This document shows, piece by piece, positions 1 through 64,000 of a stretch of 64,000 bases of DNA. The translations under genes were made by a program, and so were the position numbers. The stretch comes from Clostridia bacterium (GTDB taxonomy: Bacteria; Bacillota; Clostridia; Christensenellales; Borkfalkiaceae). The DNA lies in NCBI GenBank assembly GCA_017504165.1, contig JAFVRR010000010.1, forward strand, positions 1 through 64,000, read 5' to 3'. Within the stretch, counting starts at the first letter, position 1; each line of letters starts with the position of its first letter. The notes below the pieces were generated by a model, which saw only the letters and a program-made list of their open reading frames with translations, was not told where the DNA came from and searched no databases.

Positions 1-1
1 G

Positions 2-796
2 GACCCGATAACGGGTAAGAAATTGCAGTTCAACAAACAAGACTACGTGAAGATGAAAGACGAAGCGAATAGGATAGGGAAGAAATACGGGTTTACCGAA
101 ACGGATTTTAGAAAGCGTGGTAAGAACAGTAGAACGGCAGTTGAGAAAAAGATAATGCTCAAAGGCGGTATTAGTTGGAAAGAAGAACTACGAGAAGTAA
201 TTGCAGAAGCAACTAAAAACTCAACCAAGCCCGACAAGTTCAAGGAATATCTTGAAAAGTGTTACGGCGTAAAAATCACAAGGGATGGAAAAGATTATTC
301 CTATTTGCATCCCGAAAAACAAAAACCTATCCGAGGGGAAAAACTTGGAACAAATTATACAAAAATGGAGGTAATAAAACAACTTGATAAACAAAATAAC
401 GGGAGAGCGTCCTCAACCCATATTACAGGACGAACCGGTGGATTTATCGCACAACCCGCCGGCATTAGAACTGTGCGAAGAAGTAAAACGATTAACGGCG
501 GAGGCACGAGAAGCAATGCTATTGAAGTCCTTAGCAGTATCGAACGAGCAATGCAACGACTTAGTTTTGAGGCTGAATGTGCGAGTCGAGGAACTGACGC
601 AGCAAGTGAAGAACGTAGAATTGTACAACGAAAGGCTAGAGAGGAAGCTGAAAGAAAGCGTAGAGAAGCTGATAGACGACGTGAAAAGGAGCAATCACCG
701 ATTAGCGAAGGAGATAGAGTTCTCACTCAACCAGATAACGGAAACAGTAACGGAAATCGAGCGCCTTGTAAGCACAGCTATGGGAAAGGCGATTGA
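2..796 (+). CDS. MOBP-type relaxase, C-terminal part (5' end outside window)
   Basis: The frame is open from the first bases of the window, so only the C-terminal 264 residues are visible and the catalytic Tyr/His part lies upstream. The stretch from SWKEELREVI to LGTNYTKMEVI resembles the C-terminal region of relaxase/mobilisation nuclease proteins (PF03432 type): a helical SW(K)(E/D)xLR segment, a KxKxFxxYLE segment, then the G-x-x-(Y/F)-T-x-x-x-(I/V) ending. Relaxases nick the origin of transfer and pilot the DNA strand. The last ~140 residues are low-complexity (Arg/Glu/Ser/Asn-rich); this is the part that overlaps the next gene in another frame. A TTG at 23 is internal and not a credible start. 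Family assignment rests on pattern memory, not on a search. Confidence 0.75.
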   Translation, partial: DPITGKKLQFNKQDYVKMKDEANRIGKKYGFTETDFRKRGKNSRTAVEKKIMLKGGISWKEELREVIAEATKNSTKPDKFKEYLEKCYGVKITRDGKDYSYLHPEKQKPIRGEKLGTNYTKMEVIKQLDKQNNGRASSTHITGRTGGFIAQPAGIRTVRRSKTINGGGTRSNAIEVLSSIERAMQRLSFEAECASRGTDAASEERRIVQRKAREEAERKRREADRRREKEQSPISEGDRVLTQPDNGNSNGNRAPCKHSYGKGD

Positions 797-1031
797 TTCG
801 GCTACTAAACTATTAAACGACAGAGTGAAAGATGCAACGGATATGGCAGTAGCAAAAATAAACGAAGGAGCAGAAGGGCTAAATAAAGAACTGAGAAAAA
901 CTAAAGAAGAAATTCGAAAACAACGCGAAGAAATGCAAGTGGAAGGCGGTTTTAGAAAGTTTATGTTTTGGGCTACGCCGATACTTCTATTTGCGCAAAG
1001 TATTGCAATGACACTTTTACTATTAAGATAA
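384..1031 (+). CDS. MobB/MbeB-like coiled-coil mobilisation protein with C-terminal membrane anchor
   Basis: 215 residues. A TTG start at 384 is preceded by GGAGG at 367-371 (12-nt spacing, rather long). About residues 25-185 are predicted long charged helices with heptad-like spacing (coiled coil). A hydrophobic segment at about 193-214 (WATPILLFAQSIAMTLLLL) could anchor the protein in the membrane. The first 413 nt overlap the relaxase gene in a different frame. Mobilisation genes of ColE1-like and RSF1010-like plasmids are known to be nested inside relaxase genes in this way, and membrane-anchored helical Mob proteins assist relaxosome function. The coding nature is supported by ~235 nt that continue past the relaxase stop without interruption. 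The exact function is inferred from position and architecture only. Confidence 0.65.
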   Translation: MINKITGERPQPILQDEPVDLSHNPPALELCEEVKRLTAEAREAMLLKSLAVSNEQCNDLVLRLNVRVEELTQQVKNVELYNERLERKLKESVEKLIDDVKRSNHRLAKEIEFSLNQITETVTEIERLVSTAMGKAIDSATKLLNDRVKDATDMAVAKINEGAEGLNKELRKTKEEIRKQREEMQVEGGFRKFMFWATPILLFAQSIAMTLLLLR

Positions 1032-1061
1032 AACTATTTTCTCAAAAGAATATAAAACAGC

Positions 1062-1090
1062 TTGACTATCTCGTGATATCACGGTATAAT
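1062..1090 (+). promoter_or_regulatory. Promoter with palindromic operator for tnpV operon
   Basis: The -35 is TTGACT (1062-1067) and the -10 is TATAAT (1085-1090), with a 17-bp spacer. The spacer contains the perfect 12-bp palindrome CGTGATATCACG (1072-1083), the geometry of a repressor operator. A plausible ligand is the small ribbon-helix-helix-like protein encoded at 1496-1714 in the same operon. This is inference. Confidence 0.75.
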
Positions 1091-1120
1091 ATTGCTACAA
1101 TAAATTAAAGGGAGGGTTTT

Positions 1121-1483
1121 ATGAACGTAGAAGAAATCATTAAAAAAGCGGAAAGAAACGAAGGATTGACTGTGGAAGAAGTAAAAATCTATCAACAAGC
1201 GGTTAAACCTAAAAAGCACGTTTACGGCAAGTATGGAACGCTTGCGAAACAGTATATCGAAGAGCGTAACTTCGGTAAATTGTTAAGTTTAGCAGGGCAG
1301 TTGCCTGAATATTTGCACGGCGTAGATAAAGCCGCAGAAGATTTGTATGATACTATGTGGGACAAACTTTCTAAAAGCGAACAGTATCGTCGCACGGGCA
1401 ATTACTTAGAAGACGTTAAAAGAATTAATGCTATGAAACAAGTGATTGAAGAAGAGATTTTAAGCGAAATAGTTTATATTTAA
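1121..1483 (+). CDS. tnpV: TnpV family transposon-encoded protein
   Basis: 120 residues, ATG preceded by GGGAGGG. The pattern YGKYG(x)LxKQYIEE, then LPEYLHGVDKAAEDLYD, then a helical end IEEEILSEIVY matches the TnpV family known from Tn4451/Tn4453-like mobilizable transposons. The function of TnpV is unknown. It is encoded next to the element's other genes, 12 nt before the following small gene, with which it probably forms one transcript from the promoter at 1062. Confidence 0.8.
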   Translation: MNVEEIIKKAERNEGLTVEEVKIYQQAVKPKKHVYGKYGTLAKQYIEERNFGKLLSLAGQLPEYLHGVDKAAEDLYDTMWDKLSKSEQYRRTGNYLEDVKRINAMKQVIEEEILSEIVYI

Positions 1484-1495
1484 GGAGAAAATACA

Positions 1496-1714
1496 ATGGA
1501 AAAACAATTAACGCCGAAACAAAAGGCAAGAATTAAGTATGAAATCGTGCATAAGGAAGAGCGCGAACAAGCGACAAGGCAATTTAACACGAGACTTCCT
1601 GTGAAAGAGCACGATGAAATAATGGCTTTCTTAAAACAAAAAAGAATTTCAAAAGTAGATTTGATTAGATTAGGATATCAAACCTTGCGAAAAGAATTTG
1701 AAGAAAGCAAATAA
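1496..1714 (+). CDS. Small ribbon-helix-helix-like DNA-binding protein
   Basis: 72 residues with SD AAGGAG 6 nt before the ATG. After a basic N-terminal arm, FNTRLPVKEHDEIM (about 30-43) followed by two short helices ending LIRLGYQTLRKE has the length and polarity of an Arc/MetJ-type RHH: a beta strand with alternating F/T/L, then helix-turn-helix. Such proteins on mobile elements act as auto-repressors or relaxosome accessory factors. It is co-transcribed with tnpV. No specific family is claimed. Confidence 0.6.
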   Translation: MEKQLTPKQKARIKYEIVHKEEREQATRQFNTRLPVKEHDEIMAFLKQKRISKVDLIRLGYQTLRKEFEESK

Positions 1715-2127
1715 CAGCGGGACATTAGCCTGACGAGAGTTGAACCGCAACAAGCCTAAAAAGCGTCTTTTTTGCTCTTTTCGTCGTAATCGTGCTTGAA
1801 GTATTTGGATACGTCGGCGCACGCTTGCGCCAAAAACATCTAAAAAAATGCGTCTTTTTAGGTGCGTAGCAGTTTTAGTGAACGAAAAAATAGATTAGAC
1901 AAGGAAATGGAGCGCAATCATACCCAAGTATGATAAGCGACATTGACAAAGTATAAGCCTTTTTTCGCCTCTAAAACCTTGTAGGGCTCAATTCGCGTCA
2001 GGCTATATGCTTAACACACCCGTAATGTCGGGAATTAATAAGGAGAAAAATGATTACATAGGGCATTCGTACTTATCTTTCCGTTAAAAGTGCGGATATC
2101 ACCCTATAAAATAAAAATTAAGGAGAA
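1715..2127. other. Structured non-coding stretch of the mobile element (candidate oriT or structured RNA)
   Basis: 413 bases without a convincing gene. Outer arms at 1726-1746 and 1985-2005 are inverted repeats (TAGCCTGACG against CGTCAGGCTA perfect, 18 of 21 bp overall), enclosing ~240 bp. Inside are a perfect hairpin GGCGCA-CGCT-TGCGCC (1816-1831), a perfect hairpin ATCATAC-CCAA-GTATGAT (1917-1934) and two similar GCGTCTTTTT segments near 1761 and 1850. This could be an origin of transfer, or a structured RNA read with the element. No known nic consensus was recognised. Confidence 0.5.
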
Positions 2128-2403
2128 TTGAATTATAAGGAATTAAATTTAAGAGAAGAAAAATTAAATAATGAAGTGGAAAATCAAGGTTGCTACAAAA
2201 CTCTAAACGTAGAGAAAATCGACAAGTCAAAAATAAATATGGAGGTGTTAAATAAGATTATCGCGTTTAAGATGTTAGAGATTATGCGTGATAACGAAAT
2301 GATTGACGAGCGAGAATACGCTAAAATCGAAAAGAAGCGTACTAAGTTTGGGGAAAGTGTAGTAAAGCATAATAAATTATTCAAAGGAGGCGATTTAACT
2401 TGA
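2128..2403 (+). CDS. Small element protein preceding the recombinase (SHOCT-like), start uncertain
   Basis: 91 residues if read from TTG 2128, where AGGAG lies only 2 nt upstream and is therefore too close. ATG at 2239 (residue 38) would give a 54-residue protein matching the size of small proteins often found just before large serine recombinases. The part NKIIAFKMLEIMRDNEMIDE followed by REYAKIEKK looks like the short two-helix pattern (hydrophobic helix, G/N-x-I-(T/D)-xxEYxxI) of those proteins. The stop codon overlaps the recombinase start (TTGA at 2400-2403), implying translational coupling. Function unknown. Confidence 0.6.
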   Translation: MNYKELNLREEKLNNEVENQGCYKTLNVEKIDKSKINMEVLNKIIAFKMLEIMRDNEMIDEREYAKIEKKRTKFGESVVKHNKLFKGGDLT

Positions 2404-4175
2404 TTGAAAACGGAATGGTAATGCCCACTAACGTTAATTTTAACAGGGCAAGGCAAAGAAGAGTGGTTTTCTACGGACGAGTTAGCACGGAACACGAAGC
2501 GCAATTATCGGCGTTAGAAAATCAAATGCAATGGTACGACGACGTAGCGGATAGAAATCCTAATTGGTATGTTATTAAGAAATATATCGACGAAGGGATT
2601 ACGGGAACGCAAGCGAAAAAGCGACCTGCATTTTTAAGGATGATACAAGACGCTAAACAAAAGAAGTTTGATTTAATCGTAACGAGAGAAGTGTGTAGAT
2701 TTGCAAGAAACACGGTTGATACGCTTGTGGTTACGAGAGAGTTAAAAGAGTACGGCATTGAAGTCTATTTCGTAGAAGATAATATTTGGACGATGGACGG
2801 AGACGGCGAACTAAGGCTTACGATTATGGCAACGCTTGCGCAAGAAGAAAGTAGAAAAATTTCAGAGCGTGTTCGCGCGGGGCAAAAAATCAGTAGAGAT
2901 AAGGGCGTTTTGTATGGAAGTGGTAATATTCTTGGTTATGATAGGGACAAGGCAAAAGGAACTTACGTAATCAACGAAGAACAAGCCGAAACGGTGCGTA
3001 TGATTTACGATATGTATTCGGCAGGTAAAGGGATATCTCAAATTCGTGACGAGATGATACGCCGTAAAAGAAAAGATAGTTCGGGGTTAGTTAGATGGGA
3101 GAACGCGAAAGTATCACGAGTACTACATAACTCAACCTATAAAGGCTATCCTGCCTACTTAAAATCACGAAGAAATAATTTCCTTGACCAAAAGATTATT
3201 ATAAACCGTGACGAAGATACCTATCTTTACGTAAAAGGCGATTTTGAGCCGATTATATCCGAAGAGCAATGGGATAGATGCAAGCAAATAAGAGAGCAAC
3301 GTACAAGGTATAGTAAATTCCGCACGGAAAACGGGGAAGTTCTTCACAAAACGGGCATTCACGAAAGTAGCGACGTTTGGACGAAGAAATTAAAATGTAG
3401 ATGCGGTTATAAAATGCGCAAAAACAAATGGCGCAAGAATAAAAACGGCGAAGTCATCTATGGATATAAATGCTATAACCAACTTAACTATGGTTCTAAG
3501 GATATTAGAATTGAAGCAGGGATTGACGATTCAAAAAGTTGTAATCTTAGAGAAATATGCGATTGGAAATTAGAAATGATGGCAAGGCATATTTTTGCAG
3601 GGTTATGGGGTAACAAGAAAGATATTCTAAATAACGTGTCGTCTTTATATCAAATCGGTGTGTTTCAAGAATATCAAAAAGCGGCGGAAATTAAGGCAAC
3701 GGTTGATAAAGAGATAGCAAAGTTAGACGAAAAACTAAAACGCTTAACTCGTATGCGCTTGGAAGACGAAATCCCGAAAGAATCTTACTTAGAACTCAAA
3801 AAGGAGATTGAGCAAGAGAAAATCGAACTTATAAACAAAAGGCGTATTCTTGATGCTGGGATGGTTCCAAACGAAGACGGGGAAGAAGAGCCTGCAAAAA
3901 AGGTGGAAGACTTCTTGTTGTCGAAAATGGATTTTACCGAACACTACGTAGATAGAGAAGTGATTAAACAGTTCGTTCATACCATTGTTCCCGTAACGGA
4001 AACGTGCTTTAATTGGTATATGAATTTTGACTTAATTGACGTGCCAAACGATATGAAAAAGTTGGTATGGGAATTTACGATTGATTATAAATCGGCAAGG
4101 TCTTACCGAAAGGAAAAAGACGGTATGCTTAGACCAAATCAATGGCAAGATTTGACGGTAAAGGTGTTTATATAA
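2400..4175 (+). CDS. Large serine recombinase (site-specific integrase/resolvase)
   Basis: 591 residues. TTG start chosen because AAAGGAGG (2383-2390) lies 9 nt upstream. Domain order: resolvase catalytic domain (about 20-165) with Ser29 in YGRVSTE and the downstream REVCRFAR and EESRKISERVRAG motifs; recombinase domain (about 190-300) with YKGYPAY; zinc ribbon (about 335-365) with CRCGYKMRKN and a later Cys; coiled coil (about 420-480); C-terminal region. This is the standard layout of large serine recombinases that integrate and excise Tn4451-like mobilizable elements. It is the last gene before the element's apparent right end, as expected for an integrase adjacent to attachment DNA. Confidence 0.95.
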   Translation: MIENGMVMPTNVNFNRARQRRVVFYGRVSTEHEAQLSALENQMQWYDDVADRNPNWYVIKKYIDEGITGTQAKKRPAFLRMIQDAKQKKFDLIVTREVCRFARNTVDTLVVTRELKEYGIEVYFVEDNIWTMDGDGELRLTIMATLAQEESRKISERVRAGQKISRDKGVLYGSGNILGYDRDKAKGTYVINEEQAETVRMIYDMYSAGKGISQIRDEMIRRKRKDSSGLVRWENAKVSRVLHNSTYKGYPAYLKSRRNNFLDQKIIINRDEDTYLYVKGDFEPIISEEQWDRCKQIREQRTRYSKFRTENGEVLHKTGIHESSDVWTKKLKCRCGYKMRKNKWRKNKNGEVIYGYKCYNQLNYGSKDIRIEAGIDDSKSCNLREICDWKLEMMARHIFAGLWGNKKDILNNVSSLYQIGVFQEYQKAAEIKATVDKEIAKLDEKLKRLTRMRLEDEIPKESYLELKKEIEQEKIELINKRRILDAGMVPNEDGEEEPAKKVEDFLLSKMDFTEHYVDREVIKQFVHTIVPVTETCFNWYMNFDLIDVPNDMKKLVWEFTIDYKSARSYRKEKDGMLRPNQWQDLTVKVFI

Positions 4176-4352
4176 CATAAGAATGATAAGGGAAAAACTT
4201 AAAAAAAATTAAAACTGAATACAACCGCTACGGCGGATAAATATATGGATAATAGTATCGTGATAACAGCCTAATATTAAACGGGCAATTTGTCGCTAAG
4301 GGCAAAAGATAACGAGCACAAGCGCAAATTAAATATCCTAGATAAATTCAAA
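4176..4352. other. Non-coding end of the integrative element
   Basis: About 175 bp between the recombinase stop and the terminator of the convergent glycosidase gene. It contains a small inverted repeat (CCGCTACGGCGG near 4227-4239) and no ORF. The right attachment junction should lie here, because the next gene downstream is a chromosomal-type gene; the exact core cannot be defined without the left end. Confidence 0.35.
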
Positions 4353-4378
4353 AAGCCTTGCATCTTGCAAGGCTTTTT
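4353..4378 (-). terminator. Rho-independent terminator, likely bidirectional
   Basis: A perfect 10-bp stem AAGCCTTGCA/TGCAAGGCTT with a 3-nt loop, followed by T's on the + strand and A's that read as T's on the - strand. It serves the glycosidase gene ending at 4381 and possibly the recombinase. Confidence 0.85.
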
Positions 4379-4380
4379 TA

Positions 4381-5756
4381 TTATTCTTCAATTATTTCAA
4401 ACACGTCTTTTTCGGTTAATATAAGTGGATAGTCTTTTATAGGTAAAGTATAGTCGAATAAAACTCTATTTCCTTGAATATCACAATCTTCAGGGTCTAA
4501 TAAGAAAACTTCTAAAGTAAAAGGGTCGATTATTACAGGTTTTTTTAGGTCGTAAGCAATTCTTATAAGAGATGAACGCGTAGGGCTATGCAATTCGATT
4601 GGAGATGGAAGATAGTATGCAAAAATTGGCATATTGTTTTTTTCGTATACGAAAGTTTGCGTTGCAACTAAATCAATGCTTGTAGCGTTATCTATATCAC
4701 GGACTTGTATATATTGTCTAGACGGTTTTACGTCCGTTTGAAAAATAGCCGATAGATTAGTTATTGTATCATAAGACATTTTAGGTGTATAGGTAATGCC
4801 GTTTAAAATGCCGTGTGCAGCGGGTTTTTTCAAAATTTCAGTTGCTTTTTCGTATGGTTTTTCCCACATATCCGCCATTTGGAAGTAAGAACTTCTTTTT
4901 AAACCTAAAGATACGTCTAAAAAATATCTTCTAAGCATCCATATTGCTTGAGGTCTTTCATCGTTACAACCTTTAGGTATCATATGATGGCCTTCGTATG
5001 CCCAAGATGGATAACCACCTTCGCCTTGCCATACTTCAGTGTTTGTGTGGTTATATTTAATAAGGGTTTCTTTTACGAAAGCGATGCCCTCTTTAAAACA
5101 CATTTCAGGAACTGTTGAATAAGCGTGAACTGCAAAAAAGTCTAAATATTCGCTTTTAACGCTACTTAAAAACTTATCAATGTATTTAAAGTTTCTAAGT
5201 TGGGATACGCAAGTACCCGTCTTTGCGTCCGGTTGAACGTCTTTAATAATTTTAGCAGTTTGGTGTACTAGGTATGCTAACTCTGCACCGTTTGGTGTTT
5301 TAGGATACCAAAAAGACCTAATGTCCGCTTCGTTCCAAATTTCATAGTGAGTTATTCTATCTTTAAAGTGGTTAGTTAACGCTTTAACGTAATTGTACCA
5401 GGCTTGCTCGGTTTCTTCACCGTAATAAATAGGCACGCAACCTACGGCTGCAGGGCCTTTAATATCATCCATATAAATAGGGTTGCCATAACCTACGTTA
5501 AACCAAGGCGTAACGCCGTTCGCTAGTAAATTATCAACTACGTCGTCAAGCCAAGAAAAATCGTAAACGCCTTTTTCTTTTTCACATTTACACCATCCCG
5601 TTTGGCATCTTGCATATTTTACGCCCGTTAAACCAAGTGGTTTATAGCATTTTTCCGCTTTAAATAGGTCACGGTCTAAACATTCAAAACCAATACTTAC
5701 GTAAGAATCTTTAATTTGTTTAGAGTTATAGGTTTTTAATTTACCAATTTTTTCAT
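4381..5756 (-). CDS. Clan-A glycoside hydrolase (GH39-like), frameshifted in the first codons
   Basis: The ORF with a legal start covers only 4381-5472 (363 residues), but the same frame stays open upstream and encodes conserved barrel sequence (for example ARCQTGWC, YDFSWLDDVV, TPWFNVGYGNP). A good start exists at 5756: AAAGGAG, 6 nt, ATG. It is followed by A6 (5753-5748) and hits a stop after six codons; one extra A would join ATG to the conserved frame, giving about 459 residues. The candidate acid/base Glu is in YEIWNEAD and the candidate nucleophile Glu in VWQGEGG, as in clan GH-A retaining enzymes. There is no signal peptide, so it is cytoplasmic. The divergent AraC gene at 5927 is probably its regulator. 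The defect may be a sequencing error, a true pseudogene or slippage; the substrate is unknown. Confidence 0.7.
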
Positions 5757-5788
5757 AGTTAACTCCTTTATGGTTAAATTATATTTAT

Positions 5789-5817
5789 ATTTTAACAAAA
5801 CTAAAAACTATACGCAA
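5789..5817 (-). promoter_or_regulatory. Promoter of the glycosidase gene
   Basis: Reading the - strand: TTGCGT (5817-5812), 17 bp, TAAAAT (5794-5789), about 33 nt before the candidate ATG at 5756. Confidence 0.6.
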
Positions 5818-5869
5818 TATATAAAAGAACATATTATTTAAGTAAAACAAGCATTTTATAGTGCGAATC

Positions 5870-5898
5870 TTGACAAAAGTTAAATAAAATTATATAAT
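5870..5898 (+). promoter_or_regulatory. Promoter of the AraC-type gene
   Basis: TTGACA (5870-5875), 17-bp spacer, TATAAT (5893-5898), 16 to 28 nt before the possible start codons. Confidence 0.8.
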
Positions 5899-5926
5899 TT
5901 TCAAAAAACAATTTATGGGGCGGGGT

Positions 5927-6706
5927 ATGAAAAAATATTTTGTAGACTCTAAAAACTACGTATTTGAAAACATAATGGTTATGAAATACGAAAAGCCTAA
6001 AACTTTAAAGGCGCATATAAAATCAAGAAGAACGTCTACCTTTTTATTCGTTTTAAGCGGTAAGTTCGTTTATACGATGAAAAACGAGCAGTTTAGCGTA
6101 CTATCTAACGAGATTTGCTATATTCCTAACGGCGCAGAATATACCTATCAGGCAGTAGGAGAAGATATAAATGTTATACAAGTAGAATTCGATTTGTTTT
6201 CTACCGAAAACGGCGAAAAGACTTTAGCGACCTTTGCTAGTAAGCCAACTAAACTTCCTACCGTTAGCGGTGTTAGCGAATTATTTGAAGATTTGATGGG
6301 TGAAAATTTAGGCAACACTTTTATAACTTTATCTATATTATATAAAATACTAGCGACTTTTTTTGATAAAAGCGACAATCTTTCTATTCAAAATAGCGAA
6401 AGAAGAAAAATTGCCCCTGCGCTAGATTATATAAATAGGCATATGACTTTTGCTATTTCCGTTGAAGAACTTGCCAAGTTATGCGGATTAAGCGTACCGC
6501 ATTTTAGAAGGGTTTTTCGTTCTCTTACGGGCAAGTCGCCTATAAAATATAAAAATCAAGTAATTATGAAATGCGCGTGTAAACTGATAAAGTCTGGGAA
6601 TATGAACGTAAGCGAAATTTCCAATTTTTTAGGATTTTCAGACGTGTACACCTTTAGCCAAACATTTAAAAAAGAAATAGGCGTTTCGCCAACTAAATAT
6701 TTATAA
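5927..6706 (+). CDS. AraC-family transcriptional regulator
   Basis: 259 residues from ATG 5927; an in-frame ATG at 5915 lacks a ribosome site, whereas GGGGCGGGG precedes 5927. N-terminal cupin-like sensor (about 1-140, with an IPNGAEYTY turn typical of sugar-binding AraC proteins) and a C-terminal pair of helix-turn-helices (about 160-259: SVEELAKLCGLSVPHFRRVF, then VSEISNFLGFSDVYTFSQTF and the ending GVSPTKYL). It is divergent from the glycosidase gene across a 170-bp promoter region and so probably activates it in response to the sugar. The ligand is unknown. Confidence 0.9.
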   Translation: MKKYFVDSKNYVFENIMVMKYEKPKTLKAHIKSRRTSTFLFVLSGKFVYTMKNEQFSVLSNEICYIPNGAEYTYQAVGEDINVIQVEFDLFSTENGEKTLATFASKPTKLPTVSGVSELFEDLMGENLGNTFITLSILYKILATFFDKSDNLSIQNSERRKIAPALDYINRHMTFAISVEELAKLCGLSVPHFRRVFRSLTGKSPIKYKNQVIMKCACKLIKSGNMNVSEISNFLGFSDVYTFSQTFKKEIGVSPTKYL

Positions 6707-6779
6707 AGGGGATTTAACTATAAAAATAGCGTAATACCTACGCCGTTTAAAGAAATTATTATATAATTTCGCCAATTAG

Positions 6780-6808
6780 TTGACAATTGTCGTTAAGTAG
6801 TATAAAAT
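6780..6808 (+). promoter_or_regulatory. Promoter of the met leader/metY-metA operon
   Basis: TTGACA (6780-6785), 17-bp spacer, TAAAAT (6803-6808). Transcription would start near 6815, just before the leader peptide's ribosome site. Confidence 0.8.
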
Positions 6809-6829
6809 TTCTATATAAAAGGTGAAATT

Positions 6830-6910
6830 ATGGAAAAAGTATCTAATTTAGTTAACAATACTTTTTATATGTGCATGATGGTCATGCGCAACTTTTCAAG
6901 TGCTCGTTAA
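6830..6910 (+). CDS. Met-rich leader peptide of the metY-metA operon
   Basis: A 26-codon ORF with a good ribosome site (AAAGGTG, 6 nt, ATG). The peptide has the block Y-M-C-M-M-V-M-R at residues 13-20 (ATG codons at 6869, 6875, 6878, 6884 and TGC at 6872) and ends in FSSAR. Four Met and one Cys codon within six residues, directly upstream of a terminator and of genes for methionine/cysteine synthesis, is what a ribosome-mediated attenuator would need: when Met-tRNA is short the ribosome stalls here. The Met codons also lie inside an inverted repeat (6871-6878/6882-6889). The ORF is too short for standard gene callers. Regulation is inferred. Confidence 0.7.
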   Translation: MEKVSNLVNNTFYMCMMVMRNFSSAR

Positions 6911-6915
6911 CTATT

Positions 6916-6978
6916 AAGGCTTTTTCGTAAAAAAACGTAATGGAATGCGGAAAGTCTAAAGGCTTTCCGCTATTTTTT
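6916..6978 (+). promoter_or_regulatory. Transcription attenuator: antiterminator and terminator before metY
   Basis: Terminator: arms 6947-6956 and 6961-6970 (GCGGAAAG/CTTTCCGC core plus one wobble and one pair, TAAA loop) followed by TATTTTTT. Upstream, 6918-6928 (GGCTTTTTCGT) nearly repeats the terminator's 3' arm and can pair with 6947-6957 (10 of 11 positions, counting G-U pairs), which would prevent the terminator. A ribosome stalled at the Met codons leaves 6918-6928 free; one that reaches the leader stop (6908-6910) would cover it. The structure is seen in the sequence; the mechanism is inferred. Confidence 0.7.
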
Positions 6979-6989
6979 AAGGAGAAATT

Positions 6990-8261
6990 ATGAGTAAAAA
7001 AATCGGTACAAAATGCGTTCAAGGCGGTTATACACCGGGTAACGGCGAACCAAGGCAAATTCCTATTATTCAAAGCACGACTTTTAAATATAACACTAGC
7101 GAAGATATGGGCAAACTCTTCGATTTAGAGGCAAGCGGATATTTCTATTCTAGGCTTCAAAACCCAACTTGCGATACTGTTGCTAACAAAATTTGCGAAC
7201 TTGAAGGAGGTTCGGCAGCAATGCTTACTTCTTCAGGTCAAGCGGCAAACTTCTATAGTATTTTTAATATCGCAAACTGTGGCGACCATATTATTTCTTG
7301 CGCTACTATTTACGGCGGTACTTATAACCTTTTTGCCGTAACTATGAAAAAAATGGGCATTGAGTTTACCTTTGTTCCGCCAACAATCACCGAAGAAGAA
7401 CTCGACAAATGCTTTAAACCTAACACTAAAGCGGTGTTCGGCGAAACTTTATCTAATCCATCACTCGACATTTTAGATATAGAATTATTTAGTAAGGTAG
7501 CGCATAAACACGGTGTTCCTTTAATCGTTGATAACACTTTCCCAACACCTATTAACTGTAGACCTATTGAATGGGGCGCGGATATCGTCACTCACTCAAC
7601 TACAAAGTATATGGACGGTCACGGCGCGGCAGTAGGTGGGTGCATCGTTGACGCGGGCAAGTTTGACTGGATGGCAAACGCCGATAAATTCCCAGGTCTT
7701 ACCACGCCGGACGATAGTTATCACGGCATAACCTACGCTGAAAAGTTTGGTAAAGAGGGTGCGTTTATCACTAAAGCAACCGCTCAACTTATGAGAGATT
7801 TCGGCTCTACACAATCTCCACAAAGCGCGTTTATTTTAAACTTAGGTTTAGAAAGTTTACACGTAAGAATGGCAAAGCATTGCGAAAACGGTCAAAGGGT
7901 AGCGGAATTTTTAAATAGCGACGATAGAATTGATTCGGTTAAATATCCAGGTCTTGGCGATAACGCTCTTGCTAAAAAATACCTTCCTAACGGCTCTTGC
8001 GGTGTAGTAAGTTTTAGAATTAAGGGCGGTAGAAAGGTTGCCGAAGCGTTTATGAAAAACTTAAAAGTTGCCGCTATTGAAACTCACGTTGCGGATGCTA
8101 GAACTTGCTGTTTACACCCTGCAAGCGCTACGCATAGACAAATGTCTGACAGTGAACTTTTAGCGTGCGGTATTTATCCAGATTTAGTAAGATTCTCTTG
8201 CGGTCTTGAAGACGCAGAAGATTTAATTAACGATATTAAGCAAGCGCTTGATAATATATAA
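6990..8261 (+). CDS. metY: O-acetylhomoserine aminocarboxypropyltransferase (O-acetylhomoserine sulfhydrylase)
   Basis: 423 residues, cytoplasmic PLP enzyme of the Cys/Met metabolism family. It makes homocysteine (or methionine) from O-acetylhomoserine and sulfide (or methanethiol). Visible: QSTTFKY near the N-terminus, YSRLQNPT cofactor loop, SSGQAANF, VDNTFPTP, and the PLP lysine Lys206 in HSTTKYMDGHG. Length and the GHG context favour MetY over cystathionine synthase or lyase. It is the first gene after the leader attenuator and is followed after 10 nt by metA, which makes its substrate. Confidence 0.95.
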   Translation: MSKKIGTKCVQGGYTPGNGEPRQIPIIQSTTFKYNTSEDMGKLFDLEASGYFYSRLQNPTCDTVANKICELEGGSAAMLTSSGQAANFYSIFNIANCGDHIISCATIYGGTYNLFAVTMKKMGIEFTFVPPTITEEELDKCFKPNTKAVFGETLSNPSLDILDIELFSKVAHKHGVPLIVDNTFPTPINCRPIEWGADIVTHSTTKYMDGHGAAVGGCIVDAGKFDWMANADKFPGLTTPDDSYHGITYAEKFGKEGAFITKATAQLMRDFGSTQSPQSAFILNLGLESLHVRMAKHCENGQRVAEFLNSDDRIDSVKYPGLGDNALAKKYLPNGSCGVVSFRIKGGRKVAEAFMKNLKVAAIETHVADARTCCLHPASATHRQMSDSELLACGIYPDLVRFSCGLEDAEDLINDIKQALDNI

Positions 8262-8271
8262 GGAGTAAAAA

Positions 8272-9201
8272 ATGCCAATAGTAATATCAAAAGATTTACC
8301 GGCATATAAAACTTTAACTGAAGAAAATATATTCGCAATTACTAAAAATAGGGCGAAAACTCAAGATATAAGACCTATTGAAATTGCAATACTCAACTTA
8401 ATGCCTACCAAAATTGCTACGGAAACACAACTGCTTAGACTTCTTAGCAACACTCCGTTACAAACGAATATAACCCTTGTTTCAACGGAATCGTACGTAG
8501 GCAAAAACACTCCTAAAGAACATTTAGAAAAGTTTTATAAGCCTTTTAGCAAAATTAAAAACCGCAAGTTTGACGGTATGATTATAACGGGCGCACCAGT
8601 CGAAAATTACGACTTTGAAGAAGTTAAATACTGGGAAGAACTTGAAGAAATAATGGAATTTGCCAAAACTAACGTAACTAGCACAATATTTATTTGTTGG
8701 GGTGCTCAAGCGGCGTTACACTATTATTACGGCGTTGAAAAACATCCGCTCAAAGAAAAGTTGTTCGGCGTGTTTAAGCATAAAAAAATGGTCGCTTTCG
8801 ACAAACTTTTAAAGGGCGTTGACGACGAGTTTTATATGCCACACTCTCGCCATACTACCGTTTACGTTGAAGATATTGAAAAGAAAAAGGAATTAAAAGT
8901 TTTAGCAAGGTCTGACGAGGCGGGCGCAACGATTGTAAAATCTAATGATGATAAGTTTATATTTATCTTTGGTCATACCGAATACGATAGGGAAACTTTA
9001 AAGAACGAATATGAAAGAGATTTACAAAAGGGCTTAGATATAAAAGAGCCTGCAAACTACTTTAAAAACGGATACCAAGACGGCAAGGGCGAAATTAATA
9101 TGTGCTGGTCTAGTACGGCTAACTTAATTTACTCTAACTGGCTTAACTATTACGTTTATCAAACAACCCCTTACGATTTCGTTCACGGCAACAAAAAATA
9201 A
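8272..9201 (+). CDS. metA: Homoserine O-acetyltransferase (MetA family)
   Basis: 309 residues, SD AGGAG. It acylates homoserine, the committed step of methionine synthesis. Catalytic Cys142 lies in ICWGAQAALH, and conserved histidines are visible in MPHSRHT and FGHTEYDR. Glu111 in GAPVE is informative: in characterised MetA proteins a Glu at this position goes with acetyl-CoA use and a small residue with succinyl-CoA use. Acetylation fits the O-acetylhomoserine-using MetY next door. Confidence 0.95.
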   Translation: MPIVISKDLPAYKTLTEENIFAITKNRAKTQDIRPIEIAILNLMPTKIATETQLLRLLSNTPLQTNITLVSTESYVGKNTPKEHLEKFYKPFSKIKNRKFDGMIITGAPVENYDFEEVKYWEELEEIMEFAKTNVTSTIFICWGAQAALHYYYGVEKHPLKEKLFGVFKHKKMVAFDKLLKGVDDEFYMPHSRHTTVYVEDIEKKKELKVLARSDEAGATIVKSNDDKFIFIFGHTEYDRETLKNEYERDLQKGLDIKEPANYFKNGYQDGKGEINMCWSSTANLIYSNWLNYYVYQTTPYDFVHGNKK

Positions 9202-9210
9202 AAATAAAAA

Positions 9211-9246
9211 CGCGTTATTCAAACGAATAACGCGTAATTTTTTTGT
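9211..9246 (+). terminator. Terminator between metA and the antiporter gene (convergent)
   Basis: A 10-bp perfect stem CGCGTTATTC/GAATAACGCG with AAAC loop, preceded by A's and followed by TAATTTTTTT, so usable from both sides. Confidence 0.85.
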
Positions 9247-9254
9247 GTTAAATT

Positions 9255-10550
9255 TTAGGCTTTAGCAGTGACGTTATCTCTTGCGCTAACCTTACCTTCA
9301 GGGTCAATTTCGCCTGCTTTTGCTAAAGAAATCTTCGTAAGGAACGGACCTATAAGTTCGTAGATTAATACCGAGAATAAAATTATGTTTTGAACGAGCA
9401 ATCCAATATTTGTAGCGTTTGGTACGGTGGAACAATATTCCATAGTTTTAATTGCCATACCAAGCGCAACGCCCGCTTGTGGGAAAAGGGTTATACCAAG
9501 GTATTTTTGCACTGTATCAGGCGCTTTAGAAAATCTAGAACTGATACTTGCACCAAAATATTTACCAACGCATCTACTTATAATATAAATAACGCCGATA
9601 AGTACTACCATCAAGTTCGTTAAAACGCTAAGGTCTAATTCCGCACCGCTTACTACGAAGAAAAGTATAAATATTGGCGCAGTCCATCTATCAAGCCTAT
9701 CCATAAGATTTGCAGAAAAATCGCAAATGTTACAAAAAATTGTACCGAGCATCATACATGCAAGAAGTGAAGAGAATGCAACGTGTATGCCAAAAATTTC
9801 AAACTTAAGCATAGATAACGCAACCGTTAAAAGCACGAACGCTACCGACATTGCAAGTCTTTTAGATCTAGAGTGGAAAAATCTTTCAAAGAACGTGAAT
9901 AAGTAACCCATAACCGTGCCAAGCGCGATTGATAAAACTACTTCTATAAGCGGTTCAACGATAATAGAAATTAAATCTGTAGAGCCCATCATTAAACTTT
10001 TTGCAACGCCGAAAGATATAGAGAATAATATTAAACCTACTGCGTCGTCAAGCGCAACTACGGGAAGTAAAGTATCGGTTACAGGGCCTTTCGCTTTATA
10101 TTGACGTACTACCATTAAAGTTGCCGCAGGAGCGGTTGCCGATGCAACTGCGCCTAAAATTATCGCTGCGGGAAGTGGTAAAACGTCTGGACGAATAAGA
10201 GAGAACGTAATTAACGCAATATCTACGACAATCGTAGTAAATACCGCTTGGAAAATACCGATAATAGTCGCTTGCTTGCCTATTGCCTTTAATTGAGAAA
10301 GTCTAAATTCGTTACCGATAGCAAAGGCGATAAATCCGAGTGCTACGTCTGAAATAATGCTAAGCGAATTTAAATTTTCTTCGCTAGTAAAGCCTAGCCC
10401 GCCGATACCAAGCGCGCCTAAGCAAAACGGACCGACTAATATGCCGGCAATTAAGTATGCCGTCACCGCTGGTAAACTTAAAAGTTTAGCAAGCCTAGAA
10501 AGCATTAATCCAGCGAAAATCGCTATTGATAAACTAAGTAAAATTTCCAT
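9255..10550 (-). CDS. Cation:proton antiporter, CPA2 family
   Basis: 431 residues with about 12 hydrophobic segments. The N-terminal LSLPAVTAYLIAGILVGP and the later VALDDAVGLILFS (paired acidic residues in a membrane helix) are hallmarks of CPA2 Na+(K+)/H+ exchangers of the KefB/NapA group. There is no C-terminal TrkA-N domain, so it is the membrane-only form. Monocistronic, convergent with metA. The transported ion cannot be told from sequence. Confidence 0.9.
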   Translation of the reverse strand: MEILLSLSIAIFAGLMLSRLAKLLSLPAVTAYLIAGILVGPFCLGALGIGGLGFTSEENLNSLSIISDVALGFIAFAIGNEFRLSQLKAIGKQATIIGIFQAVFTTIVVDIALITFSLIRPDVLPLPAAIILGAVASATAPAATLMVVRQYKAKGPVTDTLLPVVALDDAVGLILFSISFGVAKSLMMGSTDLISIIVEPLIEVVLSIALGTVMGYLFTFFERFFHSRSKRLAMSVAFVLLTVALSMLKFEIFGIHVAFSSLLACMMLGTIFCNICDFSANLMDRLDRWTAPIFILFFVVSGAELDLSVLTNLMVVLIGVIYIISRCVGKYFGASISSRFSKAPDTVQKYLGITLFPQAGVALGMAIKTMEYCSTVPNATNIGLLVQNIILFSVLIYELIGPFLTKISLAKAGEIDPEGKVSARDNVTAKA

Positions 10551-10690
10551 AAAAATTCTCCGAAAGTAAATAGTGCTAAATAATACTATGGTATTATTTC
10601 ATATAGCCTTAACGATTTTAATACTTTAAGATATATTTGTCAATGTTTTTTTAATCGTTTATTTAAAAATGTAAACTTTTATAAAATAAC

Positions 10691-10719
10691 TTGAAATTTA
10701 TGAGTATTTGTGGTATTAT
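10691..10719 (+). promoter_or_regulatory. Promoter
   Basis: TTGAAA (10691-10696), 17-bp spacer, TATTAT (10714-10719), about 32 nt before the ATG at 10752. Confidence 0.65.
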
Positions 10720-10751
10720 ATTTTCACTGACTAAATAAATGGTTTTAAATT

Positions 10752-11660
10752 ATGAAAGATGAAAAATTATTAAACGAAATAGAAAACGAAGTTTTATTTA
10801 AACCAAGCGGTGAAAATCTCTCTTATCAAGAGCCTAAAAAGCCTTCCGATAACGAAGGGGTTATTATTGAGTCCGTTAACGGTTTAGTGGAAGAAAAAAT
10901 AACGATTACCACTGAAGAAGAGAGTGATAAACTTCAAGCGGAAGTGCTTTTTAAGTCGGGTATTGAAGAGATTGAAGTAAGAGAAGAACTTTCTTTAGAA
11001 GAAGAAAAGTTAACTTTTAACGAGCCTGTTAAACCTGAATTTATGGAAGAAGAAGTTCTATTTGCAAATACCGAAGAAGAGGTTGTGAACTATTCTATTT
11101 TCGATAACGAGATTTTACCCGAAACAACTGAAACTGAACTTTTATCTACCCAAGAAGAAACGGCAATTACGGGCGATTATCAACTTAATTTTGACGATAT
11201 TAACGTTATTACTACCGACGAGGCGGTTATTAAACCGAAAGTTATCAAGAAAAACTTTGCCGAAAAATTAATTGAGGCGGACGAAGTTATTAAGGAAAAT
11301 TACTGCGAACTTAAAAATATGTTATTATCGTATAAAAAGATGAAGTCAAGAATTTCTAACACGGCGGATACTTTTAATATCGGCAGAACGAAACTTGCAA
11401 AATTATCGGTATCGGGGAAATCTTTAAAATTATATTTAAACTTAGATATAGACGAAGTTGAATCAAGGCTTAAATGTAAAGACGCGTCCGAAACGAAAGC
11501 GTATGAAGAAGTACCTGTATTTTTAAGAATTCGCTCACTTCGCGCAATGAAAAACGCAAGATATTTAATAGGTAAACTTGCCGAGCGTTTCGACCTTCAA
11601 TTAAACCCTAAATTTGAAAAAATTGACGCTATGGAATTAATTAGAGAAGAATTAGAATAA
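10752..11660 (+). CDS. Acidic protein of unknown function with disordered N-terminus and conserved C-terminal domain
   Basis: 302 residues. Residues 1-165 are Glu-rich and probably disordered, with a short linear motif recurring: NEVLFK (about 14), AEVLFK (about 64), EEVLFA (about 98). From about 168 to 290 there is a compact, basic region with SYKKMKSRIS, LAKLSVSGKSLKLYLNL and RNARYLI-like sequence. I have the impression that this domain is widespread in clostridial proteins of unknown role, but I cannot name it. No signal peptide or membrane segment. It has its own promoter and stands alone between the antiporter and the T-box. Confidence 0.8.
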   Translation: MKDEKLLNEIENEVLFKPSGENLSYQEPKKPSDNEGVIIESVNGLVEEKITITTEEESDKLQAEVLFKSGIEEIEVREELSLEEEKLTFNEPVKPEFMEEEVLFANTEEEVVNYSIFDNEILPETTETELLSTQEETAITGDYQLNFDDINVITTDEAVIKPKVIKKNFAEKLIEADEVIKENYCELKNMLLSYKKMKSRISNTADTFNIGRTKLAKLSVSGKSLKLYLNLDIDEVESRLKCKDASETKAYEEVPVFLRIRSLRAMKNARYLIGKLAERFDLQLNPKFEKIDAMELIREELE

Positions 11661-11722
11661 TAAATCTATTCGCATAGGATTTCCTTTGCGAATATTTTTT
11701 ATAAAAAATATTAAAAAAATAA

Positions 11723-11751
11723 TTGCTATATTTAATTATATGTAGTATAAT
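11723..11751 (+). promoter_or_regulatory. Promoter of the T-box operon
   Basis: TTGCTA (11723-11728), 17-bp spacer, consensus TATAAT (11746-11751). Confidence 0.75.
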
Positions 11752-11759
11752 TGGTGTAT

Positions 11760-12019
11760 CTTTTTTAAAAATTAAAGACGTTTGAGCGATTTTTAGTAGA
11801 AAAGCGTTATAGTTTTAGAGAGTTGCCGTTTGGTGCAAGGCAATATGATACGCTGTTTTGAATTACCCTTCGCAAGTTGCGCCCTGAACTACAGTAGGGG
11901 TGGTCGGGTAGGCCCGTTATAGTCTAAAGTGTTTACACTAAAGGTTTCTTTTAGAAACGAATTGAGGTGGTACCGCGGTAATTTCGCCCTCTTGCTATTT
12001 TTGCAAGCGGGCTTTTTTT
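11760..12019 (+). promoter_or_regulatory. T-box leader (tRNA-sensing riboswitch), probably aromatic amino acid
   Basis: The T-box core GAGGTGGTACCGCGG is at 11964-11978, followed by a terminator at 11986-12019. Stem I is recognisable: AGTAGA (11795-11800), AGAGAG (11817-11822), an apical stem TTGCC/GGCAA with GGTG, and a basal pairing AGCGT/ACGCT. The 3' side of the specifier loop reads TATGAT (11844-11849); TAT (Tyr) followed by GA is the most natural specifier, but ATG or GAT cannot be excluded. T-boxes let transcription continue when the cognate tRNA is uncharged, so the downstream genes should serve supply of that amino acid. Confidence 0.9.
11986..12019 (+). terminator. Regulated terminator of the T-box
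   Basis: Arms GCCCTCTTGC (11986-11995) and GCAAGCGGGC (12003-12012), one mismatch, then seven T's. It competes with the antiterminator that contains the T-box sequence. Confidence 0.85.
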
Positions 12020-12025
12020 ATACTT

Positions 12026-12176
12026 GTGAAATACTTCGCAATTTCTCGCCTTAACCCCTTCGATATACGGCAAGTATAATCTTCGGGGATTAAGTTGAGC
12101 CTTGCTCGCATTTGACAAGTATTTTTAAAGCGTAGTGAAATACTTCGCAATTTCTTACCTTAACCCCTTCGATATA
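12026..12176. repeat. Two copies of a 42-bp intergenic repeat between T-box and first gene
   Basis: 12026-12067 and 12135-12176 both begin GTGAAATACTTCGCAATTTC and end CCTTCGATATA, differing by only two or three bases. Between them is a segment with CGGCAAGTAT and CTTGCTCGCATTTG. A diverged third copy with the same internal blocks lies at 29197-29285. The ~200 nt between terminator and ATG is therefore repeat DNA inside the operon's 5' untranslated region. Confidence 0.75.
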
Positions 12177-12216
12177 AACCTTATATATTAAAACAACCTA
12201 TTAAAAGGAGTATATA

Positions 12217-13854
12217 ATGCCAATAACAGAAATTTTGACAAAAAACGCCGATTTTTATCCTAATGACGTAAGTTTAGTTGAAATCAATCCAAAACTTGAA
12301 AACAACGCAAATATGACTTGGCGTGAATTTGCGCTTATGCAATCAACCGCTAAAGAGGCGTACAGAAAGGAAATTACTTGGAGCGAGTTTCAAAAGAAGG
12401 CTAACCGTTTTTCTAACTTTTTATTATCGCGTGGTATAAAAAAGGGTGAAAAGGTAGCAATTTTACTTATGAACTGCTTAGAGTGGCTTCCAATTTACTT
12501 TGGTATTTTAAGGGCGGGCGCTATTGCCGTACCGCTTAACTTTAGATACACGTCCGATGAAATTGCTTACTGCTTAAAGAAAGCGGATTGCGAATATATC
12601 GTTTTCGGCCCTGAATTCGTTGGCCGTGTTGAAAGTATTTGCCACAAACTTAAACAAATTAAACTTTGGCTACACGTTGGCGAAGGTTGTCCAGTATTTG
12701 CTGAAAGTTACGATAATTTAGTAACTTACTGCACTTCAAAAATGCCAAAAGTAAAAGTTACCGACGATGACGACGCGGCAATTTACTTCTCTTCGGGTAC
12801 GACGGGTTTCCCAAAAGCGATACTTCACAACCATAGGGCGTTAATGCACTCGGCAAAAGTTGAGCAAAACCACCATGGTCAAACTAAAGACGATACTTTC
12901 TTATGCATTCCGCCACTTTATCACACGGGCGCAAAAATGCACTGGTTTGGCAGTTTAATGGTAGGCTCTAAGGCGGTACTTTTAAAGGGTACTGACCCAG
13001 AATGTATTATTAAAGCAGCATCTCAAGAAAAATGTTCTATCGTTTGGCTTTTAGTGCCTTGGGCGCAAGATATTTTAGACAGTATTGACCGCGGAGATAT
13101 CAATTTATCCGATTACGATTTATCTAACTGGCGTTTAATGCACATCGGCGCTCAACCCGTTCCACCAAGTTTAATTAAAAGATGGAAAAAGGTTTTCCCT
13201 AATCACGCGTACGATACTAACTATGGCTTAAGCGAATCAATCGGGCCTGGTTGCGTGCATTTAGGTATGGAAAATATCGACCGCGTCGGCGCTATAGGTA
13301 AAGCAGGCTTTGGTTGGCAAACTATGATTGTCGACGAAAACAAAAAACCGCTAGGCAAAAACGAGGTCGGCGAACTTGCCGTTAAAGGCGACGGCGTTAT
13401 GAAATGCTATTATAAAGACGAAGAGGCAACTAACGAAATTTTACGCGACGGTTGGCTTTTCACCGGCGATATGGCTATGGAAGATAGCGACGGATTTATT
13501 TATCTTGTAGATAGAAAGAAAGACGTTATAATTTCGGGCGGTGAAAACATTTACCCAGTTCAAATTGAAGACTTCTTAAGAAGTCACGAAGATATTAGCG
13601 ACGTAGCCGTTATCGGTTTACCAGATAGACGTCTTGGCGAAATTTCCGCCGCGATTATTCAAGTAAAAGAGGGAGCAACGCTTACTGAAGAAGAGGTAAA
13701 CGATTACTGTTTAGACCTTCCTAGATATAAGCGCCCAAGAAAAGTTATTTTTGCTAACGTGCCAAGAAACCCAACGGGCAAGATTGAAAAACCAAAACTT
13801 AGAAAGTTATATAGCGTTGATCAATTAGTTGCAGAACAAAACGAAATTGTTTAA
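12217..13854 (+). CDS. AMP-forming acyl/aryl-CoA ligase
   Basis: 545 residues, SD AAAAGGAG. ANL-superfamily adenylating enzyme: the P-loop-like motif YFSSGTTGFPK is at 190-200, the aromatic/Y-G-x-(S/T)-E motif is NYGLSES, the hinge is LFTGDMA followed by DRKKDVIISGGENIYP, and the C-terminal catalytic Lys is in NPTGKIEKPKL. The two-step reaction activates a carboxylate with ATP and loads CoA. The substrate is not readable from sequence; as first gene of a T-box operon with IorAB, an arylacetate or branched short-chain acid is likely. Cytoplasmic. Confidence 0.85.
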   Translation: MPITEILTKNADFYPNDVSLVEINPKLENNANMTWREFALMQSTAKEAYRKEITWSEFQKKANRFSNFLLSRGIKKGEKVAILLMNCLEWLPIYFGILRAGAIAVPLNFRYTSDEIAYCLKKADCEYIVFGPEFVGRVESICHKLKQIKLWLHVGEGCPVFAESYDNLVTYCTSKMPKVKVTDDDDAAIYFSSGTTGFPKAILHNHRALMHSAKVEQNHHGQTKDDTFLCIPPLYHTGAKMHWFGSLMVGSKAVLLKGTDPECIIKAASQEKCSIVWLLVPWAQDILDSIDRGDINLSDYDLSNWRLMHIGAQPVPPSLIKRWKKVFPNHAYDTNYGLSESIGPGCVHLGMENIDRVGAIGKAGFGWQTMIVDENKKPLGKNEVGELAVKGDGVMKCYYKDEEATNEILRDGWLFTGDMAMEDSDGFIYLVDRKKDVIISGGENIYPVQIEDFLRSHEDISDVAVIGLPDRRLGEISAAIIQVKEGATLTEEEVNDYCLDLPRYKRPRKVIFANVPRNPTGKIEKPKLRKLYSVDQLVAEQNEIV

Positions 13855-13866
13855 AAAGGTGAAAAA

Positions 13867-15597
13867 ATGAAAGAATTAATGATAGGAAATGCTGCGGTAG
13901 CGCGCGGTGCGTATGAAGCGGGCGTTAAAGTCGTTTCATCGTATCCCGGTACTCCTAGTACGGAAATTACCGAAAGCATAGTTAAATATGAAGACGTTTA
14001 CGTTGAATGGGCGCCAAACGAAAAAGTTGCGGGCGAAACTGCGATAGGCGCGTCGATTGCGGGCGCTAGGGCTATGAGTTGTATGAAACACGTAGGCTTA
14101 AACGTTATGGCAGACCCTGTGTTTACAGTTAGTTATATAGGCGCTAACGGCGGGCTTGTTTTTTGCGTTGCAGACGACCCAGGTATGCACTCTTCTCAAA
14201 ACGAGCAAGACTCTCGCCACTACGCAAAAGCGTCTAAAATTATGATGTTAGAGCCGTCCGACTCTAGTGAATGTAAAGAGTTTACTAAACTTGCATTCTC
14301 TCTTAGTGAAAAGTACGATACGCCTGTATTTATTAGGCTTTCTACAAGGGTTTCGCACTCTCAAAGTCTAGTAGAAATTTGCGAGCCGGAAAAAGTTGAA
14401 CTTAAACCTTACGTTAAAAATATTCAAAAGAACGTAATGATGCCTGCAAACGCAATTAGTAGGCACGTTGTAGTTGAAGAAAGGGAAAAGGCGCTTAGAG
14501 AATTTGCCGAAACTACCCCTTTAAACGCGGTAGAAGACAACGGCAGTAAAATCGGCGTTATTACGTCTGGCGTTTCTTACGCTTACGCTAAAGACGCCCT
14601 TCAAGATAAAGTAAACTATCTTAAACTCGGTATGGTTTACCCTCTTCCTACTAATTTAATTAAAGAATTTGCAAGTAAAGTTGACGTTTTATACGTAATT
14701 GAAGAACTTGACCCGTTCATTGAAGAACACGTTAAGGGTTTAGGAATAAAAGTTAAGGGTAAAGACGTATTTAGTCTACTTGGCGAATACAGTCAAAACT
14801 TAATTAAAAAAGTAGTATTAAACGAAGAAGTCGACGCGTTTGCTCCACAAAATCTTCCAAAACGCCCACCAGTTATGTGCGCTGGTTGTCCACACAGAGG
14901 AACTTTCTACGTTTTATCTAAACTTGGCGTAACTGTATCTGGCGATATCGGTTGTTATACTCTTGGCGCGGTTGCTCCGCTTAATAGCGTTGATACCACT
15001 ATTTGTATGGGCGCGTCGGTTAGCGCTGCTCACGGTATGGCTAAGGCAAGGGGTGAAGAGTTTAATAAAAAATTAGTTTCTGTAATTGGCGATTCTACCT
15101 TTATTCACTCTGGCATAACAGGGCTTATCGATATCGTTTACAATAAAGGAAACAACACAGTTATTATTTTAGATAACTCTATAACGGGTATGACGGGCCA
15201 CCAAGACAACCCAACTACCGGCTTAACTATTAGAAAAGAGCCTACTAAACAAGTAGATTTAGTGGCGTTATGTAAAGCGGTTGGCGTAGATAGGGTTAGA
15301 GTTGAAGACCCGTTTGATATTAAAGGTTTTGAAAAGGCGGTTAAAGAAGAACTTGAAGTAAACGAGCCTTCTGTTATCATCGCGCAAAGACCTTGCGCTT
15401 TATTAAAGACGGTAAAACACGAAGGCTACTATACCGTTAATAGCGATAAATGCCGTTCTTGCAAAATGTGTATGAAACTTGGTTGCCCTGCAATAATCTT
15501 TGAAGATGGCAAGGCTAAAATTGACCCAACGCAATGTAACGGTTGCGGTCTTTGCGTTAAAGTATGTCCGTTTACGGCAATTACTAAAGGAGAGTAA
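13867..15597 (+). CDS. iorA: Indolepyruvate ferredoxin oxidoreductase, alpha subunit
   Basis: 576 residues. The fused pyruvate-domain/TPP enzyme interconverts aryl-2-oxo acids with aryl-acetyl-CoA and CO2 using ferredoxin. Seen: N-terminal SSYPGTPSTEI typical of IorA, the AGCPHRGTF segment, the TPP motif GDSTF...LDN in the second half, and two [4Fe-4S] clusters at the C-terminus (Cys529/532/535/540 and Cys557/560/563/567). Full length for the family. It lies 12 nt after the ligase and 3 nt before iorB. In a T-box operon the reductive carboxylating direction (making the 2-oxo acid for transamination) is the sensible one; this is inferred. Confidence 0.95.
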   Translation: MKELMIGNAAVARGAYEAGVKVVSSYPGTPSTEITESIVKYEDVYVEWAPNEKVAGETAIGASIAGARAMSCMKHVGLNVMADPVFTVSYIGANGGLVFCVADDPGMHSSQNEQDSRHYAKASKIMMLEPSDSSECKEFTKLAFSLSEKYDTPVFIRLSTRVSHSQSLVEICEPEKVELKPYVKNIQKNVMMPANAISRHVVVEEREKALREFAETTPLNAVEDNGSKIGVITSGVSYAYAKDALQDKVNYLKLGMVYPLPTNLIKEFASKVDVLYVIEELDPFIEEHVKGLGIKVKGKDVFSLLGEYSQNLIKKVVLNEEVDAFAPQNLPKRPPVMCAGCPHRGTFYVLSKLGVTVSGDIGCYTLGAVAPLNSVDTTICMGASVSAAHGMAKARGEEFNKKLVSVIGDSTFIHSGITGLIDIVYNKGNNTVIILDNSITGMTGHQDNPTTGLTIRKEPTKQVDLVALCKAVGVDRVRVEDPFDIKGFEKAVKEELEVNEPSVIIAQRPCALLKTVKHEGYYTVNSDKCRSCKMCMKLGCPAIIFEDGKAKIDPTQCNGCGLCVKVCPFTAITKGE

Positions 15598-15600
15598 AGT

Positions 15601-16173
15601 ATGACTAAAAACATAATGATTGTTGGCGTTGGCGGTCAAGGTACGCTCCTTGCAAGTAGAATTTTAGGTAACGCGGTTATAAGTGAAGGTTACGACGTTA
15701 AGGTGTCTGAAGTACACGGTATGAGTCAACGTGGCGGTAGCGTAGTAACTTACGTAAAATACGGCGAAAAGGTACACGCTCCTATAATTGATAAAGGCGA
15801 GGCGGATATAATCCTTGCGTTTGAAAGGCTTGAGGCTATAAGGGCTCTTCCTTATCTTAAAAAGGGTGGTAAAGTTATTTTAAACGATAGAAAAATTTTA
15901 CCAATGCCCGTAATTACAGGCGCTACTACTTATCCTGAAGGAATAGTTGAAGATTTATCTTCAAAAGCGGACGTAATTGCTTTAGACGCGTTAGATTTAA
16001 GTATTAAAGCAGGCTCGCCAAAAGCGGTAAACGTAGTACTTATCGGCGTACTTGCTAAAAGTATGGATATTCCTAAAGAAACTTTTATAAAAGTTATTAA
16101 CGAAACAGTTCCACCTAAATTTTTAGAAATGAATTTAAAGGCGTTTGAACTTGGATATAATTACGAAGGTTAA
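15601..16173 (+). CDS. iorB: Indolepyruvate ferredoxin oxidoreductase, beta subunit
   Basis: 190 residues, the gamma-type domain of the 2-oxoacid:ferredoxin oxidoreductase family: VGVGGQGTLLASRIL at the start, EVHGMSQRGGSV in the middle, normal length. It forms the IorAB complex with the product of the preceding gene. Confidence 0.95.
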   Translation: MTKNIMIVGVGGQGTLLASRILGNAVISEGYDVKVSEVHGMSQRGGSVVTYVKYGEKVHAPIIDKGEADIILAFERLEAIRALPYLKKGGKVILNDRKILPMPVITGATTYPEGIVEDLSSKADVIALDALDLSIKAGSPKAVNVVLIGVLAKSMDIPKETFIKVINETVPPKFLEMNLKAFELGYNYEG

Positions 16174-16178
16174 TTATT

Positions 16179-16853
16179 ATGGAAAAGAAAGATAAAATTA
16201 CTAAAGCGCTAGTTTATACGTACGTAATATTTTCAATATTATTGTTCGTTTTGGTTTTAATAATCCCTATAACTAGAGAAAAATTTGAATATTTATCTTC
16301 AAATTACCCTTATATTATGGGCTTTATAAAATTTGCATTACTTGCAACGGCGGGTGAACTTATTGCTAGTTATATAATTAGCGTAAATAAGACCGTTCCT
16401 GTAAAAATTGTTTGGAGATTTATTATTTGGGGGCTTATCGGCGTTTGGATTTCTTTTATGATGAAGGTGTTTTCTACCGCCGCTACAAATATGATGACAA
16501 GTGGTACGTTACCTGGCGGAGATAATAATTTTTTGCGCGCTTTATACACCAGCGTATTAATGAACACGTCTTTCGGTCCAACTTTTATGGCGGTACATAA
16601 AATGACGGATAAAATTTTAGAACTTTCGGCTAAAAAAGAAAAAATCACGATGGTTAACGTCGTAACGGGTATTGATTGGAACGCCTTTTTCGGTTTTACA
16701 ATTTTAAAAACAGTACCGCTCTTTTGGATACCTGCGCACACGGTAACTTTCCTTTTGCCACCACAGTATCAAGTAATGATGGCGGCGGCTTTATCCGTAG
16801 CGCTCGGCGTATTTTTAAGTTTAAATAGCAGGAAGAAAATTAAGGAGAACTAA
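16179..16853 (+). CDS. Integral membrane protein, Mpv17/PMP22-like
   Basis: 224 residues with about five or six hydrophobic segments. The C-terminal part WIPAHTVTFLLPPQYQVM followed by a hydrophobic helix ending LSLNSRKK recalls the Mpv17/PMP22 signature (W-P-x-H/Q-x-x-x-F-x-x-P-x-x-x-x-V). It lies between iorB and paaK in the operon with 5-nt and 1-nt gaps, so it is probably a transport or channel function for the same substrate. Function is not established. Confidence 0.65.
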   Translation: MEKKDKITKALVYTYVIFSILLFVLVLIIPITREKFEYLSSNYPYIMGFIKFALLATAGELIASYIISVNKTVPVKIVWRFIIWGLIGVWISFMMKVFSTAATNMMTSGTLPGGDNNFLRALYTSVLMNTSFGPTFMAVHKMTDKILELSAKKEKITMVNVVTGIDWNAFFGFTILKTVPLFWIPAHTVTFLLPPQYQVMMAAALSVALGVFLSLNSRKKIKEN

Positions 16854-16854
16854 G

Positions 16855-18153
16855 ATGAGAAATTATGAAATAGAGACTATGCCTCGCTCTGAACTTGAAA
16901 AATTACAAAGCGAAAGGCTTGTAAATCAAGTTAAAAGAATGTACGAAAGGGTAGAATGTTTCCGCAACCGTATGGATGAAAAGGGTTTAAAACCTGAAGA
17001 CGTTAAAGGTATTGAAGACTTACATAAACTTCCTTTTGCGTATAAAAGCGATTTAAGGGATTATTATCCTTACGGGCTTTTTGCAGAGCCACTTGAAAAT
17101 ATTAGGCGTGTACACGCATCAAGTGGTACGACGGGTAAAAGAATAGTAGTAGGCTATACGGATAACGACCTTGATATGTGGGCAAACTGTATTGCGAGAA
17201 TGCTTGAAGGTGTTGGTATTACTAAAAACGATATTTTCCAAGTATCTTTCGGTTACGGTTTATTTACGGGCGGTTTTGGTTTACACGCAGGCGTTGAAAA
17301 AATTGGCGCAACGGTTATTCCTATGTCGTCGGGAAATACTGCCCTTCAAATTCAAACTATGATAGACTTTAAGGCAACGGCTATTTGTTGTACTCCTTCT
17401 TACGCTATGTATCTTGGCGAAGAAATTGAAAAGATGGGCGTTAAAGACCAACTTTCGTTAAAAGTAGGTATTTTCGGCGCAGAACCATGGAGTGAAAATA
17501 TGCGCCGTGAAATTGAAGATAAACTTGGCATAAAGGCGTACGATATTTACGGACTTTCTGAAATTTTAGGCCCAGGCGTTTCTTGCGAGTGTGAATATCA
17601 ATGCGGTATGCACGTTTGGGAAGACCATTTTATTCCTGAAATTATCGACCCTGAAACTTTAGAAGTGTTGCCACACGGCGAATGGGGTGAACTTGTATTT
17701 ACTACTATCACTAAAGAAGGTTTCCCGCTTATTAGATATAGAACGCGTGATATATGTTCGCTCAACTATGAAAAATGTAAATGCGGAAGAACTCACGTTA
17801 GAATGAGGAAACCTAGCGGTAGAAGTGACGATATGCTTATTATTAGGGGCGTAAACGTATTCCCATCGCAAATTGAAGAAGTTCTTTTAAGTTTAGACGG
17901 TGGCAATATCACTCCTAACTACTTAATAAAAGTTGATAGAATAAACAATACAGATACTTTCGAGTTAGACGTAGAAATGAGCGAAAGCATGTTTACCGAC
18001 GACGTTAAGAGTATATCTAAAGTAGAAAAAGAAATTACCGAAAAACTCCGTTCTGCGCTTGGGCTTGGCGTAAAAGTACACCTTGTAAACCCTAAGAGCA
18101 TTCCTAGAAGTGAAGGTAAAGCAAAACGCGTATTAGATTTACGTAAACTTTAA
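16855..18153 (+). CDS. paaK: Phenylacetate-CoA ligase
   Basis: 432 residues, the usual PaaK length. The adenylation motif ASSGTTGK is at 88-95; also YGLSEILGPGVS, RTRDICSL and RGVNVFPSQIEEVL. It activates arylacetates to CoA thioesters. It is commonly adjacent to iorAB, where the aryl-acetyl-CoA is either product or substrate. It is followed by an ACT-domain protein, another usual neighbour. Confidence 0.92.
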   Translation: MRNYEIETMPRSELEKLQSERLVNQVKRMYERVECFRNRMDEKGLKPEDVKGIEDLHKLPFAYKSDLRDYYPYGLFAEPLENIRRVHASSGTTGKRIVVGYTDNDLDMWANCIARMLEGVGITKNDIFQVSFGYGLFTGGFGLHAGVEKIGATVIPMSSGNTALQIQTMIDFKATAICCTPSYAMYLGEEIEKMGVKDQLSLKVGIFGAEPWSENMRREIEDKLGIKAYDIYGLSEILGPGVSCECEYQCGMHVWEDHFIPEIIDPETLEVLPHGEWGELVFTTITKEGFPLIRYRTRDICSLNYEKCKCGRTHVRMRKPSGRSDDMLIIRGVNVFPSQIEEVLLSLDGGNITPNYLIKVDRINNTDTFELDVEMSESMFTDDVKSISKVEKEITEKLRSALGLGVKVHLVNPKSIPRSEGKAKRVLDLRKL

Positions 18154-18168
18154 TAATGGGAGAAATAT

Positions 18169-18609
18169 ATGATAGTAGAACAAATTTCAATTTTCGTAGA
18201 AAACAAAATGGGTAGACTTCTTGCTATTTCTGAAATTTTAGCAAAAAACAATATTGATATTTCGGCGTTATCTCTTGCTGACACGGAAGACTACGGTGTG
18301 CTTAGAATGCTCGTTAGCGACCCACATAAAGCAAAAGAAGTATTAAATCAAAACGGCATTATTTGTAAAGTAACGGAAGTTTTAGCCGTTGCTATCGACG
18401 ATAGGCCGGGCGGATTCTATAATTCTTTAAAAATCTTAACGGATAATCACGTAGATATTAAGTATATGTACGCTTGTATCTCTCACGAAAAGGGTAAGGC
18501 AATTATGGTTTTACGTGTAGATGACGTAAACGGCGCAAACAAACTTATTCACGATAACGTTAAAGATATAGTCGACCCGTCTGAAATATATCGCTTATCT
18601 GCAAAATAA
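18169..18609 (+). CDS. Tandem ACT-domain protein
   Basis: 146 residues with two ACT domains (about 1-68 and 69-146): IFVENKMGRLLAISEIL and AIDDRPGGFYNSLKIL are the amino-acid-binding turns. It probably senses an aromatic amino acid and modulates the ligase or IorAB. Such proteins are often encoded with paaK and iorAB. Confidence 0.88.
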   Translation: MIVEQISIFVENKMGRLLAISEILAKNNIDISALSLADTEDYGVLRMLVSDPHKAKEVLNQNGIICKVTEVLAVAIDDRPGGFYNSLKILTDNHVDIKYMYACISHEKGKAIMVLRVDDVNGANKLIHDNVKDIVDPSEIYRLSAK

Positions 18610-18627
18610 TTACATAGGTAATAAAAA

Positions 18628-19926
18628 ATGACGAATAAAAAGAATTTTTGGTTAGTACTTGTAGTATTTAGTTTAGTAGGTCAAGTTGCTTGGGTTGTAG
18701 AAAATATGTACTTTAACGTATTTATCTACGAAATGTTTAACGCCTCTGCCGAGCAAATTTCATTAATGGTCGCTCTTTCCGCCGTTTCGGCAACGGTAAC
18801 GACCTTGTTTATGGGTGCATTGTCTGACAAACTTGGCAAAAGAAAAGTATTTATGGCTGGCGGTTATATCGCTTGGGGTATAACTATTTTATCCTTTGCG
18901 CTTATAAGAGAAGATATTATCGGCAGTGTTTTCGGGTTAAGTAGCGCGGTAACTTCCATTTGCATAACGCTAGTTATTATAATGGACGTTGTAATGACCT
19001 TTTTCGGCTCTACCGCGAACGACGCCGCGTTTAACGCTTGGCTTACCGACGAAACTGATAGTACTAATAGGGGAAAAGCGGAAGGCGTTAACGCTATGAT
19101 GCCACTAGTTGCAATACTCGTGGTGTTTGGCGGATTTATGTCTTTCGATTTATCCGTAGAGTCTAGTTGGACGCTTATTTTCGTTATTTTAGGCGTGCTT
19201 GTTATAATTATAGGCGCGCTTGGGTTCTTCTTCATAGAAGAAAAGGTGGAAAAAGTTAGTGAAAACGCCAATTATTTTGCAAATATTTTTTACGGATTTA
19301 GACCTAAAGTAATTAAAGAAAATAAAATGCTTTATTTTTGTTTAATTGCATTTGCGATATTTGGTATTTCTATTCAAATTTTTATGCCGTATTTAATTTT
19401 GTATTATACCGAGTCTTTAAAGATGGACAACTACGTTTTAATTATGGCTCCCGCTATTATTTTAGCATCGGTATTTACCTTGTTTTACGGTAGGGTTTAC
19501 GATAAACTTGGTTTTGAAAAGTCGGTATTCCCAGCCCTTTTAACTTTAATTGTCGGCTATATTTTATTATACTTCTTTAAATCTACTGCGCTAGTGTTTA
19601 TCGGTTCACTTCTTATGATGTGCGGATACCTTGCGGGCATGGCAGTATTCGGCGCGGTTATAAGGGATAATACCCCACCTAAAAAGGCTGGTATGTTACA
19701 GGGCTTAAGGATCTTTGCGCAAGTTTTAATACCTGGCGTAATCGGTCCGTTTATAGGTGCAAGCGTACTTAAAAATGCGGAAAAAATCGTGAATAACGAC
19801 GGTACTACGTCGTTCATTCCAAACGAAAATATTTTCTTATCCGCTTTAATAGTTGCAATAATTTTAGTTGCATTGTTATCGGTTGTATTTTTCTTTAAAA
19901 ATAAAAAAGAAAATTCTAATGTATAA
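18628..19926 (+). CDS. Major facilitator superfamily transporter
   Basis: 432 residues with 12 predicted membrane segments and the MFS loop 2-3 motif GALSDKLGKRK. Last gene of the T-box operon, ended by a strong terminator. Given the context it may import an aryl acid or amino acid; a sugar:cation symporter-like subfamily is also possible. Confidence 0.85.
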   Translation: MTNKKNFWLVLVVFSLVGQVAWVVENMYFNVFIYEMFNASAEQISLMVALSAVSATVTTLFMGALSDKLGKRKVFMAGGYIAWGITILSFALIREDIIGSVFGLSSAVTSICITLVIIMDVVMTFFGSTANDAAFNAWLTDETDSTNRGKAEGVNAMMPLVAILVVFGGFMSFDLSVESSWTLIFVILGVLVIIIGALGFFFIEEKVEKVSENANYFANIFYGFRPKVIKENKMLYFCLIAFAIFGISIQIFMPYLILYYTESLKMDNYVLIMAPAIILASVFTLFYGRVYDKLGFEKSVFPALLTLIVGYILLYFFKSTALVFIGSLLMMCGYLAGMAVFGAVIRDNTPPKKAGMLQGLRIFAQVLIPGVIGPFIGASVLKNAEKIVNNDGTTSFIPNENIFLSALIVAIILVALLSVVFFFKNKKENSNV

Positions 19927-19951
19927 TCAATACAAATTTAAATAAAACTTT

Positions 19952-19991
19952 AAAAACTGGACATTTTCTTCAAAAAATGTCCAGTTTAATT
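19952..19991 (+). terminator. Terminator of the T-box operon
   Basis: A perfect 14-bp stem AAACTGGACATTTT/AAAATGTCCAGTTT (19954-19967, 19974-19987). A decayed relative of the same hairpin lies at 50361-50405. Confidence 0.85.
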
Positions 19992-19992
19992 A

Positions 19993-20021
19993 TTGAACAA
20001 ATAAAACAGCCGTGATATAAT
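19993..20021 (+). promoter_or_regulatory. Promoter
   Basis: TTGAAC (19993-19998), 17-bp spacer, TATAAT (20016-20021), directly after the preceding terminator. Confidence 0.75.
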
Positions 20022-20057
20022 AATAAAAAATCCAACAAATCTATAAATGAGGGGAAA

Positions 20058-21485
20058 ATGGAAAAAGTCATTAACTTATCTAATGAAAAAGAATTTTTTT
20101 GGGACGAGTATCTTATTGATACTAATTTAACTACGGCTACTTTAGAAGTGGAAAATCCTAAAAGGTGTGAAGAGAGATTTGCTTTCGATATGGGTAATGA
20201 AAAGGAAATAGCAATTAGTTATCCGTGTACTTTAAAGGATAATAATGGCTATAAAACTTATTATTACGTATGGAACAGTTTGGGCGATTTTGCCACTGCA
20301 AGGGGATATTTAGCCGTAATAGAAAGTAAAGATGGTATTAATTGGTATAGACCTAATTTAAACTTTTTAAATCATCCTGAACTTGAAATAAATAACGCCG
20401 TTTTAGATAATATATACGACGGTTTATTTGTTTTTTATGATGAAAATCCACTTTGCAATCATAAAGAAAAATATAAAGCAGTAGGGGTATATTATACAGA
20501 AAACGAAGTAGGCGAAAAGAAAAGAGCGCTTTGGTGTTTCGTTTCTGAAGACGGGTATCATTTCACTATTAAAAATATGATAACTGATAAAGGCTTTTTC
20601 GACTCTCTTAATACGGTTATTTTTAGAAATGGAGAATACGCTTGTTATTTTAGGGGGTATCATAAGCCTATTGATAATCCTAACGGAAAAAGTATTCGCG
20701 ATATTAGGGTTATATATTCTAAAGACTTTATAACTTGGTCCGAACCTAAAATGATAGAGTTTTCAGACGGTTTAGACGAACCTTTATATACAAACAACGT
20801 TCAAATTTATCCGAACTGCAAAAATAGGTTAATAGGTTTTCCCGTGCGTTATACTGAAAGGCAGGCGTGGACTGAAAATATGGAGCAAATTAAAAGCGCT
20901 CAAGTAAAAAAATCAGCAATGAAAGAGCACGAACAACGCGCAGGATTAGCGGTCACAGATTGCATTTTTATTTGTAGTAGGGATGGCAATTTTTGGCATC
21001 GCTTTAACGAAGCCTTTTTAACCCCAGATTACGAAAATGATAACAATTGGATTTACGGCGATTGTTATTTTGCTTACGGTCTAATAGACAGTGGTAAAGA
21101 AAAGTATTATATGTACGCGCACGATAATCATAGAAGTAGGGGTTTAAAGAAACCGTTTATTAGATACGAAATAAGAAAGGACGGGTTTGCTTGTATTAAA
21201 GCAAAATCAAAAGAAGAAGTAGTCGTTACAAAGCCTATAATATTTACGGGGAATAATTTACACGTCAATTTCAAAACTTCTGCTAAAGGTTATATTTACG
21301 TGGACGTTTTAGATGAAAATTGCAATATTCTTTCGACAATTTCTAGTTTTGAAATTTTCGGGGATAATATTGATAGAAAAATTTCATTTGCAGACGGTAG
21401 TGATTTTTCCAAGTATCAAAACACTAAAATAAGACTTCGTTTTAGAATGAGTGAGGCAAAATTATACTCTATGTGGTTTGAATAG
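20058..21485 (+). CDS. Predicted five-bladed beta-propeller glycosidase-like protein
   Basis: 475 residues, SD AGGGG. Repeating blades contain the phrases ESKDGINWYRP, VSEDGYHF, YSKDFITWSEP and CSRDGNFWHR, i.e. the S/K-x-D-x-x-x-W repeats of GH32/43/117-type propellers. There is no signal peptide, so it is likely intracellular or not a secreted glycanase. The ~75 C-terminal residues form a beta-rich accessory part. Substrate unknown; the next gene, convergent, is an aldose epimerase. Confidence 0.65.
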   Translation: MEKVINLSNEKEFFWDEYLIDTNLTTATLEVENPKRCEERFAFDMGNEKEIAISYPCTLKDNNGYKTYYYVWNSLGDFATARGYLAVIESKDGINWYRPNLNFLNHPELEINNAVLDNIYDGLFVFYDENPLCNHKEKYKAVGVYYTENEVGEKKRALWCFVSEDGYHFTIKNMITDKGFFDSLNTVIFRNGEYACYFRGYHKPIDNPNGKSIRDIRVIYSKDFITWSEPKMIEFSDGLDEPLYTNNVQIYPNCKNRLIGFPVRYTERQAWTENMEQIKSAQVKKSAMKEHEQRAGLAVTDCIFICSRDGNFWHRFNEAFLTPDYENDNNWIYGDCYFAYGLIDSGKEKYYMYAHDNHRSRGLKKPFIRYEIRKDGFACIKAKSKEEVVVTKPIIFTGNNLHVNFKTSAKGYIYVDVLDENCNILSTISSFEIFGDNIDRKISFADGSDFSKYQNTKIRLRFRMSEAKLYSMWFE

Positions 21486-21516
21486 AAAAAAGAGTTCGAT
21501 AATCGAACTCTTTTTT
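21486..21516 (+). terminator. Bidirectional terminator
   Basis: An 8-bp core stem GAGTTCGA/TCGAACTC extended by A6/T6 on the flanks. It serves both the propeller gene and the convergent galM. Confidence 0.85.
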
Positions 21517-21521
21517 ATAGT

Positions 21522-22550
21522 TTATTTTTCAATTTTTAATTCGTAAGTAGTTTTAGAATAGAATTCTTCGCCCGCTTTAATAAACGGAGTTGGGAAGTGT
21601 GGGTGCTTTGCCGCGCCAGAGTAAGTTTGGGTTTCTAAGCAAAATCCCGTTCTATATCCGTATTTTTCGCCCTCTAAACCAACCCTTTCCGTTAAGAAGT
21701 TAGATGTGTAAAATTGAAGGCCTGGTCTATCGGTATAAACGCTAAGAGTAAGGTTTGTTTTAGGGTTTTTAGCAACTGCAACCTTTTCATATTCTTTAAA
21801 TGAAGATAAGCAGTAGTTAACGTCGTAACCGCCCATTAACTTTAATTGGTCGTTATCGGCGTCAATATCTTTGCCGATAGGTTTAAATTCAGTAAAGTCG
21901 AACGGAGTACCTTTAACAGATTTGATTTCGCCCGTCGTATGTAAATGTTCTTCGGCAAGGGTAATGAAAGAAGAGTTGATTTTAAGTTCCGTTTCAAGTA
22001 AATCGCAACCAACGTTAAAATATGCGTGGTTTGTTGGGTTCATAATAGTATTTTTATCAGAAACCGCAAAGAATTCCATAGTTAAAGCGCCTTCAACTAA
22101 GGTGTATTTAACTTTAAAGTTAACGTTTCCTGGGAAACCGCCGTCCATATCGGGAGAGAAGTATTTTAAAGTGATAGAGTTTTCTTCTTCGTTAACTTCT
22201 TCCACTTCAAACATATGCTTGTTAAACGCTGCCGCGCCACTGTGAAGGTTGTTCCAGTCGTTAGTGAGCGGAACTTCGTATTCAACGCCCGATAAAACGA
22301 ACTTGCCACCTTTAATTCTGTTTGCGTTTCTTCCAACTAGCGCGCCGAAATTGCCGTTCATAGTTTCGTATGAAGTAATATCGTCGTAACCGTAGTTTAC
22401 GTTGAGCATTTTGCCGTCAACTAAATACTTAAAAGTTTGCCAAGTAGCGCCGTAAGTTAAAATAGACGCCTCGGCAACGTCGGTTTTCAAAACGTATTTA
22501 TATACGTCTTCATTTTTTTGTGTTTTGCCAAAATAAATTTTTTCTATCAT
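21522..22550 (-). CDS. galM: Aldose 1-epimerase (galactose mutarotase)
   Basis: 342 residues from the ATG at 22550 (GGTGG just upstream); a longer reading to 22616 runs through the promoter and is rejected. Seen: YGATWQTF, GRNANRI, NNLHSG, NPTNHAYFN (catalytic His), and the C-terminal ETQTYSGAAKHP with the catalytic Glu. It interconverts alpha and beta anomers of hexoses in the cytoplasm. Confidence 0.93.
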   Translation of the reverse strand: MIEKIYFGKTQKNEDVYKYVLKTDVAEASILTYGATWQTFKYLVDGKMLNVNYGYDDITSYETMNGNFGALVGRNANRIKGGKFVLSGVEYEVPLTNDWNNLHSGAAAFNKHMFEVEEVNEEENSITLKYFSPDMDGGFPGNVNFKVKYTLVEGALTMEFFAVSDKNTIMNPTNHAYFNVGCDLLETELKINSSFITLAEEHLHTTGEIKSVKGTPFDFTEFKPIGKDIDADNDQLKLMGGYDVNYCLSSFKEYEKVAVAKNPKTNLTLSVYTDRPGLQFYTSNFLTERVGLEGEKYGYRTGFCLETQTYSGAAKHPHFPTPFIKAGEEFYSKTTYELKIEK

Positions 22551-22587
22551 AGTCCACCTATAAAATTTATAAATTTTTGATACCTTA

Positions 22588-22616
22588 ATAATAACAATTT
22601 TCGCCTTTATAGTCAA
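22588..22616 (-). promoter_or_regulatory. Promoter of galM
   Basis: On the - strand TTGACT (22616-22611), 17 bp, TATTAT (22593-22588). Confidence 0.75.
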
Positions 22617-22670
22617 GTAAAAAGGAATACCTTTATTAACTATTAAATATATTAGTATACGGGTAAAATT

Positions 22671-22934
22671 ATGGGTTTTTCTGATAATATTTTTAGTCTA
22701 ACGGGCGGTCTTTCGCCTTGTAAGTATAGAATAACGGTTTGCGGGGATAACGGCGTTTACGTAGAAGGGGTTTTTCGCATTTTAGATATAGCCGAAAAGC
22801 AAATAGTACTAAAGGTAAAGGGCTATAAAATTAAATTTATAGGCGAAAATTTAAAAATATCTTCTTACTATGAAAACGACGCGAGCATAAAAGGCAATAT
22901 TTTATCAATAATTAAAGAAAGGGATGAAAAATGA
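22671..22934 (+). CDS. yqfC: Sporulation protein YqfC (YabP/YqfC family)
   Basis: 87 residues. GFSDNIFSLTGG, an internal beta-rich region, then LKVKGYKIKFIGENLKI are diagnostic of YqfC, a small protein known from sporulating Firmicutes. It overlaps yqfD by 4 nt (ATGA), and the pair precedes phoH as in Bacillus and Clostridium. It implies that the organism, or a recent ancestor, forms endospores. Confidence 0.92.
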   Translation: MGFSDNIFSLTGGLSPCKYRITVCGDNGVYVEGVFRILDIAEKQIVLKVKGYKIKFIGENLKISSYYENDASIKGNILSIIKERDEK

Positions 22935-23827
22935 AAAAGGGACGGCTTTTTTGCGAGTTTACGATATCTGGCACAAACTTAAAATATTTAATAGGATATT
23001 TGCAAAATAAAAGTATAGGGGTATTCAATTACGTAGAAGTGGACGATAAAACGTCAAAAGTTTTGATAGATTATTGCGATAGACGTAAATTTTTTGCCAT
23101 TTGCAAAAATATGTGTTATAATATAAAATGCGTAAAATATAAAGGTATGCTTTCCCCCTTTATTATAGCCTATAAAAATATAGGCTTAATAATAGGTTTA
23201 GCCCTTTTTATAATAACTGCATTGTATTCTAGCGACTATATTTTACGCGTTGACGTCGGTGGTAGTTATTATGAAAGCGAGATACTTTCTATTTCTAAAG
23301 ACTACGGCGTAGATGTTTATAAAAAATTTTCTAAAGCGAATATTGCGGGGTTAAAGCAAAAACTTCTTTCCTTAAACCCTAGTATTTCCTTTATAAGTAT
23401 AGACAAAAAGGGAAATACTTTAAATATAAACGTAGTATCAAGCGAAAACAACGATACTTTATTTAACAAAAACTCTACCGATTTATTAAGCCCCGTTAAC
23501 GGCGTTATTGAAAGCGTAAGCGTTTTAAGGGGAACTGCGCTTGTAGAAAAGGGGCAAGAAGTTAGTATAGGTACGCCGCTTATCGGCGCGTATACGATAG
23601 GTAAAGAAGATAAGATTTTTCCCACTTATATAGTTGGAAGAATAACCGTACTAGAAAAAAAGGTTAAATTTTATAAACTTTCTACCGTAAATGAAGAGAA
23701 TATCAAAACGGCAGAGGCAATATTAAAATTTAATGAAAATGACGAAGTAGTTTCGATAAATAGCTGTAAAGTAGATGGCGGTATTGAAGTTTTAATCACG
23801 ATAAGGCACGTTATCGTAGGAGGATAA
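22931..23827 (+). CDS. yqfD: Sporulation protein YqfD
   Basis: 298 residues, shorter than the ~400 typical of the family. N-terminal soluble part, one membrane helix (about 84-102), then an extracytoplasmic region with VDVGGSYYESEIL-like sequence. YqfD sits in the mother-cell/forespore membrane system in sporulating Firmicutes; its biochemical role is unknown. It overlaps yqfC. Confidence 0.88.
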   Translation: MKKGRLFCEFTISGTNLKYLIGYLQNKSIGVFNYVEVDDKTSKVLIDYCDRRKFFAICKNMCYNIKCVKYKGMLSPFIIAYKNIGLIIGLALFIITALYSSDYILRVDVGGSYYESEILSISKDYGVDVYKKFSKANIAGLKQKLLSLNPSISFISIDKKGNTLNINVVSSENNDTLFNKNSTDLLSPVNGVIESVSVLRGTALVEKGQEVSIGTPLIGAYTIGKEDKIFPTYIVGRITVLEKKVKFYKLSTVNEENIKTAEAILKFNENDEVVSINSCKVDGGIEVLITIRHVIVGG

Positions 23828-23828
23828 T

Positions 23829-24800
23829 TTGAAAAAATACGAAAGCCTTTTAAAAATAAATAATCCTAAAACCGTAGCCGAACTGTTAGGCGTATTTGAT
23901 GAGAATTTGAACGTCATTATGTCGGAAACGGGGGTTGTAATTTTCCTTGACGGCGACAATTTGGTGATAAGTGGCGAAAAGGAAAACGTAGAACTTGCCG
24001 AAAAGGTTATTAAAAAACTTATGGACATAATAGAAACGGGCGAAAAAATAGACAAGGCGCGCGTAATTTACCTGCTAGAACTTTCTAAAAACGGCGATTT
24101 AGAAGGTATAGAAAAGGTGGTAAGCGGTGTCGTTGCCATAACTTCTAAAGGCAAGCAAATAAAATGTAAAACGCTAGGTCAAAGAAAATACGTTGATGCA
24201 ATCAATAAAAACACGGTAGTTTTCGGCGTAGGTCCTGCGGGTACGGGTAAAACTTATCTTGCCGTAGCCCTTGCATTTACCGCGTATAAAAATAAAGAGA
24301 TAGAAAAGATAATTCTCACTCGTCCAGCCGTTGAAGCGGGGGAAAAACTTGGTTTTTTACCGGGCGATTTGCAAAATAAAGTAGACCCTTATTTAAGACC
24401 GTTATACGATGCGTTACAAGAGATGTTCGGGTTAGAATCTTATCAAAAATTAATCGAAAAAAACGTAATAGAGATTGCCCCGTTAGCATACATGCGCGGT
24501 AGGACTTTGAACGACAGTTTCATTATCTTAGATGAGGCGCAAAACACAACGGTTGAGCAAATGAAGATGTTCTTAACCCGTATGGGCGACGGCAGTAAAA
24601 TGGTAATAACTGGCGATATTACGCAAATCGACCTTCCCGAAGGTAAAAAAAGCGGTCTTAAACACGCCGTATCAATTTTAAACGATATTAAAGGCATAGA
24701 AATTATAAACTTAACCTATAAAGACGTAGTGCGCCATCCGTTAGTTGCGGAAATCATTAAAGCGTACACGAAAAGTGAAAATAAAAAAGTAAACAAATAG
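23829..24800 (+). CDS. phoH: PhoH family ATPase
   Basis: 323 residues. TTG start chosen because TAGGAGGA lies 6-8 nt upstream. Walker A in GVGPAGTGKTYLAV and Walker B in FIILDEAQN; the N-terminal KH-like part is characteristic of PhoH/YlaK-type RNA-associated ATPases. It follows yqfD directly and precedes the HD phosphodiesterase and ybeY, the conserved Firmicutes order. Confidence 0.93.
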   Translation: MKKYESLLKINNPKTVAELLGVFDENLNVIMSETGVVIFLDGDNLVISGEKENVELAEKVIKKLMDIIETGEKIDKARVIYLLELSKNGDLEGIEKVVSGVVAITSKGKQIKCKTLGQRKYVDAINKNTVVFGVGPAGTGKTYLAVALAFTAYKNKEIEKIILTRPAVEAGEKLGFLPGDLQNKVDPYLRPLYDALQEMFGLESYQKLIEKNVIEIAPLAYMRGRTLNDSFIILDEAQNTTVEQMKMFLTRMGDGSKMVITGDITQIDLPEGKKSGLKHAVSILNDIKGIEIINLTYKDVVRHPLVAEIIKAYTKSENKKVNK

Positions 24801-24807
24801 GATAAAT

Positions 24808-26271
24808 ATGGATAATCAAAAACAAACCAAATGGAAAACTTCCGACTATACTAGGGTATCGCTATTATTTTTCGGACAAGCAATTTTAATGATTGTATTA
24901 TTCGTTGGCGCATACGCCTTGGTTGATGAAAGGGAAAACTTATTGTCAATGTTTTTAGAAGATGCTACGCTACTTAGTAAGTGTATCTATATTTTCATTG
25001 CGGAAATACTTCTTTCATTCATTACGTTTATTTATTTTTATACCGATAAACGTGATTTTATTAAAAAAACTTCAAATATAATAATGATTTTCTTGGTAAT
25101 GGATATTTCTTTTATAGTATGTTTCTTGTTTGGAAATATCAACATTTACCTTCGCCCTTACGCGTTATGCGCGGTAATTTTATTATTTTTAGTTAACAAG
25201 CGTACTGCGATTTTCGTAAACTGTTTCTTCAGTATGTCAATGATGCTTTTCGACCTTTTCGTTAACTATTATTTAGAAACTAATTTCGAAGTGTACACGG
25301 CGCTATTACTCAACTTTATTTCAGGTACTTTAGCGGTGTTTATCGTAGACGAAGAAGGCTCTAGATTAAAAGTATTAGCGCAAGGCTTACTCGTTTCTAT
25401 TCCCGTAGTAGTAAGCGCCGTTTGTTTGGAGTTTACTTCGGGTGTGGAGGAACTTTGGAAAACTGCGTTATTTGCAGGCGCAAGCGGTCTTTTATCCCTT
25501 ATGATTTTAACGGTAATTTTGCCGTTTTTTGAATACGCGTTCGGAATTTTAACTAACTTTAGGTTAGGTGAAATTACAAACCATAAATCAAGGCTTATTA
25601 AAAGTTTAATCGAGCGCGCTCCGGGTACGTTTAACCACACTTTAATAGTTGCGTCGTTAGCGGAAGCGTGCAGTAACGCCATTAATTTAAACCCACTTCT
25701 TGCAAGAGCATGCGCGTATTATCACGATATCGGTAAAATTAGAAAAGCCGACTACTTTGCGGAAAACCAAGCGGGTTACAATCCGCACGATGAATTATCG
25801 CCCGAACTTTCAACGGATATTATAAGGGCGCACGCTAGAGACGGCGCGGATATTATTAGAAAATACCGCTACCCTGAAGTTTTAGCGGAAGCGGCAGAGC
25901 AACATCACGGCACTATGCCTATAAGGTTTTTCTACGCAAAGGCGTTAAAGTTTACCGACGGCGAACTTGATATTGAAGATTATAGTTATTACGGCCCAAA
26001 GCCAAAAACTAAAATCAACGCAATAATTATGATTTGCGACGCTTGCGAAGCAAAGGTAAGAACGGTTGGTAACCGCACGCACGAAAACGTAGATAAGGCG
26101 GTTAAAGAAATTATTGAAGAAAGAATGGATATGGACCAATTCTCTGATTGTGACATCACCTTTAGGGAACTTGACATTATTCGTAACGCTATAACTAACG
26201 CGCTTGCTGGCGTGTATCACGATAGGGTAAAATACCCTAAACTTAAAAAAGGTAAAAAAGATGCAAACTAA
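24808..26271 (+). CDS. 7TM-HD family phosphohydrolase (PgpH/YqfF-like), short form
   Basis: 487 residues. About seven hydrophobic segments (about 20-250) are followed by a cytoplasmic HD domain (about 280-470) with YYHDIGK, EQHHGTMP and a later Asp. PgpH proteins hydrolyse cyclic di-AMP. Canonical PgpH is ~700 residues because it carries a large extracytoplasmic 7TMR-HDED sensor before the membrane part; that sensor is missing here although the start is well supported by position. Catalytic residues appear intact. Confidence 0.88.
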   Translation: MDNQKQTKWKTSDYTRVSLLFFGQAILMIVLFVGAYALVDERENLLSMFLEDATLLSKCIYIFIAEILLSFITFIYFYTDKRDFIKKTSNIIMIFLVMDISFIVCFLFGNINIYLRPYALCAVILLFLVNKRTAIFVNCFFSMSMMLFDLFVNYYLETNFEVYTALLLNFISGTLAVFIVDEEGSRLKVLAQGLLVSIPVVVSAVCLEFTSGVEELWKTALFAGASGLLSLMILTVILPFFEYAFGILTNFRLGEITNHKSRLIKSLIERAPGTFNHTLIVASLAEACSNAINLNPLLARACAYYHDIGKIRKADYFAENQAGYNPHDELSPELSTDIIRAHARDGADIIRKYRYPEVLAEAAEQHHGTMPIRFFYAKALKFTDGELDIEDYSYYGPKPKTKINAIIMICDACEAKVRTVGNRTHENVDKAVKEIIEERMDMDQFSDCDITFRELDIIRNAITNALAGVYHDRVKYPKLKKGKKDAN

Positions 26272-26734
26272 TTTACTTTTATTTATAGAAAATTCCCCCG
26301 TCGACGTTAGCGGTTTAACTAAAGAAGTTTATAAAACTTTAAATCAAGTTGAAAACTTGTCGGCGGAAGTAGTTTTCGTCAGCGAAGAAGAGATAAAAGC
26401 GCTAAATAGCGAAAATAGGAATATCGACGCTATAACGGACGTTCTTTCCTTTCCAACTTTAGACGGGCATAGAGGAAGTATAATAAAAGCGGAAGACTAT
26501 CCGCTTGACGTCGAAGACGGCAGAGTGTTTTTAGGCTCTATCGCAGTGTGCGTAAAGCGCGCCAAAGAGCAAGCCGTAGAATACGGGCATAGCGAAGAAA
26601 GGGAAATCACTTATCTTATTTGTCACGGTTTACTTCATTTATTCGGTTACGACCATATGATAGAAAGCGACAAATTAGAAATGCGAAACTTAGAAGAAAC
26701 TATAATGAATAACATAGGAATAAAAAGACAATGA
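26261..26734 (+). CDS. ybeY: rRNA maturation endoribonuclease YbeY
   Basis: 157 residues. The zinc motif HGLLHLFGYDH (three His) is complete, and DVLSFP precedes it. YbeY acts in 16S rRNA 3' end maturation and ribosome quality control. It overlaps the preceding gene by 11 nt and era by 4 nt (ATGA). Confidence 0.96.
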   Translation: MQTNLLLFIENSPVDVSGLTKEVYKTLNQVENLSAEVVFVSEEEIKALNSENRNIDAITDVLSFPTLDGHRGSIIKAEDYPLDVEDGRVFLGSIAVCVKRAKEQAVEYGHSEEREITYLICHGLLHLFGYDHMIESDKLEMRNLEETIMNNIGIKRQ

Positions 26735-27624
26735 AAAGCGGAACGGTAGCAGTAGTAGGCAAGGCAAATGCAGGCAAGTCTACTTTATTAAACGTAATAG
26801 TTGGCGAAAAGGTGGCGATTGTTTCACCAAAGCCACAAACTACAAGGGATAGAATTTTAGGGGTATTAAATAACGAAAATTATCAAATAGTTTTTGAAGA
26901 TACCCCTGGTTTTTATAAATCTAAAACGGAATTATCTAGAAAAATGCAAAGAACGGCGAAGAGAACGGCTAAAGACGTTGACGTCGTTTTATTCGTTTTA
27001 GACGCGCACGAAGGTATAAAGGATGAAGATTTAGACGTTTTAAAATCAGTTGTGTCAAACGAAGTGCCAACCGTCGTTGCCCTTTCTAAAATCGATATTA
27101 TGCAAAAGGAAAATATCCCCGAGGCGCTTGTTAAAGTTGCGGAAATTAGTGGGGTTGACGAAATTATTCCAATCTCGTCAAGAAAATATAGAAACATTAA
27201 AGAACTTATCGATATAATTTTAAAATATTTACCTGAAGGCGAGCCTATTTTTAAAGAAGAAATAATTTCCGATAAGTCCGAAAAGTTTATGATTAGCGAA
27301 ATTATGCGTGAAAAAATTCTTCTTGAATTCGACAAGGAAATCCCGCACGGTATTGCGGTAATCGTTAATGAGTTTTACAAAAAGCCTAGCGGTACTTACG
27401 AGATTAATTTAGATATCGTTTGCGAAAAGCAAAACCATAAGTCGATACTTATCGGCAAGCAAGGACAAGCGATTAAAAGGGTAAGCCAATACGCAAGGGA
27501 ATCAATGGAAAAATTCTTAGGCGCAAAGGTGTTTTTAACTACCTACGTTAAAGTTAAAGAAAATTGGCGTGATAAAGAAAATTTACTTGCCGAATACGGA
27601 TACGGAGATATAGATAACGTTTAA
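26731..27624 (+). CDS. era: GTPase Era
   Basis: 297 residues. G1 GKANAGKST (10-18), G3 DTPG, G4 SKID, and a C-terminal KH domain with SILIGKQGQAIKRV. Era binds the 3' end of 16S rRNA during 30S assembly. Note A in the usual GRPNVGKS P-loop second position (KANAGKS); nucleotide-binding residues are preserved. Confidence 0.96.
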   Translation: MKSGTVAVVGKANAGKSTLLNVIVGEKVAIVSPKPQTTRDRILGVLNNENYQIVFEDTPGFYKSKTELSRKMQRTAKRTAKDVDVVLFVLDAHEGIKDEDLDVLKSVVSNEVPTVVALSKIDIMQKENIPEALVKVAEISGVDEIIPISSRKYRNIKELIDIILKYLPEGEPIFKEEIISDKSEKFMISEIMREKILLEFDKEIPHGIAVIVNEFYKKPSGTYEINLDIVCEKQNHKSILIGKQGQAIKRVSQYARESMEKFLGAKVFLTTYVKVKENWRDKENLLAEYGYGDIDNV

Positions 27625-27626
27625 TT

Positions 27627-28298
27627 ATGAGAATGCGCAGAAAGAAAAACCTAGAAACTAGGTTTGAAAAATGTAAATGGATAGTACTTTCTAAGTCTAC
27701 AAACATCTATCGTTTACCCGAAAGCGAAAGATACGACGTTCAAGATTTAGTTAAACTTTTTTCTAATAATAACCCCGTTGAACTAGAAATTGGTTGCGGT
27801 TGCGGTAATTTTATAGTAGAAAAAGCCAAAAGAAATAGTAATATTAACTATATTGGTGTAGAACTTATAGATAACGTTATAATTACCGCCGGCGAAAAGG
27901 CGGAAAGCGAAAGCCTTGAAAACGTGCGTTTTTTCAATTGCGGAGCGGAAATTTTACAGTATTTACTTCCTAAAAATTCCATATCGAATATCTACTTAAA
28001 CTTTTCTTGCCCGTATCCTAAAAAACAGTACGAAAACCATAGGTTAACTTATAAGTACTTTTTAGAAATTTATAAGTTCTTATTAAAAAAAGGTGGTAAA
28101 ATTTATCAAAAAACGGATAACGACGCCTTTTTTGAATACTCTTATAATTCATTTATAGAAAATGGTTTTATAATAGAAAATTACACCACCGATTTATATA
28201 GTAATTTACCAAGCGATAATATAGCAACCGAATATGAAGAAAAATTTGTAAGTTTAGGCAAAAACATTAACAGTTTAGTTGCCAAACAAGAGGAATAA
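27627..28298 (+). CDS. trmB: tRNA (guanine-N7-)-methyltransferase
   Basis: 223 residues. N-terminal RMRRKKNLETRFEK, the SAM site VELEIGCGCGNF and the TrmB-specific region before ENHRLTYKYFLE identify it. It methylates G46 in the tRNA variable loop. The family's catalytic/tRNA motif SDPWPK reads SCPYPK here (Asp to Cys, Trp to Tyr), an unusual change. It is in line with era, 2 nt apart. Confidence 0.9.
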   Translation: MRMRRKKNLETRFEKCKWIVLSKSTNIYRLPESERYDVQDLVKLFSNNNPVELEIGCGCGNFIVEKAKRNSNINYIGVELIDNVIITAGEKAESESLENVRFFNCGAEILQYLLPKNSISNIYLNFSCPYPKKQYENHRLTYKYFLEIYKFLLKKGGKIYQKTDNDAFFEYSYNSFIENGFIIENYTTDLYSNLPSDNIATEYEEKFVSLGKNINSLVAKQEE

Positions 28299-28300
28299 TT

Positions 28301-29158
28301 ATGGAAATAAAAACGATAGATTTATATGAATATTTTAATATAGAAAGACCAGAAAATGCAAACGGCTATTTAACAGCGTATATTTTAGATGTAAGCGAAA
28401 GGGTTAATTTAAATAGAAAATTCCCGTCAATTTTAATTCTTCCAGGTGGCGCTTATAGTGGGGTAAGTTTTAGGGAAAGCGAAGGCGTTGCTTTAAAATA
28501 CTTACAAAAAGGATATAACGCTTTCGTTTTAAAATATTCCGTTTCACCTTGTAGATTTCCAACCGCATTTCAAGAAGCGTCTATGGCAATGGCATACATT
28601 AGGGAAAACGCTGAAGAACTTCACGTTAACAAAGATTGCGTTTGCGCAATAGGTTTTTCGGCGGGTGGACACTTGCTTGGCTGTATTACTACTATGTATA
28701 ATAGAAGTGAACTTGACTTTTTAGGCGATAGAAAATCTTTTGTAAAACCTGATGCGTCGCTTTTTATTTATCCTGTAATTTCAGGAACGTATAAAGCGCA
28801 TAGCAGTTCTTTTATAAGATTGCTTGGAGAGGACGTAAGCGTAGAAAAACTTGAAGAGTTTTCTATTGATAAAAACGTAGACGAAAACAGTCCGCCTGCG
28901 TTTATTGTGTCAACTTTTGGCGATCAGAGCGTGTCTTGTACACACAGTTTGCTTTTAGCAAGCGCTTACGCAAAACACGGCGTACCGTTCTCTTTACATA
29001 TTTTTGAAAAGGGGGTACACGGATTATCAATTTGCGAAAAGACTGTGTACGAAGATAAATTGTTTGAAGAAATTATAGCAACTACTTCAACAGACTTCCC
29101 TAAATGGGTAGACCTATCACTAAATTGGCTTTCTGATAGGGGCTTTAAAATTATATAA
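28301..29158 (+). CDS. Alpha/beta hydrolase, acetyl-esterase-like
   Basis: 285 residues. LPGGAYSGVS (oxyanion HGG-like loop), nucleophile Ser in GFSAGGHLLG, late Asp region STFGDQSV and catalytic His in KGVHGLS. This matches short carbohydrate/acetylxylan esterase-type hydrolases without signal peptide. It lies 2 nt after trmB, so it may be co-transcribed. Substrate unknown. Confidence 0.85.
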   Translation: MEIKTIDLYEYFNIERPENANGYLTAYILDVSERVNLNRKFPSILILPGGAYSGVSFRESEGVALKYLQKGYNAFVLKYSVSPCRFPTAFQEASMAMAYIRENAEELHVNKDCVCAIGFSAGGHLLGCITTMYNRSELDFLGDRKSFVKPDASLFIYPVISGTYKAHSSSFIRLLGEDVSVEKLEEFSIDKNVDENSPPAFIVSTFGDQSVSCTHSLLLASAYAKHGVPFSLHIFEKGVHGLSICEKTVYEDKLFEEIIATTSTDFPKWVDLSLNWLSDRGFKII

Positions 29159-29196
29159 GGCTGGCTCTTCCGCAAAACTTGTTTATTGTAAAGGCA

Positions 29197-29285
29197 GTGA
29201 AATACTTCGCAATAGCACCTTTAACCACTTGACAATACGGCAAGTATTGCCTGCGTACTTAAAAATACTCTTGCTCGCATTTGCC
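29197..29285. repeat. Diverged copy of the GTGAAATACTTCGCAA repeat
   Basis: Shares GTGAAATACTTCGCAA, CGGCAAGTAT and CTTGCTCGCATTTG, in the same order, with 12026-12115. Confidence 0.65.
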
Positions 29286-29374
29286 ACCCTTTATTAAATA
29301 AACCGTTTTGTTTCATCGCCATAATATAGGAAAGAAATTAACTATAAAGATGAATTCAATTAAAATTCGTAAAG

Positions 29375-29457
29375 GTGGACGTGGCGGAACTGGCAGACGC
29401 TCAGGCCTCAGAAACCTGTGGGCAACCGTGTGAGTTCAAATCTCATCGTCCGCACCA
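29375..29457 (+). tRNA. tRNA-Leu (anticodon CAG)
   Basis: 83 nt with encoded CCA (29455-29457). Acceptor arms GTGGACG/CGTCCGC pair with one G-T. The D-arm TGGCGGAACTGGCAGACGC and long variable arm are typical of tRNA-Leu. The anticodon loop CTCAGAA gives anticodon CAG, with a C-A mismatch closing the loop. T-arm TTCAAAT. A terminator follows at once. Confidence 0.93.
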
Positions 29458-29458
29458 G

Positions 29459-29497
29459 AAAAAGACTCAGGATTGGATACAATTCTGAGTCTTTTTC
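29459..29497 (+). terminator. Terminator of tRNA-Leu
   Basis: AAAAAGACTCAGGATT pairs with AATTCTGAGTCTTTTT around a 6-nt loop (one G-T). Confidence 0.9.
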
Positions 29498-29501
29498 AGT
29501 T

Positions 29502-29667
29502 AAATCCGCCTGTGTCGGAATAAATCCACTTCATGGATGAAATCGCTACGCGATGAAATCTTGCTTCGCAAGGTTAAGGGAGGCGGATTTGATTTCATCT
29601 GAGGCGAAACGCCGAAGATTTCATCCAAGCATCGCGAGGATTTCATCGTGCAACGCACGATTTCATT
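29502..29667. repeat. Array of GATGAAATC/GATTTCATC units with mini-hairpins
   Basis: The 9-mer GATGAAATC occurs at 29536 and 29552, and its complement GATTTCATC at 29591, 29617 and 29639, with GATTTCATT at 29659. Units are separated by 7-17-nt GC-rich pieces, most of them small hairpins (CTTGC-TTC-GCAAG; GGCG-AAA-CGCC; GTGC-AAC-GCAC). The first half is also bounded by a perfect 10-bp inverted repeat AAATCCGCCT (29502-29511)/AGGCGGATTT (29581-29590). The array ends 49 nt before the four-helix-bundle gene. Confidence 0.85.
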
Positions 29668-29668
29668 A

Positions 29669-29697
29669 TTGTTTTTATTTAGGATTTGTGCTATACT
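29669..29697 (+). promoter_or_regulatory. Promoter of the four-helix-bundle gene
   Basis: TTGTTT (29669-29674), 17 bp, TATACT (29692-29697), immediately after the repeat array. Confidence 0.6.
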
Positions 29698-29715
29698 TAA
29701 TTTGAGGTGATTATT

Positions 29716-30066
29716 ATGGCAGAAAATAAACTTGCAGACTTATCTATGGATTTTGCTGTCAGCATTTTAAGAGTGACTGACGGCATTAAGGGGCATTATT
29801 CTCTTATAAATCAGTTGGAGCGTAGCGCTACCTCGATTGGTGCTAATATTTGTGAAGCAAAATATGCTCACAGCAAGGCGGATTTTATATCCAAGCTTCA
29901 AATCGCATTAAAAGAATGCTATGAAACTGAATATTGGCTTGAACTTATGCAAAAATCCGAAATTTTCACTGGTGATGTTGTGAAAGCACTTTTACACGAT
30001 TGTGGTGCTATCAGAAGAATGTTGATTTCATCAATTAACACTACTAAATCTAATATGGAGAATTAA
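29716..30066 (+). CDS. Four-helix-bundle protein (S23 / Avd-like family)
   Basis: 116 residues from ATG 29716 (GAGGTG 6 nt upstream; a GTG at 29707 is part of that ribosome site). LINQLERSATSIGANICEA, then a KADFISKLQIALKECYETEYWLELM helix region, is the signature of the TIGR02436-type family, first seen in 23S rRNA intervening sequences and related to the bAvd accessory protein of diversity-generating retroelements. Function is unknown; a nucleic-acid-binding role is suspected. It is associated here with the palindromic array upstream. Confidence 0.9.
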   Translation: MAENKLADLSMDFAVSILRVTDGIKGHYSLINQLERSATSIGANICEAKYAHSKADFISKLQIALKECYETEYWLELMQKSEIFTGDVVKALLHDCGAIRRMLISSINTTKSNMEN

Positions 30067-30068
30067 TT

Positions 30069-30512
30069 ATGAAGTTAAGAATATTAGAATTTTTGAATAA
30101 TATTCAAGAACATAACGGCGTTTCTATATCCGCAGATCTTTTCTGTACTTGTGGAAACAATAAATTTGTCTTTTCGCATACGGGAAAGCAAACAAAAGGA
30201 ATACTTGCCCCCTATATTATCAAGAAAAACAAACAGTTAATACTTCAAGCAAAATGTACGTGTTGTGAAAAAAACATAGAGGTGTATAATTCAACGATTG
30301 ATGGTTCAAAACCTAAGACCATAGAACAATCAATTGATTTTTTGCCTTTTATCATTCCTAAAACATCTGCAGATAAATTTAAAGTGATTATTAAGTATAA
30401 CTATTGGCCTGAAAATTTAAAATCAAATGGTCTGTATTCGAATTATTTTGAAGATTGTTTTATTTACATAGTCGAGAATGGTAAAGAAACAAAAGCTTTA
30501 ATTGAAGAATAG
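30069..30512 (+). CDS. Unrecognised protein with Cys pairs (zinc-ribbon-like)
   Basis: 147 residues, 2 nt after the four-helix-bundle gene, so probably co-transcribed. FCTCGNNKF (about 26-34) and KCTCCEKN (about 61-68) supply two Cys pairs suitable for one zinc. The rest is beta/alpha without recognisable motif. It may have been acquired together with its neighbour. Confidence 0.7.
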   Translation: MKLRILEFLNNIQEHNGVSISADLFCTCGNNKFVFSHTGKQTKGILAPYIIKKNKQLILQAKCTCCEKNIEVYNSTIDGSKPKTIEQSIDFLPFIIPKTSADKFKVIIKYNYWPENLKSNGLYSNYFEDCFIYIVENGKETKALIEE

Positions 30513-30829
30513 TTTGATCTAATCGTTAAATTTAAACCCATTTTTTTGCAAAATGAACCCATTAGGATTTTGTATCCTTTTCATCAATTACTCACAAAAA
30601 ACAGTCACCTATTGTGGCTGTTTTTTTGGTATAGAATAGTTTATTTTGAACTCACACGGTAAAAAGGGCTCCCGAAAATATTTTGCTTTTCAAATATTAA
30701 AATGCGTGTTTTTTACAAATAAATGGTTAATTATTACATTTTAAAAAATGTATAATAGTGCTATACTAAATTTACAAAATAATATTTTGCTAGTTTTAGC
30801 GAAGATAAAAATATTATAAGAGGTATAAA
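30513..30829. other. Intergenic region with terminator and promoter
   Basis: 317 bases. It holds a terminator (30601-30627) and a weak promoter for the next gene: TTAATT (30727-30732), 18 bp, TATAAT (30751-30756). The inverted repeat ACATTTT/AAAATGT (30736-30751) lies between the promoter boxes and could be an operator. Nothing coding was seen. Confidence 0.55.
30601..30627 (+). terminator. Terminator
   Basis: Stem ACAGTCAC/GTGGCTGT (one G-T) followed by T7, after the zinc-ribbon-like gene. Confidence 0.8.
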
Positions 30830-32839
30830 ATGCAAGACAAAAAATACATAATTAGACAAGGTGTAAAAGAAGATTTTTATATGATGAACCAAACGGGCGT
30901 TAAACAAGTTATTATTAACGAACCTAACCACAACGCGTGTTGGGATGCAAATTTAAGTAAAGACGGTATTCTTTACTTTAGCGTATGTTCAGAACATACT
31001 CATCACGAATTTGCCAAACTTTACAAATATGAGTTTGATAAAAACCAAGCAACCGAATGTTTCTACACAAGAGATTTCTTATTAAAATCTGATAGATATT
31101 TAAGGGATAGTAAGTTCCACACGTCAATCAACTTTAAGCCTGACGGAAAACTTATTATGGTAACGCACAGTACCGACAAGTCGCCTTGCCACCCTGCATG
31201 GCTCCCATGTTCTTTCGTATCTAACCCTTGGGAAGGTTTCCCAGGTGGCGAACTTATGGAATACGACCCAAAGACGGGCAAAGTAGAATTATTTGGTATT
31301 CCTGCCCCACGTGAATCTATCTACGGTGCGGTATATTCTCCTAAAGACGATGCATATTATATGCTCGGTTGGATTCGTGGTCACTTATACCGTTTCGACT
31401 GTAAAACGCGTAAATCTAAAGACCTTGGTCAAGCGAGTGAATATCGTTCATACCGTATCGTTTTAGGCCCAGACCAAAACTTATACTTCTCTACGAAAAG
31501 CGGTCATATGATGCGCTACAACGTAGACCTTCAAAAGATTGAAGACTTAGGCGTAAGAATTCCTTGCGACAAAACTCATAAAGGCAAAGTTCAACCATTT
31601 ACTTATATGGGTCCATGCGTAACCGGTCCTGACGGTAGACTTTATACGACGGGCAACTATACAAGTTTACTTAGTGCGTACGATATCAAAACGGGTAAAA
31701 TGGAAGTCGTTGGCGACCTTGTTCCAGCGGATGATTTTACCGACCTTGACGACCAACACACTTTCGTTGCGGGTATGGACTTTGATAAAGACGGCGTTTT
31801 ATGGTATTCTACAATGTCGTTTAGGGCAATGGAAGACGAACACTTTAAAGTTCCTGCAGGCTTCTTTAGATGGGATTTCTTAAGGGGTAAAAAACCAGAA
31901 TATTTAGGTATTTTCGGTACTGCAACCCGCGTTCAAACTTATACCGATAGTTTAATGATTGATAAAGAGCGTGATATTTTATACTCTGCATCTACTAACC
32001 ACTCTTACGGCTCGCCTGATATTATTGCGGTTGACCTTAAAAAGTACCGTGAAAATATGTACGAAAAGGGCGAAATTTGCCGTGATATGCTCGTTTATGC
32101 TCCAGGCCATGAAGAATTCCACCCATTTGCAGAGCATTGGCAAGATATTAAAATTAAAATTGCTAAATACGCCGCAAACGTTAAGGCTAAACACATTAGC
32201 CCTGTAAGACTTTGGGATAAATTCTCTCAAACTAACATTTTAAATGCAAAAGTTAAAGGTATAGCCTTTGTTGACGATAATACCGTTGAAGGTATTTGTG
32301 GCGATACTGAAAACTATCTCTTTACTATTAAAGACGGTAAGTTTGATAGCGTAAAACTTGCAACCGACGCTGACGTTAATAGAATTATTAAAACAAAACC
32401 TGAAAACGTAGAAAATTTACCTTGCTATCCTGGTAGACCATGGCGCGCTAACGTAACGTGCGAGTGCGAATGGTTAGACGGCTCTAAAATCGTTGGTACC
32501 GAAGACGGTTTCATTGCTAAAATTAGAAAAGACGGAACTATTTACTCTATCGGCCCTGCAATTTGTCAAGGTCCTGTAAGAGATATTTGTGCCGACGTTA
32601 AAACGGGCGTTTGCTACGGTGTTGGCGGTGACGTAGAAGATATGGGTAACGTGTTCAAATACACCGAAGAAAAAGGTCTTGAATACTTAGGCTTTATGTG
32701 TTGCGACGTTGCCGATAACGACGTTGGCGTTTGCGCAAACTTCGTACTCTCTTCAATTGCAATTTCTCCAAACGGCAAGAAATTAGCGGTTGGCGCTATG
32801 GATAGGCTTGCTTGTGCGTACGTTTTAGATATGGATTAA
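30830..32839 (+). CDS. Large cytoplasmic beta-propeller protein of unknown function
   Basis: 669 residues, no signal peptide or membrane segment. Repeating blade-like units (for example KDGILYFSV, YDPKTGKVELF, LGPDQNLYFST, DPDGRLYTTGN-like, FDKDGVLWYST) point to one or two WD/SMP-30/PQQ-type propellers. Conserved-looking Trp/His-rich segments (CHPAWLPC, EHTHHEF) could form an active site. No family was recognised. The stop codon lies inside the terminal repeat of a small intergenic element (32836-32961). Confidence 0.75.
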   Translation: MQDKKYIIRQGVKEDFYMMNQTGVKQVIINEPNHNACWDANLSKDGILYFSVCSEHTHHEFAKLYKYEFDKNQATECFYTRDFLLKSDRYLRDSKFHTSINFKPDGKLIMVTHSTDKSPCHPAWLPCSFVSNPWEGFPGGELMEYDPKTGKVELFGIPAPRESIYGAVYSPKDDAYYMLGWIRGHLYRFDCKTRKSKDLGQASEYRSYRIVLGPDQNLYFSTKSGHMMRYNVDLQKIEDLGVRIPCDKTHKGKVQPFTYMGPCVTGPDGRLYTTGNYTSLLSAYDIKTGKMEVVGDLVPADDFTDLDDQHTFVAGMDFDKDGVLWYSTMSFRAMEDEHFKVPAGFFRWDFLRGKKPEYLGIFGTATRVQTYTDSLMIDKERDILYSASTNHSYGSPDIIAVDLKKYRENMYEKGEICRDMLVYAPGHEEFHPFAEHWQDIKIKIAKYAANVKAKHISPVRLWDKFSQTNILNAKVKGIAFVDDNTVEGICGDTENYLFTIKDGKFDSVKLATDADVNRIIKTKPENVENLPCYPGRPWRANVTCECEWLDGSKIVGTEDGFIAKIRKDGTIYSIGPAICQGPVRDICADVKTGVCYGVGGDVEDMGNVFKYTEEKGLEYLGFMCCDVADNDVGVCANFVLSSIAISPNGKKLAVGAMDRLACAYVLDMD

Positions 32840-32961
32840 AGCCCTATTTGCGTCGCATTTCGTCGTTAACTGCTTTGGTTTTGGACTTCAACAACCAAAA
32901 AGGTTAGTTTCACCCCAAAACCGTCGCGAGCCTAGAAATGCTAGCAACTAGTGCTTTAAAT
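32836..32961. repeat. Small TIR-bounded intergenic element, copy 1
   Basis: About 126 bp, beginning TTAAAGCCCTATTTG and ending CTAGTGCTTTAAAT, i.e. AT-rich inverted ends. Internal blocks TTAACTGCTT, GACTTCAACAACC, AAGGTTAGTTTCA, CGCGAGCCT and CTAGCAACTAG recur in the other copies (38060, 38877, 61170). Confidence 0.8.
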
Positions 32962-32972
32962 AATCATTTAAA

Positions 32973-33062
32973 AGGCCCCTTTGTGGAAAGGGGGCTCCGC
33001 AAAGCGGTGGGGGATTGTCATTCTGAGTGTCGACCAGTAGCGACGGACAATCGAAGAATCTT
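32973..33062. repeat. Two further intergenic repeats in tandem
   Basis: 32973-33017 (GGCCCCTTTGTG ... GGGGGCTCCGC ... GCGGTGGGGGATTG) and 33017-33062 (GTCATTCTGAG ... CGAAGAATCT) each recur at 61526-61570 and 61584-61627. They are short folded repeats (CCCCTTT/AAAGGGG; CTCCGC/GCGG). Confidence 0.8.
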
Positions 33063-33080
33063 ATTAATACATCAATACAA

Positions 33081-33112
33081 AAAACTGCGAATCTAATTCG
33101 CAGTTTTTTATT
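33081..33112 (-). terminator. Terminator of the PlsC/CrtO cluster
   Basis: A 12-bp stem AAAACTGCGAAT/ATTCGCAGTTTT with CTA loop, flanked by A's and T's; it follows the - strand gene ending at 33108. Confidence 0.85.
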
Positions 33113-33686
33113 TTTGTTTTCTTAAATTAAATTTATATAGAGAATGAAGTTTTGGCAAATTGTATCTTAAAATAAAAATTGGCAGTAGATTTAAAACTAG
33201 GTTTACTATCGCAATGGGTAGCGTTACGTAAACAAAAGGGTAAAACAAATTAGCAAGCATAACTAAAAACCCAAAAACTATACAGTAAACGTGCACCATT
33301 ATTCCGTAGTTTGCCTCTAAAATAAACCGTTTGACGTATTCGTTGTCGTTAGGGGAGTATAGTTTATTTTTTCTAAACCCTGTAACCGCGCCTAGTTCAA
33401 GCGCTTTATCTTTCCATTTTTTAATGCCTATTTTTTCATAAAAGCGCATTTCTTTTTTACTTGCCGAAAAGTATAATTTATCAATGCTAAAAAACTTTTC
33501 GGGCATAATCCACCTAACGATTGTAGCAAAGATTATATCTATAACAATTTCTATAACGACAAGCAAAACGACTGCTAATGAAAATTCAACTATACTAAAC
33601 TGCTCTTTAATGGGGGAATAAAAGAAAAAGTTTACTACTATTATTAAAATAGTGTTGAAAATAATCGTTCCTAAATATAAAACCAT
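33108..33686 (-). CDS. CrtO-like membrane acyltransferase
   Basis: 192 residues with about four membrane segments. The order RFYEKIGIKKWKDK, then YVKRFILEAN, then the final LRYNLPKLHSL matches glycosyl-4,4'-diaponeurosporenoate acyltransferase (CrtO)-type proteins (usual end: QRYNRPRL). In staphylococci CrtO esterifies a glycosyl-carotenoid, but no carotenoid genes are visible here. With a PlsC acyltransferase and a GT8 upstream, acylation of a glycolipid or surface glycan is more likely. Confidence 0.75.
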   Translation of the reverse strand: MVLYLGTIIFNTILIIVVNFFFYSPIKEQFSIVEFSLAVVLLVVIEIVIDIIFATIVRWIMPEKFFSIDKLYFSASKKEMRFYEKIGIKKWKDKALELGAVTGFRKNKLYSPNDNEYVKRFILEANYGIMVHVYCIVFGFLVMLANLFYPFVYVTLPIAIVNLVLNLLPIFILRYNLPKLHSLYKFNLRKQK

Positions 33687-33687
33687 T

Positions 33688-34518
33688 TTACTCTTCTCCG
33701 TAAACTAAAGGTTTATCGTAAACCTTTTCGTAAAGATTAACAAGTGCTTTGTAGTTCTCTTCTTTAAGATATTCTGCGTTTTGCTTGTCGCTAAGGTCGT
33801 CTTTTGGGTATATAGGAGGCAAAAACCAAATAGTATAGGCTTGGATTTTAAATCCGTCGCCATCTAGTTTATCAGTATCTTCCATTGTGATAAAAGCGGG
33901 AATTACAGGTACTTTTGATTTAGTAGCAAACCTAAACGCACCGCTTTTAAACGGTCTAGGTTTACGGTAATTCCACCACATTGCTTGCTCTGGATATATT
34001 AAAATTTTCTCTCCCCTAGTCAATAGCGTGTCTACCGCCGACAAAAAGTTTTTCATCGTTTGAGTGTTACTACTAAGGGGTAAAACGTTACAATGCTTGA
34101 ATAAAAAACCGAAAAATCCCTTAAAATTGGTGTAGTTTCCCTCTCTTATAACCTTGTATAATTGATGACCTTTAGGAAGGTCTTTTCTTATTGCGCGGTA
34201 AATTGCGTAATTGTCGTAAACGCTAAAGTGATTACAAGTGATAATCGCCCCGCCGTTTACCTTTCTATAATTTTCTAGTCCGTTTATTTCCTTTATTATA
34301 AATTCTCCCGTTCTAATCTTTTTTTCGTAAAAGTAAACGGCTAAACGGTTTGCGATAAAAGTCATTATTTTAGAAGATAATTTTTCCCCTAAATAATCGA
34401 CTTTATCGGGCATTAAAACTATAGTTTCGGGGTCGTCTTCAACGTCTTTATCCCAAAGTTCTTTATTTTCGTATTCTTTTATTTTTTCTAAGACTTTAAG
34501 TCTATATTCAGATTGCAT
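33688..34518 (-). CDS. 1-acyl-glycerol-3-phosphate acyltransferase (PlsC-like)
   Basis: 276 residues. Motif I NHFSVYDNYA (NHx4D form of HX4D), motif III IYPEQAMW and a downstream VPVIPAF segment are the PlsC pattern. There is no clear membrane helix at the N-terminus. It overlaps the GT8 gene by 11 nt, so the two are translated together. Confidence 0.88.
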   Translation of the reverse strand: MQSEYRLKVLEKIKEYENKELWDKDVEDDPETIVLMPDKVDYLGEKLSSKIMTFIANRLAVYFYEKKIRTGEFIIKEINGLENYRKVNGGAIITCNHFSVYDNYAIYRAIRKDLPKGHQLYKVIREGNYTNFKGFFGFLFKHCNVLPLSSNTQTMKNFLSAVDTLLTRGEKILIYPEQAMWWNYRKPRPFKSGAFRFATKSKVPVIPAFITMEDTDKLDGDGFKIQAYTIWFLPPIYPKDDLSDKQNAEYLKEENYKALVNLYEKVYDKPLVYGEE

Positions 34519-35476
34519 TACTTTCCTCTTTCAACTTTAAGTTCTTGTAATTGTTTTCGCTGTTTATATAATTGATTGCCATTTTTTGAAGGTCGGTAAA
34601 GGCTAAAGAATCGCGTTCCTTTTCTCTATCGGTATAACCGTTGCGCATTGCTAAAAGGTCTTCGTAAAAGGGGGTATCTTTAGCGTATTTCCAAAAGTAT
34701 TCTTCGTATCTAACCCCTTTATAAAGCCACGGCTTAAAGTTGAGTTTATAGTGAATAAGTTTTAAGTCGCTATCGTTAAATTCTTTTTCAGGGATTGGCG
34801 TTTTATTCCAACCGATATCAAGGTATTTAACTTTATCTTTACAAACTACGTTCAAATAATCTTGGTCGGGAGCAACTTCAAATTTGTGTTTTAGCATTAA
34901 GTCAATAAACTTTTTCTCTACGTTTTGCTTTTGATATTCTTTAGTGTTAATTACTAGCAAGCCCGAATTAAAATAATTAAGTCTAGGCACGTCTAAAAAC
35001 TCTTCGGAATATCTGCCAAAACAATCGTAAGAAGTCATTGCCTCTTCGTGTACTGCGCCTATGATATTGTCGCCAAGTTCCTCGTTATAAAGTTCGGAAA
35101 TATCCGTAAGCAATACTATATCGCAGTCAACGTAAATAATCTTGTCGAAATTAGGGAATAGTGACGGAATAAAAATACGATAGTAGATTGCCTTAGTATA
35201 ATAATCGCGAAGGTGCATTTTTTCTTGCAAGCCGTCAAGTCTTTTAGTTACGTCAATATACTCAACGTCTACGTCGGAAGAGTATTCTTCCGCAAGTTTT
35301 ATAATTCTTTCTTCGTTACTTTTAGAAAGCCCGGTATTTAAAACGTATACTTTTAAAAAATATTGAGCGCTTAGGTTTTTCAGTATAGAATTTAAAGCAA
35401 CCGCTAAAAACGGAGCGTAATTATCGTCTACTGCAAACACAACAGGAATTTCTTTTTTTTGTAAAATATTAGTCAT
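34508..35476 (-). CDS. Glycosyltransferase family 8
   Basis: 322 residues, SD AAAGGAGATG-type. VFAVDDNYAPFLAVALNSIL at the N-terminus, the metal-binding DxD in IYVDCDIVLL, and the C-terminal LIHYKLNFKPW (GT8 HxxxxxKPW) are diagnostic. GT8 enzymes transfer hexoses from nucleotide sugars. First gene of the three-gene - strand cluster. Confidence 0.92.
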   Translation of the reverse strand: MTNILQKKEIPVVFAVDDNYAPFLAVALNSILKNLSAQYFLKVYVLNTGLSKSNEERIIKLAEEYSSDVDVEYIDVTKRLDGLQEKMHLRDYYTKAIYYRIFIPSLFPNFDKIIYVDCDIVLLTDISELYNEELGDNIIGAVHEEAMTSYDCFGRYSEEFLDVPRLNYFNSGLLVINTKEYQKQNVEKKFIDLMLKHKFEVAPDQDYLNVVCKDKVKYLDIGWNKTPIPEKEFNDSDLKLIHYKLNFKPWLYKGVRYEEYFWKYAKDTPFYEDLLAMRNGYTDREKERDSLAFTDLQKMAINYINSENNYKNLKLKEESNAI

Positions 35477-35725
35477 AGCATCTCCTTTTTTGCACTGTGC
35501 TTAAAAGCACAAATCAAGTATACTACAACTTTTTTAAAATAGTGCTCTAATGTTTTCTTTCTTTAATCTAATGATTTTTTTAGGATAGTAGAATTAGGTA
35601 AAACCCACTCTACTGCTAGTAGAATTGCACGTTTACGGCTTTTATGCGATGAGGTCAAGGTGTAAAAATAGAGTTTTTTGACAATTAAAAGGTACTTTAT
35701 TAATATTTAATAAAAAAACTAAACT

Positions 35726-35757
35726 AAACACGGTTGGAATTCCAACCGTGTTTTTTA
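35726..35757 (+). terminator. Perfect palindrome terminator 20 bp after a promoter
   Basis: 28-bp palindrome plus T-tract. No gene lies between the promoter at 35678 and this terminator. Confidence 0.7.
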
Positions 35758-35782
35758 ACGTCCTAATAATTTACTTTAATAC

Positions 35783-35811
35783 TTGTAATTTTATAGTTTA
35801 TATGTTAAACT
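35783..35811 (+). promoter_or_regulatory. Promoter of the DUF1538/P-II operon
   Basis: TTGTAA (35783-35788), 17 bp, TAAACT (35806-35811). The inverted repeat AGTTTA-TATGT-TAAACT covers the -10, and TTAACTA-TAT-TAGTTAA follows at 35826-35842; both are candidate operators. Confidence 0.6.
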
Positions 35812-35870
35812 AACTTAAGTAGGTTTTAACTATATTAGTTAAAATAATATAATAAGTAAAGGGGGTTAAT

Positions 35871-37454
35871 ATGAGATTACTAAAAACTATTAAAGAAACG
35901 TTCTATTCTTCTATTCCCCTTGCCGTTATTATTATAACTTGCTTATGCTTTTTCCCAATACAAGGTATTGATAATTATATAAAAATTATAATAGGATACG
36001 CATCGGTTGTTATCGGTCAATCTTTATTTTTAGTAGGTTTAGAGAGTAGTATTTTACCTATCGGGCATATGGTAGGCAGTTCTTTTTCTAAATACAACAA
36101 AGTATTTTTCGTTTTATCGTTTGGGTTCGTGTTTGGTTTACTTGCAACGGTTGCAGAGCCTGCCATTTCCGTTTTAGCCCGTCAAATTAACGGAATACTT
36201 CCAATAATAAACTCAACGGTATTTATTTGGATAACGGGTTTCGGCATAGGCGTCGGCGTTGCTATAGCGCTATATAGAATGCTTAAAAATATAAGCATAA
36301 AAATAATATTTGCAGTGCTTTACGCGCTCGTATTTATTTTAGTAATTTTCTCGCCTGAAGAGTTTATTTCTATCGCGTTTGACGGTAGCGGTGCTACGAC
36401 TGGCGACGTTTCCGTACCATTTATTTTAGCGCTAGGCATAGGTATTTCGGCAACCTTTTCTAAAAATAAAACGAACGAAGATTCGTTTGGCATAATAGGT
36501 ATTTCATCCGTCGGTCCGATTATAACCGTGCTACTTTACGGCGTTATTTTAAAGGCGGTAAACGGCGGGGTACTTCCAAACGAAAACGAATACGTTATGA
36601 AAACGGGTGGCGCGCTTGGCGAAATAATCACGGGCAATTTACTTGACGTTGCCTTGGCAGTATTGCCAATAGTTTTAATTTCCGTTCCATTTTTAATATT
36701 TATATTAAAACTTCCTAAAAAAGAGTTTATTAAACTTATCGTCGGCGTTATTCCCGTTTACGTAGGTCTTTTAATTTTCTTATCGGGTATCGACTACGGT
36801 TTTGAATACGTTAGCCAATATATAGGCAAAGTCTTTTTTGACAGTTCTAGGCCGGAAAACTTTAAATACCTACTTTTAATAGTCGGATTTATTTTGGGCG
36901 CTGCAATCACAGTTTCAGAGCCTGCGGTTACCGTTTTAGGCGACCAAATTGAAGAAATTACTAACGGCCATATTAAAAAGAACACAATAAGATTAACGCT
37001 TGCAATAGGTATCGGCGTAGCGTCGCTCCTTGCAATTTTAAAGATTTTAACCGAAATTAATATTTTATGGTTTTTAGTTCCTTTATACGTTATATCGGTA
37101 GCGCTTATGCCGTTTACTCCTAAACTTTTCGTTGGGCTTGCTTACGATTCGGGCGGTGTTACTGGTGGCGCGTTAACTTCGGCGTTTTTAACCCCGTTAA
37201 CGCTCAGTATTGCAAGCCAAGTTGCAGTATCTTCGGGCGGAACAATGTCCGTACTCACTAACGGTTTCGGCATTATATCCTTTATTTCGGTCATGCCGAT
37301 AATAGCCGTTCAAATACTTGGTATTGTATACGACGTTTGCTCTAAAAAGGCGTCTAAAATGGAAGAAACTTTTGAAGAATTACAGTATTACGTTAGTAGT
37401 GGCAACGTAAAATCCACTAAAACGAGAAGGAGGAAATATGGAAAAAAACAATAA
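35871..37454 (+). CDS. DUF1538 family membrane protein (two tandem DUF1538 repeats)
   Basis: 527 residues with about 12-14 hydrophobic segments. The protein is an internal duplication: TVAEPAISVLARQI in the first half matches TVSEPAVTVLGDQI in the second, and the AFDGSGATTGDVSVPF segment matches AYDSGGVTGGALTSAF. Glycine/Asp-rich re-entrant-loop-like sequences suggest a transporter. DUF1538 proteins are described as putative permeases of unknown substrate. It overlaps the first P-II-like gene by 17 nt, so the operon is tightly coupled. Confidence 0.88.
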   Translation: MRLLKTIKETFYSSIPLAVIIITCLCFFPIQGIDNYIKIIIGYASVVIGQSLFLVGLESSILPIGHMVGSSFSKYNKVFFVLSFGFVFGLLATVAEPAISVLARQINGILPIINSTVFIWITGFGIGVGVAIALYRMLKNISIKIIFAVLYALVFILVIFSPEEFISIAFDGSGATTGDVSVPFILALGIGISATFSKNKTNEDSFGIIGISSVGPIITVLLYGVILKAVNGGVLPNENEYVMKTGGALGEIITGNLLDVALAVLPIVLISVPFLIFILKLPKKEFIKLIVGVIPVYVGLLIFLSGIDYGFEYVSQYIGKVFFDSSRPENFKYLLLIVGFILGAAITVSEPAVTVLGDQIEEITNGHIKKNTIRLTLAIGIGVASLLAILKILTEINILWFLVPLYVISVALMPFTPKLFVGLAYDSGGVTGGALTSAFLTPLTLSIASQVAVSSGGTMSVLTNGFGIISFISVMPIIAVQILGIVYDVCSKKASKMEETFEELQYYVSSGNVKSTKTRRRKYGKKQ

Positions 37455-37752
37455 TAGACTATTATATTTTGTTCTTATATGCAATCCTAAACACAAAACT
37501 AAAATGCTCACTTTACTTCAAGACAACGGCGCGAGGTCTATTAGTACTATAAGTGCGAAAGGTTCTGCACCGCAAAGCGCAATACTTCAGGCGTTTGGGC
37601 TAGAGGCGTCGAACAAAAAGTATATTCTAACTACTTTACTTCCATATGAAGTTGCAACAAACCTTATAGAAGTTTTAAAAAATGAATACGATTTTAATAA
37701 ACCTAACACGGGTATAGCATTTACTATTCCCGTTGAAGGATTATTATTTTAA
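37438..37752 (+). CDS. P-II-like signalling protein 1
   Basis: 104 residues, AGGAGG 4 nt before ATG. Ferredoxin-like fold pattern beginning LLYFVLICNPKHKTKMLTLL, with GxxxAIL and TIPVEG near the end (P-II C-terminal motif). The T-loop segment (about 35-55) is shortened and lacks the usual uridylylated Tyr51, so any signalling would be by ligand binding rather than by GlnD. It is encoded inside the end of the DUF1538 gene. Confidence 0.8.
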   Translation: MEKNNNRLLYFVLICNPKHKTKMLTLLQDNGARSISTISAKGSAPQSAILQAFGLEASNKKYILTTLLPYEVATNLIEVLKNEYDFNKPNTGIAFTIPVEGLLF

Positions 37753-37761
37753 GGAGAAGTT

Positions 37762-38064
37762 ATGAAAGATTTAAAAGCGCTTTATATTATAGTTAATGCA
37801 GGGTTTAGTTCTCAAATAGTAGATATCGCCCGTGAATGTGGTGCGACGGGTGCTACGATTTTAAATGCTAGGGGCTCGGTTCAAAAACCGCAAACGATTT
37901 TAGGTATAACGATTGATGCCGAAAAGGAAATAGTTTTATCAATAGTAACTGAAGAAGTTGCGGGAAAAATTATGCAAGCGGTTAAAGAAAAAGCGGGCGT
38001 TGGTACTTCCGCACACGGCTTGTGTTTCTATTTGCCCGTTGAGGGAACTACACTAAATATTTAA
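37762..38064 (+). CDS. P-II-like signalling protein 2
   Basis: 100 residues, paralogue of the preceding protein. LKALYIIVNAGFSSQIVDIA is the first beta-alpha unit, GATGATILNARGS precedes a short T-loop, and CFYLPVEGTT is the end motif. It lies 9 nt after the first copy. Two non-identical copies could form heterotrimers that gate the DUF1538 protein. The stop codon lies inside a 126-bp intergenic element. Confidence 0.85.
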   Translation: MKDLKALYIIVNAGFSSQIVDIARECGATGATILNARGSVQKPQTILGITIDAEKEIVLSIVTEEVAGKIMQAVKEKAGVGTSAHGLCFYLPVEGTTLNI

Positions 38065-38185
38065 AAGGGTATAAGCGTCGAATTTCCATGTTAACTGCTA
38101 CGCATTTCGACTCCAACAACCAACAAGGTTAGTTTCAGCCAAAATGCTTGCGAGCCTCGAAATTCTTGCTTCTACACTTTTAAAT
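38060..38185. repeat. TIR-bounded element, copy 2 (left of AlkD-like gene)
   Basis: 126 bp starting TTTAAAAGGGTATAAGCG and ending CTACACTTTTAAAT. Outer ends are inverted (TTTAAAAG/CTTTTAAA). It is identical to 38877-39002 except for two bases near the centre. Confidence 0.9.
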
Positions 38186-38220
38186 ACGTACTTTATTTAA
38201 GTTTAATATACGGAAACAAA

Positions 38221-38949
38221 ATGAACGAAATTATAAATAAATTATTTTCTTTTCAAGATTTAGGGTATAAAGATTTTCACTCTAAACTTATGCCAACTGT
38301 CGATAAAGAAAGAGTTATCGGTGTAAGAGTGCCCGTTCTTAGAAAATACGCTAAAGAATTATTTAAAAGTGGTAATTACGCTAATTTTTTAAAAGATTTA
38401 CCGCACTATTATTATGAAGAAAACAATCTTCACGCATTTATAATAGAACAAATTAAAGATTATAATTTATGCATATTAGAAGTTGAAAGGTTTTTGCCGT
38501 ATATAGACAACTGGGCAACTTGCGATATGCTAACGCCTAAATGTTTTAATAAAAACAAATTAGACCTTTATAATAAAATAAAAAATTGGATTAACTCTAA
38601 CAACGCATACACCGTTAGATACGCGGTAAAAACGCTAATGGCTTTTTATTTAGATAGCGATTTTAGTTTAGAACACTTAGATTTAATACAAAGTATTAAA
38701 AGTGATAAGTACTACGTTAAAATGGCTATTGCTTGGTATATGGCAACGGCGCTTACTAAACAATACGATAGCGCTATAAAAGTTATCAAAAGCAATAGTT
38801 TAGATGATTGGACGCATAACAAAAGTATTCAAAAAGCGGTAGAGAGTTATAGAATTGATAACGAAACTAAAAAGTATTTAAAAGGGTATAAGCGTCGAAT
38901 TTCCATGTTAACTGCTACGCATTTTGACTTCAACAACCAACAAGGTTAG
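38221..38949 (+). CDS. DNA alkylation repair protein (AlkD-like HEAT-repeat)
   Basis: 242 residues. RVIGVRVPVLRKYAKEL, FLPYIDNWATCDMLTPK and WYMATALTKQY are the AlkC/AlkD-type HEAT-repeat features, with Asp/Trp residues expected in the base-lesion pocket (NWATCDM). AlkD enzymes excise N3/N7-alkylated bases. The natural end is near YRIDNETKKYL; the last ~23 codons and the stop come from the repeat element at 38877-39002, so the C-terminus is element-derived. Confidence 0.88.
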   Translation: MNEIINKLFSFQDLGYKDFHSKLMPTVDKERVIGVRVPVLRKYAKELFKSGNYANFLKDLPHYYYEENNLHAFIIEQIKDYNLCILEVERFLPYIDNWATCDMLTPKCFNKNKLDLYNKIKNWINSNNAYTVRYAVKTLMAFYLDSDFSLEHLDLIQSIKSDKYYVKMAIAWYMATALTKQYDSAIKVIKSNSLDDWTHNKSIQKAVESYRIDNETKKYLKGYKRRISMLTATHFDFNNQQG

Positions 38950-39002
38950 TTTCAGCCAAAATGCTTGCGAGCCTCGAAATTCTTGCTTCTACACTTTTAA
39001 AT
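38877..39002. repeat. TIR-bounded element, copy 3 (overlaps the end of the AlkD-like gene)
   Basis: Same 126-bp unit as 38060-38185, same orientation. Its first 73 bases are read as codons of the AlkD-like gene and supply its stop (38947-38949). Confidence 0.9.
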
Positions 39003-39030
39003 TGACGTTTTAATAAAAACAAGAAAACAA

Positions 39031-39060
39031 AAAAGTAGGTTTTTGTAAACCTACTTTTTA
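39031..39060 (-). terminator. Terminator of the AraC-type gene
   Basis: A 12-bp stem AAAAGTAGGTTT/AAACCTACTTTT with TTGT loop; usable on both strands. Confidence 0.8.
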
Positions 39061-39130
39061 TCTTTATATACAAAATTGAACTTATTGTGTTTAATATTAA
39101 CTGTTTAAAAGTTTAAAAATGTTGTACAAT

Positions 39131-39991
39131 TTATTTATTATCACGGCTTTTGGGCGGGTAGCCGTATTTCGTTTTAAACGCTTTAGTAAAGGCGTTAGGG
39201 GTAGAGTAGTTAAGTTTTTCAGAAATTTCGTAAATTTTAAGTTTTTTTTCATCAACTAGAGATTTTGCTACTTCTAACTTTCTATTCAAAAAGTATTCGC
39301 GGAGCGAAATTTTAGTAACGGATTTAAAAACGCTTGATAAATAACTGTAATTGTACTTAAAAACGTCGCTTATAACTGATAGCGATTCAATATCAAAAAT
39401 GTTGATATCTATATAATTCATAATTTTAGTGCAGAGTATTTCTTTACTTGTTATACTGTCGTTTTCGCTAAACCTTTCTTTACTTTTAAAGTTTCTTATA
39501 ACGTATACGATAATAGTGTTAAGTAAGTTTGCAATAACTTCGCCGTCGTGCTCGTTATTAGAAGTGTATTCCGCTAAAATTAAAGAAGTTAACCTCGATA
39601 TTCTATTGTCGTTAATGATCCTTTCGTTAGCGCCGTGAAAGTTAGATATAATATACTCTAAATCGTTATAAAACTCTTCGTTTTCTATAAAAAAGGCGAT
39701 ATGGTCGTACTTTAACGGATTGTTTGTCGACGAGATTATTTCGTGTTTATCAAGTGGAAGGGATAGGTAAATATCTCCGCTTTTAACTTTTACCGAAACG
39801 TTGTTAGTCTTTATAATCCCTTCGCCGTCGGTAACGATTGTAAGTTCAAAAAAGTCGGAATGAAGGTGGGGGTTTATAACTCTACCGCTATTGCAAAAAT
39901 ATCTTCCCACTTGCAAAACTTTAACCTTTCTATAAGACTTAGGGCTTGTTAAATAGGTGTCTATTTTAAATTCGTTAAATGCTGTACTCAT
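39131..39991 (-). CDS. AraC-family transcriptional regulator
   Basis: 286 residues. Cupin-type sensor domain (about 25-110; HLHSDFFELTIVTDGEG is the typical H-x-H-x-x-x-E-L start) and C-terminal double HTH (about 190-286: SVISDVFKYNYSYLSSVFK, then IYEISEKLNYSTPNAFTKAFK and YPPKSR). Divergent from the Gfo/Idh operon at 40160 across 168 bp, and probably its activator. Confidence 0.9.
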   Translation of the reverse strand: MSTAFNEFKIDTYLTSPKSYRKVKVLQVGRYFCNSGRVINPHLHSDFFELTIVTDGEGIIKTNNVSVKVKSGDIYLSLPLDKHEIISSTNNPLKYDHIAFFIENEEFYNDLEYIISNFHGANERIINDNRISRLTSLILAEYTSNNEHDGEVIANLLNTIIVYVIRNFKSKERFSENDSITSKEILCTKIMNYIDINIFDIESLSVISDVFKYNYSYLSSVFKSVTKISLREYFLNRKLEVAKSLVDEKKLKIYEISEKLNYSTPNAFTKAFKTKYGYPPKSRDNK

Positions 39992-40100
39992 AGTTAAATT
40001 TTATATCTAAATAGTGGCCTTGTCAATAAAAATATTATTATTTTTGGCAAAAATTAACTAAAATCTAAAAAAATGATAGATTTTTCACAAAATTAGTTTA

Positions 40101-40129
40101 TTGTAAAGGGGAATAAAAAGTTATACAAT
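40101..40129 (+). promoter_or_regulatory. Promoter of the Gfo/Idh operon
   Basis: TTGTAA (40101-40106), 17 bp, TACAAT (40124-40129). Confidence 0.65.
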
Positions 40130-40159
40130 AATAGTACCAAAATAAAAGGGGTATTATAT

Positions 40160-41242
40160 ATGAAAGTTATAGCAGTTATCGGATGTGGTAGAATATCCAC
40201 AAAACATTTCCCAGCACTTCAAGTAAACGAAAACGTTAGAATTAAATACGCTTGCGATATTATAATTGAAAAGGCGGAAAAGGCAAAAGAAAAATATAGT
40301 AAAATTGAAAACGTTATTAGCGACTATAATATTGCTCTTAACGATAGTGAAGTAGACGCGGTTTACGTGTTAACGCCAAACTTTAAGCACTACACTATTA
40401 CAATGGCGGCTTTAAAGGCGGGTAAGCACGTATTTTGTGAAAAGCCAATCACGGTTAATTACGAACTTTCTTTGGAAATGGCAAAAGAGGCCGAAAAGCA
40501 AAACAAAATGTTATGTATCGGCGTAGTTAATAGGTTTAACAAGGCCATTGAAACGTTAAGGGATATGGTAAAAGATGGTAAATTTGGCAATATTTATCAC
40601 GTTTACTGTTCGTTTAGGTCTTGTAGATGTATTCCGGGCTTAGGTGGCGCGTTTACTAATAAAGCGGAATCGGGCGGTGGCGTTTTAATTGACTGGGGCG
40701 TTCACTTCTTCGATTTAGTTTATTACGTTTTAGGCGGTTTCAAAATTAAAAATATTACTTCTAACGCCTACTCTGAAATGGCTAAAGATATGAAGTCTTA
40801 CGTTTACAAAAAAGGTACTATGTGGGCGGAAGATACGTCTGATATAGAAAACGGCGTCAACGACGTTGACGATTTTATTTCCGGCTATATTAGAACGGAT
40901 AAAGGTAGCATTTCATTTAACGGCGCGTGGGCGCAAAATATTGAAGATAACGAAATGTTTATCGACTTTTTAGGTGATAAGGGTGGCGCAAGGCTTTCTT
41001 ACGGTGGAAACTTTACCTTCTTTGACGGTGCGACTATTACTTCTAGCGCCTCTGACATTTCTTTCGAGCCGGTTACTGAATTTAAAATTCCAGATATGTT
41101 CTTACAAGAAAACAACGGTTTTATCGACTCTATTACAACGGGCGAAAAGGCTAGAAATCACATCGAATACGTTTTAGAAAGCGCAAAACTTTTAGACGGA
41201 TTATATAAATCTAGCGAACTTGATAAGGAGATATCGTTCTAA
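40160..41242 (+). CDS. Gfo/Idh/MocA family oxidoreductase
   Basis: 360 residues. Rossmann domain with VIGCGRIS near the N-terminus and catalytic Lys in CEKPITVNYE; the C-terminal domain has GGGVLIDWGVHFFDL with the catalytic Asp/His pair. The family oxidises or reduces sugars, inositols and their derivatives with NAD(P). First gene of a tight four-gene operon under the divergent AraC regulator. Substrate unknown. Confidence 0.9.
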   Translation: MKVIAVIGCGRISTKHFPALQVNENVRIKYACDIIIEKAEKAKEKYSKIENVISDYNIALNDSEVDAVYVLTPNFKHYTITMAALKAGKHVFCEKPITVNYELSLEMAKEAEKQNKMLCIGVVNRFNKAIETLRDMVKDGKFGNIYHVYCSFRSCRCIPGLGGAFTNKAESGGGVLIDWGVHFFDLVYYVLGGFKIKNITSNAYSEMAKDMKSYVYKKGTMWAEDTSDIENGVNDVDDFISGYIRTDKGSISFNGAWAQNIEDNEMFIDFLGDKGGARLSYGGNFTFFDGATITSSASDISFEPVTEFKIPDMFLQENNGFIDSITTGEKARNHIEYVLESAKLLDGLYKSSELDKEISF

Positions 41243-42099
41243 TGAAAAAGATAGGTTTTATCGATTATTATATTAGCGAATGGCACGCGAACAACTATCC
41301 TAATTGGATAGGCGAATACGTTAAAGACGCGGGGCTAGACTATAAAGTAGAATACGCTTACGCGGAAATTGATAAATCGCCTGTTGACGGTTTAACGACG
41401 GATGAGTGGTGCGCTAAATTCGGCGTAAAAAAGGTTGATACCATTAAAGAATTAGTAGAAAAAAGCGACTATATTATTATTCTTGCTCCGACCAACCCAG
41501 AAACGCATTTAAGGCTTTGTAAAGAGGCGTTTAAATACACTAACGGAAAGCGCATTTACGTAGACAAAACTTTTGCGCCGGACTATAAAACGGCGGTAGA
41601 AATTTTTAAAATTGCAAGCGAATACGACGTTAAGTTCTTCTCGACTTCGGCGCTTAGATATTCGCCTTTCGTAATAGAAAACTTGAATGCGAAAAACCTT
41701 GCTACGAAGTTTGGCGGTACTACTATTGAAGAGTATATTATTCACCAAGTAGAAACTATCGTAAAATTCTACGGCGTAGGCGCAAATAAAGTTAAAGCGC
41801 AATTAATCGACGGCGCGTACAAGTTTGAAATAGCCTTTGATAACGGCAAAGTGGGCGTTATGAATTTTAAAGAAGATAACGGTTACAATATTATCGTAGA
41901 AGATAATAGCGGTAAAGTTAACGAAATAAAGTTGACGGGCGGTCATTTCCAAGGCTTAATTAAAAAGATAATAACTTTCTTTGAAAGTGGCGAAATTGAT
42001 TTCGACGTCAAGGAAATTTTAGAAGTTATGAAGATAAGAGACGCGTCTCTTATCGCAAAGGACAATTTAAATACATGGATAGAAATTCAAAAAGATTAA
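41242..42099 (+). CDS. Gfo/Idh/MocA-like protein lacking the canonical catalytic motif
   Basis: 285 residues, start overlapping the previous stop (TAATG). IGFIDYYISEWHANNYP, then SDYIIILAPTNPETHLRL and YVDKTFAPDY resemble an NAD-binding fold in which the usual EKP motif is VDKTF. The C-terminal half looks like a short oxidoreductase beta-sheet domain. It may be a partner subunit or an oxidoreductase of unusual type. The role is known only from its operon. Confidence 0.65.
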   Translation: MKKIGFIDYYISEWHANNYPNWIGEYVKDAGLDYKVEYAYAEIDKSPVDGLTTDEWCAKFGVKKVDTIKELVEKSDYIIILAPTNPETHLRLCKEAFKYTNGKRIYVDKTFAPDYKTAVEIFKIASEYDVKFFSTSALRYSPFVIENLNAKNLATKFGGTTIEEYIIHQVETIVKFYGVGANKVKAQLIDGAYKFEIAFDNGKVGVMNFKEDNGYNIIVEDNSGKVNEIKLTGGHFQGLIKKIITFFESGEIDFDVKEILEVMKIRDASLIAKDNLNTWIEIQKD

Positions 42100-43103
42100 A
42101 AGTAGCGGTAATAGGTTGCGGAAGAATTTCCGTTATGCACTTTTTTGCAATATCGCAATTAAAGGATATTGCCACGCTCGTTGCAATTTGCGACAATAAG
42201 CCTAATAGGGCTGACGACTGCGCTAAAAAGTACGGTGTTAAAGCCTATTACGACTATAAAGAAATGATGGACAAGGAAGAACTTGACGCGGTGCATATCG
42301 CTCTTCCACATTATCTTCATATTCCCGCAAGTGAATACGCTATAAATAAAGGCATAAAAGTTTTATGCGAAAAACCTATGTCGATAGACTACGAAAGCGC
42401 CGAAAGGGCAACTAATCTTGCAAAAGAAAAGGGGGTTACTTTTGGCATAATTTCACAATGCAGGTACAATAACTCTGCAAAACTCATTAAAAAAACGATA
42501 TCTAGCGGTGAACTTGGCAAAATTATTTCCGTTCGCTCTACTTTAACTTGGTCGCGCGATGACGAGTATTATATGGGTAGCGACTGGAAGGGTACTTGGG
42601 ACAAAGAAGGCGGTGGCGTTGTTATCGACCAAGCAATCCACTCTATTGATTTAGTTCATTGGATAGTTAATAGCGAAGTTGAAAAAATAAGTTGCAGTTT
42701 TGCTAACCGCGGACATTCTTTTATAAAAGTTGAAGATACTGCCGAGGGTTTAATTACTTATAAAAACGGCGTAAAATACGCGTTTTATTGTATGAATAAC
42801 TACGGCTATGACGAGCCTATTGAAATTAGAATGTACTGCGAAAAGGGCAAAGTGGTTTTCGGTTACGACGATGCGTATATTTATTTTAACGACGGCAGAG
42901 TGTTAGAGGCTCATCAAACGGAAGAAAACGCCGACGTTGGCGGTAAAGATTATTGGGGTTTCCAACACGAAAAGCAAGTTAAACAATTCTATAACGCTTG
43001 TTTAGGTTTAGAAGAACTTGATATTTCCGCCGAAGAAGCCTTAAAAACGCATAAACTAATTTGCGATATTTATAAAATAGGCAAGGAGAATTTTAGTAAA
43101 TGA
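42075..43103 (+). CDS. Gfo/Idh/MocA family oxidoreductase
   Basis: 342 residues, start inside the previous gene (25-nt overlap). VAVIGCGRISVMH, LPHYLHIPASEYAI, CEKPMSIDYESA (catalytic Lys), GGGVVIDQAIHSIDL. Clear paralogue of the protein at 45294-46310; the shared segments are nearly identical. Probably acts on the same class of sugar as its neighbours. Confidence 0.9.
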   Translation: MDRNSKRLKVAVIGCGRISVMHFFAISQLKDIATLVAICDNKPNRADDCAKKYGVKAYYDYKEMMDKEELDAVHIALPHYLHIPASEYAINKGIKVLCEKPMSIDYESAERATNLAKEKGVTFGIISQCRYNNSAKLIKKTISSGELGKIISVRSTLTWSRDDEYYMGSDWKGTWDKEGGGVVIDQAIHSIDLVHWIVNSEVEKISCSFANRGHSFIKVEDTAEGLITYKNGVKYAFYCMNNYGYDEPIEIRMYCEKGKVVFGYDDAYIYFNDGRVLEAHQTEENADVGGKDYWGFQHEKQVKQFYNACLGLEELDISAEEALKTHKLICDIYKIGKENFSK

Positions 43104-43942
43104 AAATAGGCGTAATTACAGACTGTATGAAAACGCCGTTAGATACGGCGCTTGAAAAAATAGGCGAACTTAATTTTGACGGCGTTCAAATTTACGCTAC
43201 GACGGGTACTTTTTCGCCAAGCGTTTTGACTAGTGAAGATAAAGAAAAGTATAAAAAATTATTAAAGGAAAACGGGCTTGAAGTCTCGGCGCTTTGCGGT
43301 GATATGGGCGGGCACGGTTTCGAGATTGAAAAGGACAACGCCGAAAGGATTGAAAAGAGTAAAAAAATAGTAGATTTAGCGGTAGAGTTTAATTCTAAAG
43401 TAATAACTACGCATATAGGCGTTATTCCTAGTGACGAAAATGGTGAAAAATTTAAAGTTATGTTAAAGGCTCTTACAACTCTTGGCGAATACGCTAAGTC
43501 TAAAGGGGTAACTTTTGCCATTGAAACGGGCCCTGAAACTGCCGATACTTTGCTTAAATTTTTGTCTAAAACAAGTGGTGGAGTAGGCGTTAACTTAGAC
43601 CCTGCAAATTTCGTAATGGTAACCGGTCAAGACCCAGTTGATGCGGTGTATAAACTTAAAGATTATATCGTACACACTCACCTTAAAGACGGTAAAATGC
43701 TTAGAAAAACCGACCCTAAAATTATTTACGACCATTTTGCCGAAGGCGGGATTGAGGCTTTAAACGTTGCCGATTATTTTATTGAAACGCCCGTTGGCGA
43801 AGGGAACGTGGATTTTGTAAACTATATTAAAGCGCTTAAAGATATAGGTTATACTGGCTATTTAACGATAGAAAGAGAAACGGGTGCAAACCCAACTGAC
43901 GATATACTTAAAGCAAAGAGTTTTATTGAAAAGATTTTATAA
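43100..43942 (+). CDS. Sugar phosphate isomerase/epimerase (xylose isomerase-like TIM barrel)
   Basis: 280 residues, ATGA overlap with the previous gene. Barrel with metal ligands: Glu in FAIETGPET, Asp/His in VNLDPANF and THLKDGK, Glu in LTIERETG. The family includes myo-inosose dehydratase, 3-keto-sugar epimerases and hydroxypyruvate isomerase. With Gfo/Idh oxidoreductases it suggests an oxidise, isomerise/eliminate route for a sugar or inositol. Confidence 0.88.
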   Translation: MKIGVITDCMKTPLDTALEKIGELNFDGVQIYATTGTFSPSVLTSEDKEKYKKLLKENGLEVSALCGDMGGHGFEIEKDNAERIEKSKKIVDLAVEFNSKVITTHIGVIPSDENGEKFKVMLKALTTLGEYAKSKGVTFAIETGPETADTLLKFLSKTSGGVGVNLDPANFVMVTGQDPVDAVYKLKDYIVHTHLKDGKMLRKTDPKIIYDHFAEGGIEALNVADYFIETPVGEGNVDFVNYIKALKDIGYTGYLTIERETGANPTDDILKAKSFIEKIL

Positions 43943-43945
43943 TAA

Positions 43946-43989
43946 AAAACGGCTAAAACGCGTGTAAAGTTTTAGCCGTTTTTTTTAAG
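43946..43989 (+). terminator. Terminator of the Gfo/Idh operon
   Basis: A 14-bp stem AAAACGGCTAAAAC/GTTTTAGCCGTTTT followed by T's. Confidence 0.9.
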
Positions 43990-43995
43990 GTGGTA

Positions 43996-44023
43996 TTGCA
44001 ATTTTTAAAAGGCGTGATATAAT
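43996..44023 (+). promoter_or_regulatory. Promoter of the lipoprotein gene
   Basis: TTGCAA (43996-44001), 16 bp, TATAAT (44018-44023); AAGGAGGGC follows as ribosome site. Confidence 0.75.
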
Positions 44024-44043
44024 AAAAATATAAGGAGGGCAAA

Positions 44044-45144
44044 ATGAAAAAGATTTTTTTACGTTTTATAACGACCTTATGCCTAATTGGTTTATCCGCG
44101 TCTATTTGCGGTTGTTTTTCATCAAATCCTAGCGGAAACGGTACTCGTGATTACAATGCGGATATAGTAGAAGTGGAAATTGCAGATATTCCGCTTGATA
44201 ATTTTATACCAAGCGAAGATAAGACCTATTACACGTCGCCGGGGTTATCTTTAATGATGGAGGTCAACGGCGAGTTTTTGGAAATGGAGTATTTCTACCT
44301 TGACGGAAATAAACGCGTTTATGACAATTTGTATTTTTACGTAGACGACTATTTTTATATGATATCTAGCGATTATAAGTATTTGTACGCATCTTTAGGG
44401 GATACTAGTAGTTTAGAATACGCCGAAGAAGAAAAAGAAATGGGCGAAGATATTCAAATAAACGTTAAAAAAGCGGGAATATATAAACTTATTTTTGACC
44501 TTGACACTTTAAAATTTAATTTAGAATATTTAAGCGAAATAGAAACGCCCGTTTATTACACAATGAAATCTTGCAGTATTTATACTATAAATAAAGAGTG
44601 GGTTGAAATGAGCGTTAACCCTAATAATAGCGAAGAATTCGTCATTAATAATTTTAGTCTAGAACCAGGCGAAATGATTAGTTTTTATAATCACGTACAC
44701 ACAAGTAATTATAAAATAACCTTAAACGAAAACGTTAAAGATAAATACGCGTATGGCGAAGGAACAAGAGCTTGGTTAATTGTCGGTGGCGTATATAATA
44801 TATACGTAAACAAAAAAACTTACGAAGTAAACCTTGAATTAACTAGTGAAGAAACGGCAATCTATGCTTGCGTATACTACGACGGTAGCGAGTTTATTAA
44901 CATGCAACCTTACGATAGTAACGAGCCTTATAAATTCCGTCAAATTATACAAGTTGATACAAAGTACACTACTAGCGTACCTAAGTTTTACACATCTAAG
45001 TATAAAGAGTATACGTTAACCGTACTTCCTTCTAGTAACTTGATTAGCACGGAAAAATATCATTACTTTAAAAATATAGGTACTTACGAAATCACAATAA
45101 ACTTAAAAACTTATGAATTATCGGTAGAATTACTGCCAGAATAA
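44044..45144 (+). CDS. Putative lipoprotein, beta-rich, function unknown
   Basis: 366 residues. Basic-hydrophobic signal peptide with a lipobox-like end SICG|C (Cys24). The mature part contains three similar beta-rich modules of ~80-100 residues, each closing on a variant of KxYEVxLEL (LKFNLEYL, KTYEVNLEL, KTYELSVEL), like carbohydrate-binding or starch-outer-surface modules. It has its own promoter and terminator. It could present a glycan-binding function to the sugar catabolism cluster; no family was recognised. Confidence 0.75.
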   Translation: MKKIFLRFITTLCLIGLSASICGCFSSNPSGNGTRDYNADIVEVEIADIPLDNFIPSEDKTYYTSPGLSLMMEVNGEFLEMEYFYLDGNKRVYDNLYFYVDDYFYMISSDYKYLYASLGDTSSLEYAEEEKEMGEDIQINVKKAGIYKLIFDLDTLKFNLEYLSEIETPVYYTMKSCSIYTINKEWVEMSVNPNNSEEFVINNFSLEPGEMISFYNHVHTSNYKITLNENVKDKYAYGEGTRAWLIVGGVYNIYVNKKTYEVNLELTSEETAIYACVYYDGSEFINMQPYDSNEPYKFRQIIQVDTKYTTSVPKFYTSKYKEYTLTVLPSSNLISTEKYHYFKNIGTYEITINLKTYELSVELLPE

Positions 45145-45151
45145 AAATATA

Positions 45152-45177
45152 GGATAGCAACTTGCTATCCTTTTTTA
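45152..45177 (+). terminator. Terminator
   Basis: Stem GGATAGCA/TGCTATCC, ACT loop, then T6. Confidence 0.85.
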
Positions 45178-45235
45178 TTTTGTAAGATTTTTAAAATATT
45201 GTAATAAAGTATTTTAAATAGTAAACAAATAGGTG

Positions 45236-45270
45236 TTGTTTTATATTTAAATATATGTTAACATATATTT
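45236..45270 (+). promoter_or_regulatory. Promoter with 22-bp perfect palindrome
   Basis: TTGTTT (45236-45241), 17 bp, TAACAT (45259-45264). The 22-bp perfect palindrome AAATATATGTT/AACATATATTT (45249-45270) covers the -10 box, so a bound protein would block transcription of the gene at 45294. Confidence 0.6.
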
Positions 45271-45293
45271 GATAAAATAATAGGAGCAAAATA

Positions 45294-46310
45294 ATGGATA
45301 AAAAATTAAAAGTTGCAATAATAGGTCTTGGTAGAATTTCGGGTAGGCATTTAAACGCTTACAAAACGGAAAACTTGGCTGAAATCGTTGCAGTTTGCGA
45401 TATAAAAAAGGATAGGGCGGACAAAATTGCTAATGAGTATAACGCTAAAGCCTACTATAATTACGAAGAAATGCTCGATAGCGAGAAGTTGGACGCCGTG
45501 CATATTTGTTTGCCACACTATCTTCACGTACCCGCATCCGTTTACGCGATTGAAAGGGGTGTTAACGTAATTAGCGAAAAGCCTATGTCAATCGACTATG
45601 AAAGCGCCTTAAAAACGGTAGAACTTGCTAAAAGTAAAGGTGTGCTTTACGGCTTAATTTTGCAAAATAGATATAACGGGGCGACTAAGTTTGTTAAAAA
45701 CGCTTTAAATAGCGGTAAACTTGGCAAAATTATTTCCGCGCGTTCACTTGTCACTTGGTATAGATCGGACGAGTATTATTCTTCAAGCGACTGGAGCGGT
45801 ACTTGGGAAAAAGAAGGTGGCGGGGTGCTTATAAATCAAGCAATTCACACTTTAGACCTTGCAAACTATATGATTGATAGCGAGTTTGATATTTTATCCG
45901 CTAGTATGGCGAATAGAAACCATAAAAACATAGAAGTAGAAGACGTTTTCGAGGGTTTAATAACCTATAAAAACGGTGTAAAACATATCTTTTATTTTAC
46001 AAACAACTACGGTTGTAGCGAGCCTGTTGAAGTTAAACTTTACTGTGAAAATGGAAAAGTTACTTTCGATTACGATAAGGCGGCAATCGTTTATAACGAC
46101 AAAAGTGTTGAAGAGTTTAACGAACCGCAAAATTTCGTAGAAATTGACGGTAAAGATTATTGGGGACGCCAACATTTTACGCAAATTAATCAGTTCTACA
46201 AAGCGTGCTTAAAATTAGAAGACCTTGAAATTACCGGCGAAGAGGGGCTAAAGACGCATAAACTCGTTTGCGAACTTTATAAAACTGCAAAAGAAAATTA
46301 TAATAAATAA
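45294..46310 (+). CDS. Gfo/Idh/MocA family oxidoreductase
   Basis: 338 residues. VAIIGLGRISGRH, LPHYLHVPASVYAI, SEKPMSIDYESA with catalytic Lys, GGGVLINQAIHTLDL. Close paralogue of 42075-43103 throughout its length. It is transcribed alone, upstream of nagB. Confidence 0.9.
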   Translation: MDKKLKVAIIGLGRISGRHLNAYKTENLAEIVAVCDIKKDRADKIANEYNAKAYYNYEEMLDSEKLDAVHICLPHYLHVPASVYAIERGVNVISEKPMSIDYESALKTVELAKSKGVLYGLILQNRYNGATKFVKNALNSGKLGKIISARSLVTWYRSDEYYSSSDWSGTWEKEGGGVLINQAIHTLDLANYMIDSEFDILSASMANRNHKNIEVEDVFEGLITYKNGVKHIFYFTNNYGCSEPVEVKLYCENGKVTFDYDKAAIVYNDKSVEEFNEPQNFVEIDGKDYWGRQHFTQINQFYKACLKLEDLEITGEEGLKTHKLVCELYKTAKENYNK

Positions 46311-46319
46311 CTTATAATA

Positions 46320-46348
46320 TTGCTTTTAAATAATAAATATGCTAAAAT
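46320..46348 (+). promoter_or_regulatory. Promoter of the nagB-nagA operon
   Basis: TTGCTT (46320-46325), 17 bp, TAAAAT (46343-46348); AAGGAG ribosome site follows. Confidence 0.7.
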
Positions 46349-46371
46349 AATAACAACGAAAAGGAGAAATT

Positions 46372-47130
46372 ATGAAAGAATTTAAAGTAGATAAATTAAA
46401 CGTAAAAGTAATGCCTAACAGAGATGAAATGGGCAAAGTAGCCGCAAAAGATTTACACGATAAAATCGTTGAACTTTTATCTAAGAAAGATGAAATTAAT
46501 ATGATTTTTGCCGCTGCTCCATCTCAAAACGACGTTTTGAAGTCTTTAACCGAATATTCCGACATTGATTGGTCAAGGGTAAACGCTTTCCATATGGACG
46601 AATATATTGGTCTTGACAAGACTGCTCCACAAGGTTTCGGTAACTTTTTAATGGCGCACATTTTCGGTTTAGTTCCGTTTAAATCAATCAATCTTTTAGA
46701 TTGCGAAGCAAAAGATCCTGAAAAAGAATGTGAAAGATACACTAAACTTTTAAAAGATAACCCAACCGATATCGTAGTTATGGGTATCGGCGAAAACGGT
46801 CACATTGCATTTAACGACCCATGGATTGCCGACTTTAACGATCCTAAAATGGTTAAAATCGTTCCGCTTGACGAAGTATGCCGTCAACAACAAGTTAACG
46901 ACGGTTGCTTTAAATCAATTGATGAAGTTCCAAAGAATGCGCTTACTCTTACTTGCCCAACGCTTGTAAAAGCGCCATACCTTTTCTGTATTGTTCCTGC
47001 AAAGACTAAGGCAAACGCAGTTAAACGCACTTTAAATGGTGAAATCAACGAAGATTGCCCTGCAACAATTTTAAGAAGACAACCTTCTGCAACTTTATAC
47101 CTTGATGGAGATAGTTCAGCATTATTATGA
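46372..47130 (+). CDS. nagB: Glucosamine-6-phosphate deaminase
   Basis: 252 residues. FHMDEYIGL (general base Asp region), GIGENGHIAFNDP (catalytic Asn/His loop), C-terminal TLTCPTLVKAPYLFC. It converts glucosamine-6-P to fructose-6-P and ammonia. Sequence is more divergent than housekeeping NagB, so a related amino-sugar phosphate is possible. It overlaps nagA by 4 nt. Confidence 0.88.
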   Translation: MKEFKVDKLNVKVMPNRDEMGKVAAKDLHDKIVELLSKKDEINMIFAAAPSQNDVLKSLTEYSDIDWSRVNAFHMDEYIGLDKTAPQGFGNFLMAHIFGLVPFKSINLLDCEAKDPEKECERYTKLLKDNPTDIVVMGIGENGHIAFNDPWIADFNDPKMVKIVPLDEVCRQQQVNDGCFKSIDEVPKNALTLTCPTLVKAPYLFCIVPAKTKANAVKRTLNGEINEDCPATILRRQPSATLYLDGDSSALL

Positions 47131-48278
47131 AAACAGTAATTAAAAGTGATAAAATTATATTAAAAGATAAAATTTTAAACGGATACCTTGCTTTAGACGG
47201 CGAGGGTATCTCTTACGTTGGCGAAGAAAAAGTAGAGGGGGACGTTTTTTACGATTATACAGGCAAGTACGTTTCCCCAGGCTTTATTGAAACACACACT
47301 CATGGTGCGGGTGGGTTTCCTTTTATAGACTGTACGGAAGATGACGTTATTAACGCTTGCAATTTTGAACTAGAATATGGGGTCACTTCTATTTGCCCAA
47401 CTGTCACTTCCGGACCAATAACTATTATGGAAGATGCAGTTGATAAAATTAGCAAGGCTAAAAAGAACCCTAAAACCAAACCTAATATTATTGGTGCGCA
47501 TTTAGAGGGCCCTTATTTTTCTCTTAATCAAAGCGGTGCGCAAAGCCCTAACGATATAACAGCGCCTATAAAAGAAGACTACGAAAGAATTATTAAAAAA
47601 TTCGGCAAAGACATTGCAAGATGGTCTTACGCGCCTGAAAGAGACGAAAACGCTGAATTTTGTAAATATCTAATAAAAAATGGTATAGTAGCGTCCGCAG
47701 GTCATACCGACGCGTTAGGGGTAGATATGGAACTTGCGCGCGAAAACGGATGCAAACTTATAACTCACCTTTATTCTTGTACTTCAACTATTACTAGAGA
47801 TAAAGGTTTTAGGCGTTTAGGCGTTATCGAAACTGCATATTTAAACGACGATATTTACGTCGAAATTATAACTGACGGTAAGCATTTACCGCCCGACTTA
47901 TTAAAACTTATTTTAAAAATAAAAGGTACGGATAAAGTTATTTTAACTACCGATTCGTTAAAGATTGCTGGTACTGACGCAAAAGGAGGCGGCGCTATGT
48001 CGGGCGTTGAATATATCGTAGAAGAAGGCGTTTGCCGTCTTAAAGATAGAAGCGCGTTCGCAGGCTCTATTGCAACTGCTGATAGGCTTATTAGGGTTAT
48101 TACTAAAGAGGCGGGCGCGTCAATTGTTGACGGCGTTAAAATGCTTACTTATAACCCTGCAAAAATATTTAATCTTAACACTGGCGAAATAAAAGTTGGA
48201 AAAGACGGGGATATTATCGTATTTGACGACGATATTAACGTATCTGACGTATTTGTTAAAGGGAATAAAGTAAAATGA
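47127..48278 (+). CDS. nagA: N-acetylglucosamine-6-phosphate deacetylase
   Basis: 383 residues, amidohydrolase barrel. ETHTHGAGG metal site, GAHLEGPYFS with metal-binding Glu, ASAGHTDA and LITHLYSCT with metal/substrate His, catalytic Asp in LTTDSLKIAG. It produces glucosamine-6-P for NagB. ATGA overlaps on both sides. Confidence 0.92.
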   Translation: MKTVIKSDKIILKDKILNGYLALDGEGISYVGEEKVEGDVFYDYTGKYVSPGFIETHTHGAGGFPFIDCTEDDVINACNFELEYGVTSICPTVTSGPITIMEDAVDKISKAKKNPKTKPNIIGAHLEGPYFSLNQSGAQSPNDITAPIKEDYERIIKKFGKDIARWSYAPERDENAEFCKYLIKNGIVASAGHTDALGVDMELARENGCKLITHLYSCTSTITRDKGFRRLGVIETAYLNDDIYVEIITDGKHLPPDLLKLILKIKGTDKVILTTDSLKIAGTDAKGGGAMSGVEYIVEEGVCRLKDRSAFAGSIATADRLIRVITKEAGASIVDGVKMLTYNPAKIFNLNTGEIKVGKDGDIIVFDDDINVSDVFVKGNKVK

Positions 48279-48916
48279 AAAAAATAGTTTTTTACGGTGA
48301 CAGTATAACCGACGCTAACCGCGTTAAAGAAGCGCAAGGCGCAATGAATAGTACGGCATACGGCTACGGTTACGTATTGCAAATTGCAGGTAGAATTCTT
48401 GCCGAAAAGCCAAACGATTATCATATAATTAACACGGGTATTAGTGGTAATAGAATTTGTGATTTATACGCAAGAATTAAAAAAGACGTTTGGAATTACG
48501 AGCCTGACGTGTTATCAATACTTGTCGGCGTAAACGACGTTTGGCACGAAATAACTTATCAAAACGGCGTAGACATAGAAAGATTTGAAAAACTTTACGA
48601 TATGCTACTTGAAGATACTAAAAAGGTTCTTCCTAACACCAAAATTATTATTTTAGAGCCTTTCGTTTTAAAAGGAACGGCAACTGCAGGAAGATACGAA
48701 AGGTATTTAGAAGTGAGAGATTATGCTAAAGTGGTAGAAAAAGTTGCTAAAAAGCACGGTACTTACTTTATAAAACTTCAAGAAAAGTTTGATAAAAAAG
48801 CGGAAGAATACGGCGTAGAGCCATATTTAGTCGACGGCGTTCATCCAAATACAGCGGGCGCAACGCTCATTGCGGAAGAGTGGATTAAATGCGCTAAAGA
48901 AAACAATATTATTTGA
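48275..48916 (+). CDS. SGNH/GDSL-family hydrolase
   Basis: 213 residues. Block I FYGDSITDANR (nucleophile Ser), block III LVGVNDVW, block V VDGVHPNTAG (Asp/His). No signal peptide. In this operon it probably removes acetyl or similar ester groups from an imported sugar. Confidence 0.9.
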   Translation: MKKIVFYGDSITDANRVKEAQGAMNSTAYGYGYVLQIAGRILAEKPNDYHIINTGISGNRICDLYARIKKDVWNYEPDVLSILVGVNDVWHEITYQNGVDIERFEKLYDMLLEDTKKVLPNTKIIILEPFVLKGTATAGRYERYLEVRDYAKVVEKVAKKHGTYFIKLQEKFDKKAEEYGVEPYLVDGVHPNTAGATLIAEEWIKCAKENNII

Positions 48917-48927
48917 AAGGGGATATT

Positions 48928-50319
48928 ATGAGTTATTTAAAAGACGATTTCTTACTTAACGGCAAAACTGCAAAGTATTTATACGATACTTATGCTAAAG
49001 ATATGCCAATTTTTGACTATCACTGCCACTTACCTGAAAAACAAATTTTAGAAAACGAAGAAATTCAAGATATTTTTGAAGTTTGGCTTAAAGGCGACCA
49101 TTACAAATGGCGTTTAATGAGAAATTACGGCGTAGACGAAGAACTTATTACGGGCTCGGCATCTAATAAAGAAAAATTTATCGCTTACTGCGATTGTTTA
49201 GGTACTGCGTTTGGCAATCCGTTATATCATTGGTCACAAGTAGAACTTCGCGATTTCTTTAACTGCGAACTTGAAATCAATAAAGAAAACGCCGAAACAA
49301 TTTGGGATTGGTGTAACGATTATATCAAACTTAATCACATCACTCCACAAAGTTTAATAGAAAAGGCTAACGTAAAAGTTATTTTTACAACTAACGAAGT
49401 TTTCGACGATTTAACTACTTTTGAAAAAATTAAAGAAAAGGGTTATAACTTCAAGGTTAACCCTGCATTCCGCGCCGATAAGATTATGAATATCGAGGCG
49501 GAAAAATACAACGAATTCGTCGATATTTTGCAAGGTTTAACCTTTGATATTAAGAGTTTAGACGATCTTGAAAAGGCAATTGTAAATAGACTTGAGGCAT
49601 TTATTAAAGTTGGTTCTACCGCTACCGATATTGCCGTTGAAAGCGTATACCCAGTTTACGATAGAGCGGACGCCGAAAAGGTATTTAAAAAGCGTAGACA
49701 AGGCGAAGTAATCTCTCTTCAAGAATCTGAAGTATTTAAAGGCTACTTTACTTATTTCTTAATGAAAACTTACGCTAAATACGATATGAGTACCGAACTT
49801 CACGTTGGCGCTATGAGAAATAACAACAACGTTATGTTTAAAAAATTAGGTCTTGATACCGGTTACGATAGCATTTCCGACAAGAACAGTATCTACTTAA
49901 TGAGTAGGTTATTCGATAAATTAAACGACGAAGGCGCACTTCCAAAAACTGCAGTATTCAACTTAAACCCTAAAATGAATACTGAAATTATGACTTTACT
50001 TGGAAGTTTCCAATCTAGCGAAGCAAAGGGCAAAATGCAATACGGCCCTGCTTGGTGGTTCTTAGATAATAAAGAAGGTATGGAACAACACTTAGTCGAC
50101 TTGACAAGGCTTGGTCATTTAGCGACCTTTATCGGTATGCTTACCGACTCTCGCTCTCTTTTATCTTACCCAAGACATCACTACTTTAGAAGAATTTTAT
50201 GTAATTTCTTAGGCGATAAAATCGATAAGGGCGAAATGACTTCTAACTTAGAACTTGTTGGAAAAGTTATCAAAGACATTTGCTACGATAACGCAATTAC
50301 TTACTTTAAAGTTAAATAA
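48928..50319 (+). CDS. uxaC: Glucuronate isomerase
   Basis: 463 residues from ATG 48928, which has AAAGGGG 7 nt upstream; a TTG at 48913 is rejected. IFDYHCHLPEKQI at the start, MLTDSRSLLSYPRHHYFRR and the preceding WWFLDN/LLGSFQSSE segments are UxaC hallmarks. It isomerises D-glucuronate/galacturonate to fructuronate/tagaturonate. Last gene of the nagB operon, indicating use of uronic-acid plus amino-sugar polymers (glycosaminoglycan- or mucin-like glycans are plausible). Confidence 0.95.
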   Translation: MSYLKDDFLLNGKTAKYLYDTYAKDMPIFDYHCHLPEKQILENEEIQDIFEVWLKGDHYKWRLMRNYGVDEELITGSASNKEKFIAYCDCLGTAFGNPLYHWSQVELRDFFNCELEINKENAETIWDWCNDYIKLNHITPQSLIEKANVKVIFTTNEVFDDLTTFEKIKEKGYNFKVNPAFRADKIMNIEAEKYNEFVDILQGLTFDIKSLDDLEKAIVNRLEAFIKVGSTATDIAVESVYPVYDRADAEKVFKKRRQGEVISLQESEVFKGYFTYFLMKTYAKYDMSTELHVGAMRNNNNVMFKKLGLDTGYDSISDKNSIYLMSRLFDKLNDEGALPKTAVFNLNPKMNTEIMTLLGSFQSSEAKGKMQYGPAWWFLDNKEGMEQHLVDLTRLGHLATFIGMLTDSRSLLSYPRHHYFRRILCNFLGDKIDKGEMTSNLELVGKVIKDICYDNAITYFKVK

Positions 50320-50326
50320 TTTAATT

Positions 50327-50356
50327 TAGCCGTAGTTTTTCTACGGCTATTTTTAT
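50327..50356 (+). terminator. Terminator of the nagB-uxaC operon
   Basis: Stem TAGCCGTAG/CTACGGCTA with T5 loop, then TTTTTATT. Confidence 0.88.
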
Positions 50357-50409
50357 TAAAAACTTTAAAAACGCGACATTTTTACTTCAAAAAACGTCCA
50401 ATTTATGTA

Positions 50410-50438
50410 TTGTTTTATATTTAAAAAGGTAGTATAAT
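50410..50438 (+). promoter_or_regulatory. Promoter placed for a leaderless mRNA
   Basis: TTGTTT (50410-50415), 17 bp, TATAAT (50433-50438). The ATG begins at 50445, i.e. at the expected +1 position. Confidence 0.7.
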
Positions 50439-50444
50439 AAAGTT

Positions 50445-51230
50445 ATGACACAGTTACAAATTACAATTTTAGGTATAGTATTAATATTTATCTCGACGGC
50501 GTTAGGCTCGGCGCTAGTATACTTTTTTAAAAATGGAATATCTCCAAAAATTAACACAATATTTTTAGGTTTTGCGGCGGGTGTTATGGTTTCAGCATCC
50601 GTATGGTCACTGTTAATTCCAGCATTAGAGCAGTCTATTAGTTACGGAAAATTATCTTTTTTACCCGCAAGCGTTGGTTTTATTTTAGGCGGTTTGTTCT
50701 TAGTTTTATTAGATAAACTTGTGCCGCATTTTCACAATGCTACTAATAGTGAAGAAGGTCTTAACGTAAAAGTTAAAAAATCGGTTAGATTGTTTTTAGC
50801 GGTAACGTTACACAATATGCCCGAGGGTTTAGCCGTAGGCTTTGCGCTTGGCGCTGCGGGAGCAACGGGGAATACTACCGCAGTTATGTCTGCGCTTGGA
50901 CTTGCAATCGGTATAAGTATTCAAAACTTTACCGAGGGCGCGGCGGTTGCTCTTCCTATTAAAGCGACTACGGGCAGTTCTCATAAAGCCTTTATTATGG
51001 GGGCTATTTCTGGGCTTGTCGAGCCTATTTGCGCTATTATCGGCTTTTTACTTGCATCTTATATTCAAGTACTTCAACCTTGGCTACTCGCTTTTGCGGC
51101 GGGCGCTATGATTTTCGTAGTGGTAGAAGATTTAATACCAGACGCGCAAACTAGCGGGCACTCACATTTAGGAACGTGGAGCGCAATGCTAGGTTTTGTA
51201 CTTATGATGGTAATGGATATTATTCTATAA
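50445..51230 (+). CDS. ZIP family metal transporter
   Basis: 261 residues, eight membrane segments. The metal-site helix HNMPEGLAVGFALG, a second FTEGAAVALP and VVEDLIPDAQ are characteristic of bacterial ZIP proteins, which import Zn2+ or other divalent metals. The first membrane helix starts at residue 4, so the ATG at 50445 must be the start. No Shine-Dalgarno precedes it. Confidence 0.92.
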   Translation: MTQLQITILGIVLIFISTALGSALVYFFKNGISPKINTIFLGFAAGVMVSASVWSLLIPALEQSISYGKLSFLPASVGFILGGLFLVLLDKLVPHFHNATNSEEGLNVKVKKSVRLFLAVTLHNMPEGLAVGFALGAAGATGNTTAVMSALGLAIGISIQNFTEGAAVALPIKATTGSSHKAFIMGAISGLVEPICAIIGFLLASYIQVLQPWLLAFAAGAMIFVVVEDLIPDAQTSGHSHLGTWSAMLGFVLMMVMDIIL

Positions 51231-51242
51231 AGGAGTTATATT

Positions 51243-52010
51243 ATGGACTATAAAAAATTGTTTGATTTATCGGGTAAAGTTTGTATAGTAACAGGTGGTA
51301 GCGGATATTTAGGTAGCGCTTGCGTTTGCGCTCTTAAAGATTTTGGCGCAACGGTTATTAACGCCGATATTAAAGAGCGTGAAGGAGTAGAGGATGCTTT
51401 TATTATGACCGATATTAGCAAAACTGAATCCTTTCAAGCCCTTTTTAGTGAAGTAGAAAACAAATACGGCAAAATTGACGTTTTAGTTAACTGCGCCGCA
51501 TACTTTAAAGGACACGGCAAGGAAAGCCAAATAGAGTTTATGACGGACGAAGTTTGGCAAACGGGTATAGACGGGGCGCTTAATTCTACTTTTAGGGCAA
51601 CGCGTGAAGTTATTCCGTTTATGAAAAAAAGCGGTGGCTCTATTATAAACTTTTGCTCTATGTACGGTTTAGTTTCGCCCGACCTTAGAATTTACGGCGA
51701 AGACAATCCTCAAAAAAATCCACCAAACTATGGCGCGGCAAAAGCGGCGGTTGCTCAATTTACAAGATATTCGGCAGGTGCGCTTGCAAAATACGGCATA
51801 AGGGTTAACTCGGTAACACCAGGTCCATTCCCTGCACCTGGGAACGATAAAGACGTAGAGTTTAATAAAGCCCTTGCATCAAAAACGATGCTCGGTAGAT
51901 TTGGTAAAAATCACGAAATGGCAGGGGCGGTATTGCTTTTAGCGTCGGACGCGTCTACTTTTATGACGGGCTCTAACATAGTAGTCGACGGCGGTTGGAC
52001 TGCTTGGTAA
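51243..52010 (+). CDS. SDR family oxidoreductase
   Basis: 255 residues, classical short-chain dehydrogenase: VTGGSGYLGSA cofactor motif, NCAA, catalytic Ser (NFCSMYG), Tyr and Lys in NYGAAKAAV, C-terminal NIVVDGGW. It is an NAD(P)-dependent sugar or polyol dehydrogenase type. 12 nt after the ZIP gene; probably co-transcribed. Confidence 0.9.
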   Translation: MDYKKLFDLSGKVCIVTGGSGYLGSACVCALKDFGATVINADIKEREGVEDAFIMTDISKTESFQALFSEVENKYGKIDVLVNCAAYFKGHGKESQIEFMTDEVWQTGIDGALNSTFRATREVIPFMKKSGGSIINFCSMYGLVSPDLRIYGEDNPQKNPPNYGAAKAAVAQFTRYSAGALAKYGIRVNSVTPGPFPAPGNDKDVEFNKALASKTMLGRFGKNHEMAGAVLLLASDASTFMTGSNIVVDGGWTAW

Positions 52011-52025
52011 ATAAACAACAACAAA

Positions 52026-52055
52026 ACAAAGCACACTGATTTCAGTGTGCTTTTT
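52026..52055 (+). terminator. Terminator, first of two identical copies
   Basis: 12-bp stem AAAGCACACTGA/TCAGTGTGCTTT with a TT loop. The whole 30-bp string recurs identically at 52881-52910. Confidence 0.9.
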
Positions 52056-52151
52056 ATATAATATCGGTATCTAAAATAGAAATTTTTGAATAGCATATAC
52101 TTCTCCTGTCGGAATATACGTCTGCACCTGTATTTTTATTAATATTAGGTG

Positions 52152-52451
52152 TCAAAAAAGTATGTATCCTGCTAAAACATCTTTGATTATATAATCTAAA
52201 TGTTTATATGGGTAAAGTTCCTTTAGTTTATTGTAGTAAATAATATTTTCATTGAAAAAGTTTTTTAAAATGTTGATTGCCTTTTTATAGTTATTAGTTC
52301 TATTTTCATTTTTTAAATTATCATTAGAAAAGCAAATTTTTTTAGGCAATATTTTTAGAAGTTCAACGTAAAAATCATTGTACATAAATTCTAAAATATG
52401 TTTATTAGGGTATAAATAAGCAATTAGTTTTTTCTTTCTCGCTGTGTCCAT
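52152..52451 (-). CDS. Small unrecognised protein divergent from an XRE regulator
   Basis: 99 residues, Lys/Asn/Tyr-rich, predicted all-helical, start ATG 52451 with GAGGTAATT upstream. No motif recognised. AT content is higher than in most neighbours. It shares the operator region with the XRE gene at 52563 and lies between two identical terminators. Confidence 0.6.
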   Translation of the reverse strand: MDTARKKKLIAYLYPNKHILEFMYNDFYVELLKILPKKICFSNDNLKNENRTNNYKKAINILKNFFNENIIYYNKLKELYPYKHLDYIIKDVLAGYILF

Positions 52452-52464
52452 AATTACCTCATAT

Positions 52465-52500
52465 GAGCATAATATGCTCTAGTTATTATTTTACGAGCAT
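52465..52500. promoter_or_regulatory. Candidate XRE operator
   Basis: Perfect palindrome GAGCATA-A-TATGCTC (52465-52479) and a further half-site GAGCAT (52495-52500). A second inverted repeat GCAATTT/AAATTGC is at 52517-52537. Placed between the divergent small gene and the XRE gene. Confidence 0.55.
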
Positions 52501-52562
52501 TATTTTCCACTGTCAAGCAATTTGGGGTAAAAATTGCTACAATTTACAAAAAGGGGAAAAAT

Positions 52563-52880
52563 ATGCTACTAAAAATCTTAAGACAAGAAAAGGGTGTTAC
52601 TCAAAATGAAGTTGCAATGGCAATAGGCGTAGAAAGATACACGTACGCCAAATGGGAGCAAGGCAGGGCAGAACCTAGTATTTCAGACATTGTTAAACTT
52701 TTAAATTATTTTGATTGTAAGTTTGAAGATTTAATTGGGGAATTAGCATTTGCCAATTTAGGCAAAAACTCGAATACATCCCTTAACAATAAACAAATTC
52801 AATTAGTTTCCGCCTTTAATCTTTTAACGGAAGACGACCAAAATAAAGTTTTAGGGTATATTAGCGCATTACAAAAATAG
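52563..52880 (+). CDS. XRE-family transcriptional regulator
   Basis: 105 residues. Helix-turn-helix VTQNEVAMAIGVERYTYAKWEQG at 14-36, followed by PSISDIVKLLNYF; the C-terminal part is short and helical. Typical single-domain repressor of small cassettes. The stop is followed directly by the second copy of the duplicated terminator. Confidence 0.9.
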   Translation: MLLKILRQEKGVTQNEVAMAIGVERYTYAKWEQGRAEPSISDIVKLLNYFDCKFEDLIGELAFANLGKNSNTSLNNKQIQLVSAFNLLTEDDQNKVLGYISALQK

Positions 52881-52910
52881 ACAAAGCACACTGATTTCAG
52901 TGTGCTTTTT
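52881..52910 (+). terminator. Terminator, second identical copy
   Basis: Identical to 52026-52055. It also terminates the convergent AraC-type gene. Confidence 0.9.
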
Positions 52911-52911
52911 G

Positions 52912-53706
52912 TTAGTCTTGTTTAGTTTTGAATTGGCGTGGAGTGTAGCCCGTGTACTTTTTAAAAATTCTAGAAAAGTAAGAAAAGTCTTCAAAGCCTA
53001 CTTCTTTAGAACATTCGCCAACGTTAAGCGTAGAATAAGTTAAAAGTTCTTTAGCCTTTTCTATTCTAAGTTTTACTTGATAGTTATATGGCGAAAAGCC
53101 CGTGTAATCTTTAAATAAGTGCGAAAATCTACTTTTACTAACAAAGCAAGTTTTAGAATACTTGTCAAGGTCAATCGGTTTATTGTAGTTTTGTTTCATA
53201 GTAAGTATTACTTTTTCTAAATTTTCGTTAAGTCCGCTACTATGATTTTTATCTTTTGCATCACGAAGTAAAGTTTGTAATATAACTAGCAAATAGCCAT
53301 TACAAACGGTTTCGTAGCCCGACCTTTTTTCATTAAACTCTACTATCATTTTATCAAAAATTTCAGTAAACTCTTTTGGATTAGATAGCGTGATTTTAAC
53401 CGTTTTATCCGATTTAAGCGGGTCTAATATTTTACAGAGTTCGCCTGTAAAGTGTATCCACATAAGATGGGAATTATCTTCTTTTTTAAAAGCGTAGCGT
53501 TGTTTAACGTTAGGAAAGTGTAGTATAACTTCGCCCGCGTTAAAAATATTATCGTTATCGTAATAACCTAAGCCACTTTCTACGAATTGAATTCCGTAAT
53601 CTTTGCGCCCTTTTTCCCTTACCGTTAAAGTATCGCGGATATTTAAAACACTTTCGCCACAGTTGTTGACCATTAAATAATTAGTTGAAACGTACTCGCT
53701 AGACAT
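52912..53706 (-). CDS. AraC-family transcriptional regulator
   Basis: 264 residues. Cupin-like N-terminus (about 10-100) and two HTHs at the C-terminus (about 170-262: FVSKSRFSHLFKDYTGFSP, then VGECSKEVGFEDFSYFSRIF and GYTPRQFK). Convergent with the XRE gene; target unknown. Confidence 0.9.
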   Translation of the reverse strand: MSSEYVSTNYLMVNNCGESVLNIRDTLTVREKGRKDYGIQFVESGLGYYDNDNIFNAGEVILHFPNVKQRYAFKKEDNSHLMWIHFTGELCKILDPLKSDKTVKITLSNPKEFTEIFDKMIVEFNEKRSGYETVCNGYLLVILQTLLRDAKDKNHSSGLNENLEKVILTMKQNYNKPIDLDKYSKTCFVSKSRFSHLFKDYTGFSPYNYQVKLRIEKAKELLTYSTLNVGECSKEVGFEDFSYFSRIFKKYTGYTPRQFKTKQD

Positions 53707-53723
53707 AATTTTCTCCTAATAAG

Positions 53724-53752
53724 AGTATAACACTATAAAAAACGCTAGTCAA
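53724..53752 (-). promoter_or_regulatory. Promoter of the AraC-type gene
   Basis: On the - strand TTGACT (53752-53747), 17 bp, TATACT (53729-53724); start codon at 53706. Confidence 0.75.
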
Positions 53753-53838
53753 CAAAATAGCAACTTTGTGCTAATTTAGTAAAAAATAAAGACTGCGGTA
53801 TATGTGGCGTAGTGATAGGGATTTTTTACGACAATTTA

Positions 53839-53873
53839 AAAGAGTGGCAAAAATTTTGCTACTCTTTACTTTT
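53839..53873. terminator. Long hairpin, probable terminator
   Basis: A 14-bp stem AAAGAGTGGCAAAA/TTTTGCTACTCTTT (one G-T) with T-tracts nearby on both sides. Confidence 0.6.
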
Positions 53874-53883
53874 TTGCATTGTA

Positions 53884-53917
53884 AAAACACACAACTTTCA
53901 TTTGAAAGTATAGTGTG
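53884..53917 (-). terminator. Terminator of the small - strand gene
   Basis: Inverted repeat CACAC..ACTTTCA/TGAAAGT..GTGTG; T5 follows on the - strand. Confidence 0.65.
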
Positions 53918-53949
53918 CTACACTTAAAATTTTTAACTAAACCAACTTT

Positions 53950-54426
53950 TTATTCCACAACTCTCCATTTCATAGATTTGGCAATAGCATACGAACTTTT
54001 TTTCATTTCTTCTTCGTTGCTATATGTATTGTCAGCCCATACAATCCAATGTTTCTCATTGATTATAACGGTAGTATCGGTAATATCCCATTGGCTATCT
54101 TTTATTTGCCACTCTAAAAGATTTTTAAATTCAATCTCTATAAGAGTATCGCAAATACTTGTAACTAATATTCGAAGAATTAACTTTGTTTCTTCAGGGT
54201 TAAAACTATATTCATCCCCTATTGAAGATATACCATTATTAAGGTATTGGACACCAACAATAAATCCATCGTGCAACGAATTTGTTTTATCAAGAAACAT
54301 CTTTATATCTTTTTGAGTTTTTACCGAATTGAACATATCTTTATTATCTTTAAAACCTTGTCTACGAGTAAATTTATTATACAAAAAAAATTTGTATAAC
54401 GCAATCGTTTTTGCGTGGGTAAACAA
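53950..54426 (-). CDS. Hypothetical protein, possibly an immunity-type or orphan protein
   Basis: 158 residues as read; no clear ribosome site for the first ATG, and the first ~30 residues look non-conserved, so ATG 54336 (128 residues) is an alternative. The middle, SLHDGFIVGVQYLNNG, then ILRILVTSICDTLIEIEF and EKHWIVWADN, has the beta/alpha alternation of a folded domain. A terminator follows. A + strand ORF over the same bases (53915-54316) is a shadow. Confidence 0.6.
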   Translation of the reverse strand: MFTHAKTIALYKFFLYNKFTRRQGFKDNKDMFNSVKTQKDIKMFLDKTNSLHDGFIVGVQYLNNGISSIGDEYSFNPEETKLILRILVTSICDTLIEIEFKNLLEWQIKDSQWDITDTTVIINEKHWIVWADNTYSNEEEMKKSSYAIAKSMKWRVVE

Positions 54427-54428
54427 AA

Positions 54429-54455
54429 ACTCGACTTGTGAAAAGTCGAGTTTTA
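54429..54455 (-). terminator. Terminator between the hypothetical and DeoR-type genes
   Basis: Stem ACTCGACTT/AAGTCGAGT flanked by A4 and T4. Confidence 0.7.
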
Positions 54456-54505
54456 TAAATTATTCAATTTAAATCCCTATGGGAAACGCCCTTAAACGCA
54501 GTCTT

Positions 54506-55228
54506 TTATCTTGTTTTTATATTGTTTGGGATTTCACTATTAGAAAAAATATAATCAACGTCTTTACTGTTACATAAAGTGTGGAAATAGGTTTTATTAA
54601 ATTTATTGTCGGTCATTAAAAAAATACGCGTTTTAGATTTTTTTAAAAATGCCCGCCTTACCGCAGTTTCTTCTTCAGAAGTATCTGTAAAATCGCCGTT
54701 GAAGTTTATTCCCTTACAAGAAATAAAACACTTATCAACGTTAAACTTTTCTGCAAATTCAATGGCGTCTATTCCCATACACACTAAAGAGTTTTCCATT
54801 ATAAGCCCACCCGTACAATACGTTTTTATGTGGTGCGAGCACATAATTTCCGCAGTTTTAATGCTATAAGTAACAACGATTATATCCTTTATTTTAGATA
54901 AGTATTTTGCTAAATATTGCGCGGTTGAAGAGCCGTCGATAAAAATAGAGTCGCCTTCTTTAACAAGTTCTGACGCCTTTCGGCAAATTTCACTTTTAGC
55001 GATAGAGTCAACTGATTCCCTAATAAAAAGGGGAACTTGTTTGTTAGTTTCTATAATTGGTTTTGCGCCACCATATATTCTTTTTAATGCGCCTAATTTT
55101 TCAAGTTCAGATAAATCGCGCCTAACTGTTGCTTCTGAAACGTATAGTTCTTTTACTAAAGAATTAACGCTTACTTCTCCGTCTCTTGCCAAAATATCAA
55201 TTATTTGTTTGTGTCTAAAATTATTCAT
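54506..55228 (-). CDS. DeoR-family transcriptional regulator
   Basis: 240 residues. N-terminal winged HTH (VSVNSLVKELYVSEATVRRDLSEL, then RIYGGA) and a C-terminal DeoR sensor domain (IFIDGSSTAQYLAKYL, VVTYSIKTAEIM, DKCFISCKGI) that binds a sugar phosphate. Divergent from the polyol dehydrogenase/epimerase operon, which it probably represses. Confidence 0.93.
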   Translation of the reverse strand: MNNFRHKQIIDILARDGEVSVNSLVKELYVSEATVRRDLSELEKLGALKRIYGGAKPIIETNKQVPLFIRESVDSIAKSEICRKASELVKEGDSIFIDGSSTAQYLAKYLSKIKDIIVVTYSIKTAEIMCSHHIKTYCTGGLIMENSLVCMGIDAIEFAEKFNVDKCFISCKGINFNGDFTDTSEEETAVRRAFLKKSKTRIFLMTDNKFNKTYFHTLCNSKDVDYIFSNSEIPNNIKTR

Positions 55229-55239
55229 AATTCCCGATT

Positions 55240-55355
55240 AAAACTCAATCATTTTGATTGATTATTTTGTATATTTGATTATATTTTAACAGTTTTATGA
55301 TTGTTTGTCAATAATTAAGCCATATATTGACAATCAAATCAATCAATGTTATATT
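55240..55355. promoter_or_regulatory. DeoR operator region and promoter
   Basis: Promoter for the right-hand operon: TTGACA (55327-55332), 17 bp, TATATT (55350-55355). The spacer holds ATCAAATCAATCAA, and near the regulator's own start (55245-55263) there is AATCATTTTGATTGATT, with another TGATTGTTTGTCAAT near 55296. TTGATTG-type half-sites repeated in both orientations fit a DeoR operator. Confidence 0.7.
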
Positions 55356-55381
55356 TTTGAAAAAACTAGGTTGGTAAAATT

Positions 55382-56359
55382 ATGAAGTGTTTGGTTTATC
55401 AAGACGGGCATAGAGAAATTGTAAAAAGTGAAAAACTTACTCCCACTAAAAACGAATGCGTATTTGAAGTTAAAGCGTGTGGAATTTGCGGTAGTGATTT
55501 ACCGCGCGTTTTTAACGGAACGTCTTATTATTATCCTATCGTTTTAGGCCACGAATTTGCAGGCGTCGTTAAAGACAGTTTGAACTCTAACCTTATAGGC
55601 AAACGCGCTTGCGTTTTTCCTATACTTCCGTGCAAAAAATGCGAATTTTGCAAAAAGGAACAATGGGCAAACTGCGTTAATTACGATTATTACGGCTCTA
55701 GGCGTGACGGCGGGCTTCAGTCTGAACTTTTAATAAACGAAAATAATTTAATTTTTATACCTGATAACGTATCCTATCTTTCGGCGTCTATGATTGAGCC
55801 TGTTGCCGTATGCTTGCACGCGGTAAAAAAGGCTAAAATCAATAAGAAAAGTAAAGTTTTAGTTTACGGCGCGGGAACTATTGGCTTGTTATTGGCTAGT
55901 TGGGCAAAGGCGCTAGGCGCTAAAACGGTAGAAATTAGCGATCCGAACGAAGAGAGATTGAACTTTGCTAAAACTTTAGGTTTTCAAGGCTATAGCGGTG
56001 GCGAAATGGACGTTATATTTGAAGCGAGTGGCGTAGGCGTTGCTCTTAACGATGCAATTATAAACTGTAAGCCGTTTGGTGAAATAGTTTTAGTAGGTCA
56101 CGGCAAAAAAGACGTAAATATTACACACCAAAATTTCGCATTAATATTGCGCAAACAGTTAAAAATATACGGAACTTGGAATTCAGACTTTAAAAAGAAA
56201 GTCAACGATTGGCAAGAGTCTATTGACGCCATATCTAACGGAATAATTGAACCCGAAAAGTTAATAACCCATAAAATATCATTAAAAGATGGGGATAAAG
56301 CCTTCAAAATTATTGAAGAAGGCAAAGAATTTTACAATAAAATTACGGTGGTAAACTAA
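55382..56359 (+). CDS. Zinc-dependent medium-chain alcohol/polyol dehydrogenase
   Basis: 325 residues. GHEFAGVV catalytic-zinc motif, structural zinc Cys in CKKCEFCKKEQWANC, Rossmann GAGTIGLLLAS. Resembles galactitol-1-phosphate 5-dehydrogenase and sorbitol dehydrogenase. It is translated 2 nt ahead of a ketose-phosphate epimerase, suggesting a phosphorylated polyol substrate. Confidence 0.88.
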   Translation: MKCLVYQDGHREIVKSEKLTPTKNECVFEVKACGICGSDLPRVFNGTSYYYPIVLGHEFAGVVKDSLNSNLIGKRACVFPILPCKKCEFCKKEQWANCVNYDYYGSRRDGGLQSELLINENNLIFIPDNVSYLSASMIEPVAVCLHAVKKAKINKKSKVLVYGAGTIGLLLASWAKALGAKTVEISDPNEERLNFAKTLGFQGYSGGEMDVIFEASGVGVALNDAIINCKPFGEIVLVGHGKKDVNITHQNFALILRKQLKIYGTWNSDFKKKVNDWQESIDAISNGIIEPEKLITHKISLKDGDKAFKIIEEGKEFYNKITVVN

Positions 56360-56360
56360 T

Positions 56361-57023
56361 ATGATAAAACAAATAGCGCCGTCTATGATGTGCTGTGATT
56401 TTTTAGATTTAAAAAATCAATTAGAAATTTTTGAAAAAACTAAAATAGAATATTTACATATAGACGTTATGGACGGAAGTTTCGTGCCTAACTATACTTT
56501 AGGTACAGACTTTGTAAAAAAATTGCACAAATCTACTAATATTCCACTAGATTTACATTTAATGATTGACCGACCTGAAGACAAAATAGAGTGGTTTGAA
56601 TTAAACGAAAACGACATAGTAAGCGTGCACTTTGAGTCTACTAATCACCTTCAACGCACTTTACAAAGAATAAAAAATAAAGGTGCAAAGGCAATGGTGG
56701 CAATCAATCCCGCCACCCCCGTATGTATGCTTGAAGAAGTTTTAGACGATATTTACGGCGTTTTAATAATGACTGTAAACCCGGGTTATGCGGGGCAAAA
56801 ACTTATACCAAGCGCGCTTGAAAAAATTTCTAAAACGAGAAAGTTTTTAGACGAACACGGCAAAACCGATATTTTGATTGAAGTAGACGGAAACGTCAGT
56901 TATGAAAATGCGAAACTTATGAGTGAAAAGGGAGCGAATATTTTTGTAGCGGGAACTTCCGCAATATTTTGCGATAACAAATTAGAAAAGAACATAGAAA
57001 AATTTAGAGAATTTATTAAATAA
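56361..57023 (+). CDS. Ribulose-phosphate 3-epimerase family (allulose-6-phosphate epimerase-like)
   Basis: 220 residues. IDVMDGSFVPNYT, LHLMI, NPATPV, MTVNPGYAGQ and EVDGNV give the complete metal and phosphate sites of the Rpe/AlsE family. Context (DeoR, polyol dehydrogenase) favours a catabolic ketohexose- or ketopentose-phosphate epimerase rather than the housekeeping Rpe. Confidence 0.9.
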   Translation: MIKQIAPSMMCCDFLDLKNQLEIFEKTKIEYLHIDVMDGSFVPNYTLGTDFVKKLHKSTNIPLDLHLMIDRPEDKIEWFELNENDIVSVHFESTNHLQRTLQRIKNKGAKAMVAINPATPVCMLEEVLDDIYGVLIMTVNPGYAGQKLIPSALEKISKTRKFLDEHGKTDILIEVDGNVSYENAKLMSEKGANIFVAGTSAIFCDNKLEKNIEKFREFIK

Positions 57024-57027
57024 AAAC

Positions 57028-57061
57028 AAACCCCAACTGTAATTTACAGTCGGGGTTTTTA
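57028..57061 (+). terminator. Terminator
   Basis: AAACCCC-A-ACTGTAA pairs with TTACAGT-C-GGGGTTT; T5 follows. Also serves the convergent PHP gene. Confidence 0.85.
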
Positions 57062-57065
57062 TTGT

Positions 57066-57884
57066 TTATAATTCTTCAGCGATAATAGGCTTGCGGTTTT
57101 CGTAGTAGTAATATTTTGTAAAGCCACATTTTTTAAGTAGTTCTTTACCTTCTTTAAGTCCTAAGTCTACCTTTTGACAAACGTGCGCGTCCGAGCCTAA
57201 ATTTATAAGTTCACCGCCCATTTCTCTATATAGTTTTAAAATTTCTTCGTTTGGCATAAAAAATCCGCTACCCGCATTAGAAGTATTAAGTTCTAATGCC
57301 TTGCTACGCTTGATTATAATTTGTAAAATATCTTTAATTTCTTTTTCTATTGTTTTAAAGTCAACTTTTACTTTATCACGGCACGTTATATATCTAAGCG
57401 GATAAGTAAGGTGGGCTAAAACGTCATAGTCGCTATTTTTGGCAATATCAATTAAAATTTTATAATAGTTTTTAATCAATTCTACTATTTGCTCTTTAGA
57501 AAAAGTTTTAAAATCGTTATTGCAAAGTCTGCGTTCAAGTTTACGGCTACTAATTGTAATATCATCGTGTAAAGAAGATAATACAACGTCAATATCGCCA
57601 ACGCTAAGCGCCTGTTTTTCATAAGAAGGGTTAAAGTGATATTCGCTAATTTCCATACCGAATAAAATTTTAAGTTTGCCGTTATATTTTTTGTTAAGCG
57701 TTAATATTTCATTTTTGCAATCAATTAGGTCTTTAGTTTTCAAACCGTTAGGATGATGCCAAAAACATACGTGGTCTGTTATCGCTATTGCGGTTAGACC
57801 TTTATTAATTGCTTCTTTACAAATATCGTCTATTTCTTCCGTGCTGTCAACGGAATATTTTGAATGTATATGAGAGTTTACCAT
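57066..57884 (-). CDS. PHP-domain phosphoesterase (histidinol-phosphatase-like)
   Basis: 272 residues. Metal motifs NSHIHSKYS, AITDHVCFW, FGMEISE, SSLHDD, AHLTYP and GSDAHV are the full PHP set, as in HisK/HisJ histidinol phosphatases. No his genes are nearby, so another phosphate monoester is possible. Confidence 0.88.
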   Translation of the reverse strand: MVNSHIHSKYSVDSTEEIDDICKEAINKGLTAIAITDHVCFWHHPNGLKTKDLIDCKNEILTLNKKYNGKLKILFGMEISEYHFNPSYEKQALSVGDIDVVLSSLHDDITISSRKLERRLCNNDFKTFSKEQIVELIKNYYKILIDIAKNSDYDVLAHLTYPLRYITCRDKVKVDFKTIEKEIKDILQIIIKRSKALELNTSNAGSGFFMPNEEILKLYREMGGELINLGSDAHVCQKVDLGLKEGKELLKKCGFTKYYYYENRKPIIAEEL

Positions 57885-57930
57885 AATAGTTAAGTATATA
57901 TTTATAACTTGATAATGTCAAACAAAATAA

Positions 57931-57957
57931 AACCGTACCTAGTAGGTACGGTTAAAT
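57931..57957 (-). terminator. Terminator of glyS
   Basis: 9-bp stem AACCGTACC/GGTACGGTT; T-rich on the - strand side. Confidence 0.8.
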
Positions 57958-57963
57958 TTTTAA

Positions 57964-59364
57964 TTAAAATGCGATTTTTTCTTCAATGTACGCTTTAAGT
58001 TCGCTAATAGGGATTCTAACTTGTTCCATAGTATCTCTATCACGAACAGTCACGCAGTTATCAGTTTCGCTATCGAAGTCGTAAGTGATACAGAAAGGAG
58101 TACCAATTTCGTCTTCTCTACGATATCTTTTACCAATAGAACCTGCCTCGTCGTAATCAACAGGGAAGTATTTAGAAAGTTCGTCTGCAATTTCGATAGC
58201 CTTTTCAGAAAGTTTCTTAGAAAGTGGTAAAACGGCAGCCTTGAACGGAGCAAGCGCTGGGTGAAGGTGCATAACCGTTCTAACGTCGTTTTCGCCAACG
58301 GTTTCTTCATCGTAAGCATTGCAAAGTACTGCAAGTACGCATCTTTCTACGCCAAGTGATGGTTCAACAACGTAAGGTACGTATTTTTCGCCAGTTTCGC
58401 TATCAAAGTAAGCAAGGTCTTTCTTAGAAACGTTTTGGTGTTGAGTAAGGTCGTAGTCAGTTCTGTCCGCAACGCCCCAAAGTTCGCCCCAACCGAATGG
58501 GAATAAGAATTCAAAGTCGGTAGTTGCTTTAGAGTAGAAGCAAAGTTCTTCAGGCGAGTGGTCACGAAGCCTAATTCTTTCGTCTTTTAAGCCGATAGAT
58601 AAAAGCCAGTTGTGGCAGAAACTTCTCCAGTAATTAAACCATTCTAAGTCTGTACCAGGTTTGCAGAAGAATTCAAGTTCCATTTGTTCAAATTCACGCA
58701 CGCGGAAAATAAAGTTACCAGGCGTAATTTCGTTTCTAAACGATTTACCAATTTGACCGATACCGAAAGGAATTTTTCTTCTTGCAGAACGTTGTACGTT
58801 TACAAAGTTAGTGAAAATACCTTGTGCAGTTTCAGGGCGGAGATAAACGGTGTTTTTACTGTCTTCCGTAACGCCTTGGAAAGTTTTGAACATTAAGTTG
58901 AATTGTCTAATATCCGTAAAGTTGTGTTTGCCACAAGTTGGGCAAGGGATATTGTGTTCTTCAACGAAGTTTTTCATATCTTCGTGAGTGAACGAATCGA
59001 TAGGTCTTTCTAAAACGTAGCCCGTTTCTTTAGCCCAGTCTTCAATAAGTTTATCAGCCCTAAATCTTTCGTGGCATTCTTTACAGTCCATAAGCGGGTC
59101 GGAGAAACCTGCTAAGTGACCTGATGCAACCCAAGTTTGTGGGTTCATTAAAATAGCCGCGTCAAGACCGACGTTGTATTTGTTTTCTTGAACGAATTTT
59201 TTCCACCACGCCTTTTTAACGTTGTTTTTAAGTTCTACGCCAAGTGGACCGTAGTCCCAAGTATTAGCGAGACCGCCGTAAATTTCAGAGCCAGGGAAAA
59301 TAAAGCCCCTAGTCTTACAAAGTGTAACTATTTTCTCCATAGTTGCAACTGATTTTTCTTCCAT
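57964..59364 (-). CDS. glyS: Glycyl-tRNA synthetase (dimeric type)
   Basis: 466 residues from ATG 59364 (GTGAGG 6 nt upstream; an earlier in-frame start at 59376 overlaps that site). Class II motifs: [32 protein letters not shown] (motif 2 region), [22 protein letters not shown] (motif 3). A Cys4-like site ([15 protein letters not shown]) is visible. It charges tRNA-Gly. No T-box precedes it. Confidence 0.96.
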
Positions 59365-59400
59365 TGTTAACCTCACGATAAAATATTTAAATAATTATAT

Positions 59401-59429
59401 ATTTTATTAAAAATTATATATATTGTCAA
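59401..59429 (-). promoter_or_regulatory. Promoter of glyS
   Basis: On the - strand TTGACA (59429-59424), 17 bp, TAAAAT (59406-59401). Confidence 0.8.
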
Positions 59430-59479
59430 GTAAAAAAGCCTTTATTGTTATTTTATACCGCTATTATACTTTTAACTTC

Positions 59480-59508
59480 TTGATATTTTTAAAAATATGT
59501 GCTAAAAT
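59480..59508 (+). promoter_or_regulatory. Promoter of glnS
   Basis: TTGATA (59480-59485), 17 bp, TAAAAT (59503-59508). Confidence 0.75.
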
Positions 59509-59537
59509 AAATAAAATTTGTTTATTTTGGTGATTAA

Positions 59538-61166
59538 ATGGAAGCAAAGAATTTTATTGAAGAAATTATCAACGAAGAATTAGAAAAGGGCGTTGTGGAC
59601 GGCGTACATACACGTTTCCCGCCAGAGCCTAACGGTTATTTGCATATCGGTCACGCTAAAAGTTTATGCTTAAACTTCGGCACGGCTAAAAAGTACGACG
59701 GCGTTTGTAATTTATTCTTTGACGATACTAACCCGTCTAAAGAAAAAACCGAATTCGTTGACGCTATTAAAAAAGACATCGAATGGCTTGGTTTTAAGTG
59801 GTACGAAATGCACTACGCGTCAGACTTTTTTGATACAATCTACGAACTTGCAGTAAAACTTATTAAAGACGGCAAAGCCTACGTTTGCGACTTAACTCCT
59901 GAAGAAATTAGACAAACAAGGGGTACTTTGACCGAGCCTGGTACGGAAAGCCCTTATAGGAATAGAACGGTTGAAGAAAACCTTAAACTCTTTACCGAAA
60001 TGAAAGATGGTAAGTATCAAGACGGCGAAAAGGTTTTAAGGGCAAAAATCGATATGGCATCGCCAAATATCAATATGCGTGACCCTGTTATTTATAGGGT
60101 ATTACACGCAACTCATCATAGAACGGGCGACAAGTGGTGCATTTACCCAATGTACGACTACGCTCACCCTATTTGCGACAGTATGCAAGGGGTAACTCAC
60201 TCTATTTGTACCTTAGAGTTTGAAGACCACCGCCCACTTTATAACTGGACTATTGAAAACACGGGCGTTAGCCACAAACCACGCCAAATTGAATTTGCAA
60301 GGCTTAACATAACCAATATGGTTATGAGTAAGCGCTACCTTAAAAAACTTGTAGAAGACGGCGCAGTTGAAGGTTGGGACGACCCTAGAATGCCAACTTT
60401 AACGGGGCTTAGAAATCGTGGTGTTCCCGCCGAGGCGTTAAAGGCTTTTTGTGAAGAAATTGGCGTTGCTAAAGCGAACAGTGAAATTGAAATTTCTTAC
60501 TTTGAACACTTTATAAGGGATTATTTAAACTTTAACGCCGAAAGGGCAATGGTGGTTGAAAATCCTATAAAAGTAGTTATTACTAACTACGATAAAGATG
60601 GCGAAGTACTTGACTTTGATATCAATCCAAACAAACCTGAAGACGGCAAGAGAAAAATCAACTTTAGTAAAGAAATTTATATCGACGGGGAAGACTTCTC
60701 TTTAGACCCACCGCCAAAATACTTTAGGCTTAAAAAAGAGGGCTACGTTAGACTTAAAAACGCGTACATTATCAAGTGTGACGACGTAATTTTAAACGAA
60801 GACGGCTCTATTAAAGAATTACTTTGTACTTACGTTCCTGAAAGTAAGTCTGGCGAAGACACTAGCGGTATTAAGTGTAAGGGCGTAATTCAATGGGTTA
60901 ACGCTAATACTTGCAAGGATATGGAAGTTAGAAGATACGAATATCTTTTAAAAGACCAAGAATACGCAGGTCAAGACTTTAGTGAACGTATGAACTATAA
61001 TAGCGTTCACGTATCAAACGCTAAAGTGGAAGAATATTTAACAACTTGCGCTGATAATTTATCTTTCCAACTTTTAAGAAAAGGCTACTTTAAAACTTCT
61101 GACAAAAACGGCAAGCGTATACTTTCGGAAATTGTGACTATGAAGGATAGTTATAATAAAAAATAA
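59538..61166 (+). CDS. glnS: Glutaminyl-tRNA synthetase
   Basis: 542 residues. Class I HIGH motif in PPEPNGYLHIGHAKS, KMSK-equivalent VMSKRYL, and GlnRS-specific DDTNPSKEK and GTLTEPGTESP. The C-terminal beta-barrel anticodon domain is complete. Possession of GlnRS means that Gln-tRNA need not be made through GatCAB here. Confidence 0.96.
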   Translation: MEAKNFIEEIINEELEKGVVDGVHTRFPPEPNGYLHIGHAKSLCLNFGTAKKYDGVCNLFFDDTNPSKEKTEFVDAIKKDIEWLGFKWYEMHYASDFFDTIYELAVKLIKDGKAYVCDLTPEEIRQTRGTLTEPGTESPYRNRTVEENLKLFTEMKDGKYQDGEKVLRAKIDMASPNINMRDPVIYRVLHATHHRTGDKWCIYPMYDYAHPICDSMQGVTHSICTLEFEDHRPLYNWTIENTGVSHKPRQIEFARLNITNMVMSKRYLKKLVEDGAVEGWDDPRMPTLTGLRNRGVPAEALKAFCEEIGVAKANSEIEISYFEHFIRDYLNFNAERAMVVENPIKVVITNYDKDGEVLDFDINPNKPEDGKRKINFSKEIYIDGEDFSLDPPPKYFRLKKEGYVRLKNAYIIKCDDVILNEDGSIKELLCTYVPESKSGEDTSGIKCKGVIQWVNANTCKDMEVRRYEYLLKDQEYAGQDFSERMNYNSVHVSNAKVEEYLTTCADNLSFQLLRKGYFKTSDKNGKRILSEIVTMKDSYNKK

Positions 61167-61169
61167 TTT

Positions 61170-61453
61170 TTTAAAAGCCCTATTTACATCGCATTTCTGC
61201 GTTACTGCTTTGATTTTGGACTTCGATAACCGACAAGGTTAATCTCATCCCAAAATCTTCGCGAGCCTTGAACTGCTCGCAACTAGGGCTTTAAAAATGT
61301 GCTTTATTTAAGTTTGGTGTAAGCGAGCCTTGTCTTGCTTGCTTCTACACTTTTAAATAGTATTTTAAATAAACGAATACAAAATTTAGCAAGGTTAATC
61401 TCATCCCAAAATCTTCGCGAGCCTTGAACTGCTCGCAACTAGGGCTTTAAAAA
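61170..61453. repeat. TIR element copy 4 plus truncated copies
   Basis: 61170-61296 starts TTTAAAAGCCCTATTT and ends CTAGGGCTTTAAAA. 61389-61453 repeats its last ~65 bases almost exactly. 61322-61365 matches the end of the 38060-type copies (GCGAGCC...CTTGCTTCTACACTTTTAAA). Confidence 0.85.
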
Positions 61454-61525
61454 TGAGCTTTATTTAAGATGAATAGATTTCAAACAATAAAGAGCCTAGC
61501 CTAACTTGTTTCTAGTGCTTTAAAT

Positions 61526-61627
61526 AGGCCCCTTTGTGTAAAGGGGGCTCCGCAAAGCGGTGGGGGATTGAAAATAAAGCCCTGTCATTCTGAGCATTGC
61601 TTACTTTGATATGCTGTCGAAGAATCT
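61526..61627. repeat. Second copies of the CCCCTTTGTG and GTCATTCTGAG repeats
   Basis: 61526-61570 and 61584-61627 correspond to 32973-33017 and 33017-33062, in the same order and orientation, each again lying downstream of a TIR element. Confidence 0.8.
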
Positions 61628-61648
61628 CAACAATATAAATAACAAAAC

Positions 61649-61677
61649 TGCGACTGAAAATTCAGTCGCATTTTTTA
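61649..61677 (+). terminator. Terminator of glnS transcript
   Basis: 10-bp stem TGCGACTGAA/TTCAGTCGCA followed by T6. Confidence 0.88.
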
Positions 61678-61710
61678 ATTGTCGAAATATAATAAATTTT
61701 AGTATTAGTA

Positions 61711-61738
61711 TTGCAAATATGTAAAAATATGGTAAAAT
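61711..61738 (+). promoter_or_regulatory. Promoter of a candidate small RNA/leader
   Basis: TTGCAA (61711-61716), 16 bp, TAAAAT (61733-61738). Confidence 0.6.
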
Positions 61739-61744
61739 AAAATT

Positions 61745-61896
61745 ACGAACTAGTTGTTGCTTAAAAATAATAATTTTATTTAATCAATATACTATTCAAG
61801 TTTTAAAGAAATAGCCGTTATAAAGCGACGTTTTAAAACTAGAATTAAAGCACGCCCATTAACGGTTATACGTTATAGGCGTGCTTTGTTTTTTTA
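61745..61896 (+). ncRNA. Candidate small RNA or riboregulator upstream of the lipoprotein/lipase genes
   Basis: About 150 nt between the promoter at 61711 and a strong terminator (AAAGCACGCC/GGCGTGCTTT with an inner AACG/CGTT stem, then T8). A 9-bp inverted repeat AGTTTTAAA (61799-61807)/TTTAAAACT (61832-61840) and a nested CTATT/AATAG pairing give it structure. No ORF with a ribosome site. The terminator ends 35 nt before the next ATG, so it may equally be a premature-termination leader for 61932. No known riboswitch class was recognised. Confidence 0.45.
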
Positions 61897-61931
61897 ACCT
61901 TGGTTTTATCAAATGTTAGGAGGCGTATTTT

Positions 61932-62543
61932 ATGAAAAAAATCATTTGTATATTTTTTAGTTTAATAACTTGTTTATGCTTACTTACCGGTTGCAAGAAA
62001 GGTTGGTTTGCTAGTGAACATAAGTTTTTATATGAAAGGATGAATGAAATCCCTGTGGAGTATGAGGGGTACTATTTGGTGCCTTGTAGATGGGAAGATG
62101 AATTGTGTATCACTAAAGGTCAACATATACCCTCCTATGAATTTGTTTTTGGTGACGGGGAACTTGTTGTTCAACAAAAGAATGGAAATTATACAATTTC
62201 TTATAACGATTTTGAAGTTGTTATAAATCAATCTTTTATGGAAGAAAAAAGCCCCATTTATGTTAGTATAAACCAAATATGGGTGGGTAAAACTGATGCG
62301 TTGTCCCCTGCGAGAGTTACTGGTGTTGGTGTTTATGATGAAAAAATTTTTATTGTTACTTCATCGCTGAATAGTGGTATGGACAAAAGTATTGGGGGCG
62401 AATGTCCGAATGTGTTGTATTACTATGATTATGATAATGATGCACTGATGTATTGTGGCTTCTATTCTGGAGAAATGACTGCAGAGGGTTGGTATGAAGG
62501 ATTTAATGGGTGGACTGATTTTAAGATAAACAAAAAATTATAA
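61932..62543 (+). CDS. Putative lipoprotein
   Basis: 203 residues, SD TAGGAGG. Signal peptide with lipobox LLTG|C (Cys21). The mature part has aromatic-rich beta strands (YYLVPCRWEDELC, YYYDYDNDALMYCG) and no recognised domain. It is followed after 56 nt by a secreted lipase-like protein, so the pair may act together at the cell surface. Confidence 0.8.
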   Translation: MKKIICIFFSLITCLCLLTGCKKGWFASEHKFLYERMNEIPVEYEGYYLVPCRWEDELCITKGQHIPSYEFVFGDGELVVQQKNGNYTISYNDFEVVINQSFMEEKSPIYVSINQIWVGKTDALSPARVTGVGVYDEKIFIVTSSLNSGMDKSIGGECPNVLYYYDYDNDALMYCGFYSGEMTAEGWYEGFNGWTDFKINKKL

Positions 62544-62599
62544 ACAATAGCTAAGTTTTTTATGTTATCAAAAAATTAAAATAATAAAGGAGGAAAATT

Positions 62600-64000
62600 A
62601 TGGTTAAAAAGTGGAAAGTATATTTGATTGCATTAATCACACTTGTGATGTTTATTACAACATTCTTTGGCTTATCGACAATGAATGCGTATGCTTTTAG
62701 TGGGACAAACAGTAGTTTGAGTGAACAAGAATTATATAATGCCACTAATACATATAATGTAAATGCAGGCTGTTTTGAGGGAAATGGAGACTTCCATACA
62801 ATTGATGATTCGTCGAGAAAGTATTCTACGCAGTATGAAATTTCATACAATTTAACTCAAAAAAATAATAATCAAGTAATGGAATCGGCGCAAATTACTG
62901 TGTTAACACATGGGTTGGATAGTGATGCAAGCATTTGGAGTAATGCTTATTCTTCTAAAAACCTTTCGACTAGTTTTGCTTATGATGCAGAGTCCTTAAT
63001 AAATAAAATTAGTGATGAAGTAGGAGGGGCTAATATTTATTGGGCAGAAATGTCAGCATTTAATGCTTTTAATTTGTATAATATTTCAAATCAAACAAAT
63101 TCGGGATCATTATACACTAAGTCGAATATTGTTAACAATATAAATGATACATCAAAACATATAATTATTGTTTTTGATGCATACAAATATGTGGATTCAA
63201 ATGATAAAATTCATTATACATCAGAAGAGTCTAACGCCAACATATATTATCAATTTAATTATATGTTGAGTAAGATTATCTATGATGTGAAAATTGCAAA
63301 TGGTGGAATTTTGCCAAAAGTAAATTTGGTTGGACATAGTAGAGGTGGCTTAACGAATTTACAATATGCATTAGACCATCCTGATTTAGTATCCACGTTG
63401 GTTAGTTTAGGAACGCCGTATTTTTCATCGACGACAGCTAATCTTTTTGGCGAAATGTTCATGGGCGCAGGTGATGGGCTAGATGATATTTTAGATCCTG
63501 ATATTTACTATGATTATAATAGACGCTGGAATCAAAATTATAATACATTATACAGAGATATTGACGTGTATGCGATGGGAAGTTATCATACTTTAGCTTC
63601 ATTAAAAGAAGTTGTATTAAATGATTATTCTGGAACTATTCCTAATAATGCCAAATTAGAAATAAACGAAATTATAAATAAAATAAATTTAGCGAAAATA
63701 TTGATAGGGAATAATAATCTACCTCAAAGTTTCTTAGTTAGTTGTATTAGTGAGTTATTAGATATTCTTTTCCCCAATAGCGCTGCTGTGGATTTAGCTG
63801 AAATTTTAACACAAGAAATTAATTATGATATTTATCCTATGTTTGTTTCTTGGTATAGTGATATTCTAGTCCCATTAGAGTCACAATTAGGACATGATAG
63901 TGGTTCAGTAGAATACGGTGGTAGTAGTTATCTTGAATTTAATGAATATGTAAGAACTTTTAATATTTTAGATGGGACTGATTATGAAAAAGTATCTCAA
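62600..64000 (+). CDS. Secreted alpha/beta hydrolase (lipase/esterase-like), 3' end outside window
   Basis: The frame from ATG 62600 (AAAGGAGG, 6 nt) stays open to the last base, giving 467 codons without a stop. N-terminal signal peptide: KKWK, a hydrophobic core (about 8-30), probable cleavage near NAYA-F. The hydrolase core has VLTHGLDSDASIW (oxyanion HG) and the nucleophile elbow GHSRGG with Ser247, followed by LVSLGTPYFSS. The RGG elbow resembles secreted triacylglycerol lipases. Base usage is more AT-rich than the conserved genes, suggesting acquired DNA. The Asp/His of the triad cannot be fixed. Confidence 0.85.
   Translation, partial: MVKKWKVYLIALITLVMFITTFFGLSTMNAYAFSGTNSSLSEQELYNATNTYNVNAGCFEGNGDFHTIDDSSRKYSTQYEISYNLTQKNNNQVMESAQITVLTHGLDSDASIWSNAYSSKNLSTSFAYDAESLINKISDEVGGANIYWAEMSAFNAFNLYNISNQTNSGSLYTKSNIVNNINDTSKHIIIVFDAYKYVDSNDKIHYTSEESNANIYYQFNYMLSKIIYDVKIANGGILPKVNLVGHSRGGLTNLQYALDHPDLVSTLVSLGTPYFSSTTANLFGEMFMGAGDGLDDILDPDIYYDYNRRWNQNYNTLYRDIDVYAMGSYHTLASLKEVVLNDYSGTIPNNAKLEINEIINKINLAKILIGNNNLPQSFLVSCISELLDILFPNSAAVDLAEILTQEINYDIYPMFVSWYSDILVPLESQLGHDSGSVEYGGSSYLEFNEYVRTFNILDGTDYEKVSQ

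Follow-up and report, generated by a model that had tools for sequence, protein, structure and literature searches.

Do a membrane protein of the DUF1538 family and the two small P-II-like proteins encoded directly behind it form one working unit, and if so, what might such a unit control? The question is raised by a locus in a Clostridia bacterium (Borkfalkiaceae; GCA_017504165.1, contig JAFVRR010000010.1), of which we analysed a stretch of 64,000 nucleotides, positions 1-64,000 of the forward strand, here called the window. PII proteins are classically known as sensors of nitrogen and carbon status. All three open reading frames predicted earlier at this locus are present where they had been placed (Table 1), with the DUF1538 gene overlapping that of the first P-II-like protein (Pa), followed by the non-identical second one (Pb). 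The Pa gene shares 17 nt with the 3' end of the DUF1538 gene, a gap of 9 nt separates Pa from Pb, and purine-rich, Shine-Dalgarno-like stretches lie directly 5' of both P-II-like genes, whose products are 21% identical. A direct repeat of 131 nt has 98% identical copies at 38055-38185, from the end of Pb into the intergenic region, and at 38872-39002, spanning the end of the next gene. An Rfam scan of window positions 33000-40500 at E 0.1 returned no match.

Table 1. Features of the DUF1538/P-II locus in the window, with the evidence for each.
Feature	Positions	Strand	Evidence
Tandem DUF1538 membrane protein, UmpAB-like, both halves in one chain, 527 aa	35871..37454	+	PF07556, E 8.1e-116, two stretches
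First DUF1538 copy, with invariant E96-P97 and D171	35928..36548	+	201.3 bits; invariant columns in 40 aligned proteins
Second DUF1538 copy, with invariant E350-P351 and D426	36669..37328	+	196.7 bits; same 40-protein alignment
Pa, first P-II-like protein, 104 aa	37438..37752	+	PF00543, 22.9 bits, below the cut-off of 25; predicted PII fold
Pb, second P-II-like protein, 100 aa	37762..38064	+	PF00543, 27.9 bits, above the cut-off of 25; profile matches solved PII

The 527-residue protein scores 385.1 bits against a PF07556 cut-off of 22.6, and beyond DUF1538 it has no other significant Pfam match. The internal duplication proposed for it is confirmed by the two PF07556 matches, and the two halves share the same residue at 68 of the 223 columns of their alignment.

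The association of DUF1538 with P-II recurs widely. Among 142 DUF1538 clusters in Bacillota, 135 have a P-II domain on the same strand within 900 nt downstream; the median distance between the two is 2 nt, and in 63 cases they overlap. The loci came from all 62 non-self relatives with DUF1538 and from the matching genomes of the phylum sample, with G207 and a second fragment of G183 left out. The 142 clusters exclude the window, the named loci L003-L011 and the plasmid loci; of the short first-pass loci, L021 and L023 alone are counted. Of the seven clusters that have no P-II domain downstream, three lie at contig ends (L049, L174, L176), two are short remnants (L106, L178), and one has its P-II gene just upstream of DUF1538 instead (L105). 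The true exception, L096 in genome G089, is a tandem DUF1538 gene with no P-II downstream. The three-gene arrangement is far beyond chance. Some loci carry more than one copy of the components, with two DUF1538-P-II units in series at L122, L125 and L172, and two tandem DUF1538 genes followed by one P-II pair at L089. The 878 nt between the DUF1538 gene of L096 and its contig end hold apparent RelBE-like toxin-antitoxin genes, named by eye.

The number of P-II domains matches the form of the transporter. Where DUF1538 is a tandem in one gene, two P-II domains are found in 91 of 93 loci, fused in 51 and as separate genes in 40, while the two remaining loci run into a contig edge. DUF1538 transporters made of two genes have one P-II domain in 16 of 32 loci and two in the other 16, and single DUF1538 genes have one in 7 loci and two in 3 truncated loci. 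Overall, the Pa and Pb domains share one polypeptide in 65 of 135 loci, joined by linkers of 22-62 residues; we noticed no fusion of DUF1538 itself to P-II in the loci surveyed. A fusion of Pa to Pb fixes their ratio at 1:1, which is easier to reconcile with a pair of trimers or a hexamer than with a 2:1 trimer. Given these fusions, the heterotrimer first suggested for Pa and Pb would not be the simplest form.

Presence and absence of the genes are also matched. DUF1538 is present in 63 of 101 close relatives and in 67 of 199 genomes sampled across the phylum. Searched with a profile built from 34 Pb proteins, Pb is found in 62 of the 101 relatives, which are the DUF1538 genomes minus G089, and in none of the 38 relatives without DUF1538; these raw co-occurrence counts overstate the number of independent events, because the genomes are phylogenetically non-independent, and some absences possibly reflect incomplete assemblies (G008, for example, is 89% complete). 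Within the listed genomes, members with both genes and members with neither occur together in seven genera (g1, g2, g5, g7, g8, g11 and g18). The same DUF1538/P-II order is found in alphaproteobacteria, one deltaproteobacterium and Bacillota; the deltaproteobacterial contig (L010) encodes a DUF1538 protein of 714 residues and then a double P-II protein of 379 residues. The Thiotrichaceae genome G302 counts against tight linkage, as its DUF1538 gene (L201) has no adjoining P-II and its P-II pair (L007) is on another contig. The Thiotrichaceae P-II pairs L007 and L008 have no DUF1538 gene alongside, and adjoin peptide-deformylase-like and ACT-like genes, again named by eye.

These distributions bear on the simplest alternative, that the genes have simply been inherited as neighbours and have no working relation. 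Many of the surveyed genomes are indeed relatives, so that their loci are non-independent, and P-II pairs such as L007 and L008 do exist apart from DUF1538, but the joint presence or absence inside seven genera, the gene order shared by alphaproteobacteria, a deltaproteobacterium and Bacillota, and the way in which one, two or fused P-II domains track the copy number of the transporter make this explanation scarcely credible. The original prediction, which was to stand or fall by such a neighbourhood survey, thus survived its own test in the 135 of 142 clusters, in the matched phyletic pattern and in classes other than that of the source genome. In phylogenetic trees, the window module groups with L074 of genome G045 and with L003-L006, with support of 1.0 for the permease, 0.985 for Pa and 0.0 for Pb, where the grouping is unsupported. 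Distance correlations among the permease, Pa and Pb trees are 0.77-0.84, a range computed without a control and carrying little weight.

What kind of P-II proteins are Pa and Pb? The two were assigned by gene order and not by score, because iterated profiles of Pa and of Pb converged on one another. The Pb of the window exceeds the cut-off of PF00543 and the Pa falls below it (Table 1), with an E-value of 1.1e-4 for Pa. At E 0.01, PF00543 matches 34 of 34 Pb proteins and 16 of 34 Pa proteins, and it also matches all 10 proteins taken as a sample of other loci, so the domain assignment does not depend on the self-built profile alone. Searched against the PDB, the profile of the 34 Pb proteins recovers classical PII chains (best 1.3e-7); a match of Pb to DUF2179 is weak and below cut-off (E 0.013). 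A structure model of Pa (mean pLDDT 84.6) has the ferredoxin-like beta-alpha-beta repeat of the PII-like superfamily, matching solved PII-like proteins. Foldseek returned PII and PII-like proteins only among the 50 matches listed, including TTHA0516 at E 1.5e-5, and in a second alignment TTHA0516, CPII and SbtB-type proteins lead, with Z 10.5-11.2. The predicted model superimposes on the solved structure of TTHA0516 over 85 residues with Z 11.2 and an rmsd of 2.9, and the nearest solved folds include SbtB in complex with the transporter SbtA. The fold match of Pa carries no information on its ligand.

The canonical signatures of GlnB and GlnK, the Tyr51-type uridylylation motif and the GDG[KR] B-loop, are found in none of 67 Pa and none of 67 Pb domains, the pair in the window included. 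Conserved instead are a GT turn, an E-K pair immediately ahead of the third strand, and a G-x-G-I-x-F segment. Both proteins had been said to lack a Tyr51-type T-loop, and the canonical motif is indeed absent from both, but the Pa model keeps a loop of ~20 residues at the T-loop position. Because the canonical nucleotide B-loop is absent from all 134 domains, ligand binding is not assured.

Pa and Pb could in principle be conventional P-II proteins of the nitrogen type, sensing 2-oxoglutarate and ATP/ADP and plugging the transporter in the manner of GlnK on AmtB. The Pfam score of Pb, the PF00543 matches of all 34 Pb proteins and the match of their profile to classical PII would fit such a role, and GlnK-AmtB is likewise a PII-fold protein paired with a membrane transporter. 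However, none of the 134 domains has the uridylylation or the GDG[KR] motif, PF00543 at E 0.01 recognises just 16 of the 34 Pa proteins, and the top fold matches are PII-like proteins, not GlnB or GlnK. In addition, the source genome has no AmtB and no P-II gene besides Pa and Pb. We consider the nitrogen-type reading very unlikely, and the analogy to GlnK and AmtB on which the first interpretation of the locus drew is weakened by the absence of the motifs, of other P-II genes and of AmtB alike. Since Pa and Pb are the only P-II proteins of the genome, a role as nitrogen sensors for another target is also unlikely.

The substrate of DUF1538 proteins had been regarded as unknown when the locus was first described. 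UmpA and UmpB of Halomonas zhaodongensis, which are only distantly related to the window protein, are nevertheless homologous members of the same family, and were reported in 2017 to work as a heterodimeric Na+(Li+,K+)/H+ antiporter whose activity depends on pH (PMC5484666). The antiport is obtained in Escherichia coli from the two genes alone, and the authors propose the same function for the DUF1538 family at large (PMC5484666). UmpAB is like the window protein in its Pfam family and in having two homologous DUF1538 units that act together, and unlike it in that the units are two genes rather than one chain. UmpA and UmpB are also the NCBIfam models nearest to the window protein (NF041627 and NF041628), which scores 184.7 bits against an equivalog cut-off of 490 and 151.1 bits against one of 500. 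Because these scores are far below the cut-offs, the window protein does not count as an UmpA or UmpB equivalog, and a shared substrate can be inferred only at the level of the family, and on this basis the window protein, as a distant relative, would move the same ions as UmpAB. The acidic residues E96, D171, E350 and D426, invariant in 40 tandem DUF1538 proteins, would suit cation or proton binding. A machine-learning study of 2026 places DUF1538 among key pH-adaptation genes (PMC13255231). A PF00999-type Na+/H+ exchanger at window positions 9255-10550 on the minus strand is the sole one found in the source genome.

A model of the 527-residue protein, made from a 6-sequence alignment, has a mean pLDDT of 78.3 and a pTM of 0.81. 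Foldseek matched it to 0 chains at E 0.001 or better (best E 7.6e-3, TM about 0.12), the top VIA-align match (Z 5.7) is an unrelated oxidoreductase, and a profile of 40 DUF1538 proteins matched no chain in the PDB. As the model has no confident solved relative, a docking site for Pa and Pb cannot be named. Helix breaks predicted at the conserved AEP and D-G-rich motifs suggest re-entrant hairpins, which we do not claim as the fold.

A second reading accepts the module as real and takes this branch of DUF1538 to move bicarbonate, another small anion or an osmolyte, with P-II as a carbon or energy sensor like SbtB. It is encouraged by the solved folds closest to Pa, which are of the carbon type (SbtB and the bicarbonate-binding CPII), by the distance of the window protein from the UmpA and UmpB equivalog models, and by a DUF1538 fold that no solved relative fixes. 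We nonetheless regard it as unlikely, given that no DUF1538 proteins have been tested except the antiporter of Na+, Li+ and K+ against H+ (PMC5484666) and that the four acidic residues are invariant in 40 tandem proteins.

Pa and Pb might instead be structural or assembly subunits of the transporter and not sensors. Their near-constant linkage, the matching copy number and the loss of the canonical nucleotide loop are all compatible with this. Yet SbtB, CPII and similar PII-like proteins bind nucleotides in solved structures, to judge by the titles of these structures, and two-gene transporters often (16 of 32) have a single P-II domain. Moreover, the two UmpAB genes suffice for function in E. 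coli (PMC5484666), which indicates that P-II is dispensable for basal transport there. We consider the subunit explanation quite unlikely.

In two of the 130 loci scanned, L120 and L155, the DUF1538 open reading frame is preceded on its own strand by a c-di-AMP riboswitch, at distances of 18 and 50 nt. c-di-AMP is a messenger linked to K+, and riboswitches of this class usually turn genes off. Such off-type control would suit import just as well as export. Together with the pH-adaptation listing, the riboswitches at L120 and L155 are hints that point to ion balance. The source genome has one c-di-AMP synthase domain and no c-di-AMP riboswitch among the matches listed. Its absence there, and its presence at no more than 2 of 130 loci, weigh against c-di-AMP control of the module. 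A third riboswitch of the class, at L106, is situated downstream of that module and precedes a different gene.

Overall, we think it probable that the three genes are one unit in which nucleotide-sensing, PII-like Pa and Pb gate an antiporter of monovalent cations (Na+ and/or K+) and protons. The tandem DUF1538 protein would be a secondary transporter, most likely a Na+ and/or K+/proton antiporter like UmpAB, and Pa and Pb would be divergent PII-like proteins co-produced with that transporter. Their probable ligands are adenine nucleotides (ATP/ADP/AMP or c-di-AMP), bound in the cleft between PII subunits, and their loops would probably contact the transporter from the cytoplasmic side, which would slow or block transport as the energy or ion state of the cell demands. 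The near-constant pairing suggests a putative dedicated on/off regulator for salt and pH balance. We infer the ligand, the docking, the direction of control and the oligomeric form of Pa and Pb, drawing nucleotide binding and docking by analogy with SbtA-SbtB, the closest mechanistic precedent. More tentatively, it is possible that the locus represents a widespread, non-nitrogen branch of PII proteins for cation/proton exchange, in which 1:1 stacked trimers or a hetero-hexamer respond to adenine nucleotides, possibly c-di-AMP, and gate DUF1538. If so, this branch would couple the energy or K+ state of the cell to pH and salt balance.

In the cyanobacterial bicarbonate system SbtA-SbtB, the T-loop of the PII-like SbtB trimer enters a cleft of SbtA, the transporter of the same operon (PMC8352866). 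SbtA-SbtB is like our module in placing a PII-like protein in an operon with a transporter, and the Pa model matches SbtB. However, SbtA belongs to another transporter family, in the complex a transporter trimer carries a trimer of a single kind of PII-like chain instead of two diverged and often fused kinds, and the neighbour of Pa and Pb is DUF1538 rather than the SbtA that defines SbtB by operon. CPII of Thiomonas, PotN of Lentilactobacillus and TTHA0516 of Thermus are small PII-like proteins that share the fold of Pa, but only 16-20% identity in the alignments. YitT-type proteins with a C-terminal PII-like DUF2179 domain, such as BB0017, also tie a PII-like domain to a membrane protein (PMC6516651), although in their case a different membrane protein carries the domain within its own chain.

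A PII-like protein with its transporter is known, and what is new is the pairing of a cation/proton antiporter family with two diverged, often fused PII chains. We found no published account of P-II with DUF1538 in the open-access literature. The papers found there that contain DUF1538 do not discuss P-II in their main text, where the lone "PII" string is part of a sequence motif, and the words P-II and PII are absent from the UmpAB paper (PMC5484666). The locus is real and conserved, and fits its initial description as a defined and apparently undescribed module, with a probable regulatory role. The pairing would bring ion and pH balance within the reach of PII control, and would offer the UmpAB antiporter a testable partner as well as an unusual PII assembly of two kinds of chain.

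The module is also found on plasmids, where P-II lies directly downstream of DUF1538 in 7 of 7 loci (5 in Bacillota and 2 in alphaproteobacteria) and is annotated as such in 5. These loci are drawn from nine records, two of which were omitted as second records of the same species. The hosts are Acetoanaerobium, Vescimonas, Paraclostridium, Subdoligranulum, Peptoclostridium, Chelativorans and Methylocystis. The Chelativorans plasmid that carries the module (L194) is conjugative, which implies that the unit can move between hosts.
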